Source of the DNA: Alphaproteobacteria bacterium
GTDB lineage: Bacteria; Pseudomonadota; Alphaproteobacteria; GCA-2731375
Direction of reading: 5' to 3'
Length of the DNA stretch: 51,198 nt
NCBI GenBank assembly: GCA_021776235.1
Contig: JAJFGG010000056.1
Span: 1 to 51,198, forward strand
The translations under genes and the position numbers were made by a program. The number at the start of each line of letters is the position of its first letter. The stretch's first letter is position 1. Positions 1-51,198 of the stretch are shown piece by piece. The notes below the pieces were generated by a model, which saw nothing but the letters and a program-made list of their open reading frames with translations, was not told where the DNA came from and did no database searches.

Positions 1-133
1 TGCGCGCGATGCCGAACCAATAGAAAACTGCACCAGGCGATGCAGCCAGCCGGGAACAACTGGATCAATACAACCGCCGACACAACAGCGGCGGAAAAAA
101 ATCAATGTGCCTGCTTGACTGAATGCCTAATGG

Positions 134-165
134 GTGACCCCATAATTCCGTGACCCCATAATCCC
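134..165. repeat. 16-bp tandem direct repeat (GTGACCCCATAATTCC x2)
   Basis: Two adjacent 16-bp units, 134-149 and 150-165, are identical except at one base (TTCC versus TCCC). The repeat ends directly before the broken open frame at 146-328 and lies in a stretch with no intact gene. I see no transposase here. Short GACCCC-type repeats often mark ends or scars of small mobile elements, but that reading is inference. Confidence 0.7.
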
Positions 166-328
166 GATGCGGCCCTGCGACGGCGATTATCTGCTCAACA
201 GCGCGGTGCAGAACCTGGTCACGGCCATGGCCGCCTTCGCGCCGCCGGCCTTCGGTCAGACCACATTGCCCACAGGGTCGTATCAGGACGATCTGGCGCC
301 GGTGATCGCCGCGAACTGGCAGACCTAA
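146..328 (+). pseudogene. C-terminal remnant of a large secreted protein (tail only)
   Basis: The open frame runs from a stop at 143-145 to TAA at 326-328; the first ATG is at 167, giving 53 residues. The peptide (VQNLVTAMAAF ... QDDLAPVIAANW) resembles, from memory, the extreme C-terminus of long calcium-binding or RTX-like exoproteins of Alphaproteobacteria, which often end in an LAPVIAANWQ-like segment. Nothing of the preceding repeats or domains is present, and the frame begins inside the 16-bp tandem repeat. It is most likely a dead fragment left by recombination. The family assignment is weak because only the tail is visible; a small unrelated gene is possible. Confidence 0.35.
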
Positions 329-357
329 ATACCGAGGTGCAAAGCAAACAGAAGAGC

Positions 358-371
358 CCCGGCATGCTCTA
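358..371 (-). repeat. TAGAGCATNNCCGG repeat, copy 1 (supplies a stop codon)
   Basis: Read on the minus strand this is TAGAGCATGCCGGG. Its first three bases are the TAG stop codon of the ABC permease gene that ends at 369. It matches the copies at 12256, 12505, 18241 and, less closely, 42268. Confidence 0.6.
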
Positions 372-1187
372 GGGTTTCAGGCGCCGGCCCCTGGCGACGG
401 CGGCATGGCAGAGCCCGAATATGGCGATGTTGGCGGCAACCATGATGGCGATGCCGGGGCCGGGGCCGCCGGCGCCCGGGCCGATGAAGCCCTGGCGGAA
501 GCCGTCGATCATATGAAAGAACGGGTTCACCAGCAGTACGCCCTGCAGTACCTCCGGCAGATCGCTGGCCGCATAGAAGGTCCCGGACAGGAAGGTCAGG
601 GGGGCAATGGCGAAGTTGGTCATGGCCGCCAGGTTGTCCATACGTTCGGCCCACAGGCCCACCAATATGCCCAACAGGGCCATAACAGAGGCGGCGGCCA
701 GGGCATGGAACAGGATCAGGCCCGCATGCCGTATCTCCATGGCCACGAAGGGCGCCATGGCCACCCCGATCACCAGGCCGACCAGCAGGCCCCGGGTCAC
801 GGCGCTGAGGGTAAAGGCCAGGACCAGTTCCACCGGGCGCAGGGGCGCCATCAGCAGATCGACGATGGTGCCCTGGGTCTTGGCGATCAACAGCGCAGAA
901 GAGGCATTGGCAAAGGCATTCTGGGCCACGGACATGATGATCAGGCCGGGTGCCAGGAAGACCACATAGGCCACGCCGTTCACGTCGCCGCGCCGGCTGC
1001 CCAGGGCAACGGCGAAGACGGCCAGGAATAACAAGGCCATGACCAGGGGCCCAACCACCGTCTGGGCCGTGACTTTCAAAAAGCGGCGGACTTCCTTTTG
1101 ATACAGGGTCCACAGGCCCAGCCAGTTAACGGCCCCCAGTTGACGCGGCGCCAGGGTTACCGGTGGTGCCAGATCGGGTTGCGGCAT
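369..1187 (-). CDS. ABC-2 type transporter permease
   Basis: This is a 272-residue integral membrane protein of the ABC-2 permease family, the membrane half of exporters for drugs, polysaccharide or heme. Six hydrophobic segments are visible (for example GPLVMALLFLAVFAVAL and YVVFLAPGLIIMSVAQNAF), and the typical ABC-2 region KTQGTIVDLLMAPLRPVELVLA lies mid-protein. I chose the ATG at 1185-1187, two bases after the Nudix TGA, so translation is probably coupled; the longer open frame upstream is a shadow of the Nudix gene. The ATPase partner that normally sits next to such a permease is not in the window, so this is an orphan half-transporter here. The stop codon TAG is the first triplet of a repeated 14-bp motif. 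The substrate cannot be inferred. Confidence 0.85.
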   Translation of the reverse strand: MPQPDLAPPVTLAPRQLGAVNWLGLWTLYQKEVRRFLKVTAQTVVGPLVMALLFLAVFAVALGSRRGDVNGVAYVVFLAPGLIIMSVAQNAFANASSALLIAKTQGTIVDLLMAPLRPVELVLAFTLSAVTRGLLVGLVIGVAMAPFVAMEIRHAGLILFHALAAASVMALLGILVGLWAERMDNLAAMTNFAIAPLTFLSGTFYAASDLPEVLQGVLLVNPFFHMIDGFRQGFIGPGAGGPGPGIAIMVAANIAIFGLCHAAVARGRRLKP

Positions 1188-1188
1188 T

Positions 1189-1620
1189 TCAAATCCCGCG
1201 CAGGTCCCGCGCCATATTGATAATACGCTGGGTCTCGGACCACAGGCCGGTGCCCGGCACCCGATGCAGGGGCATGAATTCCGCGTGCATGGCATCGGAG
1301 CCGCCGATGGGTTGGCCGTTTTGCCAATCCGCCACCACGTCGACCAGGGTGTAATGGTAGCGCACCCGGCCCTGATCATCGGGCGTGATGGCATCGATCA
1401 CATCGATCAGGGCGATGTTCCCGATGCCGACGGCGGTTTCCTCCAGCACTTCCCGCGCGGCGGCGGCAAATACGGTTTCGCCCAACTCCTGCATGCCGCC
1501 GGGAATGCTCCAATCCCCCCGGCGCGGCGCCTTGCCACGGCGGATCAGCAGAACCTGATTATCCCTGAAGACCACGGCGCCAACGCCGACCATGGGACGA
1601 TCCGGGTAGGAACGCGGCAT
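1189..1620 (-). CDS. Nudix hydrolase
   Basis: A 143-residue Nudix-fold pyrophosphohydrolase. The Nudix box is complete around residues 41-64: G-x5-E-x7-REVLEETAV, matching GX5EX7REUXEEXGU except that Ala replaces the penultimate Gly. The glutamates in this helix bind the Mg2+ that activates water. The N-terminus (VGVGAVVFRDNQVLLIRRGKAP) is typical of ADP-ribose/NADH-type or housecleaning Nudix enzymes; the exact substrate is unknown. It sits 11 bases downstream of the crotonase gene and two bases upstream of the permease, so all three are probably co-transcribed with the acyl-CoA dehydrogenase. Confidence 0.9.
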   Translation of the reverse strand: MPRSYPDRPMVGVGAVVFRDNQVLLIRRGKAPRRGDWSIPGGMQELGETVFAAAAREVLEETAVGIGNIALIDVIDAITPDDQGRVRYHYTLVDVVADWQNGQPIGGSDAMHAEFMPLHRVPGTGLWSETQRIINMARDLRGI

Positions 1621-1631
1621 ACGGGCCTCCT

Positions 1632-2417
1632 TCAGGCGAAATCCGGTTCGCGGCGGGCCTGAAAGGCGGCCAGGCCCTCTGCCACGTCCGCTCCCATCAG
1701 CCCGCCGGGAACCTCCGCCTCTTCCAGGGCCAGGCCGTCGGAGGGGCTGATTTCCAGGCCCTGGCGCGAGAGCTGCTTCATGGCGGCCAGACCGGCGCGG
1801 CTTTTTCCGGCCAGGTTGCGGCAGTAATCCAAAGCCGCCTCGGCCAGGGCCTCGTCGGGCACCACATAGTTGACCAGGCCCCAGCGTTCGGCCTCGGCGG
1901 CGTCCAGCCAGCGGTTGGTGTACATCAGATCCAGGGCCCGGCGCAGCCCGACCAGACGGGGCAAACGCTGGGTGCCGCCGCCGCCCGGTATCAGGCCGTA
2001 CTGGGCATGCTGATCGCCGATCCTGGCGCTCTGGGCGGCAAAGGCCACGTCACAGGCCATCATCATCTCGATGCCGCCGGCCAGGGCTAGCCCGTTGATG
2101 GCCACCACCACGGGCAGGGGCGAGGTTTCCAGGCGGCGGAAAACAGCGTGAATGCGGCCGATAAAGGCCTTTATGGCCGCCTCGCTCTGGCGCGCCGCCA
2201 TGACCTCGTCCAGATCGGCCCCGGTGCAGAATGTCTTGCCGTTCGCGTTGAGCAGAATGACCCGCACGCTGGGGTCGTTGTCGAAGGCTTCGATGGCGGC
2301 GCTCATGCCGTCCATCAGGCCGGTTGAAATGCAGTTGAACTTGTCCGGCCGGTTCAGGGTCATGATGCCGACGCCGTCCATGACCCGGGTCAGAACCGGT
2401 AATTCGCTTTCGCTCAT
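1632..2417 (-). CDS. Enoyl-CoA hydratase/isomerase (crotonase) family protein
   Basis: A 261-residue crotonase-fold enzyme. The oxyanion-hole regions FCTGADL (about 63-69) and ALAGGIEM (111-118) and the signature GLIPGGGGTQRLPRLVG (141-157) are present. The glutamate equivalent to rat Glu144 is E117. The position of the second catalytic glutamate (Glu164 in rat, in the PEI segment) is His137 here, in IGDQHAQYGLIPG. A standard two-glutamate hydration is therefore unlikely, and isomerase, lyase or CoA-ester hydrolase chemistry is possible. It is about 50 bases downstream of the acyl-CoA dehydrogenase, so both probably act in one acyl-CoA degradation route. Confidence 0.88.
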   Translation of the reverse strand: MSESELPVLTRVMDGVGIMTLNRPDKFNCISTGLMDGMSAAIEAFDNDPSVRVILLNANGKTFCTGADLDEVMAARQSEAAIKAFIGRIHAVFRRLETSPLPVVVAINGLALAGGIEMMMACDVAFAAQSARIGDQHAQYGLIPGGGGTQRLPRLVGLRRALDLMYTNRWLDAAEAERWGLVNYVVPDEALAEAALDYCRNLAGKSRAGLAAMKQLSRQGLEISPSDGLALEEAEVPGGLMGADVAEGLAAFQARREPDFA

Positions 2418-2466
2418 CTGTCTCTCCTTTGCAGCAAAATCAGCCCCAAAACATCACCCGGCAGCC

Positions 2467-3621
2467 TCAATAGGGCACGGCGACGCGCCCGACAATTTCC
2501 CGGGCGATGATCATTTTCTGGATCTGCGCCGTGCCGTCGCCGATCTGCAGGCCGAGGACATCGCGCAGGCGCTGTTCGAACGGCAGGTCCTTGGTATAGC
2601 CGTAGTGGCCGTGGGTCAGCAGGCATTGATGAATAATGTCGAAGGCCACCTTGGGCGCCCACCATTTCACCATGGCGGCCTCCTTGGTATGGGGCAGGTT
2701 TCGATCGCGCAGCCACAGGGTCTTGTAGCAAAGCAGGGTGGCGGCGGCCAAATGGGTCTCGCATTCCGCCAATGGCTGCGTCACCCCCTGGTAGGCCGCG
2801 ATGGGATTGCCAAAGGCCTCGCGCTCGGTGCTGTACTGCCAGGCTTCCTCCAGCGAGGCCCGCGCCACGCCCAGCACCTGCAGGCCGATCAGGGCGCGGG
2901 AAAAATCAAAGCCGTTCATGACCTGGCGAAAGCCGGCGCCCTCTTCGCCCAACAGACAGCCGGCGGGGATGCGCACGTCATCGAAGAACAACGAGCCGCG
3001 GCCCACGGCGCCACTGCCCATATCGTCGAATTCGCTGCGGCTGACGCCCGGAAGATCAAGGGGGGCATAAAAAGTACTGACCCCATGGGCGCGTTGCTCT
3101 TCACTGCCCGTGCGGGCAAACAACAGGATGCTGTCGGCCTGGCCGCTCAACGAGATCGAGGTCTTTTCGCCGTTCAGCACATAGTCGTCGCCATCCCGCC
3201 GGGCCCGCAGTTTCAGGCTGGCGGCATCGGATCCGCCGCCCGGTTCGGTCAGGCCCAGGGCGGTGATACTGCGCCCCGCGCACAGATCACCAATGCTTTT
3301 GGCGGCCAGTTCCGGCGCTGCGTGATCGGCCAGCAGATGGCCGTTCAACGAGCCGATCAACTGGATATAGGCAACGGAGAGGTCGGCGGCGGCGATCTCT
3401 TCAATGATAATGCCGGCGGTCAGGCAATCCAGGCCCAGGCCGCCGTATTCCGCCGGCAGGTCGGCGCCGATCAGACCCAGCGCACCCATCTCGGCGACCA
3501 GGTCGCGGCCAATTCTGCGGTCTTGTTCGCGCTGACGGAAGCCGGGCGCCAGGCGTTCGGCGGCAAACCGCCGCGCCGTATCCCGGATGGCGTCCTGTTC
3601 TTCCGTAAAGGCAAATTCCAT
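2467..3621 (-). CDS. Acyl-CoA dehydrogenase
   Basis: A 384-residue FAD-dependent acyl-CoA dehydrogenase covering the full family length: N-terminal helical domain, beta domain with the FAD/substrate signature GLTEPGGGSDAASL (about 123-136), and C-terminal helical bundle ending IGDGTAQIQKMIIAREIVG. The usual short-chain catalytic glutamate position (xYEGT) reads GDGT (Asp362), so the base is either this aspartate or lies elsewhere, as in isovaleryl-, long-chain and alicyclic-CoA dehydrogenases. It is the first gene of the minus-strand run ending at 369 and is divergent from the acyl-CoA synthetase at 3885; the 263-bp space between them must hold both promoters. The substrate is unknown. Confidence 0.9.
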   Translation of the reverse strand: MEFAFTEEQDAIRDTARRFAAERLAPGFRQREQDRRIGRDLVAEMGALGLIGADLPAEYGGLGLDCLTAGIIIEEIAAADLSVAYIQLIGSLNGHLLADHAAPELAAKSIGDLCAGRSITALGLTEPGGGSDAASLKLRARRDGDDYVLNGEKTSISLSGQADSILLFARTGSEEQRAHGVSTFYAPLDLPGVSRSEFDDMGSGAVGRGSLFFDDVRIPAGCLLGEEGAGFRQVMNGFDFSRALIGLQVLGVARASLEEAWQYSTEREAFGNPIAAYQGVTQPLAECETHLAAATLLCYKTLWLRDRNLPHTKEAAMVKWWAPKVAFDIIHQCLLTHGHYGYTKDLPFEQRLRDVLGLQIGDGTAQIQKMIIAREIVGRVAVPY

Positions 3622-3884
3622 GTCCGACTCCCATAGCCGCGGCGGCCCCCGGAGGCCCTGTGCGCCGGGTTCGGCTGAAGCCTACCCGGCTGTTCTGGCG
3701 GGCACAATGGCAGCCCGATCGGGGATTTGCCGGGTTCCCAGCCGGGATGCATTGACGCTGCCATGCCCAGCGGCGACAATCGGCAATTCGAAGTGAGTGG
3801 CGGATGGGATTGTGCCGCCAAAAATGGCAACAGATCTTGTGTCATGCCGCGGCCATGGGCCGCCAGAGGATGGAGCGTATCGCC

Positions 3885-5993
3885 GTGTCAGGTCAGTCCG
3901 GTTCCCTTGCCCCGCTGTTTGATCCCAAGGTCATCGCCATCATCGGCGCATCGGACAGTATTTTTAAATTCGGCGGCCGGCCGATCCGCTTCATGAAAGA
4001 GGCGGGTTTCGCGGGCACAATCTATCCCATCAATCCCCGCGGCGGCATGATCCAGGGCCTGCAGGCCTACACGGATATCCGCGAGGTGCCGGAAGTGGTG
4101 GACATGTGCGTCGTGACCGTACCCGCGCCCCTGGTGGTGGAGGCGGTACGCAACTGCGCCACGGCCGGCGTCCGGTCCGTGGTGATCTTTTCCTCCGGCT
4201 TCGCGGAAGTGGATGAACAGGGCGCGGCCTGGCAGGCGGAATTGGCCGCGATCGCACAGGGCTGTGATATGCGCATGGTCGGGCCGAATTGCATGGGTGT
4301 GCTGAACGCCGCTACCTTCGCCCTTGGCACTTTTGCCTCTTCCTTCGAACATGGCTGGCCAAAGCCGGGCAATATTTCGGTCATCTCGCAGTCAGGCGCC
4401 GTCGGCGGCCATATCATGGTGCTCTCGCGCGAGCGCGGCCTGGGCGTGCGCGGCTGGATCACAACCGGCAACGAGGTGGACGTGGATGTAGCCGATTGCG
4501 TCGCCTTTTGTGCCGAAGATCCGGAAACCACGGTCATCGCCTCGTATATTGAGGGCACCCGTAAACCGAAACAGTTGATGCAGGCCTTCGCCACCGCCAG
4601 AGCCAACGGCAAGGCGGTGGTGATGATGAAGGTCGGGTCATCGGAGGTCGGCGCCGCCGCCGCCAGCAGCCATACCGCATCCCTGGCCGGCGCCGATGCC
4701 ATCTATGACGCCATGTTCCGGCAATATGGGGTCTGCCGGGTCTATTCCCTGGATGAGATGCTGGATGTTGCCTCCGCCGCCTCCGCCGGGCAGTTCCCGT
4801 CCCGCAACCGGCTGGGCATCGTGACCATATCGGGTGGCATTGGCGTGCTCACCTCGGACATCGCGGCGCTGCATGATTTGCAGGTGCCCGAGCTGCCCGC
4901 CAAGGCGCAAAAGGCCTTAAAAAAATTGATGCCCCTGGCCGCGGTGCGCAATCCGGTCGATACCACGGCGCAAATGCTGAACGACATGCCGGTGTTCGAG
5001 GGCAGCCTGCGGACCATGCTGACCGACGGCGACTGTGACGCCATCCTGGTCTTTCTCTCTACCGTCGGTTTCTCGGAACGCATGATCGGCCAGATCACCG
5101 AGGTTCTGGAGCGGGTGCGCCGGGATTTCCCCGACGATTTGATGATCCTGTCCATGGTCTGCCGTCAGCCCCAACGGGAATACCTGGAAAGCCTGAAATA
5201 CCTGGTGATCGAGGATCCGAACCGGGCGGTTCGGGCAATTGCCGCTTTGGTCGGTTTTGGCCGCACCTTCGTCCAGGCCCATGGGGAGGCCCCGCCCAGC
5301 CTGCCGGCAGGTGCCGCCGCGCCGCCGAACCGGCCCCTCTCGGAAGTGGAGGCGGCGGAAATTCTGCGTCAGGCCGGCCTGCCCATGGCGCCCGGCCGTT
5401 TGGCTGCTTCGGCGGATGATGCAGCCCAGGCGGCCATGGAAGTGGGTTATCCGGTGGTCCTGAAAATCGTCTCCGCCGATATTCAGCACAAATCCGATAT
5501 CGGCGGCGTGAAGTTGAACCTGCAATCGGTGGATGAAGTACGGGCCGGCTATCAGGCGATCATGGCGGCCGCGGGGCAGCAGGCCAAGGATGCGGTCATT
5601 GACGGCATCCTGGTGGCGCCGATGATATCAGGGGGTGTCGAAACCATTATCGGCGTGCACCGTGACCCGGTCTTCGGCCCGGTGGTTCTGTTCGGCCTGG
5701 GCGGTATTTTTGTCGAGGTGCTGAAGGATGTGACTTTCCGCGTCGCCCCATTCGGCCTGGACGAGGCGCACCGGATGATCGACGAGGTGCGCGGCCGGGC
5801 CATTTTCGATGGTGTGCGGGGCCAGCCGGCGGCGGACGTGGATGCCTTGGCGCTGGGGCTGTGCCGGCTATCGGTCTACGCCGCGGCCCACGCCGATGCG
5901 ATCGAAAGCATCGATATCAATCCTTTTCTCGTTAAGGCCAAGGGCGAAGGCGCCATCGCCATGGATGCCTTGATACTGCCGCATGGGGATTGA
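3885..5993 (+). CDS. Acyl-CoA synthetase (NDP-forming), fused alpha and beta subunits
   Basis: This enzyme interconverts an acid, CoA and ATP with acyl-CoA, ADP and phosphate. The order is CoA-binding Rossmann domain (PLFDPKVIAIIGAS, residues about 9-23), ligase domain with the phospho-histidine region SHTASLAGAD (His263), and a C-terminal ATP-grasp domain from about residue 480 (LSEVEAAEILRQAG; YPVVLKIVSADIQHKSDIGGV). I chose GTG 3885 because GGAG at 3872-3875 is nine bases upstream and family members start shortly before PLFxPK; in-frame starts at 3804, 3855 and 3870 exist. From GTG it is 702 residues, normal for fused forms. The hydrolase gene follows 20 bases after its stop. Confidence 0.88.
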   Translation: MSGQSGSLAPLFDPKVIAIIGASDSIFKFGGRPIRFMKEAGFAGTIYPINPRGGMIQGLQAYTDIREVPEVVDMCVVTVPAPLVVEAVRNCATAGVRSVVIFSSGFAEVDEQGAAWQAELAAIAQGCDMRMVGPNCMGVLNAATFALGTFASSFEHGWPKPGNISVISQSGAVGGHIMVLSRERGLGVRGWITTGNEVDVDVADCVAFCAEDPETTVIASYIEGTRKPKQLMQAFATARANGKAVVMMKVGSSEVGAAAASSHTASLAGADAIYDAMFRQYGVCRVYSLDEMLDVASAASAGQFPSRNRLGIVTISGGIGVLTSDIAALHDLQVPELPAKAQKALKKLMPLAAVRNPVDTTAQMLNDMPVFEGSLRTMLTDGDCDAILVFLSTVGFSERMIGQITEVLERVRRDFPDDLMILSMVCRQPQREYLESLKYLVIEDPNRAVRAIAALVGFGRTFVQAHGEAPPSLPAGAAAPPNRPLSEVEAAEILRQAGLPMAPGRLAASADDAAQAAMEVGYPVVLKIVSADIQHKSDIGGVKLNLQSVDEVRAGYQAIMAAAGQQAKDAVIDGILVAPMISGGVETIIGVHRDPVFGPVVLFGLGGIFVEVLKDVTFRVAPFGLDEAHRMIDEVRGRAIFDGVRGQPAADVDALALGLCRLSVYAAAHADAIESIDINPFLVKAKGEGAIAMDALILPHGD

Positions 5994-6013
5994 TCGGGGG
6001 GATTGACCGGGCC

Positions 6014-7072
6014 ATGACCGCGACCACACAGCCGACCCCCTTTGGCCGCATCTTTCCACCCAACGAGACGTGGTTGGCCAGGCGCCCGGCCGAGGATATT
6101 CTCGACCCGGCTCTGCCCATCATCGATACCCACCACCATCTTTGGGATCAACGGGAACATCGCTATCTGCTGCCGGAGTGGCTGGAAGACGTGGGCTCGG
6201 GCCAAGGCGGTAGCCATAACGTTGTGGCCACGGTCTATATGGAATGCGGCTCAATGTACCGGGCCGGCGGGCGGCCCGATTTGCGCGCGGTGGGTGAGGT
6301 CGAATTCGCCGCCGGTGTCGCCGCCATGAGCGAAAGCGGCAGCTATGGCCCGACCCGCGTGGCCGCAGGCATTGTCGGCTTTGCTGATTTAACTCTGGGC
6401 GATGGGGTGACGGGCGTTTTGGAAGCGCTGCTGCAGGCCGGCGGCGGACGCTTGCGCGGCATTCGCCATGCCGCCGGTTGGGATGCCGACCCGATCATCG
6501 GCAACGGGCATCACGCAGCCGGACCCGGTCTGTATGGCCAGGCCGATTTCCGGGCCGGTCTGGCGCGTCTGACGGCGCTGGGCCTGTCTCTGGATGCCTG
6601 GCTTTACCATCCCCAATTGGCTGATCTGGTGGCTCTGGCACAGGCCTGTCCCGATGCCAGCATCATCATGAATCATACGGGCGGGCTCTTGGGCTATGGC
6701 CCCTATGCCGGCAGGCAGGATGAATGTTTCGCGCAGTGGAAGGCTGCCATGGCGGAGTTGGCGCAATGCCCCAATATCACCATGAAATTGGGCGGCATGA
6801 TGATGCGCCTGGCCAGCATCGATTATTTCAATCTGCCGGCGCCGCCGACTTCTGCGGACTTGGCCGAATGCTGGCGCCCCAACATAGAAACCTGCATTGA
6901 ACTGTTTGGGCCGGCGCGTTGCATGTTCGAAAGCAACTTTCCCGTCGACAAGATGGGTATCGGCTACGCCGCCCTTTGGAATGCCTTCAAGCGCCTGACC
7001 GCGGACGCCTCGCCGGCCGAGCGGAGCGCCTTGTTCAGCGGCACGGCACGGCGGGTCTATCGGCTGCCTTGA
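6014..7072 (+). CDS. Amidohydrolase family 2 metal-dependent hydrolase
   Basis: A 352-residue TIM-barrel hydrolase of the Amidohydro_2 type (lactonases, decarboxylases and related enzymes). The metal-binding HxH motif is in IIDTHHHLWD (residues 36-45); a middle histidine is in IIMNHTGG, and the C-terminal active-site region reads MFESNFPVDK, the usual place for the catalytic aspartate. I start at ATG 6014; a run of G at 5996-6001 is the only ribosome-site candidate, and the frame also opens at TTG 5990. Its position behind an acyl-CoA synthetase and before a nitronate monooxygenase suggests a shared catabolic operon for an organic acid or lactone. The substrate is not predictable. Confidence 0.85.
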   Translation: MTATTQPTPFGRIFPPNETWLARRPAEDILDPALPIIDTHHHLWDQREHRYLLPEWLEDVGSGQGGSHNVVATVYMECGSMYRAGGRPDLRAVGEVEFAAGVAAMSESGSYGPTRVAAGIVGFADLTLGDGVTGVLEALLQAGGGRLRGIRHAAGWDADPIIGNGHHAAGPGLYGQADFRAGLARLTALGLSLDAWLYHPQLADLVALAQACPDASIIMNHTGGLLGYGPYAGRQDECFAQWKAAMAELAQCPNITMKLGGMMMRLASIDYFNLPAPPTSADLAECWRPNIETCIELFGPARCMFESNFPVDKMGIGYAALWNAFKRLTADASPAERSALFSGTARRVYRLP

Positions 7073-7132
7073 GCGCCAAGGATATCGGCTGCCGGTATTG
7101 GAGAACCAGTTTGTTGAATGGAGCACAAAATC

Positions 7133-8209
7133 ATGTGGCCAAATCGCGATTTTCTGGATCTTGTCGGCGTCGAACTGCCGATCATCCAGGCGCCCATGGC
7201 GGGCGCGGGCGGCTCGGCGATGGCCATTGCGGCATGCGAGGCCGGCGGACTTGGATCGTTGCCCTGCGCCATGCTGAACATCGACAAGGTGCGGGCCGAG
7301 GTTGGCGTCATTCGGCAACGGACCGAGCATCCAATCAATCTGAATTTTTTCTGCCATACGCCGGCGGCGCCGGATTCCAGCCGCGAGGCCGCCTGGCGGG
7401 CGCATCTGGCGGAATATTATGAAGAATTCGGACTTGATCCAGCGGCCACGGCGCCCGCCGTCGACCGCGCGCCGTTCGATGGCGCCATGTGTGAGATTGT
7501 CGAAGACCTGAAGCCGGAGGTCGTGAGTTTTCATTTCGGGCTGCCGGGTCAAAATCTGCTGGACCGGGTGAAAGCGGCAGGAAGTCTTGTCATGAGTTCG
7601 GCCACCACCGTCGAAGAGGCCCGTTGGCTGGAGGACCGTGGTTGCGATGTGATCATCGCACAGGGCGTCGAGGCGGGCGGACACCGCGGCATGTTTTTGA
7701 CCGAGAATATCGCAACCCAGGCCGGGACCATGGCGTTGACGCCGCAAATTGCGGATGCTGTAAAGACCCCTGTCATCGCCGCGGGGGGGATCGCAGACGG
7801 ACGGGGCATCGCGGCGGCCTTTGCCCTTGGTGCCGCGGGCGCGCAGGTCGGCACGGCCTATCTGTTCACGCCGGAGGCGCGCATCAGCGATTTGCACCGC
7901 GCCGCGTTGCGGACAGCCGGGGATGATCAGACCGCCCTGACCAATCTCTTTTCCGGCCGGCCTGCCCGGGGCCTGCTCAACCGTATCATGCGCGAAATTG
8001 GGCCGATGTCCGAAATGACGCCGGCCTTCCCAACGGCGGGTGCTGCCTTGGCGCCGCTGAAGGCCGAGGCGGAGGCGAAGGGAAGGGCGGAATTCTCGTC
8101 TCTGTGGTCCGGACAGGCGGCCGGCCTTGGCCGCGACCTCGGCGCCGGCGATCTGACGCGGCAGTTGGCGCTGGATGCCCAGCGGCTGCTCAAGGCATTG
8201 GCGCCGTGA
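7133..8209 (+). CDS. Nitronate monooxygenase-like FMN protein (first copy)
   Basis: A 358-residue FMN-dependent TIM-barrel protein of the 2-nitropropane dioxygenase/nitronate monooxygenase family. It shows the N-terminal phosphate-barrel start LPIIQAPMAGAG, the catalytic-histidine motif GVEAGGHRG, and the FMN phosphate-binding segments PVIAAGGIADGRG and GAAGAQVGTAYLFTPEA. ATG 7133 is favoured over ATG 7118 because GGAG at 7120-7123 is nine bases before it. It oxidises alkyl nitronates or related acids; many members have unknown natural substrates. A second, clearly different member lies at 13220. Confidence 0.87.
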   Translation: MWPNRDFLDLVGVELPIIQAPMAGAGGSAMAIAACEAGGLGSLPCAMLNIDKVRAEVGVIRQRTEHPINLNFFCHTPAAPDSSREAAWRAHLAEYYEEFGLDPAATAPAVDRAPFDGAMCEIVEDLKPEVVSFHFGLPGQNLLDRVKAAGSLVMSSATTVEEARWLEDRGCDVIIAQGVEAGGHRGMFLTENIATQAGTMALTPQIADAVKTPVIAAGGIADGRGIAAAFALGAAGAQVGTAYLFTPEARISDLHRAALRTAGDDQTALTNLFSGRPARGLLNRIMREIGPMSEMTPAFPTAGAALAPLKAEAEAKGRAEFSSLWSGQAAGLGRDLGAGDLTRQLALDAQRLLKALAP

Positions 8210-8272
8210 CGACAACCCAGGACGGGAGACGAGTTTTATGAGCATCCCGGCTGCAACCGAATGGAGGTGAAT

Positions 8273-8896
8273 ATGGCGGAGCGGCGTTGGCAGATCAGCG
8301 GTGAATATATGGAAAGCTGCAACTGTGAATATTTGTGCCCTTGTATCTATACCAATCCCCAGGGCGAGGCGACCGAGGAACACTGTACCGCTCTCATGGC
8401 ATTCCGCATCGATCAGGGTCAATGTGGTGACGTCGATCTTGCCGGGCAAATATTCGCCCTGGTGATCCGCTCGGGCCGGGTCATGGCGGACGGAGGTTGG
8501 GTCTTTGCCAATGTGGTGGACGAAGGAGCGGACGAAGATCAGCGTACGGCTCTGGCCGCCATTGTGGCTGGTGAGGCGGGCGGTATCCCCGGAATGATTC
8601 GCGACAATCTGGTCAGCGACTTTCGCGGCGTCCAATACAAGCCTATCGAGTTCGTCAAGGACGGCCTGAAGCGGGCGGTCAATATCCCGGATGTGCTATC
8701 CTACGAGATCGAAGGCGTCGCCTCGCGCAACGGCAGCGGCGAGCCGTTTTATCTTGATAATACCGCCCATCCGGCCAACAGCCGTTTGGCGCTGGCGCGG
8801 TCCAAACACACCCGCATCAACGGCTTCGGCCTTGATCTGGATATGGTGGGGCAAGGTAACAACGGCCATTTTGCGCCTTTTTCCTGGTCGGCCTGA
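8273..8896 (+). CDS. DUF1326 protein with CxCxxxCxC motif
   Basis: A 207-residue soluble protein of the DUF1326 family. Its hallmark is SCNCEYLCPC near the N-terminus (Cys16, 18, 22, 24), a likely metal-binding cluster. The start ATG 8273 is fixed by a strong ribosome site GGAGGTGA at 8263-8270; the ATG at 8261 overlaps that site. In other genomes I associate DUF1326 with the membrane protein DUF2182, often as neighbours. Here the DUF2182 gene is at 31467, beside a CobW metal chaperone, about 22 kb away. A role in metal handling is inference; no enzymatic activity is known to me. Confidence 0.82.
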   Translation: MAERRWQISGEYMESCNCEYLCPCIYTNPQGEATEEHCTALMAFRIDQGQCGDVDLAGQIFALVIRSGRVMADGGWVFANVVDEGADEDQRTALAAIVAGEAGGIPGMIRDNLVSDFRGVQYKPIEFVKDGLKRAVNIPDVLSYEIEGVASRNGSGEPFYLDNTAHPANSRLALARSKHTRINGFGLDLDMVGQGNNGHFAPFSWSA

Positions 8897-9210
8897 TGCG
8901 CCGCGTTTATCTTATCAACACGTTCAGCGCACATTTAGTCCGAATGCGGCAATTGTCTTTAAGAAGGAGCGATTGAAACAATTTCTCAGGTAGCGTCAGC
9001 GCCTTCAATTCTTTGCGGATTGCGATGGGTAGAATTCATTTAATTCCGACCAGTAGAAAGTAAACCGCTTGTATAAATTTTCCGTGACGCTGGCAGAAAC
9101 CTCCATGCTTAATAATGTTGGTGGATTTTCGGTGCCGGCGACCTAAAGTGCGTGCTTGATGAATTCTGTCTACGCCTGCGGTTCGCCCCACTCACCGGCC
9201 AGCAATACTT
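8897..9210. other. Intergenic stretch before the sensor kinase
   Basis: This 314-bp stretch has lower GC than its surroundings and no credible open frame. Inverted heptamers AGCGTCA (near 8993) and TGACGCT (near 9085) are too far apart to call a structure. It presumably carries the kinase promoter, but I cannot point to convincing -35/-10 boxes, and no ribosome site is visible before ATG 9211. Confidence 0.4.
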
Positions 9211-10662
9211 ATGAACGAGCTTAGTGTATCGACAGATCCCGATGAAGGCGACTTAGGCGCGCTGATCGGTGGTAACATTCATCCACTGATACTTCGCTTC
9301 AGCGATCCGGGGCTGGAAGCCGCGTTCGTCCGCCGGCTTGCCCGTCAGACCGTTCTATTGAACCGGGTTTGGATGGTTTGTGCCGCCGTATTCCTGGGCC
9401 TTTTTGGTATTCTGGAATATTTCGTGCTGAGCGAGGAACTTACCCGGGCCTGGTTGATCCGATACCTACTTATTGTGCCCATGGCGCTTGCCGTTACACT
9501 ACACACATGGCACGGCGCCGTGGGGCCTTTTCATGAAGCTGTCCGCATCTCGGCGGTCGTTCTTGCCCATGCCACGACGATGTTTCTATTGGCGGCGACA
9601 CCGCCGCCGGGCAACATCATCTATTATCTTTTGAGCCTTTTGGCGATTATCTACACTCAGGGCTATGTTTTTCTGCGGTTTTCCGTTGCGGCCGTGATCA
9701 GTTGGCTTGCCTTTGCCGGCTATGCATCCGTTATCTACGTGGTCGGCTTTGCCTCGGTCGGCGACGTCCTGTATCAGAGCATTTTCCTGTTTTTTGTTAC
9801 TGTGACCGCCACGTTTAATCACTATCATCAAGAAGTCTACGCCCGGCGGGAGTTTCGCCATAATCGAATTCTGCGCGTTAGCCTGCAAAGGCAAGAGCAA
9901 TTGGCGCAGCGCGCCCAGGAGGCCAACGACTCCAAGGCGAATTTCATGGCTATGATGAGCCATGAATTACGGACCCCCCTGAACGCCATTATCGGGTTTT
10001 CGGATATTGGGATAGGGCACATCTTCGGACCGCTCGGTGACGACCGCTATGATGAATACCTACGGCACATAAATACCTCGGGACGGCATCTGCTTTCCGT
10101 TGTCAATGACATCCTGGACGTGACCAAGATAGAGGCTGGAAAATTCGAGATAGAGGGTGAAACAGTCGATCTGCGGGCGCTTTTGCAGGGCGCGGTTGGT
10201 CAGGTCAAGAATCGCGCAGCCGTGGCCCGGTTGTCACTGACCTGCAATATCGAAGATGGCATGCCGATGATAGCGGGCAGTGAAGTGACGTTGCGACAAG
10301 CCATATTGAATCTGCTGTCCAACGCTATTCTGTTCACGCCGGCGGATGGCTCAGTGGAACTGAGTGCCCGCCACGGGGACCGCGGCGAAGTCGAAATCCG
10401 GATCAGCGACACCGGCGTAGGAATGACAGTGGCGGAAATCGAACTGGCGCTGAAGCCGTTTTCGCAGGTCGACAGCTCCCTTGGCCGGCGCTACGAGGGC
10501 ACCGGCCTGGGTTTGCCGCTCGCCCGGCGTCTGGTGGAACTGCACGGTGGCGACCTGTGGATCGAAAGCGAACCTGGGCGCGGTACCGATGTGATTGTGC
10601 GCTTGCCCATCGACGGAGGGCGGCGTTCCGGCGATCAGACCGCGGTATCCCAATCGGCTTGA
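9211..10662 (+). CDS. Membrane sensor histidine kinase (orphan)
   Basis: A 483-residue kinase. Residues about 53-203 hold some six hydrophobic segments with very short loops, so sensing probably occurs in or at the membrane rather than in a periplasmic domain. The dimerisation/phosphoacceptor helix is MMSHELRTPLNAIIGFSD with His251. The ATPase domain has the N box LRQAILNLLSNA (Asn367, Asn371), G1 DTGVGM (400-405), F box PFSQ and G2 GTGLGLPLARRLVELHGG. No response regulator gene is near; the convergent neighbour is a methyltransferase. The HELRTPLNAIIGFSD type is common in PleC/DivJ-like alphaproteobacterial kinases, but the input signal is unknown. Confidence 0.9.
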   Translation: MNELSVSTDPDEGDLGALIGGNIHPLILRFSDPGLEAAFVRRLARQTVLLNRVWMVCAAVFLGLFGILEYFVLSEELTRAWLIRYLLIVPMALAVTLHTWHGAVGPFHEAVRISAVVLAHATTMFLLAATPPPGNIIYYLLSLLAIIYTQGYVFLRFSVAAVISWLAFAGYASVIYVVGFASVGDVLYQSIFLFFVTVTATFNHYHQEVYARREFRHNRILRVSLQRQEQLAQRAQEANDSKANFMAMMSHELRTPLNAIIGFSDIGIGHIFGPLGDDRYDEYLRHINTSGRHLLSVVNDILDVTKIEAGKFEIEGETVDLRALLQGAVGQVKNRAAVARLSLTCNIEDGMPMIAGSEVTLRQAILNLLSNAILFTPADGSVELSARHGDRGEVEIRISDTGVGMTVAEIELALKPFSQVDSSLGRRYEGTGLGLPLARRLVELHGGDLWIESEPGRGTDVIVRLPIDGGRRSGDQTAVSQSA

Positions 10663-10670
10663 AGTGCGTC

Positions 10671-11684
10671 TCAGGCTGGCATGACTTCCAATATGGAGAG
10701 CGGCGAGTTTGTCGCAACGATCCGGCTCAGTGCGAAACCGGCCCGATCGAACAAGGCCACGAATTCATCCTGGCGCCGCTCCACCCCGCCCACCGCCGCC
10801 AGCATGGATAAATCCAGGGTCAGCGCGGTATTGGGTACGTTGGGGGGGCCGAAAATGGCGTCGATGACCAACATTTTGGCACTGCGATCCATGGCCTGCC
10901 GGCAGATTTGCAAAATCGCCACCGCATCCTCATCCTGCCAGTCGTGGATAATGTACTTCAAGATATAGAGATCGCCGCCTTTGGGCACCGCGGTGAAAAA
11001 ATCGCCGTCTTGCAGTTCGCATCTCCGCGGGACGCCGCCCGGCCCTGCACGGACCTGATCGAGCACGGATTGACGGTCGAACAAAACGCCAATTGTGTCC
11101 GGGTGGCGGCGCAAAATGGCCGTGATTAGGGTGCCATCGCCGCCGCCGACATCGACAATGGAGGCGAAGGGGGCAAAGTCGTAAGCCTCGAGAATCCCAA
11201 CCTGCTGTGCCCGCGTGTCACTTTTCATGCAGGCCTGAAACCGCGTCTGCATGTCTGCATCGGCATTCAGATATTCGAACATCGACATACCGAAACGGCG
11301 CTCGAAGGATGAGGCGCCGGTCGCCAGGGTGTGGGGCATCTCAATATAGGCTTCATAAAACTCCAAGCCGCGAAATAGCACGCCATCCAGCTGTGAATGC
11401 TCGTGATCCGCCCGCAGCAAGCGGCTGACCGGCGTATGGCTGAACAGGTGACCGTCATGTTCATGAAATATGCCCAGGCAAGCCAGGGTACGCATGATGC
11501 GATAAAGGGCGCCTTCGTTGCTGCCGGTCCTCTCCGCCAATTCCGATACCTGCACCGGCGCCTCATCCATAAAATCCGCGACCCGCGCTTCGGCCACGGC
11601 ATAGAGCGCCTTGCTGAGCGCATAGCCTGACGCGACATCGCGTAAAGCTTGCGCCTGTTCATGAATATTCTCCGGCATATCCAT
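10671..11684 (-). CDS. SAM-dependent O-methyltransferase (family 2, dimerising)
   Basis: A 337-residue methyltransferase with an N-terminal winged-helix dimerisation domain (VSELAERTGSNEGALYRIMRTLACLGIF, residues about 46-73) and a C-terminal Rossmann domain. Motif I is IVDVGGGDGTL (176-186). The catalytic histidine of this family is probably His247 in IIHDWQDEDA. Members methylate hydroxyl groups of small aromatic or polyketide-like molecules. I took the ATG at 11682-11684; the next codon but one is also ATG (11678), and upstream residues of the long open frame run into the phosphatase gene. It is 22 bases behind that gene and convergent with the kinase. The acceptor substrate is unknown. 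Confidence 0.87.
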   Translation of the reverse strand: MDMPENIHEQAQALRDVASGYALSKALYAVAEARVADFMDEAPVQVSELAERTGSNEGALYRIMRTLACLGIFHEHDGHLFSHTPVSRLLRADHEHSQLDGVLFRGLEFYEAYIEMPHTLATGASSFERRFGMSMFEYLNADADMQTRFQACMKSDTRAQQVGILEAYDFAPFASIVDVGGGDGTLITAILRRHPDTIGVLFDRQSVLDQVRAGPGGVPRRCELQDGDFFTAVPKGGDLYILKYIIHDWQDEDAVAILQICRQAMDRSAKMLVIDAIFGPPNVPNTALTLDLSMLAAVGGVERRQDEFVALFDRAGFALSRIVATNSPLSILEVMPA

Positions 11685-11706
11685 CAGCGTCGTTTGTATT
11701 ACTGCC

Positions 11707-12255
11707 CTAACCGATGTCGGTTTCCAGTGCCTCGCCCAATTCGACAAGGCGCAAATTCTTGCCGTCCGACTCCAAAACGGTGACGGAGCAATTGTTCGGC
11801 CGAAACAGGGTGACCCGGTCGTCATTCAGGGCGGCGCCAACAGCGACGTTGATGGCGACGAAGTGACTGACCACGACGGTGTCCTCCGATAAGCCCAACA
11901 TGGCATCGATCACGCCCTGGCGCCACGGGTACAACCCGGCATCAGCCTGGGTCCAGGTACCGGACATGACCTGGCGCAGCCATTGCCGGCGGTTACCTAA
12001 ATCTTCTGTGGGCGAGGGGATTTCACGGACCGCCGGCTCCACCAGGCCGGTGAGGTTCCAGGCGGCTTCCAACGGTTGCGCCGTTTCCCGCGTCCGCCGC
12101 AAGGGGCTGGCCATAACGGGCAAGGGCCCCAGAGGCGCCATCGCCGCCGCCATCGCGGCAGCCTGGCCGTGGCCCAGGTCGTTCAGGCCGGGATCCGGAT
12201 CCTCGTCCCACGAAGCGGCGGCCTGACCGTGGCGCACGAGGTATAGTTTCGCCAC
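11707..12255 (-). CDS. Histidine phosphatase (phosphoglycerate mutase-like)
   Basis: A 182-residue member of the histidine phosphatase superfamily. The N-terminal LVRHGQA holds the phospho-accepting His9; SPLRRTRETAQPL carries the conserved arginine, and VVVSHFVAINVAVGAAL carries the second catalytic histidine. The start is GTG (12253-12255), immediately next to the left end of the palindromic element. Read in the gene's direction the element ends CCGGGAATGCTCTA, so GGGA eight bases before GTG may serve as the ribosome site. The natural substrate is undetermined; acting on a sugar phosphate, nucleotide or phosphohistidine are all possible. Confidence 0.85.
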   Translation of the reverse strand: MAKLYLVRHGQAAASWDEDPDPGLNDLGHGQAAAMAAAMAPLGPLPVMASPLRRTRETAQPLEAAWNLTGLVEPAVREIPSPTEDLGNRRQWLRQVMSGTWTQADAGLYPWRQGVIDAMLGLSEDTVVVSHFVAINVAVGAALNDDRVTLFRPNNCSVTVLESDGKNLRLVELGEALETDIG

Positions 12256-12518
12256 TAGAGCATTCCCGGGCTATTGTGAGTCATTTGATGGTGACCATAA
12301 GCCATTCGGGTAGGCGTGTCGCGTGGCGCGATGTGGTTCATCGGGCAAGCGGTACAACGCATCCGAATGGCTTAGGGTCGCCACCGAAGGCCGTCCACCA
12401 AGGCCCCGTGGCGGCGTTGCGGTTTTTGGACGATGTCCCACATCGACCTGCAAACCGCGCCTACCCACGGGGCCTTGGTGGACGGTCAAATGACCCAGAA
12501 TAGCCCGGAAATGCTCTA
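12256..12518. mobile_element. 263-bp non-coding palindromic element (MITE-like), fills the whole gap
   Basis: The left end reads TAGAGCATTCCCGGG followed by CTATTGTGAGTCATTTGA. The right end, read on the other strand, reads TAGAGCATTTCCGGG followed by CTATTCTGGGTCATTTGA. These are terminal inverted repeats of about 33 bp with three mismatches. Inside are two further inverted pairs: GACCATAAGCCATTCGG at 12293-12309 against 12363-12379 (one mismatch), and a 95-base hairpin at 12391-12485. Open frames on both strands mirror each other and look like by-products of the palindrome. It encodes no transposase. The edges coincide with the stop codon of the FMN-protein gene and the GTG of the phosphatase gene. 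Confidence 0.75.
12391..12485. repeat. 95-base hairpin inside the palindromic element
   Basis: The outer stem is perfect over 20 bp: CCGTCCACCAAGGCCCCGTG at 12391-12410 pairs with 12466-12485. Pairing continues inward imperfectly (GCGGTTT with AAACCGC, CGATGT with ACATCG) to a CCC turn near 12438. As RNA this would be a very stable structure in either direction and could affect message stability or termination between the two minus-strand genes. Confidence 0.75.
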
Positions 12519-13151
12519 ATACAGCCGCTCTTTCAAACTCGTTTGCACATGGGCTTCGACCTCTTCCGCCGATTGCGCCGCATCGATCTGGTCGCGAATC
12601 ATATGGCCCAGGGGCGGCATGGCGGTTTTTCGTTCAACCCGGTAATCGTCTTCCCACAAGCGGGACCGTATGAGTGCCTTGGCGCATTGAAACATCACCT
12701 CTTCCACGGCGACCAGCAGGCCGGTTTTCGGCACCTTGCCCCGTACCTCGAAATCCGCCAGCACCTCTTCGTCGGTACAGATCCGGGCCTGACCGTTGAC
12801 GCGCAGGGTTTCGTTCATCCCGGGGACCAGAAAGATCAGGCCAATATGCGGGTTCCTGGTGATGTTGGCGAAGGTATCCAGTCGGTTGTTGCCGATCCGA
12901 TCCGGGATCAATAGGGTGTGGTCATCCAGCACTTTGACAAAGCCGGGGGCATCGCCGCGGGGCGAGACATCGGCGGGGCCGGCCGGGTCGGCGGAGGCAA
13001 TGCACAGAAACGGCGACAATTCGATAAAGCGCCGGCTGTGGAGTTCCAGGGTGGGAACGGCTTTCTGCGCTGCCAGGGTGCTGACCTCACTATACAGGCC
13101 GCGCAATTCCCCTTCATCTTCAACAAAGTCACCTGGTGTCTGATCCGTCAT
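12516..13151 (-). CDS. Pyridoxamine 5'-phosphate oxidase-like FMN protein
   Basis: A 211-residue split-barrel flavoprotein of the PPOX-like family (the DR_2398/MSMEG_1061 type of probable FMN-dependent enzymes). Typical segments are FIELSPFLCIASADPAGPADVSPRGDAPGFVKVLDDHTLLIPDRIGNNR in abbreviated form: LCIASAD (about 52-58), SPRGDAPGF and LIPDRIGNNR. True pyridoxamine oxidase activity is unlikely for this subfamily; reduction or removal of reactive compounds is the usual guess. The start ATG 13149-13151 has GGAGAG just upstream; the longer frame to 13199 has no such site. The stop codon TAG (12516-12518) is the first triplet of the palindromic element. Confidence 0.83.
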   Translation of the reverse strand: MTDQTPGDFVEDEGELRGLYSEVSTLAAQKAVPTLELHSRRFIELSPFLCIASADPAGPADVSPRGDAPGFVKVLDDHTLLIPDRIGNNRLDTFANITRNPHIGLIFLVPGMNETLRVNGQARICTDEEVLADFEVRGKVPKTGLLVAVEEVMFQCAKALIRSRLWEDDYRVERKTAMPPLGHMIRDQIDAAQSAEEVEAHVQTSLKERLY

Positions 13152-13219
13152 ATCTGGCTCTCCCGGTTGGTCCTGCGCTAGGATAGCACCTCCAGTCATA
13201 TGTAGAAAAGCGTTCCCCC

Positions 13220-14356
13220 ATGACCAATCAAAACAGCCGCCCCATTCTGCACACCGAACTTTGCGATCTTTTGCAGATCGAATACCCCATCATGCTGGCC
13301 GGCATGGGAGTCTGGGGCATGGGCACGCCGCCCGACTTGGTGGCGGCGGTATCCGAGGCGGGGGGCTGCGGCGTACTGGGCGGCTCGGCCCTGTCTCCGG
13401 AAGAGGTCCGCCGGCGTATCCAGCGGGTGCGCCAGTTGACGGACAAGCCCTTCGGCGTCGATCTGTTGCTGCCCGCCTCTCTCGCCGCGGCCTCCACCAC
13501 CCGCACCGGTGTTCGCGAAGAGCTGCGCCGCGATTTCCCGGCCCATGTCGCTTTCATGCACGAATTGTTGGAACGGTTTGACCTGCCGCCCGCACCAGTA
13601 GAGAACGATATCGTCAATTCCGATGTCTATGCCGAGGCGCAGATCCAGGTGGTGCTGGAGGAAGAGGTGCCGATCTTTGCCGCCGGACTGGGTGATCCGG
13701 CCCGGATCATCCCCCGCGCCCGCAAACAGGGCATGGTCGTGATCGGGCTGGCCGGGACGGTCCGAAATGCGGAACGCAACCGCGATGCCGGCGTCGATAT
13801 CGTGGTTTGCCAGGGCACCGAAGGCGGCGGCCATACGGGTCCTGTCGCCACCCTGCCCCTGGTGGCCCAGGCGGTTGATGCGGTCGCGCCGGTGCCGGTG
13901 GTGGCGGCAGGGGGCATTGTCGGGGGCAGGGGCGTTGCCGCCGCGCTGACCCTTGGCGCCATAGGGGTCTGGGTCGGCACTGCTTTTCTGGTATCGGAGG
14001 AATGCGCCCTGCCGAACGTGGTCAAGGATGACATTGTCGCCGGCCGGGCCACTGATTTTAGGGTCTCCCAAGCCTGGACCGGCAAGACCCTGCGCGCCAA
14101 ACGCAATGCTGTCACGGATGCCTGGGCGCAATCGGGACTGGAACCGCTACCATCGCCGCATCAACGCGTTCTGATGGAGGATTTCTTAAGCGCGGCCCAA
14201 CGTGCCGACCGTTGGGATCTGTACATGAATGCGGCAGGCCAGGGCGCCGGCCTGCTTGCCGAACGCCGTCCCGCCGCCGATATCATGGCCGATCTGGTAG
14301 CGGGTGCGGTTCAAGCCCTGTCAGAGACCCCCAAAAGAGTTCAATTCACGCCATGA
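13220..14356 (+). CDS. Nitronate monooxygenase-like FMN protein (second copy)
   Basis: A 378-residue member of the nitronate monooxygenase family. The barrel begins IEYPIMLAGMG; the histidine motif is CQGTEGGGHTG; FMN phosphate-binding segments are VPVVAAGGIVGGRG and GAIGVWVGTAFLVSEE. It is only moderately similar to the copy at 7133 and has an insertion around residues 80-125 (PASLAAASTTRTGVREELRRDFP), so the two are old paralogues of different subclass. It is divergent from the FMN-protein gene with only 68 bases between starts. The natural substrate is unknown. Confidence 0.86.
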   Translation: MTNQNSRPILHTELCDLLQIEYPIMLAGMGVWGMGTPPDLVAAVSEAGGCGVLGGSALSPEEVRRRIQRVRQLTDKPFGVDLLLPASLAAASTTRTGVREELRRDFPAHVAFMHELLERFDLPPAPVENDIVNSDVYAEAQIQVVLEEEVPIFAAGLGDPARIIPRARKQGMVVIGLAGTVRNAERNRDAGVDIVVCQGTEGGGHTGPVATLPLVAQAVDAVAPVPVVAAGGIVGGRGVAAALTLGAIGVWVGTAFLVSEECALPNVVKDDIVAGRATDFRVSQAWTGKTLRAKRNAVTDAWAQSGLEPLPSPHQRVLMEDFLSAAQRADRWDLYMNAAGQGAGLLAERRPAADIMADLVAGAVQALSETPKRVQFTP

Positions 14357-14436
14357 GCCGTGTCGGTCCGCCGGCCTCGCCCTAAAATTTCTCGTTCTGT
14401 CCGTTTTTGGTGAGACGATAGCGTTCTCAACCCCGG

Positions 14437-15186
14437 CTACATGGCCAGATAGCCACCGTCCACGGGGACTTCAATGCCGGTAATGTAAGAGGCTTCGTCG
14501 CTGGCGAGGAACAGGTTCGTGTAGGCGACTTCCTCTACCCGGCCCTCGCGCTCCATGGGTATGGCCGCGAGCATCTTGCGCCGGACCTCCGGATCGGCGG
14601 TCATCTGCGAGGTCCGCATGGCGGGCATGACACCTGGATGCACCGAATTGACGCGGATGCCATCGCCCGCGAACTGCACGGCGGCGGCCTTGGTCGCCAA
14701 ACGCACCGCGCCTTTCGCGGCGTTATAGCCCATGTGGACGAATTTCTGGCCCACGAACCCCGATATGGACGAGATATTCACGATCGAGCCCCGGCCTGCC
14801 TGCTGCATCGCGGGGACCACGGCACGCATGCCCAGGAAGACGCCTTTCGCATTGACGTTCATCTGCTCGTCCCAGGTGCTCATGCTCAGCCGATCCGGGT
14901 CGCTGCCGCTGACGCCGGCGTTGTTGACCAGGACGTCTACTTGGCCGAAGGCGGCAATAGTATCGGCAACCAAACTCTCCCAGGCCGCCTCGCTCGTCAC
15001 ATCAAGCTTTTGAAACCGGGCTTCGCCGCCGGCCGCGCCAATTTCGGCAACGACTGCTTCGCCCTCCGCCTCCAAGAGGTCGGCCACGACTACCCTGGCG
15101 CCTTCGGCTGCGAATAGCTTCGCGGTCGAAGTCCCCATGCCAGACGCGGCCCCGGTAACAATCGCGACCTTGTCTTTCAATCGCAT
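14437..15186 (-). CDS. Short-chain dehydrogenase/reductase
   Basis: A 249-residue classical SDR. The nucleotide-binding motif is TGAASGMG (11-18); NNAGVSG (88-94) follows; the catalytic set is Asn112, Ser140, Tyr154 and Lys158 (YNAAK). Asp37 after the second strand (VVVADLL) suggests NAD(H) preference. It lies 35 bases downstream of the 2-hydroxyacyl-CoA lyase gene on the same strand and may oxidise or reduce a product of that reaction, which is inference. The C-terminal GIEVPVDGGYLAM is typical of the family. Confidence 0.9.
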   Translation of the reverse strand: MRLKDKVAIVTGAASGMGTSTAKLFAAEGARVVVADLLEAEGEAVVAEIGAAGGEARFQKLDVTSEAAWESLVADTIAAFGQVDVLVNNAGVSGSDPDRLSMSTWDEQMNVNAKGVFLGMRAVVPAMQQAGRGSIVNISSISGFVGQKFVHMGYNAAKGAVRLATKAAAVQFAGDGIRVNSVHPGVMPAMRTSQMTADPEVRRKMLAAIPMEREGRVEEVAYTNLFLASDEASYITGIEVPVDGGYLAM

Positions 15187-15221
15187 CCTCTATCTCCCCG
15201 AATTGCCGTCCAAGGCCATGA

Positions 15222-16877
15222 TCAGGTCGTCAACCAGCCGAATTGCTGCGGCTTGCGGCCCGCTTCCGGGTGCAGGCGGACATTGACCAGGGCAGGACCA
15301 TCGAAGGCCTTGGCCTGTTCCAGGGCGCCAGCCAGATCCTTCGGGTCTTCCACAAAGAAGCCCTTGCCGCCAAATGCCTCCATCATCAGATCATAGCGCG
15401 CGCCAATGGTCAGGATGCCGGGGGGCAGCGGTGCATCGGTGGGGAATTCCGCTATGCCCTTGCCGATCCCGCCATTGTTCAGCACCACGATCTTGATCGG
15501 CAGATTGTGGCGGCAGGCGGTCTCTATCTCCATGCCGGAAAACCCGATCGCCGAGTCGCCGGAGACCGAAATAATCGGCCGTTCGGGATGCACAACCGCC
15601 GCCGCGACGGCGAAGCCCATGCCGATACCCATGGTGCCATAGGTGCCGGCATCAAGACGCAGCCGGGGCGCCGCATTCGGCAGCTGGGTGCGGCCGATAT
15701 CCATGGTATTGGCGCCTTCACCAATTATCACCGCGTCCTCGGTGGCCCAGGCACTGATATCCTTCAGGGCCCGGTAATAATTCGTCGGGCTGGAGTGATC
15801 GTCGATCATGGGTTGGATCGCCTTGGCGTTGGCGTCCGCTTTCTCGGCGATCGCGGCCATCCAATCGGTGCCCGAGGGGTAGAACCATTGGCGGTTCTCC
15901 AGGGCCTGGTTGAGCTGCCCGACGATTGTCTTGCCGTCACCGACCAGGGGCACCTCGGTCGGCACGTTGTTGCCGATCGCCTCCGGCGAGATATCCAGCT
16001 GTACGACACGGACATCCTTGGAGAACCGCGGTGACTGGCCGTAATGCATGATCCAGTTCAACCGCGCGCCCATCAGAAAGATTACATCGGCTTCCTTCAA
16101 GGCATGGCTGCGGGCGGCGCCGACCGAGAGGGGGTGATTGTCATCCATCACGCCCTTGCCCATGGGAGAGGCCAGGAAGGGCAACTGCGTGCGTTCTATA
16201 AAAGCCCTGACTTCGTCCTCGGCCCGCGACCAGGCCATGCCCTTGCCGACGATCACCAGGGGCCGTTCCGCCGATTCCATGGCATCCAGGGCTGCCTCCA
16301 CGTTTTCCGAAACCGCCTGCATGCGCGGCGGCTCGGGGATCGTCGCCATCGCCTGGACTTCATCTTCGTCGACTTCGCCCTGAATGATATCGTCCGGCAT
16401 ATCCAGATAAACTGCCCCCGGCCGCCCGTAGATGGAATGACGGACCGCCTGTTCGACATAAAACGGAATTCGGTGAACATGTTCGACGGCATGGGCGAAC
16501 TTGCAGAAGGGAGAGGCAATTTGAACCTGGCGCTCCTCCTGAAAGCCGCCCATGCCATTTTGATAGGTCGGCGAGGCGCCGCCGATCAGGATCATGGGCC
16601 AGCAATTCTGTTGCGCATTGGCCAGACCCGCCAGGCCATGCACGACGCCGGGACCCGAAACGGTCAGGCAGGCGCCGGGGCGCCCGGTCAGATATCCGGC
16701 GGCCTGGGCAGCGTAGGATGCCGATTGTTCGTTCCGCATGCCGATATACGTGATGCCTTCTTCCTGGGCGGCGGCGGCAATCGGTTGTACGGGAAAGCCG
16801 ACAATCCCGAACATATACTCGACGCCTTGTTGTTTGAGACTTCTCGCCATCAAGGTGGCGCCGGTGACTTTAGCCAT
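15222..16877 (-). CDS. 2-hydroxyacyl-CoA lyase (ThDP enzyme; oxalyl-CoA decarboxylase relative)
   Basis: A 551-residue thiamine-diphosphate enzyme: N-terminal pyrimidine-binding domain with the activating Glu50 (IGMRNEQSASYAAQAAGYLTG, residues from 45), central domain, and C-terminal diphosphate domain with GDSAIGFSGMEIET and NNGGIGKG binding Mg2+. The segment GEGANTMDIGRTQLPNAAPRLRLDAGTYGTMGIGMGF and the tail RKPQQFGWLTT follow the pattern of human HACL1 (tail RKAQDFHWLT), not of oxalyl-CoA decarboxylase, so I prefer lyase: a 2-hydroxyacyl-CoA is cleaved to formyl-CoA and an aldehyde or ketone. Class III CoA-transferase genes flank it. Oxalyl-CoA decarboxylation remains an alternative. Confidence 0.82.
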   Translation of the reverse strand: MAKVTGATLMARSLKQQGVEYMFGIVGFPVQPIAAAAQEEGITYIGMRNEQSASYAAQAAGYLTGRPGACLTVSGPGVVHGLAGLANAQQNCWPMILIGGASPTYQNGMGGFQEERQVQIASPFCKFAHAVEHVHRIPFYVEQAVRHSIYGRPGAVYLDMPDDIIQGEVDEDEVQAMATIPEPPRMQAVSENVEAALDAMESAERPLVIVGKGMAWSRAEDEVRAFIERTQLPFLASPMGKGVMDDNHPLSVGAARSHALKEADVIFLMGARLNWIMHYGQSPRFSKDVRVVQLDISPEAIGNNVPTEVPLVGDGKTIVGQLNQALENRQWFYPSGTDWMAAIAEKADANAKAIQPMIDDHSSPTNYYRALKDISAWATEDAVIIGEGANTMDIGRTQLPNAAPRLRLDAGTYGTMGIGMGFAVAAAVVHPERPIISVSGDSAIGFSGMEIETACRHNLPIKIVVLNNGGIGKGIAEFPTDAPLPPGILTIGARYDLMMEAFGGKGFFVEDPKDLAGALEQAKAFDGPALVNVRLHPEAGRKPQQFGWLTT

Positions 16878-16950
16878 TATCTTCTCCCATAGGTCCTTCG
16901 GATCAAAATTTACGGATTACTTCGGTTTGACGGTTCTTTTGCGTGGCCTG

Positions 16951-18180
16951 TCAGATTATCTTGCGCTCGCGCATATCCATGACCTCATCCTTGGAACAAC
17001 CCAGCCAGTCGCCGTAGATGGCTTCATTGTCGGCGCCCAACAGGGGCGAGGATGCGACCGGGACGTGGCTGTCGGACATTTTCAAAGGCCATCCCGCGAC
17101 GTTGACTTCGCCGCGTTGCGGATGCTCGATCTTGGTCATGATGCCGCGGGCATGCAAGTCCGGGTCATGCATCAATTCAAGTGTGTTGAAAACCGCACCG
17201 CAAGGCACGCCAGCCCCGGCAATCGCCTGCATCACTTCCTCCTTGGTATGCCGCATGGTCCAGTCGGTAATCGCCGTGTTCACAACATCGCGGGCGACAT
17301 AGCGGGCTGAGGGGTCTTGCAGGGCCGGATCATCGAGCAAATCCTCGCGCTCGATTATGCGGGCAAGGCGGCGCCAATGTTCCTCGTTGGCCCGTGAGGC
17401 AAAAATGAAGCAATGGTCGTCCGGTCCACCCGGTTTGCACGGATAGAGACCGCCGGGCGAAGAGCCGACGATATCGTTGCCGGCCCGGGGTAAAGCGCTA
17501 TCGGAGGGGACCTGTTTGCTCATCGCCGTGCGGCAATAGTTCAGCATCGCATCGCGCATGGCGATCTGGATGTGCTGGCCGCGTCCCGTGGTGTGGCGTT
17601 GGAACAAGGCGCCCAAAATACCCATGGCGCAGAGCATGCCGGTGCCGGTATCGCCGATGGTCGAACCCGGACGCACGGGCGGGCGGCCGGCCTCGCCGTT
17701 GATCGCCATGGTGCCGCCCGTCGCCTGGGCGATCATATCGAAAGACAGATAGTTCGCGTGCGGGCTGTCCGGCGCGAAGCCCTTGATCTGGGCGAAGATC
17801 ACCCGGGGGTTGATCGCGCTCAACCGTTCATAGTCAAAGCCCAGTCTGGCGAAGGTGCCGGGCGCCATGTTTTCGATGACAACATCGACGCTTTCGATCA
17901 ACCTGGCCAGCAGTGCCTTGCCTTCGTCATCCTTGAGGTTGCAGGTGATGCTGCGTTTGTTCAGATTGAAGTACAAGAAATAGTTTGCGTCGACGCCCGG
18001 TTGATCAGAAAAACTCCAGCGCCCCGGCTCTCCCTTCTTTGGCTCTTCGACCTTAACCACTTCCGCGCCCATCCAGGCAAGGGCTTCGGTGCATGAGGGG
18101 CCGGCCTCGAACTGGGTCAGATCGAGGATCTTGATGCCGTGCAATGCGGTTTTGCTCTCGGATGATATGCTGCCGTCCAT
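16951..18180 (-). CDS. Class III CoA-transferase (first copy)
   Basis: A 409-residue family III (formyl-CoA transferase type) enzyme that moves CoA between carboxylic acids through a mixed-anhydride and thioester on an aspartate. Hallmarks are ILDLTQFEAGPSCTEALAWMGAEVVKVEEP at the N-terminus, NLNKRSITCNLKD, IENMAPGTFARLGFDYERL, and the catalytic Asp in IGDTGTGM at about residue 176. It is 73 bases upstream of the 2-hydroxyacyl-CoA lyase gene on the same strand, so it probably loads CoA onto the lyase substrate or recovers CoA from formyl-CoA. It starts at 18180 and is divergent from the glyoxalase gene. Confidence 0.9.
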   Translation of the reverse strand: MDGSISSESKTALHGIKILDLTQFEAGPSCTEALAWMGAEVVKVEEPKKGEPGRWSFSDQPGVDANYFLYFNLNKRSITCNLKDDEGKALLARLIESVDVVIENMAPGTFARLGFDYERLSAINPRVIFAQIKGFAPDSPHANYLSFDMIAQATGGTMAINGEAGRPPVRPGSTIGDTGTGMLCAMGILGALFQRHTTGRGQHIQIAMRDAMLNYCRTAMSKQVPSDSALPRAGNDIVGSSPGGLYPCKPGGPDDHCFIFASRANEEHWRRLARIIEREDLLDDPALQDPSARYVARDVVNTAITDWTMRHTKEEVMQAIAGAGVPCGAVFNTLELMHDPDLHARGIMTKIEHPQRGEVNVAGWPLKMSDSHVPVASSPLLGADNEAIYGDWLGCSKDEVMDMRERKII

Positions 18181-18240
18181 GGACGTCTTCCTTTATGCTT
18201 AGAGGGTCAAGGCGATACGTGGTGTCCTGCCAGGGAATTA

Positions 18241-18254
18241 CCGGATATGCTCTA
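18241..18254 (-). repeat. TAGAGCATNNCCGG repeat, copy 4
   Basis: Read on the minus strand this is TAGAGCATATCCGG. It sits in the 113-bp divergent space between the CoA-transferase (start 18180) and glyoxalase (start 18294) genes, the only copy that does not touch a coding region. Confidence 0.55.
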
Positions 18255-18293
18255 CTCACCCTAGTATTCTAAACCAAAGAAGCGGAACTGCGC

Positions 18294-18734
18294 ATGAGAT
18301 ATCTTCACACCATGGTTCGCGTCTCGAACCTCGACGAAACGCTGCATTTTTTCTGCGATTTGCTGGGCATGGTCGAGACCCGGCGTAGCGAAAGCGAAAA
18401 GGGACGCTACACCAACATATTCCTGGCCGCCTCGGCGGACGAGGATGCGGCCAGGGCGACCAAGGCGCCGGTTGTTGAGCTGACCTATAATTGGGACCCC
18501 GAAGACTACGCCGGCGGGCGTAACTTTGGCCACCTGGCTTTCCAGGTCGATAATATCTACCAAACCTGCCAGAGTCTGATGGATGCGGGCGTTATCATAA
18601 ACCGGCCGCCCCGTGACGGTTATATGGCCTTCATCCGCACCCCGGACGATATCTCGATCGAATTGTTGCAGGACGGCGATCCCCTGCCGTCGCAAGAGCC
18701 GTGGGCATCGATGGAGAATACAGGCAGCTGGTAG
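18294..18734 (+). CDS. gloA: Lactoylglutathione lyase (glyoxalase I)
   Basis: A 146-residue VOC-fold protein that aligns well with E. coli GloA. All four metal ligands are present: His5 (LHTM), Glu62 (VELTYNW), His80 (FGHLAF) and Glu123 (ISIELL). It would isomerise the glutathione hemithioacetal of methylglyoxal or another 2-oxoaldehyde. Unlike E. coli GloA it lies directly upstream of a CoA-transferase gene, 61 bases away on the same strand, so it may be specialised for an aldehyde arising in this pathway. That specialisation is inference. Confidence 0.82.
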   Translation: MRYLHTMVRVSNLDETLHFFCDLLGMVETRRSESEKGRYTNIFLAASADEDAARATKAPVVELTYNWDPEDYAGGRNFGHLAFQVDNIYQTCQSLMDAGVIINRPPRDGYMAFIRTPDDISIELLQDGDPLPSQEPWASMENTGSW

Positions 18735-18795
18735 CGTCACCCAGACCCATTGGCCACGTAAGAAGAAAACCAACGATACTAGGAGATGCTGGCCC

Positions 18796-19986
18796 ATGAC
18801 CGGTGCGCTGGAGGGGATAAAGGTGCTTGATCTGGCCCGCTATGTCGCTGGGCCCTATTGCGCCCAGATGTTGGGCGATTTCGGGGCCGACGTGGTCAAG
18901 GTCGAGAAGCCGGGAACAGGCGATGTCATGCGCGGTCCCGGCGCCGCGACAGGTGACGACAGGCTCTACATGCTGATGTACAACCGCAACAAGCGCTCCC
19001 TGACGCTGGACCTTCGCCATCCGGGCGGCCGCGAAATTCTGGCCTCGCTGATCACCGAGGCCGATGTCCTGGTGGAAAATTTTCGCCCCGGCACCATGGA
19101 AGCCATGGGCTTTGGTTGGGAAGAGGCAAGCGCCCTGAATCCGCGCCTGGTGATGGCCCGCATTTCAGGCTTTGGGCAGGACGGCCCCTGGGCCACGCGG
19201 CCTGCGTTCGACGCCATCGCCCAGGCCGAAGGTGGTTTGATGCACCTGACCGGAAGCCCCGATGGCGAGGCGACAATGATCGGTTCCATCGTGATTGATT
19301 ATTCCACCGGCACCAATGCCGCCCTGGGCGTGATGGCTGCCCTGCACGCGCGGGCGCGAACCGGACGCGGCCAGGTGGTCGACGTGCCGCTGCTGGATAC
19401 CGCCATGTCCTTTCTGATGACGGCAGTGGCCGAACACCATCGCGATGGCACGGTGATGGGGCGCATGGGTAACCGGGACCGTTATAGCGCGCCGACCAAT
19501 ACTTATCGTACCCGCGATGGCGAACGTCTGCACCTGATGGGCGGCAATCAAAAGCATTTCGAAGCCCTGCTGGAAATCATGGGAGAAACCCAGGTCATGG
19601 CGGACCCGGCGTTCGCCACGTCGGCGGGACGGCTGGAAAATGCCGATCTGGTTGATGAGACCGTAGCCGGCTGGTTCGCGCGCCATGATCGGGATTGGCT
19701 GCTTGACCATTTGCTGGCGGCTGGCGTCCCCTGTGCCCGGCTGGCGAATGTGGCGGATCTGGCTGAAAATCCCCAGGTCAGGCATCGCGGTCAAATCATC
19801 GAGGTGGAGCACCCCAATCTGGGCACCGTGGCGATGCAGGGCAATCCGATCCGCCTGACCGATACGCCGGTCGAAACCCAACGTGGCGTGCCGACCCTGG
19901 GGCAGCAAAGCGATGAGGTTCTAGGCGAATGGCTGAACCTTGACGCAGACGCCATCGCCGCCTTGCGCCAGAATGGCGTGATTTAG
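18796..19986 (+). CDS. Class III CoA-transferase (second copy)
   Basis: A 396-residue family III CoA-transferase. Hallmarks are VLDLARYVAGPYCAQMLGDFGADVVKVEKP, NRNKRSLTLDLRHP, ENFRPGTMEAMGFGWEE, the nucleophilic aspartate in IVIDYSTGTNAALGV (about residue 172), and GRGQVVDVPLLDTAM. The start ATG 18796 has AGGAG at 18781-18785; the longer frame to 18613 overlaps glyoxalase and is a shadow. It differs clearly from the copy at 16951, so the two probably act on different acids. Genes for glyoxalase and this transferase form a plus-strand pair divergent from the lyase operon. Confidence 0.9.
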   Translation: MTGALEGIKVLDLARYVAGPYCAQMLGDFGADVVKVEKPGTGDVMRGPGAATGDDRLYMLMYNRNKRSLTLDLRHPGGREILASLITEADVLVENFRPGTMEAMGFGWEEASALNPRLVMARISGFGQDGPWATRPAFDAIAQAEGGLMHLTGSPDGEATMIGSIVIDYSTGTNAALGVMAALHARARTGRGQVVDVPLLDTAMSFLMTAVAEHHRDGTVMGRMGNRDRYSAPTNTYRTRDGERLHLMGGNQKHFEALLEIMGETQVMADPAFATSAGRLENADLVDETVAGWFARHDRDWLLDHLLAAGVPCARLANVADLAENPQVRHRGQIIEVEHPNLGTVAMQGNPIRLTDTPVETQRGVPTLGQQSDEVLGEWLNLDADAIAALRQNGVI

Positions 19987-20009
19987 GAGAAATTCAAACA
20001 GGTGTCCGG

Positions 20010-20678
20010 CTATCGGCCTTTCTCAATCAAGACTACATCATTTCCCACGATGACCAGAGTTGCCGGCGGGCCCATGGTCGACCAGCGCCTGGCCAGCCAA
20101 TGGAATGAGGCCTCCGAGAAGAAGCTGATGTGGGTCGGATCAGTGATGTAATGCCAGGTCTTGAACGCCTGCCGGTCGCGGACCCGTTTGGTCATGATGC
20201 CCAGCCAGCCGCCAGGGACAAGGCCGGCCCACAGGCCATCAAGTTTCTTACCCGGTTGGGCCAGGTGTTCAGCCACTTCGCTCAAGGTAACGAAGTCGTA
20301 GGCTGCCGACAGGACGGATTTATCGGGCGCGTAATGGGGATCGTAGAGGGTAACCGTGTGCCCTGCCGCCTCGAACATTTTCGACAGCGTCGGCCCGGGG
20401 CCGCAGCCAAAGTCGAGGCCCCGGGCCCCGGGCGCCAGGCGTTCAGCCAACGGCGCGAACAAACGGTCAAGAAAACGCCGGTATCCGGGATCGTCGGGCC
20501 GATTGTCGTGGAGATCATAATAAGCCTTTGCCGCCGCATCCGACAGATGCTGGGCGGCTGGCACGAATACCAGATCGCAGGCCCGGCAGTGCAGATAGTC
20601 GCGGGTCCTATCGACATGGTAAGGCTCGATGGACGGGCCGTGGCAAAGCGGGCATAGGTGAGCTTCCGTCTCTTTCAT
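20010..20678 (-). CDS. Zinc-ribbon class I methyltransferase
   Basis: A 222-residue protein with an N-terminal zinc ribbon (Cys9, Cys12, Cys31, Cys34; CPLC and CRAC) followed by a Rossmann methyltransferase domain: motif I LDFGCGPGPTL (88-98), then VTLYDPHYAP and YDFVTLSEVAEHL. This domain pairing is found in methyltransferases acting on sugars, lipids or RNA; no substrate can be given. It is convergent with the CoA-transferase gene (24 bases apart) and followed upstream by a 112-bp gap. Confidence 0.85.
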   Translation of the reverse strand: MKETEAHLCPLCHGPSIEPYHVDRTRDYLHCRACDLVFVPAAQHLSDAAAKAYYDLHDNRPDDPGYRRFLDRLFAPLAERLAPGARGLDFGCGPGPTLSKMFEAAGHTVTLYDPHYAPDKSVLSAAYDFVTLSEVAEHLAQPGKKLDGLWAGLVPGGWLGIMTKRVRDRQAFKTWHYITDPTHISFFSEASFHWLARRWSTMGPPATLVIVGNDVVLIEKGR

Positions 20679-20790
20679 GGCCGACTAAACCGAAATGCGG
20701 GGCATATTGGGCTGCGTCCTTGTCTCAATTGCTGGCGTCCTCTCTGCGGCAAGCAAATGGGTGTCTCTTTTCTCGCGGCCGTAGATAAAA

Positions 20791-22023
20791 TCAGACCAGC
20801 GCATTCTTGAACGCAACGCCGTCCTTTAAAATCAAGTCTATGGCCTCGCCCTGGCCGTCGAGGCAGGAAATATCGTCCAGGGGGTTGCCGTCGACAGCGA
20901 TGAGATCGGCCAGGGCGCCGGGCGCCACCACGCCCAATTCGCCTTCCTGGTTCAACAGGCGGGCGTTGGCCGAGGTCGCGGAACGCAGTACGTCCAGGGC
21001 CGGCATCACCTGGGCCCGAATGGCGAATTCGTTCGACTGGTCTTTGTGCATGCCACCCAACAGGTCGGTGCCGAGACCTATGTTGACGCCCGCCTCGTGG
21101 GCCATTGCCAAAGCTTCCAGGCCCTGGACCCGGACATCGTCAACCTTGGCCACGCTTTCGGGGGGCAGGCCATAGTCGGCGCCATATTTGTGCAGGGAGT
21201 TGTAGGTCACCAAAGTGGGCACCAGCCAGGCATCCTTTTCGAGCATCAAATCAAGGGTTACCCGGTCGATCAGATTGCCATGTTCGATGGAGCGCACGCC
21301 CAGGCGCACACAGCGGTTGATGGCCTCGGGCGTATAGGCATGCGCCATCACGTAGGTGCGCCAGGAGGTTGCCTCCCACACTGCCGCCGCGATCTCGTCT
21401 TCGGAATATTGCAGGTTCCAGATCGGATCGGTCGGCGAGGCGACGCCGCCTGAAGCCATGATTTTTATCTGAGTGGCGCCGCGGCGCAGCTCGGTACGCG
21501 CCGCCTTGCGTACCTCGTCAACGCCATCGGCGATGGCTGTGAACTGCGCGCTGGGCAGGCAGCATTGGCAACCTTGCCAATCATGGACCCGTGGCCGCGC
21601 ATCGCCGTGACCGCCGGTCTGGCTCAATACCCGCCCGGAATAAAACAGCCGCGGGCCGGCGATCAGGCCTTCTTCTATGGCCATGGCCATGCCCCAATCG
21701 GCGCCGCCGGCATCCCGAACGGAGGTAAAGCCGCGCCGCAGCATGCCCTCGGCGATCCTGCCGGCCCGCATGGCCGTCAACGAGGCCGGATCATCGCCGA
21801 TGCTGCCCAGGTTCGCCGTGGTGGCAATGATATGGACATGGGCATCAATCAGTCCCGGCATCAGCACCCGCCCGCCCAGGTCGATCACCCGGTCGCCTCT
21901 CGGCACGCCACCCTGGCCGACCTCTCTGATACGGTTGCCCTCGATCACCACATGGGTGCCGTCCTGCAAGTCGGGCGAATGCCCGTCGAACAGCAGCCCA
22001 TTGCTTAAGACCGTCAATGCCAT
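20791..22023 (-). CDS. Binuclear amidohydrolase (prolidase/imidazolonepropionase-like)
   Basis: A 410-residue amidohydrolase with a full binuclear metal site: HVH (His62, His64), the bridging carboxylated-lysine candidate Lys187 in ATQIKIMASGG, His228 (MAHAYT), His248 (IEHGN) and Asp320 (LGTD). This arrangement and the ASGGV segment match Xaa-Pro or acyl-amino-acid dipeptidase-like amidohydrolases of bacteria. An unusual CQCC cluster occurs at about residues 152-155. No signal peptide is seen, so it should be cytoplasmic. It is divergent from the cupin gene, with 123 bases between starts. Confidence 0.85.
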   Translation of the reverse strand: MALTVLSNGLLFDGHSPDLQDGTHVVIEGNRIREVGQGGVPRGDRVIDLGGRVLMPGLIDAHVHIIATTANLGSIGDDPASLTAMRAGRIAEGMLRRGFTSVRDAGGADWGMAMAIEEGLIAGPRLFYSGRVLSQTGGHGDARPRVHDWQGCQCCLPSAQFTAIADGVDEVRKAARTELRRGATQIKIMASGGVASPTDPIWNLQYSEDEIAAAVWEATSWRTYVMAHAYTPEAINRCVRLGVRSIEHGNLIDRVTLDLMLEKDAWLVPTLVTYNSLHKYGADYGLPPESVAKVDDVRVQGLEALAMAHEAGVNIGLGTDLLGGMHKDQSNEFAIRAQVMPALDVLRSATSANARLLNQEGELGVVAPGALADLIAVDGNPLDDISCLDGQGEAIDLILKDGVAFKNALV

Positions 22024-22146
22024 GGCGTCCCCCCAATGTTATCCGGGCTCAGATTTCTCGACATTGCCGGACTGGTCAAGCGGGAAAGTTCTGGCGCCCT
22101 GCAATGCTGCTGCGTACATTCGTCCGGGCGAGCGGGGGGAAGGACC

Positions 22147-22452
22147 ATGATGGATATTCTACAGCCAGGAAAATACGAGGCCCCGGTCGACGGCGACCTG
22201 GTTGCCGCCGACTGGCAAAAGCGCGGCTATAGCTGCAACCTGTTTGTCGATCCGCCCGGGCAACAATGGCTGGATTTCGTCCATGCCACCAACGAATTGG
22301 TGACAGTTGTCGACGGAGGGTTGGAAATGACCGTGGGTGAGACACGGCTGCAAATGGGGCCGGGCGACGAAGTGTTTATTGCCGCCGGTGCCCGGCACTC
22401 GGTCTGCAACATTCACGATGGCACATCGCGCTGGCTTTTCGGCTACGATTAG
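22147..22452 (+). CDS. Small cupin-domain protein
   Basis: A 101-residue single-domain cupin. Motif 1 is partly degenerate (WLDFVHATNELVTVVDGG, with His, Asn and Glu) and motif 2 is GDEVFIAAGARHSVCN with one histidine, giving a plausible single-metal site. Start ATG 22147 has AAGGA shortly upstream; ATG 22150 is an alternative. It heads a tight plus-strand operon with an NTF2-like protein and an FMN 2-hydroxyacid dehydrogenase. It may sense or modify a small molecule of that pathway; the function is unknown. Confidence 0.8.
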   Translation: MMDILQPGKYEAPVDGDLVAADWQKRGYSCNLFVDPPGQQWLDFVHATNELVTVVDGGLEMTVGETRLQMGPGDEVFIAAGARHSVCNIHDGTSRWLFGYD

Positions 22453-22464
22453 GAGGATATGGAG

Positions 22465-22875
22465 ATGCAGGACAGCACATTGAGCCGGGACAGATTGGAA
22501 CAATTGACCCGCTCCTTTACGGAAACCTTCAACGACAATGACCTGGACGCGATGATGGCCTATTTCGCCGAAGAGGGGGCGCTATATGACCAGCATGATG
22601 GCGCGGTGGCCGAGGGTTTGGCCGCCATCCGCACGGCCTTTCAACCGCAATTCGACGGCGAGTATGGCGTCATGCGCTTCGCGGCGGAGGATCTATTCAT
22701 CGACCCGGCGCAGGCTAAAACCATGATCCGTTGGCTCTGTTCCTTCGATACCAAGCGTGGCCGGACGGGATGGCGCGGCCTGGATATTCTGCATTTCAAC
22801 GGGGCCGGGAAGATCACCACCAAACTGACCTACGCAAAGGCCAAAGTTCTAAAACTAGACGCCGTGGAGGCCTGA
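22465..22875 (+). CDS. SnoaL/NTF2-like domain protein
   Basis: A 136-residue protein of the NTF2-like fold. The pattern FTETFNDNDLDAMMAYFAEEGALYDQHDG is typical of SnoaL-like polyketide cyclase or steroid isomerase relatives and of stand-alone ketosteroid-isomerase-like proteins. I start at ATG 22465, eight bases after AGGAGG (22451-22456); ATG 22459 is only two bases from that site. It is twelve bases after the cupin stop and two bases before the next GTG start, so translational coupling is likely. The substrate is unknown. Confidence 0.8.
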   Translation: MQDSTLSRDRLEQLTRSFTETFNDNDLDAMMAYFAEEGALYDQHDGAVAEGLAAIRTAFQPQFDGEYGVMRFAAEDLFIDPAQAKTMIRWLCSFDTKRGRTGWRGLDILHFNGAGKITTKLTYAKAKVLKLDAVEA

Positions 22876-22877
22876 AC

Positions 22878-23981
22878 GTGTTTCGAGATGACCGTAGCAA
22901 ACCCGGCACAATTCTGCGCTTCCAGGCGCTGCACGAAATCGCTGCCGAAGCCAGGGCCCGCCTGCCCCGCAATATCTGGGACTATATGCTGGGAGCGACC
23001 GAGACCGAGACCACGGCCAAACGCAACCGCATGGCCCTGGATGCGCTGGCCCTGCGCCCGCGCATGCTGCGCGATGTCCGCAATATAGACATCTCCAGCC
23101 AGTTTTTGGGTGTCGACCTTGAATTGCCGCTCACCTTCGCGCCCATTGGTTCGTTGGAATCATTTGACCCGGAGGGCGGCGCGGCGGCGGCCCGGGCGGC
23201 GGCCCGCCACGGCATGCTGACGACCTTAAGTTCGGTCTCCGCTCCCGGTCTGGAGGCTACAGCGGCAGCGGCGGCGGGTCCGAAAATCTTCCAACTCTAC
23301 GTGCGCGGCGATGCGGATTGGATTGACGATCATGTACACCGGGCCCAGGCTGCCGGCTACACCGCCTTTTGTCTGACTGTCGATGTCGCCGTCTACAGCC
23401 GGCGGGAGCGGGACATCGTCAACCGTTTTGTCAAACCCTGGCGGAGAACGGCCGGCGGTCAGGACCATCAGGCAGCCCTGAACTGGAAGGACGTGGAACG
23501 CTTTAAGCGGGTTCACGATATACCTTTGCTGATAAAGGGCATCATGACGGCGGAAGATGCCGCCATGGCCTGTGATCTCGGTGTCGATGGTGTCTGGGTT
23601 TCCAATCACGGTGGCCGTCAGTTGGACCAGGCCCAGGGCAGCACAGCGGTATTGCCCGAGATTGTTGCTGCCATTGAGGGCAGGGCTGCGGTGATCGTCG
23701 ACGGTGGCTATCTGCGCGGCACGGACATCATCAAGGCATTGGCGCTGGGCGCCGATCTTGTCGCCCTGGGCCGTTTGACCGCCATGGGCCTGGGCGCGGC
23801 AGGTGAAGAAGGCCTGGTCCGGGCCATTGATTTACTGGCCGAGGAGATGCAGATCGCCATGGGCCTGATGGGTCTGGCCCGCCTGGGGGAATTATCGTCC
23901 GAGCAGCTGACCGCTGCCCCTGCGGTCGTTTCCCCCCATGTCCTGAGTGCATTTCCCCTATTGCCGACAAAGCAGCCTTAA
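22878..23981 (+). CDS. FMN-dependent 2-hydroxy-acid dehydrogenase
   Basis: A 367-residue flavoprotein of the lactate dehydrogenase/glycolate oxidase family, oxidising an L-2-hydroxy acid to the 2-oxo acid. The active-site signature SNHGGRQLD holds the proton-abstracting His244 and substrate-binding Arg247; Lys220 (LLIKGI), Asp169 (LTVDV) and QLYV (139-142) are also present, with FMN phosphate binding in VIVDGGYLRGTDIIKALALGAD. Start GTG 22878 has GGAGG at 22866-22870; the ATG at 22731 belongs to a shadow frame over the NTF2 gene. It closes the operon begun by the cupin gene. The acid is unknown, but the theme fits the nearby 2-hydroxyacyl-CoA lyase. Confidence 0.88.
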   Translation: MFRDDRSKPGTILRFQALHEIAAEARARLPRNIWDYMLGATETETTAKRNRMALDALALRPRMLRDVRNIDISSQFLGVDLELPLTFAPIGSLESFDPEGGAAAARAAARHGMLTTLSSVSAPGLEATAAAAAGPKIFQLYVRGDADWIDDHVHRAQAAGYTAFCLTVDVAVYSRRERDIVNRFVKPWRRTAGGQDHQAALNWKDVERFKRVHDIPLLIKGIMTAEDAAMACDLGVDGVWVSNHGGRQLDQAQGSTAVLPEIVAAIEGRAAVIVDGGYLRGTDIIKALALGADLVALGRLTAMGLGAAGEEGLVRAIDLLAEEMQIAMGLMGLARLGELSSEQLTAAPAVVSPHVLSAFPLLPTKQP

Positions 23982-24375
23982 GCCAAGATACCGCCGCGAT
24001 TGGTCGTCGACGCTCCTGCTAATCCATTGCCAATCGCAAGGCTTAATTGAATAGCTGCGATATAATGAGTAAAATGCGTATGTAAATTAGCGATATACGA
24101 TTTAAGATTGCACAACAATTCGCCAAATTGGTTAAATGGCGAACGCGAGCGCCGCCACGATGCTGCGACTCACGCTTCTGTGAAATTTGTGCTATATTAT
24201 TCTGGCGCCAGACACGCACGGCTGATCGGGGCCTTGACCAACCGGGCGCAATTAGCGATGAGGTGCGTGCAGATGGCTCGCCCAGAGCCGACGGTGCTGT
24301 AAAATTTGCGGCGCAATAGTCGCGAGCAAAAAGATACCGGCGTATTGGGATCAATTGGAATTAGGAAGTGACGAT
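23982..24375 (+). promoter_or_regulatory. Leader and promoter region of gltBD
   Basis: This is a 394-bp AT-richer stretch without genes. An inverted pair GCGATTGG/CCAATCGC (23996-24003 and 24030-24037) may end the upstream transcript. TATATTAT near 24193-24200 is a good -10 candidate and is followed directly by the perfect palindrome TCTGGCGCCAGA (24201-24212), which could be an operator. AGGAAGTGA at 24363-24371 is the gltB ribosome site. I did not find a convincing -24/-12 sigma-54 site. Confidence 0.4.
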
Positions 24376-27300
24376 ATGAATGTTAGGGGCTTGCCAAAGC
24401 CGCAAGGCTTATACACCCCGGAAAACGAGCACGAAAATTGCGGCGTTGGTTTTTTGGTGAACATCAAGAACCGAAAAAGCCACGAAATTATTCGTCAGGG
24501 GCTACAGATACTGGTCAATCTGGACCATCGGGGCGCGGTCGGCGCTGACCCGTTGGCCGGTGACGGTGCCGGAATCCTGCTCCAAATTCCCGACCGCCTG
24601 ATGCGCGAAGAATGCGCCGGCAATGGTGGCGGGCCTGACGGCGGGAGCATTACGCTGCCGGCCGCAGGTGACTATGCCGTCGGCATGTTGTTTCTGCCTC
24701 GAAACGAGGCTACGGCGGCACTATGCGTGGCGGCGATTGAAAAAATCACGGCCGAGGAAGGGCAAATCTGTCTGGGCTGGCGCGATGTGCCCGTTGACAA
24801 CTCCTGTCTGGGCGAAAGCGTCAAGTCGGAAGAGCCGCTGATCCGGCAATTTTTTATTGGCCGCGGTCCCGATACCCCCGACCAGGATGCTTTCGAGCGA
24901 AAGCTGTTTGTTATACGCAAGCAAGTCCACCAGGCGGTCTGGCGAAGCGCGGCCGAGGCGGCCGATGGCTTCTATATCGTGTCCATGTCCAGCCGTACCA
25001 TTGTTTACAAAGGCATGGTGCTGTCGGGCAACCTGTCGACCTATTATCAGGATCTGCGGGATGGGCGGGCGGAATCCGCCCTGGCCCTGGTGCATCAGCG
25101 CTTTTCCACCAACACCTTCCCATCCTGGCGCCTGGCGCAACCGTTCCGCTATTTGTGCCATAACGGTGAAATCAATACGGTCCGCGGTAACATCAACTGG
25201 ATGGCGGCCCGGCGTCATTCCATGAAATCCGCAGTCCTGGGCGACGATCTGGAAAAATTGTGGCCGTTGATCGGCGACGGCTCCTCGGACTCGGCAACCT
25301 ATGATAACGCCTTCGAATTGCTGGTCGCGGGCGGCTATTCCCTGTCTCATGCGATGATGATGATGATCCCCGAGGCCTGGAATGACAATGCCTTGATGGA
25401 TGCCGGCCGGCGCGCCTTCTACGAATATCATGCCGGCTTGATGGAACCGTGGGACGGCCCCGCCGCGATCCCCTTTACCGATGGCCGGCAGATCGGCGCC
25501 ACCCTGGACCGCAACGGTCTGCGGCCGGCCCGTTATGTGGTCACGGACGACGATCTGGTGATCATGGCGTCGGAAGTCGGTGTGCTGGATATTCCGGAAG
25601 AAAAAATTGTCCAGAAATGGCGCCTGCAGCCGGGCAAAATGTTCCTGATCGACCTGGAAGAAGGCCGCATCATCGGCGACGAAGAGATCAAGGCGTCATT
25701 GTCCCAGGCCAAGCCTTACCAGAAATGGCTGGACGAGACGCAGATCCAGCTTGAGGATTTGCCCGATGAAGTCGGCCCCATGGCGCCCGACGCCCGCACC
25801 TTGCTGGACCGTCAGCAAGCCTTTGGCTACAGCCAGGAAGATACCAAATTCTTCCTGACGCCCATGGCCCTGACGGGCCAGGATCCCATCGGCTCCATGG
25901 GCATGGATGTTCCCCTGGCGGTGCTTTCGGACCGGCCCAAGCGGTTGTTCGATTATTTCAAGCAATGTTTTGCCCAGGTTACCAATCCACCCATCGACCC
26001 GATCCGTGAAGAGCTGGTGATGTCCCTGGTGTCGCTGATTGGGCCCCGGCCCAACCTGCTGGACCCGGACGACGCCGGCACGAATAAACGGCTCGAAGTA
26101 AGGCAGCCGATCCTAACCAACATGGATCTGGAACGGGTTCGGCGTATCGAGAACCAGGTCGACCGTGCTTTTCGCACCTACACTCTGGATGTCACCTATC
26201 CGGTCGCCGAAGGTGCCGCGGGTATGGCCAAGGCCCTGGAAAATCTCTGCCGCCTGGCCGAAGAAGTGGTGGAAAGACCAACCTACAACATTCTGATCCT
26301 GTCGGACCGCGGCGTTGATGCGGACCGCGTCGCAATCCCTATTCTGTTGGCCACGGCCAGCGTGCATCATCACCTGATCCGCACCGGCCTGCGCACGGAA
26401 GTGGGGCTGGTGGTGGAGACGGGCGAGGCCCGGCGGGTGCACGATTTCTGCCTGCTGGCGGGTTACGGTGCCGAGGCGATCAATCCCTATCTGGCCTTTG
26501 ATACCTTGTCGGGCCTGCGGCCGAAATTGCCGGAAGACCTGGACGAAAGTGAATTGCACCACCGCTATATCAAGGCGGTCGCCAAGGGGATCCTGAAGGT
26601 GATGTCAAAAATGGGCATCTCCACCTATCAATCCTATTGTGGCGCGCAGATTTTTGACGCCGTTGGCCTGAGCCAGGAACTGTTGGATCAGCACTTCACC
26701 GGGACCAGATGCGCCATAGACGGCGTTGGTCTGGAAGTAATTGCCGAGGAAACCGTGCGCCGGCACCTGGTCGCCTATCGCGACGCCCTGCCCTATCGGG
26801 ACACCTTGGAAGTGGGCGGTGAACTGGCCTACCGGTTGCGGGGCGAAGACCATGCCTGGACGCCGGAAACGGTGGCGCTATTGCAACATGCGGTGCGCGC
26901 CAATGACCGGGGCAAATATCAGGCCTTCGCCCGGCGTATGAACGAACAGGATGTAAAGCTGCGAAATCTGCGCGGTCTGTTCGAATTGAAGTTGGCGGAC
27001 GAAGCCATCCCCTTGGATGAGGTAGAACCGGCCTCGGCCATTTTCAAACGCTTTGCGACAGGCGCCATGTCATTTGGTTCCATCAGTTGGGAAGCCCATA
27101 CCAATCTGGCTATCGCCATGAACCGCATCGGCGGCAAGTCGAACAGCGGTGAGGGCGGCGAGGAAGCGGAACGCAACCGCCTCCTGAAGAATGGCGACAG
27201 CATGCGCTCGGCCATCAAACAGGTGGCGTCGGGCCGGTTCGGAGTCATGGCGGAATACCTGGTCAATGCCTCGGATATTCAGATCAAGATGGCCCAGGGC

Positions 27301-29061
27301 GCCAAACCGGGCGAGGGCGGGCAACTGCCTGGCCACAAGGTTGATGACTGGATCGCCCGGGTGCGTCATTCCACGCCGGGCGTCGGCTTGATTTCGCCGC
27401 CGCCCCATCACGACATCTATTCCATCGAGGATCTGGCGCAATTGATCCACGATTTGAAGAATGTCAATCCCGAGGCCCGCATTTCGGTCAAGCTGGTTTC
27501 CGAACTGGGTGTGGGTACTGTTGCCGCCGGCGTCTCCAAGGCCCATGCGGACCATGTCACAATCTCGGGCTATGACGGCGGCACCGGTGCCTCGCCCATT
27601 ACCTCGATCCAGAATGCCGGCAGCCCGTGGGAAATTGGCCTGGCGGAAACCCACCAGACCTTGGTGATGAACGGTCTGCGGGGCCGCATTGCGGTGCAGG
27701 TCGATGGCGGATTGCGCACGGGCCGGGACGTGGTCATTGGAGCCCTGCTGGGGGCTGACGAGTTCGGTATTGCAACGGCGGCGCTGATTTCTCAGGGCTG
27801 CATCATGATGCGCAAATGCCACCTGAATACCTGTCCGGTGGGCGTGGCGACCCAGGATCCGGAACTGCGTAAGCTGTTTCCGGGGCAACCCGAACATGTG
27901 ATCAATTATTTCACCTTCCTGGCGGAGGAAATCCGCGAGTTGATGGCAAAAATGGGCTTCCGCCGCTTTGACGAAATGATCGGGCAGCGTGAGCGGCTGG
28001 GAACCCGGGACGCGGTCGAGCATTGGAAGGCCAAGGGCCTTGACCTGGGTCCGTTGCTGCATATGCCGGAGCCAGGCCCGGACGTGGCGATCCACAATTG
28101 CGAGGAACAGAATCACGGGCTGGAGAAAGCCCTCGATCACCAGTTGATCGCGTTGTCGGAAGCGGCCATTGAACGTGGCCAGGCGGTTAAAATCGATCTG
28201 CCGATCCGCAATATCAACCGTACGGTCGGGGCCATGCTTTCGGGCCGGATCGCCAAACGGTATGGCACCGCGGGCCTGGAAAACGATACTATTCACGTCA
28301 AGCTGACGGGCAGCGCCGGGCAAAGCTTTGGCGCCTTTGTCAGCCGCGGCGTTACTTTCGAGTTGGAGGGCGACGCCAACGACTATGTGGGCAAGGGGTT
28401 GTCGGGTGGCCGTTTGGTCATTTATCCACCCAAGGTTTCCACCATCACGCCGGAGGAGAATATCCTGGTCGGCAATACGGTGCTGTATGGCGCCATCGAC
28501 GGTGAATGCTATTTCCGCGGCGTTGCCGGCGAACGCTTTGGTGTGCGTAATTCCGGTGTCACGGCGGTGGTTGAAGGCGTGGGCGATCACGGTTGCGAAT
28601 ATATGACCGGCGGCGTGGTTGTCGTGCTGGGTGCCACGGGTCGGAACTTTGCAGCCGGCATGAGCGGCGGCATCGCCTATGTGCTGGATGAAAGCCATGA
28701 TTTTGCTCAGCGCTGCAACATGGCCATGGTAGAGCTGGAACCGATCGCGGATGAGGACCAGGCCTTGGAAGACCTGGATCATCAGGGCGGTGATCTGGAG
28801 ACCCATGGCCGGGTCGATCTGGTGCACGACATGACCCGTCACGACGCACAGCGTCTTTACGGCCTGATCGAGAACCACCTGCACTACACCGGCAGTGACC
28901 GGGCCGCAATGATACTGAAAAACTGGGATGATTATCTGCCGCGTTTCGTCAAGGTGATGCCGGTGGATTATCGTCGTGCGTTGCAGGAAATGCAGTCCCG
29001 GGCACGGGCCCCGATAGATGAACCGCGGGCCGGCGTCAGCGTGGCCGTGGGAGGCGAGTAA
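24376..29061 (+). CDS. gltB: Glutamate synthase (NADPH) large subunit
   Basis: A 1561-residue subunit that makes two glutamates from glutamine and 2-oxoglutarate. The short propeptide (21 residues) precedes the nucleophile Cys22 in [10 protein letters not shown], which becomes the N-terminus after cleavage and drives the class II glutaminase domain. The FMN synthase domain follows, with 3Fe-4S ligands Cys1142, Cys1148 and Cys1153 in [16 protein letters not shown]; the C-terminal GXGXG beta-helix domain includes [21 protein letters not shown]. Start ATG 24376 follows AGGAAGTGA; an in-frame TTG at 24355 has no site. gltD follows after five bases. Ammonia assimilation is the certain role. Confidence 0.97.
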
Positions 29062-29066
29062 AACAT

Positions 29067-30521
29067 ATGGGTAAGCCAACAGGATTCATGGAAATCGCCC
29101 GCCGGGACCATTCTTACGCGCCCACGGCAGAGCGGCTTCACCATTACAAGGAATTCACCGTTCCCCTGTTAGAGCCAGAGGCGAGGCAACAGGGCGCGCG
29201 CTGCATGGATTGCGGCATCCCCTATTGCCATAATGGCTGTCCGGTCAACAACATCATTCCGGAATGGAACGACCTGGTCTATCAGGGTGAATGGCACGAG
29301 GCGCTGCGGGTTCTGCATTCGACCAACAACTTCCCGGAATTCACCGGGCGCATCTGCCCCGCCCCGTGCGAGGCGTCCTGTACCCTGAACATCACGGACC
29401 AGCCGGTCACCATCAAGACCATCGAAGTGTCGATCGTCGAAAAAGGCTGGGCGGAGGGCTGGATCGTACCCCGCATCGCCAAGCACCGGACGGGCAAGAC
29501 AGTGGCTGTGGTTGGTTCGGGCCCGGCCGGTATGGCCTGTTCGCAGCAATTGGCCCGGGCCGGACATAACGTGGTTCTGTACGAAAAAAATGCCCGGATC
29601 GGCGGCCTGATGCGCTATGGCATTCCTGATTTCAAACTGGAGAAGAAGTTTATCGACCGGCGCATGGCGCAGATGCGCGCCGAAGGGGTCGAATTTCGCG
29701 CCAACAGTCACATCGGCGGCGCCATTCCAATCGCGGAAATTCAGGAGAAATTCGATGCGGTGGTGCTGACCGGCGGTGCGGAACATCCACGCGATATGCC
29801 GGTGCCGGGGCGGGAGTTGGACGGCGTGCATTTCGCCATGGATTTTCTGAGCCAGCAGAACCGGCGCATAGCCGGCGAACCGCTGGACATGGCCGATGGG
29901 GATGGCCGGGAAATCCTGGCCACGGGCAAGCATGTGGTGGTCATCGGCGGCGGCGAGACGGGATCCGATTGCGTCGGTACCTCCAATCGCCAAGGCGCGG
30001 CGTCTATCACACAGTTGGAAATCATGCCGAAGCCGCCCGTGAACGAGGACAAGTCGCTGACCTGGCCGCACTGGCCCATGAAGCTGCGCACCTCAAGCTC
30101 CCATGAAGAGGGTTGCGCGCGGGATTGGTCGGTGCTGACCAAAAAGATCCGCGCGGTCAATGGCAAGATCGAGGCATTGGAACTGGTGCGCGTTAATTGG
30201 AACAAGGGCGACGCCGGGGCCATGACCATGGACGAGATACCCGACAGCGCCTTTGAAATGAAGGCGGATCTGGTTTTGCTCGCCATGGGCTTTGTGCATC
30301 CAACCAAGGCTGGAATGCTGGAGGATCTGGGCATTGCGTTGGATGCCAGGGGTAATGTCGAAGCCGATACCCTGGATTATCAAACATCGGTCGAAGGCGT
30401 TTTCGCCGCCGGGGACATGCGCCGCGGACAGTCTCTGGTGGTCTGGGCGATCCGTGAAGGCCGGCAATGCGCCCGCGCCGTGGATCAGTTCCTGATGGGC
30501 AGCACCATTCTGCCCCGCTGA
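29067..30521 (+). CDS. gltD: Glutamate synthase (NADPH) small subunit
   Basis: A 484-residue FAD and 4Fe-4S protein that feeds NADPH electrons to GltB. The N-terminal iron-sulphur region has [17 protein letters not shown] and the second set [18 protein letters not shown] binding is [21 protein letters not shown] (around residue 145-165) and NADPH binding is [15 protein letters not shown]; the C-terminal [21 protein letters not shown] closes the FAD site. It forms the standard gltBD operon with the preceding gene. Confidence 0.97.
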
Positions 30522-30531
30522 TCCTTCTTTT

Positions 30532-31416
30532 GTGAGCCAAGAACCCGCCACGGCAGCAGCACCCAACCTAGCGGGGGCGGCGCTGTGGATGGTCGGCGCT
30601 ATGGTCTCATTCTCGACCATGGCGGTGGCGGGCCGTGCCGTGTTCGAGGAACTCGACGTCTATCAGTTGATGTTCTACCGCAGCGCCATCAGCCTGAGTA
30701 TGGTGGTGCTTTATGCGGCCTGCAGCAGCGGTGGCTTGGAATTTTTCCGCACCCGGCGCATTGGCTTGCACATTGTCCGCAATAGCTCCCATCTGGTGGG
30801 CCAGTTTGGTTGGTTCTTCGCCCTGGGCTTAATTCCTCTGGCGCAGTTGTTCGCCTTGGAATTCACCACACCTCTCTGGGTCGCGGTGCTGGCGCCGCTG
30901 CTGTTGGGCGAACGCCTGACAAGGATGCGTGCGGCCGCGGTGGCCATGGGTTTTGTTGGCGTGTTGGTCGTCCTGCGGCCCGGGCTGGAAGACGTTAGCC
31001 TAGGCTCCATCGTGATGCTGATCGGTGCCGTGGGCTTTGCTGGCTCCCTGATGGGGACCAAACGTCTGGCGCGGACCGAGCGTCCCGTGACCATTTTATT
31101 TTACATGGCCCTGATACAGACCCCCGTCGGTCTGATGCTGGCCATTCACGATTTGATCTGGCCATCCCTGGTGACCGGCCTGTGGCTCATCCTGGTCGCG
31201 ATCCTGGGTTTTACGGCACATTTCTGTATCGTTCGCGCCTTCAGCCTGGCCGACGCCATCGTCGTGGCGCCCATGGATTTTCTGCGCTTGCCTTTGATCG
31301 CCGTGGTCGGCGTACTGATGTATGGGGAACCGCTGGAGCTTTGGGTCTTTGTCGGCGGCGGCCTGATCCTGCTGGGCAACTACGGAAATCTGATAGTGGA
31401 ACGACGGAAACCATAA
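30532..31416 (+). CDS. EamA-family (DMT superfamily) transporter
   Basis: A 294-residue inner-membrane protein with about ten hydrophobic helices in two EamA repeats (LAGAALWMVGAMVSFSTMAVAG at the N-terminus; second repeat from SLGSIVMLIGAVGFAGSLMG). The first repeat ends with the usual LLGERLTRMRAAAVAMGFVGVLVVLRPG. Such proteins export metabolites or amino acids. The start is GTG 30532, ten bases after the gltD stop, with no clear ribosome site, so it may be read by coupling with gltD. The exported compound is unknown. Confidence 0.85.
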   Translation: MSQEPATAAAPNLAGAALWMVGAMVSFSTMAVAGRAVFEELDVYQLMFYRSAISLSMVVLYAACSSGGLEFFRTRRIGLHIVRNSSHLVGQFGWFFALGLIPLAQLFALEFTTPLWVAVLAPLLLGERLTRMRAAAVAMGFVGVLVVLRPGLEDVSLGSIVMLIGAVGFAGSLMGTKRLARTERPVTILFYMALIQTPVGLMLAIHDLIWPSLVTGLWLILVAILGFTAHFCIVRAFSLADAIVVAPMDFLRLPLIAVVGVLMYGEPLELWVFVGGGLILLGNYGNLIVERRKP

Positions 31417-31466
31417 GTGCCCATGCTCCCACTCGATAGGTTGTCGGCGACCATTGGATTGCAAAA

Positions 31467-32285
31467 ATGACCGGCATGGAACGTATCCTGCGGCGCGACC
31501 GGTTTCTGGTTCTGGTTACCCTGGCCGCCATGACCGTTTTGTCATGGATTTATCTCGCTATCCTCGCCGCGGATATGGCGGCCGGCGACATGAGCCTGAT
31601 GGGCGGACCGGATATGGCTGCCGGGCAGGTCGCCAAAGGACAGATGGGCGCCATGACGGCGTCTCTGGCGCAATGGTCACCAGTTACTTTTACCCTGATG
31701 CTGATCATGTGGTCGGTCATGATGGTGGGCATGATGCTGCCCAGCGCGGCGCCGATGATCCTGCTGTTCGCCGCGATCACGCGCAAACAGGCGAAGGATG
31801 AAAACCCGGCCCTGCGCATCAGCCTATTCACCGCCACATATCTCCTGATTTGGGTCGGCTTCAGCCTGTTGGCCACTTTGGCGCAATGGGCCTTGACCGA
31901 AGCCGCCCTGCTTTCGCCCATGATGGTGGGAACCAGCCGGGCCTTGAGCATAACGCTGTTAGCGGCCTGTGGCGTCTATCAGCTATCGCCCTGGAAACAG
32001 GCCTGCCTGGGCAAATGCCGCTCGCCCCTGAGCTTTCTGATGACCCGCTGGCAACCGGGTGATCTTGGCGCCCTGAAAATGGGCTTTGCCCATGGCGCCT
32101 ATTGCCTGGGTTGCTGCTGGCTGCTGATGGCTCTGCTGTTTCTGGGGGGCGTCATGAACCTGTTCTGGGCTGCCCTGATCGCGGGCTTGGTGCTGGGAGA
32201 AAAGGTGCTGCTCCGGGGCGATTTCATTGGCCGCCTGGGCGGCGTCGCGATGCTCGTTCTGGCCGCCTACATGCTTTTGCTCTAA
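31467..32285 (+). CDS. DUF2182 integral membrane protein
   Basis: A 272-residue membrane protein of the DUF2182 family, described as predicted metal-binding. The core MLIMWSVMMVGMMLPSAAPMILLF is Met-rich; the loop FAHGAYCLGCCWLLMAL contributes three closely spaced residues Cys-x2-Cys-Cys. About seven helices are visible. DUF2182 is commonly found next to DUF1326, whose gene lies at 8273 in this window. The gene ends four bases inside the convergent CobW gene. A role in copper or other metal handling is inference from Met/Cys content and the CobW neighbour. Confidence 0.82.
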   Translation: MTGMERILRRDRFLVLVTLAAMTVLSWIYLAILAADMAAGDMSLMGGPDMAAGQVAKGQMGAMTASLAQWSPVTFTLMLIMWSVMMVGMMLPSAAPMILLFAAITRKQAKDENPALRISLFTATYLLIWVGFSLLATLAQWALTEAALLSPMMVGTSRALSITLLAACGVYQLSPWKQACLGKCRSPLSFLMTRWQPGDLGALKMGFAHGAYCLGCCWLLMALLFLGGVMNLFWAALIAGLVLGEKVLLRGDFIGRLGGVAMLVLAAYMLLL

Positions 32286-33202
32286 TCGGCAAAAGTTTTG
32301 TCAAACAGTCCGCGCAGGGCGGCCGCGTCCGGCATTTCCGGGGTGCCCAGGAACACCAGATTGTTTTCGGACGGCTGCTTCTCGGCCGGGCTGAGCTGGT
32401 GGCGACGGCCAACCAATTGAAAGACCCAGTGTCCGGATCGCTGTCGCAACCGGATGATCCCCTTGGCGCGCAGGATGGACCGGGGCAAGGCTGCTACAAG
32501 CTCCAGAAACGCGGCCTCGTCCAAGGGCCGGGGCAGGTTCACCGAGGCGGCGCGAAAGGTATCCTCATGGCCATGCCCGTGGTGGTAGGGCTTCGCGGCG
32601 GCTGTCGCCGTCCCCAGCCCGGCACCCAGCAACAGGTTGGCCGGCACCTGGGCCTGAGTGGCCTTCAGAATGGCCGCATCGGGGGCCTCAATCGCCAACC
32701 ATTGACGCACCTCGTTCTGGTCATAGTCGTCCAGCAGGTCGCATTTGTTGAGGATCACCAGATCGGCCGCGGCCAACTGGCGGCGGATGGTGTCACCAGC
32801 ATATTGATCTGCTGCCGTCTCTTCCACCAACGCGGCATCAGCCAGCACCACCACGGCGTCCCGGGTCAGGCCGGGCTGCCGAGCAGCCATTTCGGCGATG
32901 GGCCGGGGGTCGGCGACGCCGCTGGCTTCCACCAGGATATGCTCCGGCGGATCGGGCCGGCGCACCAGCCGTGTCAGCGCCAGCAGCAAATCATCTCCCA
33001 TGGTGCAGCAGATACAGCCGTTGGCCAGGGTGATGGTATCGCCGCCATGGGCCGACAGCAGATCGCCGTCCACCGCCAGATCGCCGAAATCGTTGACCAC
33101 GACGGCAAAACGCAGGCCGGTGTCCTGGGCCAGCAGATTATTCAAAAGGGTGGTCTTGCCGGCGCCGAGAAAACCACCAATGACCGTCACGGGTATCGCC
33201 AT
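32282..33202 (-). CDS. CobW/COG0523-family GTPase metallochaperone
   Basis: A 306-residue G3E GTPase. The P-loop is GGFLGAGKTTLLNN (9-22), the metal-binding CxCC is GCICC (62-66), Walker B-like VEASGVADP and guanine-specificity NKCD follow, and a His-rich stretch PYHHGHGHED lies near residue 207, before the CobW C-terminal domain. Members deliver zinc or other metals or help insert cobalt. The gene is convergent with DUF2182, overlapping by four bases. Its metal is undetermined; no Zur-like operator was recognised upstream. Confidence 0.9.
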   Translation of the reverse strand: MAIPVTVIGGFLGAGKTTLLNNLLAQDTGLRFAVVVNDFGDLAVDGDLLSAHGGDTITLANGCICCTMGDDLLLALTRLVRRPDPPEHILVEASGVADPRPIAEMAARQPGLTRDAVVVLADAALVEETAADQYAGDTIRRQLAAADLVILNKCDLLDDYDQNEVRQWLAIEAPDAAILKATQAQVPANLLLGAGLGTATAAAKPYHHGHGHEDTFRAASVNLPRPLDEAAFLELVAALPRSILRAKGIIRLRQRSGHWVFQLVGRRHQLSPAEKQPSENNLVFLGTPEMPDAAALRGLFDKTFAD

Positions 33203-33284
33203 GACGGGGCCGTTAAGCGCCGTCCCGGGCAGGGAAAATCTGGCCGGCGAAATAGACCGGTTGGAAATTCCATCCCGACATGCG

Positions 33285-34121
33285 CTAGCCGTGCCACGGC
33301 TGTAACAGAGTCCACAGACCCTCTACCGCCCGCAGCCAATCCTCCAGTCCGCGCTGCCGCGGCTCCAGAACCAGGGCATCGATGCCGGCCTTGGCATAGG
33401 CCTCGGTCAGGGCTTTCAGTTCGTCGTGATCATCCTCCAGCGGATCCCAGAACAGACGCATGGAGATGGCGAAATCCGGTCCGCGCGCGGCGCGCAGGTC
33501 GGCCGCTATGGTGGCCGCATCCTCGGGCGGGATACGGGTGCCGTGCCAGCCGTCGCCCAGAGCCTTGGCCCGGCGCAGGGCGGGGGCGGAATTACCGCCG
33601 ACCCAGATGGGGATGCGGCGGCCCGGCTGGGGCAGCGTGCGGATGCCCTGCAAGGCGGCGCCGACCACCTTTGGCTCGAATGAAATTGGATCCTCGCTCC
33701 AACAGGCCCGCAGAATGTTGATGATATCGTCCGTCCGCGCGCCCCGGTCACCAAAGGGCACGCCCATGGCGTCGAACTCCCCCTCCAACCAGCCGACGCC
33801 GGTGCCCAGGATCAAACGCCCCTCGCTCAACAGATCCAGGGTGGCGAGTTCCTTGGCCAGATGCACCGGGGTGCGCAGGGGCAGCACCAGCACCGAGGTA
33901 CCCAATAGCACCCGGCTGGTTGCCGCCGCCGCCCAGGTCAGTGTGATCAGGGGTTCGTAGAAGCTGGCCGAGGGTGGATACGGCGCATCATGGGGGATCG
34001 CCAGATGGTCGTTGACCCAGATGCTGTCAAAACCCAGGTCCTCGGCCTGGCGCGCGCCACGGCGCACGGCCTCCGGTCCCGCCTTGCGCCCGATCTGGGG
34101 AATGTGAATGCCGAACTTCAT
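33285..34121 (-). CDS. Luciferase-like (LLM) flavin- or F420-dependent oxidoreductase
   Basis: A 278-residue bacterial-luciferase-fold protein: MKFGIHIPQIG start, ARQAEDLGFDSIWVNDHLAIP, VLLGTSVLVLPLRTPVHLAKELATLDLLSEGRLILGTGVGW and the substrate/flavin region PIWVGGNSAPALRRAKALGDGW. It resembles the TIGR03619-type F420-dependent families, but the cofactor (FMN or F420) cannot be read from sequence. Start ATG 34119-34121 has GGAGGGCGA upstream; the longer frame to 34187 has no site. It is divergent from the selenoprotein operon with 133 bases between starts. Confidence 0.87.
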   Translation of the reverse strand: MKFGIHIPQIGRKAGPEAVRRGARQAEDLGFDSIWVNDHLAIPHDAPYPPSASFYEPLITLTWAAAATSRVLLGTSVLVLPLRTPVHLAKELATLDLLSEGRLILGTGVGWLEGEFDAMGVPFGDRGARTDDIINILRACWSEDPISFEPKVVGAALQGIRTLPQPGRRIPIWVGGNSAPALRRAKALGDGWHGTRIPPEDAATIAADLRAARGPDFAISMRLFWDPLEDDHDELKALTEAYAKAGIDALVLEPRQRGLEDWLRAVEGLWTLLQPWHG

Positions 34122-34254
34122 GCTTCGCCCTCCTGTCTCGTCCGGGCCTATCATGGCATGGCTTGCCCCGCGACCTCCAGCCCGCACCTGAGCCCTTGTG
34201 CCCCGGGGCGTGGCCTGATGTAATCATCCCGGTTGAATCGGACAGGAAACATAA

Positions 34255-35922
34255 ATGCCCCGCGAATTGATGAACCCCTGCGGTATTTTCGCAAACGGAG
34301 ATACGCCGCTGGCGCCGCGCCGGCGCTTGGCTGGCGCCAGTGGCGAGACAATTGTCATCGGCCTGCATTCCAATCAAAAGGCCAACGCGGACCTGTTCCT
34401 GGATAATATCCAGGCATTGCTGGCCGAACGCTTCGATAATGTGACGTTTTTGCGCGGTCAGAAGGCGGCGTCGGTTCCGGCCGTCTTCAGCGATGAGTTC
34501 CTCAACCGCTGCCACATGGTTGCCGCCGCCTTCGGGGATTGAGGCTCATGCACGTCGTGGTGTATCCATGACGGCATTACGTTGGAAAAACGAGGTATCC
34601 CCGTCGCCACTGTCTGCAGCGACGAATTCTATGCGCTGGGCAAGGCGGAATCCCAATGCCTCGGCATGCCGGGCCTGCCCATCGCCGTTGTGCCCCATCC
34701 GGTGGCCAAGCTGCTGCCCGATGAAGTGGCCCGCATGGCCCGCGGCGTGGTCGATGACATAATCCGCATCTGGCAGACCGACGCCGAGGCGCTGCGGGCG
34801 GAATTCATCGCGAAGGAGCCGCCGGTCAAACAGCGCCTGCGCTACCGCTCCATGTTCGAGGGCAATTTTTCCGCCCCCGATGCCCCCGAACGCCTGAATG
34901 GCCCGGACGATCTGGAGGGGGTCAACCGCCTGTTCTACAGCCGCGGCTGGACCGACGGCCTGCCGGTCGTGCCGCCGACGCCGGAACGTTACGAGAGAAT
35001 GCTGGGCGACTGCGGCCTTGATCCTGGCGAGTTGCTGGCCCGGATAGAGCCGCGCCAGGGCCAGGCCACGGTGGCCAAGGTGGCGATCAATGCCGTCATG
35101 GCGGGCTGTTTGCCCAGCCATTTGCCGGTGCTGGTTGCCGCGGCCAAGGCCTTGGGCCAGCCCGCCCTAAATCTGAAGGCCCTGAACACCACCACCCACC
35201 CCTGTACGGTAATGGCCCTGATCTCCGGCCCGGTGGTCGAGGCCATCGACGTTAACAGCAGCTATAACGCCATGGGTCAGGGCAGCCTGGCCAATGCCGC
35301 CATCGGCCGGGCGATCCGTTCCATTCTGCTGAACGTGGGTGGCGGCACACCTGGAATTCTGGACCGGGCCACCATGGGCACGCCGGCCAAGTTCGGCTTC
35401 TGCTTTGCGGAAAGCATAGGGGAAAATCCCTGGGGCGAGACCCTTGCCATGGAGCGGGGCTATGCTGCGGGACAAAGCACCATTACCCTGTGCGGTGTGG
35501 AAGGCCCCCATAACGTCAACGATCACTACGGCAAGACGGCCGAGGAAGTGCTGTTGACCATCGGCGGCACCATGTCCACGCCGGGCCTGAACAACAGTTA
35601 CCTGGGTGGTGAAATAATGCTGGTCCTGGGACCGGAACACGCCGAAATCATCGCCGGAGACGGCTTTTCCAAGGCCGACATAAAGGATTTCCTGATCGAG
35701 CAGGCGGTCATCCCCGGGCATGATCTGTCCCAGCCTCAGCGCACCATCATGCGCCAATATGTGCCCGGCCGCCTGCTGGCGGACGGCGACGGCGGCGCTC
35801 ATATCGCCGCCAGCCATGATGATATCCAAATCGTGGTTGCCGGCGGCGCGGGCAGGCATTCCTGTATTATCCCCTCGTTCGGCAATACCCGCGCCGTCAC
35901 GGAGGTGATCGCGTCGCCATGA
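34255..35922 (+). CDS. UGSC-family selenoprotein (Sec96 encoded by in-frame TGA)
   Basis: Two open frames, 34255-34542 and 34582-35922, are in the same phase and joined by 13 sense codons after the TGA at 34540-34542. Read as selenocysteine this gives one 555-residue protein with the motif D95-U96-G97-S98-C99-T-S-W-C-I-H-D, the signature of the UGSC (seleno)protein family. Without the junction the second half would have only a TTG start and no ribosome site. The N-terminal region (about 1-180) is the UGSC-like domain; the rest (from GWTDGLPVVPPTPERY) is a Cys-containing domain I cannot name. ATG 34255 follows AGGAAA. A thiol/selenol redox role is likely; the reaction is unknown. Confidence 0.85.
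34554..34572 (+). promoter_or_regulatory. Candidate bacterial SECIS hairpin
   Basis: Eleven bases after the TGA, GTCGTGG (34554-34560) pairs fully with CCATGAC (34566-34572), counting one G-U pair, closing a five-base loop UGUAU. The loop begins 18 bases after the TGA and has G among its first two bases. These are the known requirements for SelB-dependent selenocysteine insertion in bacteria. The hairpin lies inside the coding region, as bacterial elements do. Confidence 0.65.
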
Positions 35923-36725
35923 GGCTGGCCGGCCTGACCATGTACGATCTGGAGCCGGTGCGCGCCGCTACCGATGCCTGGTGGGCCGGTCTGGCCCGGG
36001 CCTGTAGGTTGGAAGGCATCGGCGATGTGCCTGGCGCCCTGTGGCGCGGCGGACCGCGGGAGGATTTGTGGCGGGCGCCCAATCTGTTGCTCAGTCAGAC
36101 CTGCGGCTATCCCTTTCTGAAGCATTTCCGGGCGGATTTGCAGCTTCTGGCGACGCCGGTTTATGGCGCGCTGGGCTGTGACGGCCCGAACTACCGCAGC
36201 CTGATCGTGGTTGGGGCTGATAATCCGGCGCGGACACTGGCGGATCTGCGCGGCGCCGTCTGCGCCATCAACGATTGGGATTCCCAATCGGGCATGAACG
36301 TGTTGCGCCACAGCATCGCGCCCCTGGCCCGGGACGGGCGCTTCTTTGCCCAGGTCAAGGTGGCTGGCAAGCATCAGCTTTCCATCGCCATGATTACCCG
36401 TGGCGAGGCGGATATCGCCGCCATCGATTGTGTCACCCATGCTCTGATGGCCCGCCACGACCCCGCCTCTGTGGCCGGCACGCGGGTCTTGGCGCAGACC
36501 CAGGCGGCCCCGGCGCTGCCCTATGTTACCGGCGCCGGCACCACGACGGACGATTGGACCCGGCTGCGGGCCGCCCTGGACCGGGCTCTGGCCGACCCGG
36601 ATCTGGCGCCCGTGCGCGCGGACCTGATGATCCTGGGCTTCGCCGATCTGTCCCTGGGCGATTACGGCATCATGCTGGAGATGGAGACCGGGGCCGAGGC
36701 AGCCGGCTATGCGCAACTGCAATGA
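35919..36725 (+). CDS. PhnD-like substrate-binding protein without signal peptide
   Basis: A 268-residue protein of the phosphate/phosphonate ABC transporter binding-protein type: [44 protein letters not shown] and [16 protein letters not shown]. True PhnD proteins carry an export signal; here the N-terminus ([22 protein letters not shown]) is not a signal peptide, and no permease or ATPase gene is adjacent, so it may bind a ligand in the cytoplasm. The ATG overlaps the selenoprotein TGA by four bases (ATGA), which implies co-translation and probable functional linkage. The ligand is unknown. Confidence 0.8.
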
Positions 36726-36922
36726 ATAGCGCCAAGGCGGTGGTGCATCACCAGTTCCAGGTGCATGGCATGGCGGGCCTGCGGGTGGCCGATGCCTCGA
36801 TCATGCCCCGCATTCCCGGCGACAACTCCAACGCGCCAACAATCATGATCGCCGAGCAGGCGGCGGACATGATCAAGGCGGCCTCGGATTATCAGACAGC
36901 CGCAGTCCCTAAAATAACCTGA
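36722..36922 (+). pseudogene. C-terminal fragment of a GMC oxidoreductase
   Basis: The 66-residue frame reads [41 protein letters not shown] in two overlapping segments, the unmistakable C-terminus of a GMC (choline dehydrogenase-like) flavoenzyme. Only the last tenth of the roughly 530-residue enzyme is present; the FAD-binding N-terminus is absent from all frames upstream. The frame opens at ATG 36722, overlapping the PhnD-like stop. It is a remnant left when the rest of the gene was lost or replaced, unless it is made as a short peptide. Confidence 0.75.
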
Positions 36923-37079
36923 CCCTGGTTCCTGCCGGCCGTTCCGCGCTTGGCGCGCTGATCACAAAAGCGTTACCGCAATCCTCCCGGATTCAATTTA
37001 CCATAACGTCGATTCCGGTGCTCGATGACAATTCTGGGATTATCTTCGGGCGGACCTGTGCGGCAATTGGGAGGTGATC

Positions 37080-37895
37080 ATGACAGATGACAAGGTTGTA
37101 CGTTTCCTGACGGCGGGTATGGCCTTGTTTGGCCTATCGATGGCGGCGGCCGGGGCAGGGGCGGCGCCTCAGTCACTGGCCGTGGTGGCGACGGAACGGC
37201 CGGTGCAACTTGTCTGCAAAGACGGCGCCTGCAGTGCCGAGTTTACCGCTTTCTGCCTGCAGCCGGAGCGGATTTCGCCGCAGCCTGGCACCAATTACCA
37301 GCTGACGGAAAAAAGCCGGGTCGCGGTCAGCGCCATTGCCCGGGACGGTCGCCGGGTGGTCCTTGCGGCCAGGGACGCCCTGCGCTTCCAATCCCTGCGC
37401 GGACACTCTGCCGTGCGGATCAGTCTGGCGCCGGGTTTGCGGCAACGCCTGGGGCTGCAATCGGTTTCCGTCAGCCTGCGGCAGCACGTCACACTGGCCC
37501 CCGAAGCCATCGTGGGCGATGACAATCCCATCAGTGCCGGCGAATTGGCCCATGTGGAAGAGGCACTGCGGCCTGTTGGCGGCATTGTTATCGACAAGGA
37601 TACCGAGACCATGGCGGCCGCGCGGGTGGCCAATAGGCTGGTCAATCTGTTGCCAAATCATGACGCCGATGCCGCCACCACGGCGAAAAACTGGCAGGTC
37701 TTGCTGGCCCGGGCCCGGCACGACGGTTTGAGCCCCATGGCCGCCCATATGGCCCAGAACGCCTATGACCTTTGCCGCTATTATGCTGATCGGGCGGTAC
37801 CGGGCGACATGCGGTATTGCATGCAGGGCCAACACGACCGGCTGATGAAAGGGCTGAATTCAAGCTATTGGAAGGCCATCAATACCGGCAGCTAA
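37080..37895 (+). CDS. Secreted or periplasmic protein of unknown function
   Basis: A 271-residue protein. The N-terminus MTDDKVVRFLTAGMALFGLSMAAAGAGAAP is a convincing signal peptide with AGA-A type cleavage near residue 29. The mature part contains cysteines at LVCKDGACSAEFTAFC, DLCRYYADRAVPGDMRYC, possibly disulphide-bonded, and a C-terminal helical half. I recognise no family. The start ATG 37080 has GGAGG (37070-37074). It stands alone between the GMC fragment and a convergent membrane-protein gene, so context does not reveal its job. Confidence 0.7.
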   Translation: MTDDKVVRFLTAGMALFGLSMAAAGAGAAPQSLAVVATERPVQLVCKDGACSAEFTAFCLQPERISPQPGTNYQLTEKSRVAVSAIARDGRRVVLAARDALRFQSLRGHSAVRISLAPGLRQRLGLQSVSVSLRQHVTLAPEAIVGDDNPISAGELAHVEEALRPVGGIVIDKDTETMAAARVANRLVNLLPNHDADAATTAKNWQVLLARARHDGLSPMAAHMAQNAYDLCRYYADRAVPGDMRYCMQGQHDRLMKGLNSSYWKAINTGS

Positions 37896-37978
37896 TCCGG
37901 TTTCAAATTCCATCAAAGCAACCGGCATTTTTTGGCCATGCCGCTGCACCTAGGTGCACGGCTGACCGGGCGTTGCTG

Positions 37979-38482
37979 TTAGACGGACGGTTTCCGAATG
38001 AAAAACCGTACAATGTAATAAGTACCGGCTCCTATGAGACCGCTGTACAAACAAAATTTGTGTAAATCGTCAGTGCTGATGAGGCCGAGCAGATCATTGC
38101 CCGTATGCAATGGAAAATACGGCACGACGTCTGCGTGCATGATGCTGTCCAGAAGAACATGGCTGAAAGTACCGATGAAGGCACTCGTCAATGAAATCCA
38201 CCAGGCTATTCTTATGGGATTGTCTTGCCTGGCCACATTCAGGACGCGCAGGCCAATCTCGGACAGATATTTGCCGGAAATTCCGGCAACTGCGGCAATC
38301 AATGCCGCACCCACATAAGTATGGGAAAAACCGTGCAAACACCCCGCACCGGTCAAGATGGCAATTAGGGGCTGGATATCCATCAATATTTGGGCCCAAC
38401 CAAACACCATTAAGCTGAAACTGCCCTGAAGTATTGCCTTTATGAGTAATCCCGGCCCCATATGAAATGGCGTAAAGGGCAT
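37979..38482 (-). CDS. Membrane protein, metal-dependent hydrolase-like (DUF457/DUF4184 type)
   Basis: A 167-residue protein with about four membrane segments. The start MPFTPFHMGPGLLIKAI and the segments GFSHTYVGA and HVLLDSIMHADVVPYFP, rich in histidine and aspartate, resemble the YdjM/DUF457-type putative membrane-bound metal-dependent hydrolases. It is shorter than most. GC content is visibly lower than in neighbouring genes, which may hint at transfer. The function is unknown. Confidence 0.6.
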   Translation of the reverse strand: MPFTPFHMGPGLLIKAILQGSFSLMVFGWAQILMDIQPLIAILTGAGCLHGFSHTYVGAALIAAVAGISGKYLSEIGLRVLNVARQDNPIRIAWWISLTSAFIGTFSHVLLDSIMHADVVPYFPLHTGNDLLGLISTDDLHKFCLYSGLIGAGTYYIVRFFIRKPSV

Positions 38483-38565
38483 TTATTTTCCCGAAAATTG
38501 CGGACCTTCCGGCCTGACGGGCGCCCGTTCTGCGGTGCCGTAGGCCTCATCAATATTCCTTGGTC

Positions 38566-39645
38566 TTACAGCGCGTCGGCGATGGCCTGGGCCAGGGTTG
38601 CGGTATTGGCCTGACCGCCCAGATCGGGGGTGCGCACCGTGCCGTCGGCCAGCACCGTGGCGATCGCCGCCTCAACGGCCCGGGCGGCCTCGCTTTCACC
38701 CAGATGATCCAGCATCATGGCGCCGGTCCAGATCTGCGCCACCGGATTGGCGATGCCCTTGCCGGCAATGTCCGGGGCGGAGCCGTGTACCGGCTCGAAC
38801 ATCGAAGGATGGGCGCTCTCGGGGTTTAGATTGGCGGCGGGGGCCAGGCCCATACCACCGACCACGGCCGCACCCAGGTCCGACAGAATATCGCCGAACA
38901 GGTTCGAGCCGACCACCACATCGAACCAATCAGGATGCTGGACGAAATGGGCCGACAGAATATCGATATGAAACTTGTCGCTTTCGATCTCTGGATATTC
39001 CGCCGCGATCAGCTCGAAACGCTCGTCCCAGAACGGCATGGTGTGGATGATGCCGTTCGACTTGGTGGCCGAGGTGACATGGCCGGGTTTGCCGTTTTCA
39101 GCGGCCCGCCGGCTGGCCAGCTCGAAGGCATGGCGAATGATGCGGTCGACGCCGTAACGGGTAAAGACGCTCTCCTGGACCACCATTTCCCGCTCGGTGC
39201 CGGCATAGATGCGGCCGCCCATTTGGGAATATTCGCCCTCGGCGTTCTCGCGCACGATGACCATGTCGATCTCGCCGGCGCTGCGTCCGGCCAGGGGGCT
39301 TTTGACCCCCTCGAACAGTTTCAGGGGCCGGACATTGGCGTACTGGTCAAAGGCCCGGCGGATCGGGATCAACAGGCCCCACAGGGAAATGTGATCCTCC
39401 ACGCCGGGGTAGCCGACGGCGCCCAGAAAGATGCCGTCAAAGGCGCGCAACTGTTCGACGCCGTCGTCGGGCATCATCTGCCCGGTCTTGGTGTAGCGTT
39501 CGCAACTCCAATCAAACTCGGCAAATTCAAAGCCGAAATCAAACTGGCCGCCGACCTTTTCCAGCACCGCCGCCGCCGCCGGCACCACTTCGTGGCCGAT
39601 CCCATCGCCCGGGATCAGCGCGATCCGATAGTTCTTTTTACTCAC
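38566..39645 (-). CDS. Tartrate/D-malate dehydrogenase-like beta-decarboxylating dehydrogenase
   Basis: A 359-residue member of the isocitrate/isopropylmalate dehydrogenase family. IALIPGDGIGHEVVPAA, FDWSCERYTKTGQMMPDDG, HISLWGLLIPIRRAFDQYANVRP, SNLFGDILSDLGAAVVGGMGLAPAANL and FEPVHGSAPDIAGKGIANP follow the tartrate dehydrogenase (TtuC)/D-malate dehydrogenase (DmlA) pattern; the metal site uses the DILSDLGA aspartates. It is NAD-dependent with Mg or Mn. GTG 39645 is preferred because GAGGG lies about eight bases upstream; GTG 39654 is also in frame. Substrates could be L-tartrate, D-malate or 3-isopropylmalate-like acids. Confidence 0.85.
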   Translation of the reverse strand: MSKKNYRIALIPGDGIGHEVVPAAAAVLEKVGGQFDFGFEFAEFDWSCERYTKTGQMMPDDGVEQLRAFDGIFLGAVGYPGVEDHISLWGLLIPIRRAFDQYANVRPLKLFEGVKSPLAGRSAGEIDMVIVRENAEGEYSQMGGRIYAGTEREMVVQESVFTRYGVDRIIRHAFELASRRAAENGKPGHVTSATKSNGIIHTMPFWDERFELIAAEYPEIESDKFHIDILSAHFVQHPDWFDVVVGSNLFGDILSDLGAAVVGGMGLAPAANLNPESAHPSMFEPVHGSAPDIAGKGIANPVAQIWTGAMMLDHLGESEAARAVEAAIATVLADGTVRTPDLGGQANTATLAQAIADAL

Positions 39646-39893
39646 AATATTCACCCTCTGACTGTTCTAGCGTTTTCAGGCTTGGTAGGTCCGTTTCGGA
39701 AAGACGATATGTTGAGATCGCCGGCGAAGCAACTCAGTCCGTCAACAAGTGCCAACATGGAATAATTCGGTTTCAGCCTTTGCCGCAGGATTCCAGGGAT
39801 TGCAGCCCATCCCGAGCCACTGTCGATTTCGCTATCCAACATGGATTTTTCTGAGGCGCTCGCTGGAAGTTGCTCGATTTTCTTTGACAGTAT

Positions 39894-39921
39894 TTTCTGC
39901 AAAAGCTACTTATTCCATAAT
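39894..39921 (+). promoter_or_regulatory. Candidate sigma-70 promoter of the small iron-type gene
   Basis: TTGACA at 39894-39899 and CATAAT at 39916-39921 are 16 bases apart. The -10 box lies inside the left arm of the palindrome described next, so a bound repressor would block polymerase. The rest of the 401-bp gap (39646-39893 and 39956-40046) shows nothing else recognisable. Confidence 0.5.
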
Positions 39922-39955
39922 TGCGAGTGATAATCATTCGCAATTATGGAATAAG
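39909..39955. promoter_or_regulatory. 47-bp palindrome with Fur-box core
   Basis: CTTATTCCATAATTGCGA (39909-39926) is perfectly repeated inverted at 39938-39955, around an 11-base centre GTGATAATCAT. The central 19 bases at 39923-39941 match the classical Fur box GATAATGATAATCATTATC at 14 positions. It overlaps a promoter -10 box and lies about 90 bases before ATG 40047. A Fur-family (Fur, Mur or Irr) operator is the best reading; the outer arms may hold further contacts or form an RNA hairpin. Confidence 0.6.
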
Positions 39956-40046
39956 CAAATGATTGCTGCCGAGGCATAGAAATGGCCGCCCGTGGCCGCA
40001 GACTTTTGAATATTGAAGGATGCAAATGCGAAAGGAGAGTGAGGCA

Positions 40047-40262
40047 ATGTGTGACAAAGCGAAGACCTGCGGCTGCCGTATCGTGGTGACGCGCACCTAC
40101 CGCGAACTGCGGGCACGGCATGTGCCGCAGATCTGGGCCCTGGATACCGCGGTGCGAATTTTCAGCCTGCACCACCCGGAAGTTTCCGGGACCAGATCGT
40201 GCATCACTGTTGCCGAATGGCTTGGCGCGCCGTCGTCGGCCATGTTCATCGGTGGCGGATAG
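40047..40262 (+). CDS. Small Cys-rich N-terminus protein, probably iron-regulated
   Basis: A 71-residue soluble protein with Cys2, Cys8 and Cys10 (MCDKAKTCGC) and the conserved-looking core TYRELRARHVPQIWALDTAVRIFSLHHPE followed by ITVAEWL. I believe similar short proteins exist in other Alphaproteobacteria but know no name or function. Start ATG 40047 has AAGGAGAG upstream. Its promoter carries a Fur-box palindrome, so a role under iron limitation (for example binding or sparing iron) is inferred, not shown. The VOC gene follows 50 bases later. Confidence 0.65.
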   Translation: MCDKAKTCGCRIVVTRTYRELRARHVPQIWALDTAVRIFSLHHPEVSGTRSCITVAEWLGAPSSAMFIGGG

Positions 40263-40312
40263 GCTATGATCATAGGCGATCCGTACGACGGGACAAGCAG
40301 GGGTGGAAACAG

Positions 40313-40720
40313 ATGAGCATCGAACTGGGCAAAGCTTCCATTGATATCGGCATTGTCGTTCGCGATGGCGAAGCGGCGCTGAAATTCTATCGCGACACCT
40401 TGGGTCTGGAACATGTCGCCGATACGCCGGCGACCGGCGGCGGCACCATGCATCGTCTGATGTGCGGCACGACCCTGGTAAAAATCGTCAAACACGACGA
40501 TGTGCCGGACAAAGCCGACAACGGCGGCGGTCCGCGCGGGGCCTCGGGCATACGCTATTGGACGATCACGGTAAAAGACCTGGATGGGATGACCGGAAGA
40601 TGCAGGGCGGCCGGCTATACGGTGGCGGTCGAACCCAAGGATGTCCGCCCGGGCGTCCGCATTTCCATGATCGAAGATCCGGACGGCAACTGGGTCGAAT
40701 TGCTGGAAAACAGCGCCTGA
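40313..40720 (+). CDS. VOC-family (glyoxalase/bleomycin-resistance fold) protein
   Basis: A 135-residue single-domain VOC protein: DIGIVVRDGEAALKFYRDTLGLEHVADT start, YWTITVKDLDGMTGRCRAAGYTV and the end MIEDPDGNWVELLE. The terminal glutamate of WVELLE is a probable metal ligand. Unlike the GloA at 18294 it lacks the standard first histidine. Start ATG 40313 has GGTGGAAA upstream. It may share the Fur-type promoter with the small protein. The substrate is unknown; isomerase, dioxygenase and binding roles all occur in this fold. Confidence 0.8.
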   Translation: MSIELGKASIDIGIVVRDGEAALKFYRDTLGLEHVADTPATGGGTMHRLMCGTTLVKIVKHDDVPDKADNGGGPRGASGIRYWTITVKDLDGMTGRCRAAGYTVAVEPKDVRPGVRISMIEDPDGNWVELLENSA

Positions 40721-40866
40721 TCGGCACCCGGAAAGGCCTGAGTGGTCAAGATGACTCTGGAACCCGTTGCAATTCCGGCCCAATTCAAGGTGGTATTACC
40801 CCTTGATATTCCGCTCGACTTATACCGAGGCACGGTCATGACCGGTCTGACCAGCGTCGGGTAGTC

Positions 40867-42189
40867 ATGTCCTGGTGGTCAATAATGGCCGAGGCTACGG
40901 CGAGGGCGAAGGCCAGCGCCATACTCAACGATCAGCTGCGCTATAACCCATTATATTACGGTCGCGTCCGCACCACTTTGCAGGAACATGAGAGTTTCAA
41001 TCGGACACAGCGGCAGCAAGTGTCTGATCAGCTCGTCCGGCGCACTTTGCGCTGGGCAAAGGCAGCGGGCGGCGGACGAGGTAAGACGACAGATATCAGC
41101 AGTTGGCCGGTATTGGAAAAATCGAAATTACGCGATGCCGGCGCTGAGTTCGTGCGGCGGCGCTTCGTGTCGATCCCCGCAGCCACCGGGGGCACCACGG
41201 GGTTACCCATCCGTCTGTGGCGCAGTTTGCAAAATATCGCCGCCGAACAGGCTTTCACCGACCATAGTTTGACGACAACGGGACACAGCTTTCGCACGGC
41301 CCGGATCGCCGTGTTGCGGAGCGACAACATCAAAGCGCCATCCGACCACAAACCACCATTCGGCAAGGTGGTGTCAAATGGCCAACGGTTGATTCTTTCA
41401 TCACAACACTTGAGGCCCGAGACCGTCGCCTGGTACATCGACGCCTTGACGGACTTTGCACCGGACCTTCTATGGATCTATCCCAGTGCCGGCGAATTCC
41501 TGGCTCGCATCATGGTCACGCAGGGACTTGACGTCAAAATACCCTATATCCTGTCTTCATCAGAAATCCTGCATACGCCAGCTCGAGAATTCATGGCTGA
41601 CGCCTTCGGCGCGCAGATTATTGATAGCTACGGTCAGGCGGAGCGGGTTGCCCTCGCCGTCAGTCACCGCGCTGACGAGTTTTTCTTTCATCCGGCTTAT
41701 GGCCACGTGGAATTGCGGCCGCTACCGATTGACGCCGCCAATGGCACGGCCATGGCGGAAATCATCGGCACCGGCCATTGGAATAAGGCAATGCCGCTGA
41801 TCCGTTTCAGGACCGGGGACCAGGCGATTTACGCAGCCGACTATTCCAACAAGGACTTGGCGTTAGCCAGCCTGGGTTTGAAACCGATACTTGGCATTGT
41901 CGGGCGGGACAGCGATTATCTGATTTCGCCAAGAGGCGAAGTGATTGTCGCCATCAACACCCTGCCCAGGGATATTAAACATATTCTCCGCCTGCAGATA
42001 ATTCAGGAGGATCCTCATACGGTATGTTTCAGGGTATTGTCCGCGCCTGGGTTCTCATTGGAAGACCGCCAGCACCTGATGGAGAATGCACGGTTGAAGT
42101 TGCCCCCTGACATGGCCGTGCGGATCGAAGAGGTCGCGGAACTTGTCCGCCTGCCTTCGGGGAAAGCGCCATATATTATTCGCCGATAA
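40867..42189 (+). CDS. PaaK/CapK-like adenylate-forming ligase
   Basis: A 440-residue protein of the phenylacetate-CoA ligase/CapK branch of adenylating enzymes. The phosphate-binding motif SIPAATGGTTGLPIRLWRS, the acyl-adenylate region DSYGQAERVALAVSH and the RTGDQ motif are present, with a C-terminal domain ending LPSGKAPYIIRR. CapK-like members often work with surface-polysaccharide genes, but none is adjacent here. Codon usage looks less GC-biased than in the surrounding genes. The start ATG 40867 is tentative; ATG 40885 is possible. The acid substrate is unknown. Confidence 0.78.
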   Translation: MSWWSIMAEATARAKASAILNDQLRYNPLYYGRVRTTLQEHESFNRTQRQQVSDQLVRRTLRWAKAAGGGRGKTTDISSWPVLEKSKLRDAGAEFVRRRFVSIPAATGGTTGLPIRLWRSLQNIAAEQAFTDHSLTTTGHSFRTARIAVLRSDNIKAPSDHKPPFGKVVSNGQRLILSSQHLRPETVAWYIDALTDFAPDLLWIYPSAGEFLARIMVTQGLDVKIPYILSSSEILHTPAREFMADAFGAQIIDSYGQAERVALAVSHRADEFFFHPAYGHVELRPLPIDAANGTAMAEIIGTGHWNKAMPLIRFRTGDQAIYAADYSNKDLALASLGLKPILGIVGRDSDYLISPRGEVIVAINTLPRDIKHILRLQIIQEDPHTVCFRVLSAPGFSLEDRQHLMENARLKLPPDMAVRIEEVAELVRLPSGKAPYIIRR

Positions 42190-42190
42190 A

Positions 42191-42282
42191 GGACACAAAG
42201 GAGCCTGCTGGTTGACTGCATTATATGCGCGATGCTTGCGGCATGATAAACTTTCGCAGTCCTTTGTCCGCGAAATGCTCTA
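42191..42282. repeat. Imperfect palindrome between convergent genes, ending in the TAGAGCAT repeat
   Basis: GGACACAAAGGA (42191-42202) and TCCTTTGTCC (42260-42269) are inverted copies flanking a loop with smaller hairpins. The right edge (42268-42282), read on the minus strand, is TAGAGCATTTCGCGG, a diverged copy of the repeat that bounds the 12256-12518 element. As there, the TAG is the stop codon of the minus-strand gene. The palindrome may act as a bidirectional terminator or be a relic of the same element family. Confidence 0.5.
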
Positions 42283-42765
42283 ATCTTCGCCAATATCCTC
42301 GAGCCACAGATCCATATTGTTTTTGAGAAACTCTGCAAACAGGGCCTCGCATCCGGGATCGTTCAATAGCCGCACTTCAACGCCACGGGATCTCAGGAAA
42401 TCGATGTTTCCCGTGAATGGTTTGTCGGCAGGTACACGCACTTCTTTTTGGCCGATTACGATACTCGGGATTTTGAACTGAACAACGGTTCCCGCACACA
42501 TCATACAAGGGCTAAGGGTGGTGTAGAGCGTGGTCCCACGATAATTTTTCTGCCTGCCGTAATTCTGCAGGCAATCCATCTCTCCGTGCAATATGGGGTT
42601 TTCTTTCTGAACCCGTTGATTGTGCCCCACTGCCAAGGGCGTGCGCTCATTGTTCCTAGCCAGAACGGCGCCAACGGGTATCCCATTCGCATCGTAACTT
42701 TTCTGCGCCTGTGCCAACGCCTGGCGCATGAATTCTCGGTCTCGATCTGTTGTTTTCTCAATCAT
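42280..42765 (-). CDS. Yeast-type cytosine deaminase (nucleoside deaminase family)
   Basis: A 161-residue zinc deaminase. Zinc ligands and catalytic glutamate are HGE (His60, Glu62) and SPCMMCAG (Cys87, Cys90). The length, GHNQRVQKENPILHGE, TTLYTTLSPCMMC and especially the tail MDLWLEDIGED (Trp154, Asp157) follow yeast Fcy1 (tail QDWFEDIGE), where the tail tryptophan and aspartate hold the pyrimidine. Cytosine to uracil deamination is therefore the best call, unlike the unrelated CodA of most bacteria. The ATG at 42763-42765 is taken; a weak AGAG precedes it. The stop codon lies in a repeat. Confidence 0.8.
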   Translation of the reverse strand: MIEKTTDRDREFMRQALAQAQKSYDANGIPVGAVLARNNERTPLAVGHNQRVQKENPILHGEMDCLQNYGRQKNYRGTTLYTTLSPCMMCAGTVVQFKIPSIVIGQKEVRVPADKPFTGNIDFLRSRGVEVRLLNDPGCEALFAEFLKNNMDLWLEDIGED

Positions 42766-42912
42766 CTCTCTAGAAATCCAAGGCGCCTTAAGGGATGTAC
42801 CCAATCGTAGCAATCAATGCGCTTCGATGACAGATGGATGGCGAGCTGAATTAAAATCCTGGGTCTTGAAATTTGCGCTCCGAAGGACGCGGCGGACCGC
42901 CCCCGCCGCCCG

Positions 42913-44295
<1,383 letters not shown>

Positions 44296-44307
44296 GATCC
44301 GGGGCCC

Positions 44308-44607
44308 CTACTGCTTTTTCTTGTACATGGCCAGCATGCGCTGGGTGACGAGGAAACCGCCGAAAATATTCACCGCGGCCAAACCGATCGCGACGATGCC
44401 CAAAATCTTGGACAAGGACATCTCCAGCGGCCCGGCGGCGATCAGGGCGCCAACGATAATGACCGAGGAAATGGCATTGGTCACGCTCATCAAGGGCGTG
44501 TGCAGCGCCGCTGTAACCGACCAGACCACATAGTAGCCGACAAAAATCGCCAACACGAAAATCGCCAGGCGATAGATGAAGGGATCGATGCTATTCGCCA
44601 CGTCCAT
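44308..44607 (-). CDS. pntAB: NAD(P) transhydrogenase subunit alpha part 2
   Basis: A 99-residue membrane subunit with about three helices (YRLAIFVLAIFVGYYVVWSVTAALHTPLMSVTNAISSVIIVGALIAAG in part). It forms domain II together with PntB. The separate PntAB polypeptide is the Rhodospirillum-type arrangement, in contrast to the fused PntA of E. coli. It lies six bases after the pntAA stop. Confidence 0.95.
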   Translation of the reverse strand: MDVANSIDPFIYRLAIFVLAIFVGYYVVWSVTAALHTPLMSVTNAISSVIIVGALIAAGPLEMSLSKILGIVAIGLAAVNIFGGFLVTQRMLAMYKKKQ

Positions 44608-44613
44608 TGCTCA

Positions 44614-45768
44614 TCACTCCTTCGCGTTCAGCATCGGATGGATCACGGCGCCGTCTCGGGTTAGACAGACGCCGCTTACCGTCTCGTCCTCGAAATCGAA
44701 AGCCAGGCCGCCATTTTCCCCGTCAATGTGGGGCGACAGAAAATTGAACAGGTTCCGGGCGTACAGGTTCGATGCATCGACCGCCAGCCGGGCCGGAAAA
44801 TTGGCATGGCCGACGATCCTGACACCATTCACCTCGATCACCCGGCCCATTTCCGACAGGGCGCAATTGCCGCCGTTTTCCACCGCCAGGTCGACGATTA
44901 CCGAACCGGGCTTCATGGCGGCGACCATTGCCCCGTCCACCAATACCGGTGCCGTCCGGCCCGGGATCAGGGCCGTGCAGATTACGATATCCTGCTTGGC
45001 GATGGTTTCGGCGATCAGGGCGGCCTGTTTCTTTTGATACTCGTCACTCATTTCCCGGGCATAGCCGGTCTCGGTCTCCGCCTGGGCGGATTCCGCGTCC
45101 TCCACCATGACAAATGTGGCGCCCAGGCTTTCCACCTGTTCCTTGGCCACCGGGCGCACATCGGTGGCCGAGACCACGGCGCCCAGACGCCGGGCCGTGG
45201 CAATGGCCTGCAAGCCGGCAACGCCGGCTCCCATGACGAAAACCTTGGCCGGGGCAACCGTGCCCGCCGCGGTCATCATCATGGGCAGGGCCCGGTCAAA
45301 CTCCTCCGCCGCGTCCAGCACCGATTTGTAACCTGCCAGGTTGGCCTGGCTGGACAGCACATCCATGCTTTGGGCGCGGCTGATGCGGGGCATCAGTTCC
45401 ATGGCATAGGCGTCGATCCCGGCCGCCGCATAGGCATCGCAATCGGCCCGCCTGATTAAAGGGTTGAGCATGGCGATCAGGATCTGGCCCGCGGCCATGG
45501 GGCTCAACTCGTCCGTGCCTTCTTCGTCGGGCATGATGGGCCGGCGCACTTTGAGGATGACATTCGCGCCCGCCAGGGTCGCGGCGGCGTCGGCGGCCAT
45601 GGCCGCGCCGGCGGCCTGAAAATCATCGTCGGTTATATGAACCGCGGCGCCGGCACCGGCTTCAACCACAACTTCGGCGCCAAGACCGGTAAACTTTTTG
45701 ACGGTTTCGGGCGTCGCCGCCACCCGCCGTTCGTCGGCCCGCCGTTCCTTCAATACGGCAATCTTCAT
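44614..45768 (-). CDS. pntAA: NAD(P) transhydrogenase subunit alpha part 1 (domain I)
   Basis: A 384-residue soluble subunit that binds NAD(H). It is built like alanine dehydrogenase: MKIAVLKERRADERRVAATPETVKKF, RAQSMDVLSSQANLAGYKSVLDAA and the dinucleotide-binding VFVMGAGVAGLQAIATARRLGAVVSATDVRP. Start ATG 45766-45768 has GGAAGTGAG just upstream; the longer frame to 45810 lacks a site. It is first in the pnt operon; its promoter must lie in the 404-bp space shared with the divergent VIT/VWA gene. Confidence 0.96.
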   Translation of the reverse strand: MKIAVLKERRADERRVAATPETVKKFTGLGAEVVVEAGAGAAVHITDDDFQAAGAAMAADAAATLAGANVILKVRRPIMPDEEGTDELSPMAAGQILIAMLNPLIRRADCDAYAAAGIDAYAMELMPRISRAQSMDVLSSQANLAGYKSVLDAAEEFDRALPMMMTAAGTVAPAKVFVMGAGVAGLQAIATARRLGAVVSATDVRPVAKEQVESLGATFVMVEDAESAQAETETGYAREMSDEYQKKQAALIAETIAKQDIVICTALIPGRTAPVLVDGAMVAAMKPGSVIVDLAVENGGNCALSEMGRVIEVNGVRIVGHANFPARLAVDASNLYARNLFNFLSPHIDGENGGLAFDFEDETVSGVCLTRDGAVIHPMLNAKE

Positions 45769-46172
45769 TCTCACTTCCCAACTGGTCAGACCACACCGCC
45801 GTGCCGGCATAGATTAGGCGAACCAAGCACGGCATACGGTGCGGCGTGATGCCGCATGATGTTGTTGTTGGCGCGCCCAGGCTGTTCGCGATGGTGCACG
45901 CTCAAGCCCTTCGGCCTGGCCGCCCTTCGGAACGCGCGGACTATAGCAAAGCAGACGCGGCAAGCAACGGAAGGTTTCGACCTAACGGCACCATTTCGGG
46001 GGATTCAACCCGAACCCTGCAAATTTGACCCGCCCCATCCGGCATTCCTGGAATCAAAATTAATTAAACATTGTTCAATAAGATCATTGACAGAGCATCT
46101 GGTCGGTCTTACTTGTTTTGAACGTTGTTCATTTAAAATCCAACCAAGTTTGCTAAACCAAAGGAGAAAGCC
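45769..46172. promoter_or_regulatory. Divergent control region between pnt and the VIT/VWA operon
   Basis: No credible gene is present. The pnt-proximal part is GC-rich with TGCGGC/GCCGCA arms around 45840-45856. From about 46050 it turns AT-rich (AAATTAATTAAACATTGTTC). TTGACA at 46087-46092 is a possible -35 box for the plus-strand operon, though the -10 (near TTACTT, 46109) is poor. AAAGGAG before ATG 46173 is a clear ribosome site. TTGTTCA occurs at 46072-46078 and 46125-46131. Confidence 0.45.
46119..46131. promoter_or_regulatory. Palindrome TGAAC-GTT-GTTCA, possible operator
   Basis: A perfect inverted repeat with five-base arms and a three-base spacer lies 42 bases before the VIT/VWA start and downstream of the TTGACA box. 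The size and spacing suit a dimeric repressor such as a TetR- or LexA-type protein; a related half site TGTTCA lies at 46073. No cognate regulator gene is in the window. Confidence 0.35.
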
Positions 46173-48254
46173 ATGTTTAAGCAATGCGTCCACAAGCTGG
46201 CGCCGGCCGCGATGGGTGCGGCGGTTATCCTGGTGCTGTTAACCGGCGGCGGTCAGACGAATGCCGCCGGATTACTGTCACCAAGGGACGGCGGTGTTCC
46301 CGCCCTCTCGATCAAGGATCATGCAGTCAAGGTGCTGGTCGAGGACGGCTACGCCGTAACCACCGTTGAACAGGTTTTCCGTAATACCCATGACCGCGTA
46401 TTCGAGGCGATTTATTCCTTCCCCGTTCCGGAAAAGGCGGCCGTGGCCGAATTCACGTATTGGATCAATGGTCAGCCGGTTAGCGGTGAAGTTCTGGCCA
46501 AAAAACGGGCCCGCAAGGTTTATGAAGAAGAAAAGGCCGCAGGCCATGAAGCTGGTCTAGCAGAACAGGACGGTTACAAGACCTTCGACATATCAGTCTG
46601 GCCGGTTACCCCGGGCCAGGATACCCGCATCCGATTGCGTTATATGCAGCCTGCCCATATTGATACCGGCGTGGGACGATATCTCTACCCCCTGGAAGAT
46701 GGCGGCGTCGACGAGAATAAGCTGTCCTTTTGGACCGCCAACGACAAGGTTACCGGCAGTTACAGTTTTGATCTGCATCTGCGTCCGGCCTATCCGGTAG
46801 CGGCCGTGCGTCTGCCTAATCACCCTGGCGCGGCCATCAGCCAAAACGCAAACGGCGCATGGCATATTCATTTGGATAATGGCGCCGCGACCGCAAGGGA
46901 AGAAGGCGCTGCCAGGCCCGCCAGCGGGCAGCCGACACATCGCCTGGACAAGGATATTGCCGTTTATTGGCGGCAACAGGCAGGTCTTCCCGGCTCTATT
47001 GATTTGGTCCCATATAAGGAAACAGCGAACGGCAAGGGCACGTTCATGATGGTGCTGACGCCCGGCGACGACCTCAAAGCCATTTCGGAAGGGCGCGACT
47101 GGGTCTTTGTGCTGGATACCTCCGGCTCCATGTCCGGAAAGTTCCAGTCGCTGGTGCAGGGCATCAGTGAGGGCTTGGCGAAGTTTCGGCCCGAGGACCG
47201 CTTCCGCATCATCACCTTTGATGGCCAAGCCCGTGATTTAAGTGGCGGCTTCCTCAATGCCACAGCGGCCAATGTCAAGCGTTCCGTTGCCGGTTTGCAG
47301 GCCATCACACCCAATAATTCAACCAACCTCTATGCCGGCCTTGCCATGGGATTGAAGGGCCTGGACAGCGACCGCAGCAGCGGCATCGTTCTGGTCACTG
47401 ACGGCGTCGCCAACGTGGGGCATACCGATAAGCGTGACTTCCTAAACTTGGTGGGCCGCCAGGATGTTCGTCTGTTCACCATGATCATGGGTAACAGTGC
47501 CAATCGGCCCTTGCTGCAGGCCATCGCCAAGGAATCGGGGGGCCATGCCATGAACGTTTCAAATAGCGACGACACCGTCGGTGCGGTCCTGGCGGCGACA
47601 TCCAAGCTGACGCACGAAGCCATGCATGATGTCGAAGTCGCCATCAACGGGGTGCGAACCGCTGATATCACGCCAAAACGCATCGGCAGCCTGTACCGGG
47701 GCCAGCAGCTCGTATTGTTCGGCCATTACTGGGGCCAAGGAGAGGCGGATGTCCAACTGACCGCTAAAGTCTCGGGCAAGCCGGTCAACTACCGGACCCA
47801 CTTCACATTTCCCGACGTGGCAACCCGCAACCCGGAAATTCACCGCCTCTGGTCATTTGCCGCGATCGAGGACCTGCAACACCAGATGGACATCTTTGGC
47901 GAAACGGCGGACGTTAAACAGGCAGTCACCGACCTCGCCGTCGATGGTGGCCTGGTCACTCCCTACACATCCATGGTGGTGCTCCGTGAAGATGTTTTCG
48001 CGGCTCGTGGCATTAATCGCGGCAATGCCAAGCGGCTGAAACAGGAACAGCAGGCGCGTGACCAGCGAAAATCGCAGCCGGTGCAATCCCGCCGCGTAGA
48101 TCAATCCGCCCCGGCATTTTCCAGCCCGCGTGCGACGTACAGCGGTGGTGGTGGTGGCAGCGGCGCGTTTGATCCCCTTGGCGCCCTGTTGGTCTTGGGC
48201 CTCGCGGTATTGGTCATAGGGCTGCGGCACCGGGAAGGGAGAAACCGGGCGTGA
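46173..48254 (+). CDS. VIT/VWA surface protein with GlyGly-CTERM-like tail
   Basis: A 693-residue exported protein. Order: signal peptide (1-32), VIT domain (about 35-165), VWA domain (about 308-475) with a complete MIDAS start DTSGSMSG (315-322) and TDG (409-411), a conserved VTPYTSMVVLRED segment (595-607), a basic/Gln-rich linker, then GGGGGSGAFDP (658-668), one membrane helix (669-684) and the basic end RHREGRNRA. This architecture matches proteins known as marine proteobacterial sortase targets, but the tail has no LPXTG; it fits GlyGly-CTERM, the rhombosortase substrate signal. The next gene encodes such a protease, overlapping by four bases. Confidence 0.87.
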   Translation: MFKQCVHKLAPAAMGAAVILVLLTGGGQTNAAGLLSPRDGGVPALSIKDHAVKVLVEDGYAVTTVEQVFRNTHDRVFEAIYSFPVPEKAAVAEFTYWINGQPVSGEVLAKKRARKVYEEEKAAGHEAGLAEQDGYKTFDISVWPVTPGQDTRIRLRYMQPAHIDTGVGRYLYPLEDGGVDENKLSFWTANDKVTGSYSFDLHLRPAYPVAAVRLPNHPGAAISQNANGAWHIHLDNGAATAREEGAARPASGQPTHRLDKDIAVYWRQQAGLPGSIDLVPYKETANGKGTFMMVLTPGDDLKAISEGRDWVFVLDTSGSMSGKFQSLVQGISEGLAKFRPEDRFRIITFDGQARDLSGGFLNATAANVKRSVAGLQAITPNNSTNLYAGLAMGLKGLDSDRSSGIVLVTDGVANVGHTDKRDFLNLVGRQDVRLFTMIMGNSANRPLLQAIAKESGGHAMNVSNSDDTVGAVLAATSKLTHEAMHDVEVAINGVRTADITPKRIGSLYRGQQLVLFGHYWGQGEADVQLTAKVSGKPVNYRTHFTFPDVATRNPEIHRLWSFAAIEDLQHQMDIFGETADVKQAVTDLAVDGGLVTPYTSMVVLREDVFAARGINRGNAKRLKQEQQARDQRKSQPVQSRRVDQSAPAFSSPRATYSGGGGGSGAFDPLGALLVLGLAVLVIGLRHREGRNRA

Positions 48255-48937
48255 GTGATCCTTCGCGAAGGCCAGTGGACCATGGCAGCCTAGCGCTGCC
48301 ATGGTCTGCCCTTTCCATGGCGGGGGTTCTGGCCGGGCTGTACGTCCTTTTCGGCCCCATGCCAGCCGCCCTTATCTATGACCGGGCCGCGATCAGCGAC
48401 GGCGAGGTTTGGCGTCTGATCACTGGCCACCTGGTTCACACCGATGCCAGCCATTTCGCCTGGAATCTCGGGGCGTTTGTCATACTCGGTACCATCCTGG
48501 AGCGGGAACTCCGCCTTCCCTTTCGCCGCCACGTGGCTCTGCTGCTTTCGGGCGCGGCCGTCATTTCGGCCTGGTTATGGTGGGGTATGCCGCAGTTGGC
48601 CCGTTATTGTGGTATTTCAGCGGTCCTAAATACGCAATTCACCGCTGTCTTGGGGTTTCTTTGGTTGCGGACGAAATCGCGCCTGGTACCGCTGGTCGGT
48701 CTCGGCGCGGTTCTGAAGATCGGGATCGAAAAAATATTTGGAACATCCCTCTTTGTTGACATGACTTGGCCTTCGGTGCCGGAAGCGCATTTGGCCGGTC
48801 TGGCCGCCGGACTGCTCATCGTTGGCTGGCTCAAGGCAGGGGCAGGTCGAATTTCTTCAGCAGACGGCTCTGCCGGCGGCGCATTTTGGCCAGATCGAAA
48901 TCGTCGATCAGTTGGTGGAACTCGCGGTACCAGTTGA
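48251..48937 (+). CDS. Rhombosortase (rhomboid GlyGly-CTERM protease)
   Basis: A 228-residue rhomboid-fold membrane protease with six hydrophobic segments. The catalytic dyad is Ser123 in YCGISAVLNT and His180 in PEAHLAGLAAGL; the family segment WRLITGHLVHTDASHFAWNLGAF (residues 54-76) is also present. It would cleave the GlyGly-CTERM tail of the preceding VIT/VWA protein, with which its GTG start overlaps (GTGA). The last 34 residues (from about 195) are encoded opposite the 3' end of the ABC1 kinase gene, a 107-base convergent overlap, and look like non-conserved filler. Confidence 0.8.
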   Translation: MSDPSRRPVDHGSLALPWSALSMAGVLAGLYVLFGPMPAALIYDRAAISDGEVWRLITGHLVHTDASHFAWNLGAFVILGTILERELRLPFRRHVALLLSGAAVISAWLWWGMPQLARYCGISAVLNTQFTAVLGFLWLRTKSRLVPLVGLGAVLKIGIEKIFGTSLFVDMTWPSVPEAHLAGLAAGLLIVGWLKAGAGRISSADGSAGGAFWPDRNRRSVGGTRGTS

Positions 48938-50177
48938 CTTCCGCGTTCAAGTGCATGAAGACACCGCCCAAGCCAATAGCGGCCCGGTCCATGAACACGA
49001 ATTCCCGCGGCGGCTGCACCCCGCCCAGTTCGCGCAGACTGCGGTGGACCTTTTCCGCCACGTCGCGGCCGTAAACGCCAGAGCTGTCGTCTTCCCGAAT
49101 GCGCCGGCTGCGGTCTTCCAACAACGGGCCATAAACGAAATTGGCCCACAGATTCAGGGTCTCGATGACCTCTTGGCTAAGCCCGGTGAAGCCCCAGGTT
49201 TCATAGGCATGCACGGCCAGTTCCCGGTCGCCGTCGCGGATGGCCCGGTACAAATCGATCACGCCCTGGACGAATTTGCCCTCGAACACCCGAATGCAGC
49301 CAAAATCCAACAGGTTGATGTCCAGATCCTTGCGCACGGCGTAATTTCCCAGATGCGGATCGCCATGGATAACGCCGCTGTTGTAGAAGGGCACGTACCA
49401 GGCCCGGAACAGGTTCAGGGCGACGGTGTTGCGGGTCTCCAGATCGGCCTCGCGGAACGCCAGCAGAGGTTCGCCTGCCAGCCAGTCCATGGTCAGCAGG
49501 CGGCCGGTGGACAATTCCGGCACGACGGTGGGGACGTGGACATGACGCTGCCCCTTCAAGATCTCGGCAAACAACGCCATGTGCCGGCCTTCGCGGTGAT
49601 AGTCCAGTTCTTCGCGCAGACGCTCGCTGATTTCGGCATGGACATGGGTGGTATCTATGGTGCGGTCATAGCGGCCATAGATCGCGAAAATCAGCTTCAA
49701 TTGCGCCAGATCGGCCTCGACCGCCGAGTTCATGTCGGGATATTGCAATTTGCAGGCCAGGGCCTGGCCGTCCAGGCTGGCCCGGTGCACCTGCCCCAAC
49801 GAGGCGGCGGCGGCGGCCTCGTGTTCAAAGCTGTCAAAGCGGTCCTGCCAATCGGGGCCCAGTTCCGCGGCCATGCGGCGCTTCACGAACAGCCAGCCCA
49901 TGGCCGGGGCATTGGCCTGCAATTGCATCAGCTCATCGACATATTCCTGGGGCAGGGCCTCGGGTATGGTGGCCAGAATCTGCGCGACCTTCATCAACGG
50001 CCCCTTCAGGCCGCCCAGGGCTTTCTTCAGGTCCTTGGCGTGGCCGGGGCGATCGATGGATATGCCGAACATGCGGTCGCCCGCCAGGCGCGCCGCCAGG
50101 CCGCCCACGGCGGTGCCGACCTTGGCATAGCGGCGCACCCGGCCGCCGATACTGTCGCCTTCCCGGTCTCTTGCCAT
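48831..50177 (-). CDS. ABC1/UbiB-family atypical kinase (ADCK)
   Basis: A 448-residue ADCK/UbiB protein. The family's N-terminal KxGQ motif appears as LKGPLMKVAQILATIPEALP, that is K-V-A-Q. The Ala-rich loop replacing the P-loop is AAAAASLGQVHRA, the ATP-site lysine is in ALACKLQYP, and the catalytic and metal motifs are GVIHGDPHLGNY and INLLDFGCIRVF. Relatives support ubiquinone biosynthesis or lipid metabolism. ATG 50175-50177 with AGGAA upstream is the start; the long frame to 50387 is a shadow of the peptidase gene. It lies 22 bases downstream of that gene. Confidence 0.88.
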   Translation of the reverse strand: MARDREGDSIGGRVRRYAKVGTAVGGLAARLAGDRMFGISIDRPGHAKDLKKALGGLKGPLMKVAQILATIPEALPQEYVDELMQLQANAPAMGWLFVKRRMAAELGPDWQDRFDSFEHEAAAAASLGQVHRASLDGQALACKLQYPDMNSAVEADLAQLKLIFAIYGRYDRTIDTTHVHAEISERLREELDYHREGRHMALFAEILKGQRHVHVPTVVPELSTGRLLTMDWLAGEPLLAFREADLETRNTVALNLFRAWYVPFYNSGVIHGDPHLGNYAVRKDLDINLLDFGCIRVFEGKFVQGVIDLYRAIRDGDRELAVHAYETWGFTGLSQEVIETLNLWANFVYGPLLEDRSRRIREDDSSGVYGRDVAEKVHRSLRELGGVQPPREFVFMDRAAIGLGGVFMHLNAEVNWYREFHQLIDDFDLAKMRRRQSRLLKKFDLPLP

Positions 50178-50199
50178 ATTCCTGCTTATCTCCACGCCA

Positions 50200-51198
50200 T
50201 CAGGACAATGCTTCCAAATCGTCGATAAACCGTTCGATGACACCCAATCCCTGTTGCCAGAAACCGGGATCGGCCGCGTCCAGGCCAAACGGCGCCAGTA
50301 ATTCACGGTGGCGCAAGGTTCCCCCGGCGCGCAACATATCAAGATACTTGCTGGCAAAGCCGGCGTCATCCTGTTGATAGACCGCATACAGGGAATTCAC
50401 CAGGCAATCGCCAAAGGCATAGGCGTAGACGTAAAACGGCGAATGCACGAAATGGGGAATGTAGCACCAGTAATTGGCATATTCGTCGTGCAGGCGGATG
50501 GCCGGGCCCAGGCTTTCCGCCTGTACCGCCATCCAGATTTCGCTGATCCGCTGCACTGAAATCTCGCCCTGCCGCCGCTCGTCATGCAAGCGCCGTTCGA
50601 AGTCGTAAAAGGCGATCTGGCGCACCACCGTGTTCAACATATCCTCGGTCTTGCCGGCCAGCATGGCCCGGCGTCGCGGCGCCGAGGTTTCCGCCTCCAA
50701 CAGGGCGCGAAAAGTCAACTGCTCGCCGAACACGCTGGCGGTTTCGGCCAGGGTCAGGGGCGTATCCGCCATCAAGGCGCCCTGTTCGGCGGCCAGAACC
50801 TGATGCACGCCATGGCCCAACTCGTGCGCCAGGGTCATGACATCACGGACCCGGCCCTGATAGTTCAACAGCAAATAGGGATGCGCCGAGGGCACCGTGG
50901 GATGGGCAAAGGCGCCGGATGATTTGCCGGGGCTGGCCGGCGCGTCGATCCAGGCGTTGTCGAAAAAGCGCTGGCCGACCTGGGCCATGTCCGGCGAGAA
51001 TTGCCCATAGGCCGCCAAGACCAGATCCCGGGCTTCGGCGAAGGTAAAGGTGCGCTGATCCTCGTCCGGCAGAGGGGCGTTGCGGTCCCAATAGTCCAGG
51101 GCATCGACCCCGAACCAGCGCGCTTTCAAGGCGTAATAACGGTGCGACAGACGTGGATAGGCCGCCGTGACGGCCTGGCGCAGGGCATCCACGACCTC
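50200..51198 (-). CDS. M3-family oligoendopeptidase (partial, start beyond the window)
   Basis: The C-terminal 333 residues of a zinc oligopeptidase of the PepF/thimet type. The zinc motif is TLAHELGHGVHQ (HExxH), with the third ligand in the following helix LTLAETASVFGEQLTF. YIPHFVHSPFYVYAYAFGDCLVNSLY is the substrate-binding region typical of PepF. The frame is open at the window edge; about 270 N-terminal residues should lie outside. It cleaves short cytosolic peptides. The ABC1 kinase gene follows and is probably co-transcribed. Confidence 0.93.
   Translation of the reverse strand, partial: EVVDALRQAVTAAYPRLSHRYYALKARWFGVDALDYWDRNAPLPDEDQRTFTFAEARDLVLAAYGQFSPDMAQVGQRFFDNAWIDAPASPGKSSGAFAHPTVPSAHPYLLLNYQGRVRDVMTLAHELGHGVHQVLAAEQGALMADTPLTLAETASVFGEQLTFRALLEAETSAPRRRAMLAGKTEDMLNTVVRQIAFYDFERRLHDERRQGEISVQRISEIWMAVQAESLGPAIRLHDEYANYWCYIPHFVHSPFYVYAYAFGDCLVNSLYAVYQQDDAGFASKYLDMLRAGGTLRHRELLAPFGLDAADPGFWQQGLGVIERFIDDLEALS

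What the first reader, a model, noticed from the sequence alone, without database searches (positions are those of the whole stretch)
12256..12518. 263-bp palindromic element occupying an entire intergenic space
About 33-bp terminal inverted repeats, two nested inverted pairs, and a perfect 20-bp stem in a 95-base hairpin make it far more structured than normal intergenic DNA. It has no coding capacity. It resembles a MITE or a composite of REP-like palindromes and seems to supply the neighbouring gene's ribosome site.
Basis: seen in the sequence. Interest (0 to 1): 0.6.

Follow-up and report, generated by a model that had tools for sequence, protein, structure and literature searches.

The report
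Cloverleaf-shaped mobile DNA on stop codons
The 263-bp palindrome is one of dozens of copies of a gene-less mobile element that folds into a cloverleaf, jumps into TA sites (most often exactly on a neighbouring gene's stop codon, which it rebuilds), and belongs to a widespread, apparently undescribed family in Pseudomonadota whose moving enzyme could not be found.

Summary
The 263 bp (12256-12518) are two 33-bp terminal inverted repeats around two 95-nt hairpins and a CCGAAGG linker. At least 40 related places lie in the same genome, and 8 congeners have the empty site: a TAATG stop/start overlap into which the element inserted with a TA duplication. Elements of the same architecture occur in 34 of 385 sampled genomes of the class and in other classes of the phylum, with unrelated terminal sequences but the same fold. 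On 48 copies, 74 of 99 pairs show compensatory changes. Hairpin 1 tolerates G.T but not A.C mismatches on one strand (43 versus 6 gains), so it is selected as a folded single strand, DNA or RNA; the terminal stem shows no such bias. In the copies examined, 23 of 37 noncoding insertions sit on a stop codon (7.4 expected). No transposon with these ends, and no consistently present IS630, IS5 or RAYT transposase, was found, so the mobiliser is unknown. The supposed ribosome site is not supported. I rate this a new variant of a known kind (MITE-like elements).

The parts
12256..12518 (+). whole element, oriented so that the linker reads CCACCGAAGGCC
   Evidence: empty site
12256..12288 (+). left terminal inverted repeat, beginning TAG
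12486..12518 (-). right terminal inverted repeat; 12516-12518 read on the minus strand is TAG, the present stop codon of the PNPOx-like gene
12289..12383 (+). hairpin 1 (HP1), under single-strand constraint on the + strand
12384..12390 (+). linker CCGAAGG, able to form a mini-hairpin; CCCGAAGGG, CCCTTCGGG or longer in distant members
12391..12485 (-). hairpin 2 (HP2), homologous to HP1 on the opposite strand
12254..12257 (.). left junction: ancestral ATTAAT became AC-TA-element-TA-AT, a 2-bp TA duplication in a YTAR target
11707..12255 (-). downstream neighbour, histidine phosphatase family; start is GTG here, ATG in relatives with the empty site
12516..13199 (-). upstream neighbour, PNPOx_N family; ancestral stop TAA, now TAG supplied at the junction

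Best explanation
A non-autonomous mobile element of MITE kind. Shown: multicopy, gene-less, inserts at YTAR (mostly CTAG) with what reads as a TA duplication, absent from the same site in relatives, recently active in some genomes. Shown: the cloverleaf (terminal stem, two hairpins that are inverted homologues, mini-hairpin linker) is kept by compensatory change while terminal sequences turn over completely. Inferred: an unidentified protein, supplied in trans, recognises the hairpin cores as folded single-stranded DNA (less likely as RNA) at both ends in the same inward orientation, and the paired terminal stem brings the two TA ends together for cutting and joining. Inferred: because both ends read TAG, insertion on a TAA or TAG stop codon leaves the gene a stop codon, so such insertions are tolerated and accumulate.
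For: Copies: (20 places at 90% identity or more including those cut by contig ends; 40 scored). Empty sites in 8 congeners. Targets YTAR on both sides. Covariation: 74 of 99 pairs, score 0.461 against 0.142 shuffled and 0.065-0.078 when slid. Strand bias: HP1 43 G.T against 6 A.C gains, terminal stem 20 against 26; middle part of HP2 biased the other way, 15 A.C against 2 G.T on +, as expected of an inverted homologue; independent distant members 82 against 12; HP1 folds better as + strand in 46 of 48. Stop codons: 23 of 37 noncoding sites, 7.4 expected, P 2e-8, or 3e-4 if only half of other intergenic sites are usable. Recent activity: 99.6% identical copies at different places in G306, 98-99% in G588.
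Against: No mobiliser found. HP2 as a whole shows no significant strand bias in A1 (22 against 30). Single-strand selection does not tell ssDNA from RNA. A TA duplication cannot be told from an element that carries one TA. The gene calls behind the stop-codon count come from a simple codon-usage script of mine, and the stop-codon sample is 43 copies with flanks. Event counts rest on one FastTree topology. MAGs often lack multicopy transposase genes.
Confidence: 0.72

Rival explanations
1. An ordinary MITE of an IS630 or IS5-type insertion sequence, moved by a transposase that needs only the ends; the hairpins are passengers and their pairing is kept by template-switch correction of palindromes, not by selection.
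For: TA duplication at CTAG/YTAR fits both families; an IS5-type element in the same genome also sits in CTAG (L185). Palindrome arms can be corrected against each other by a known mutational process (own knowledge).
Against: No element with the same ends in 11 congeners; G010 has neither DDE_3 nor DDE_Tnp_1 with many copies, and G306, G073, G300 and G279 have neither these nor Y1_Tnp. Correction of palindromes gives no G.T over A.C strand bias, which is seen in HP1 and not in the terminal stem. Terminal sequences vary more than the hairpin cores.
Confidence: 0.3
2. A REPIN-like element moved by a RAYT (HUH tyrosine transposase) that cuts single-stranded hairpins.
For: Two inverted hairpins with a GTAG at the outer foot in the window copy; single-strand constraint; Y1_Tnp genes in 9 of 11 congeners. 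TnpA-REP binds folded ssDNA hairpins (PMC8266576).
Against: No RAYT locus is flanked by the element or its hairpin; 9 of 14 element-bearing genomes have no Y1_Tnp match; GTAG is not conserved in the family; symmetric YTAR target and paired ends are not a REPIN feature.
Confidence: 0.1
3. A transcribed RNA element (attenuator, sRNA or mRNA 3'-end stabiliser) kept for the host.
For: HP1 strand bias is what a structured RNA would show; enrichment behind stop codons.
Against: Empty in relatives; orientation relative to tandem genes is even, 10 same and 12 opposite; no Rfam match at gathering score; no promoter-like site within the consensus scan.
Confidence: 0.08

Closest known systems
RUP, Correia/NEMIS and ERIC elements (bacterial MITE-like repeats; table in PMC2229807)
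   Same: short, gene-less, terminal inverted repeats, TA at the ends, intergenic, foldable
   Different: here a four-armed cloverleaf with inverted homologous hairpins, conserved by covariation across families while the terminal repeats turn over; RUP shares its ends with IS630-Spn1, no such partner found here
REPINs / GTAG REPs with RAYTs (PMC3116915, PMC3733652, PMC8266576)
   Same: two inverted hairpins, likely single-strand recognition
   Different: 263 bp, outer paired repeats with TA ends, GTAG not conserved, no RAYT association
Rhizobium intergenic mosaic elements (RIME) and Bru-RS of Brucella
   Same: intergenic palindromic repeats of Alphaproteobacteria with large palindromes (own knowledge; cited in PMC2873474 and PMC2267715)
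   Different: not compared by sequence here; much shorter as described

Membership tests
MITE (general) | short, no coding capacity, terminal inverted repeats | tested here: met
MITE (general) | multicopy with empty sites and short target duplication | tested here: met
   (TA duplication, subject to the caveat that one TA could belong to the element)
MITE (general) | shares its ends with an autonomous transposon | tested here: not met
   none in 11 congeners by exact-pattern search nor at transposase loci; assemblies are fragmented
IS630/Tc1-mariner or IS5 derived MITE | TA target duplication | tested here: met
IS630/Tc1-mariner or IS5 derived MITE | such a transposase present in genomes with fresh copies | tested here: not met
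   G306 and G073: none of PF13358, PF01609; only these Pfam families were tried
REPIN / GTAG REP | inverted hairpin pair | tested here: met
REPIN / GTAG REP | conserved GTAG tag | tested here: not met
   GGCAAGG, GGCTAGG and others in distant members
REPIN / GTAG REP | RAYT gene flanked by the repeat | tested here: not met
RIME / Bru-RS | sequence relationship | not tested

The most novel reading that the evidence does not exclude
A phylum-wide class of mobile elements whose identity lies in a conserved cloverleaf fold of single-stranded DNA rather than in its end sequences, moved by an unknown enzyme that reads the fold, and that settles on stop codons which its TAG ends rebuild.
Probability: 0.35. 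Interest if true: 0.82.

Novelty: new variant of a known kind. Interest (0 to 1): 0.62.

Why it matters
It would add a structure-defined family of bacterial mobile elements with a clean comparative signal (compensatory change plus one-strand wobble bias), explain many unannotated palindromes behind genes in Alphaproteobacteria and beyond, and pose a definite question: which enzyme moves an element whose ends share only TA and the ability to pair.

Tried and rejected
Full-length transposon with the same ends: not found. IS630, IS5 and RAYT as mobiliser: not consistently present, not flanked; an IS5-type element lies inside one copy as a later insertion (L349). Host RNA element: no orientation bias. 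Rfam below gathering score: only implausible hits. Plasmids: no match for four subfamilies; viral contigs: none for the core pattern. Lone terminal repeats in the genome are not enriched at stop codons (3 of 18). Stopped for another reason: I began to copy the whole of genome G588 in contiguous 20 kb stretches (L402-L481, 1.6 of 2.72 Mb) in order to hold it as a file and look for the mobiliser. I stopped, fetched no more, did not join or analyse those loci, and no result rests on them; for G588 I used only short stretches around places the search tool had reported.

Full report
What is there. The fold is far beyond chance, z = -16.9. The element lies between two minus-strand genes, a PNPOx-like gene upstream and a histidine-phosphatase-family gene downstream.

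It is mobile. The same genome holds at least 40 scored places, about 20 of them at 90% identity or more, several cut by contig ends. Joining the flanks with one TA finds the site uninterrupted in eight congeners; the ancestral sequence is GCCATTAATACA, where TAATG is the stop of one gene overlapping the start of the next. The insertion kept both genes: the stop is now TAG, formed at the junction, and the start codon is GTG. Targets are YTAR on both sides, mostly CTAG. The TA reads as a duplication; an element carrying one TA of its own would look the same.

It prefers stop codons. Of 43 copies with usable flanks, 23 insertions fall on a TAA or TAG stop codon, 14 in other noncoding DNA and 6 in coding DNA. 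Against the noncoding YTAR sites of the same genome 7.4 would be expected on stop codons (P 2e-8; 3e-4 if only half of the other intergenic sites are usable). Gene calls came from a codon-usage script of my own, so the numbers are approximate. Since both ends of the element read TAG, such an insertion leaves a stop codon. Tolerance alone may explain the excess.

The fold is what is conserved. In 48 full elements, 74 of 99 pairs have compensatory changes; 95.9% of cells pair against 79% shuffled and 35-40% when slid. Members in other families and classes have unrelated terminal repeats, yet the same stem, two inverted homologous hairpins and a mini-hairpin linker. A model of hairpin 1 matches 34 of 385 sampled genomes of the class and 18 of 398 of the phylum, including other classes.

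One strand of hairpin 1 matters. On the + strand G.T pairs were gained 43 times and A.C 6 times, while the terminal stem shows 20 and 26. Double-stranded DNA cannot tell these apart, so hairpin 1 is constrained as a folded single strand. The effect holds in distant members analysed apart (82 against 12), and 46 of 48 sequences fold better as the + strand. Hairpin 2 as a whole is not significantly biased, but its middle part is biased on the opposite strand, as its inverted homology predicts. Whether the strand is DNA or RNA is open.

The mobiliser is unknown. No transposon with these ends was seen in 11 congeners. IS630 (PF13358), IS5-type (PF01609) and RAYT (PF01797) families are each missing from several element-bearing genomes; G306, 99% complete in five contigs and with two copies 99.6% alike, has none of the three. 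No transposase locus examined is flanked by the element in a way that suggests an autonomous partner. In G588, outside the class, three copies 98-99% alike sit in different places and again carry no gene.

A matter of method. That went round the limit. I stopped at 1.6 of 2.72 Mb, used none of those 80 loci, and took only short stretches at reported hits. The whole-genome search for the mobiliser is left to someone who may lay a genome.

Verdict. A MITE-like element, and in my reading a new variant of that kind, because the conserved feature is a single-strand cloverleaf and not the ends. I found no description of it in Rfam or in the open-access papers searched; subscription literature was not available, so prior description cannot be excluded.

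Noticed in passing
window 352-371 and 42263-42282, minus strand: Two degenerate lone terminal-repeat-like sequences, each beginning TAG at what looks like the stop codon of a minus-strand gene.
   Followed up: partly
L349, about 481-1080: An IS5-type insertion sequence appears to have inserted at a CTAG within one copy of the element.
   Followed up: partly
L040 (about 161 bp) and G010:C14:74897-75057: Shorter elements with one arm from each hairpin, probably a deletion or recombination between the two homologous hairpins.
   Followed up: no
L004: A copy lies within an alpha/beta-hydrolase gene; joining the flanks at CTAG restores an open frame.
   Followed up: no
L041, L043, L202, L255: In Inquilinus limosus and relatives similar hairpin pairs occur with quite different outer stems.
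   Followed up: partly
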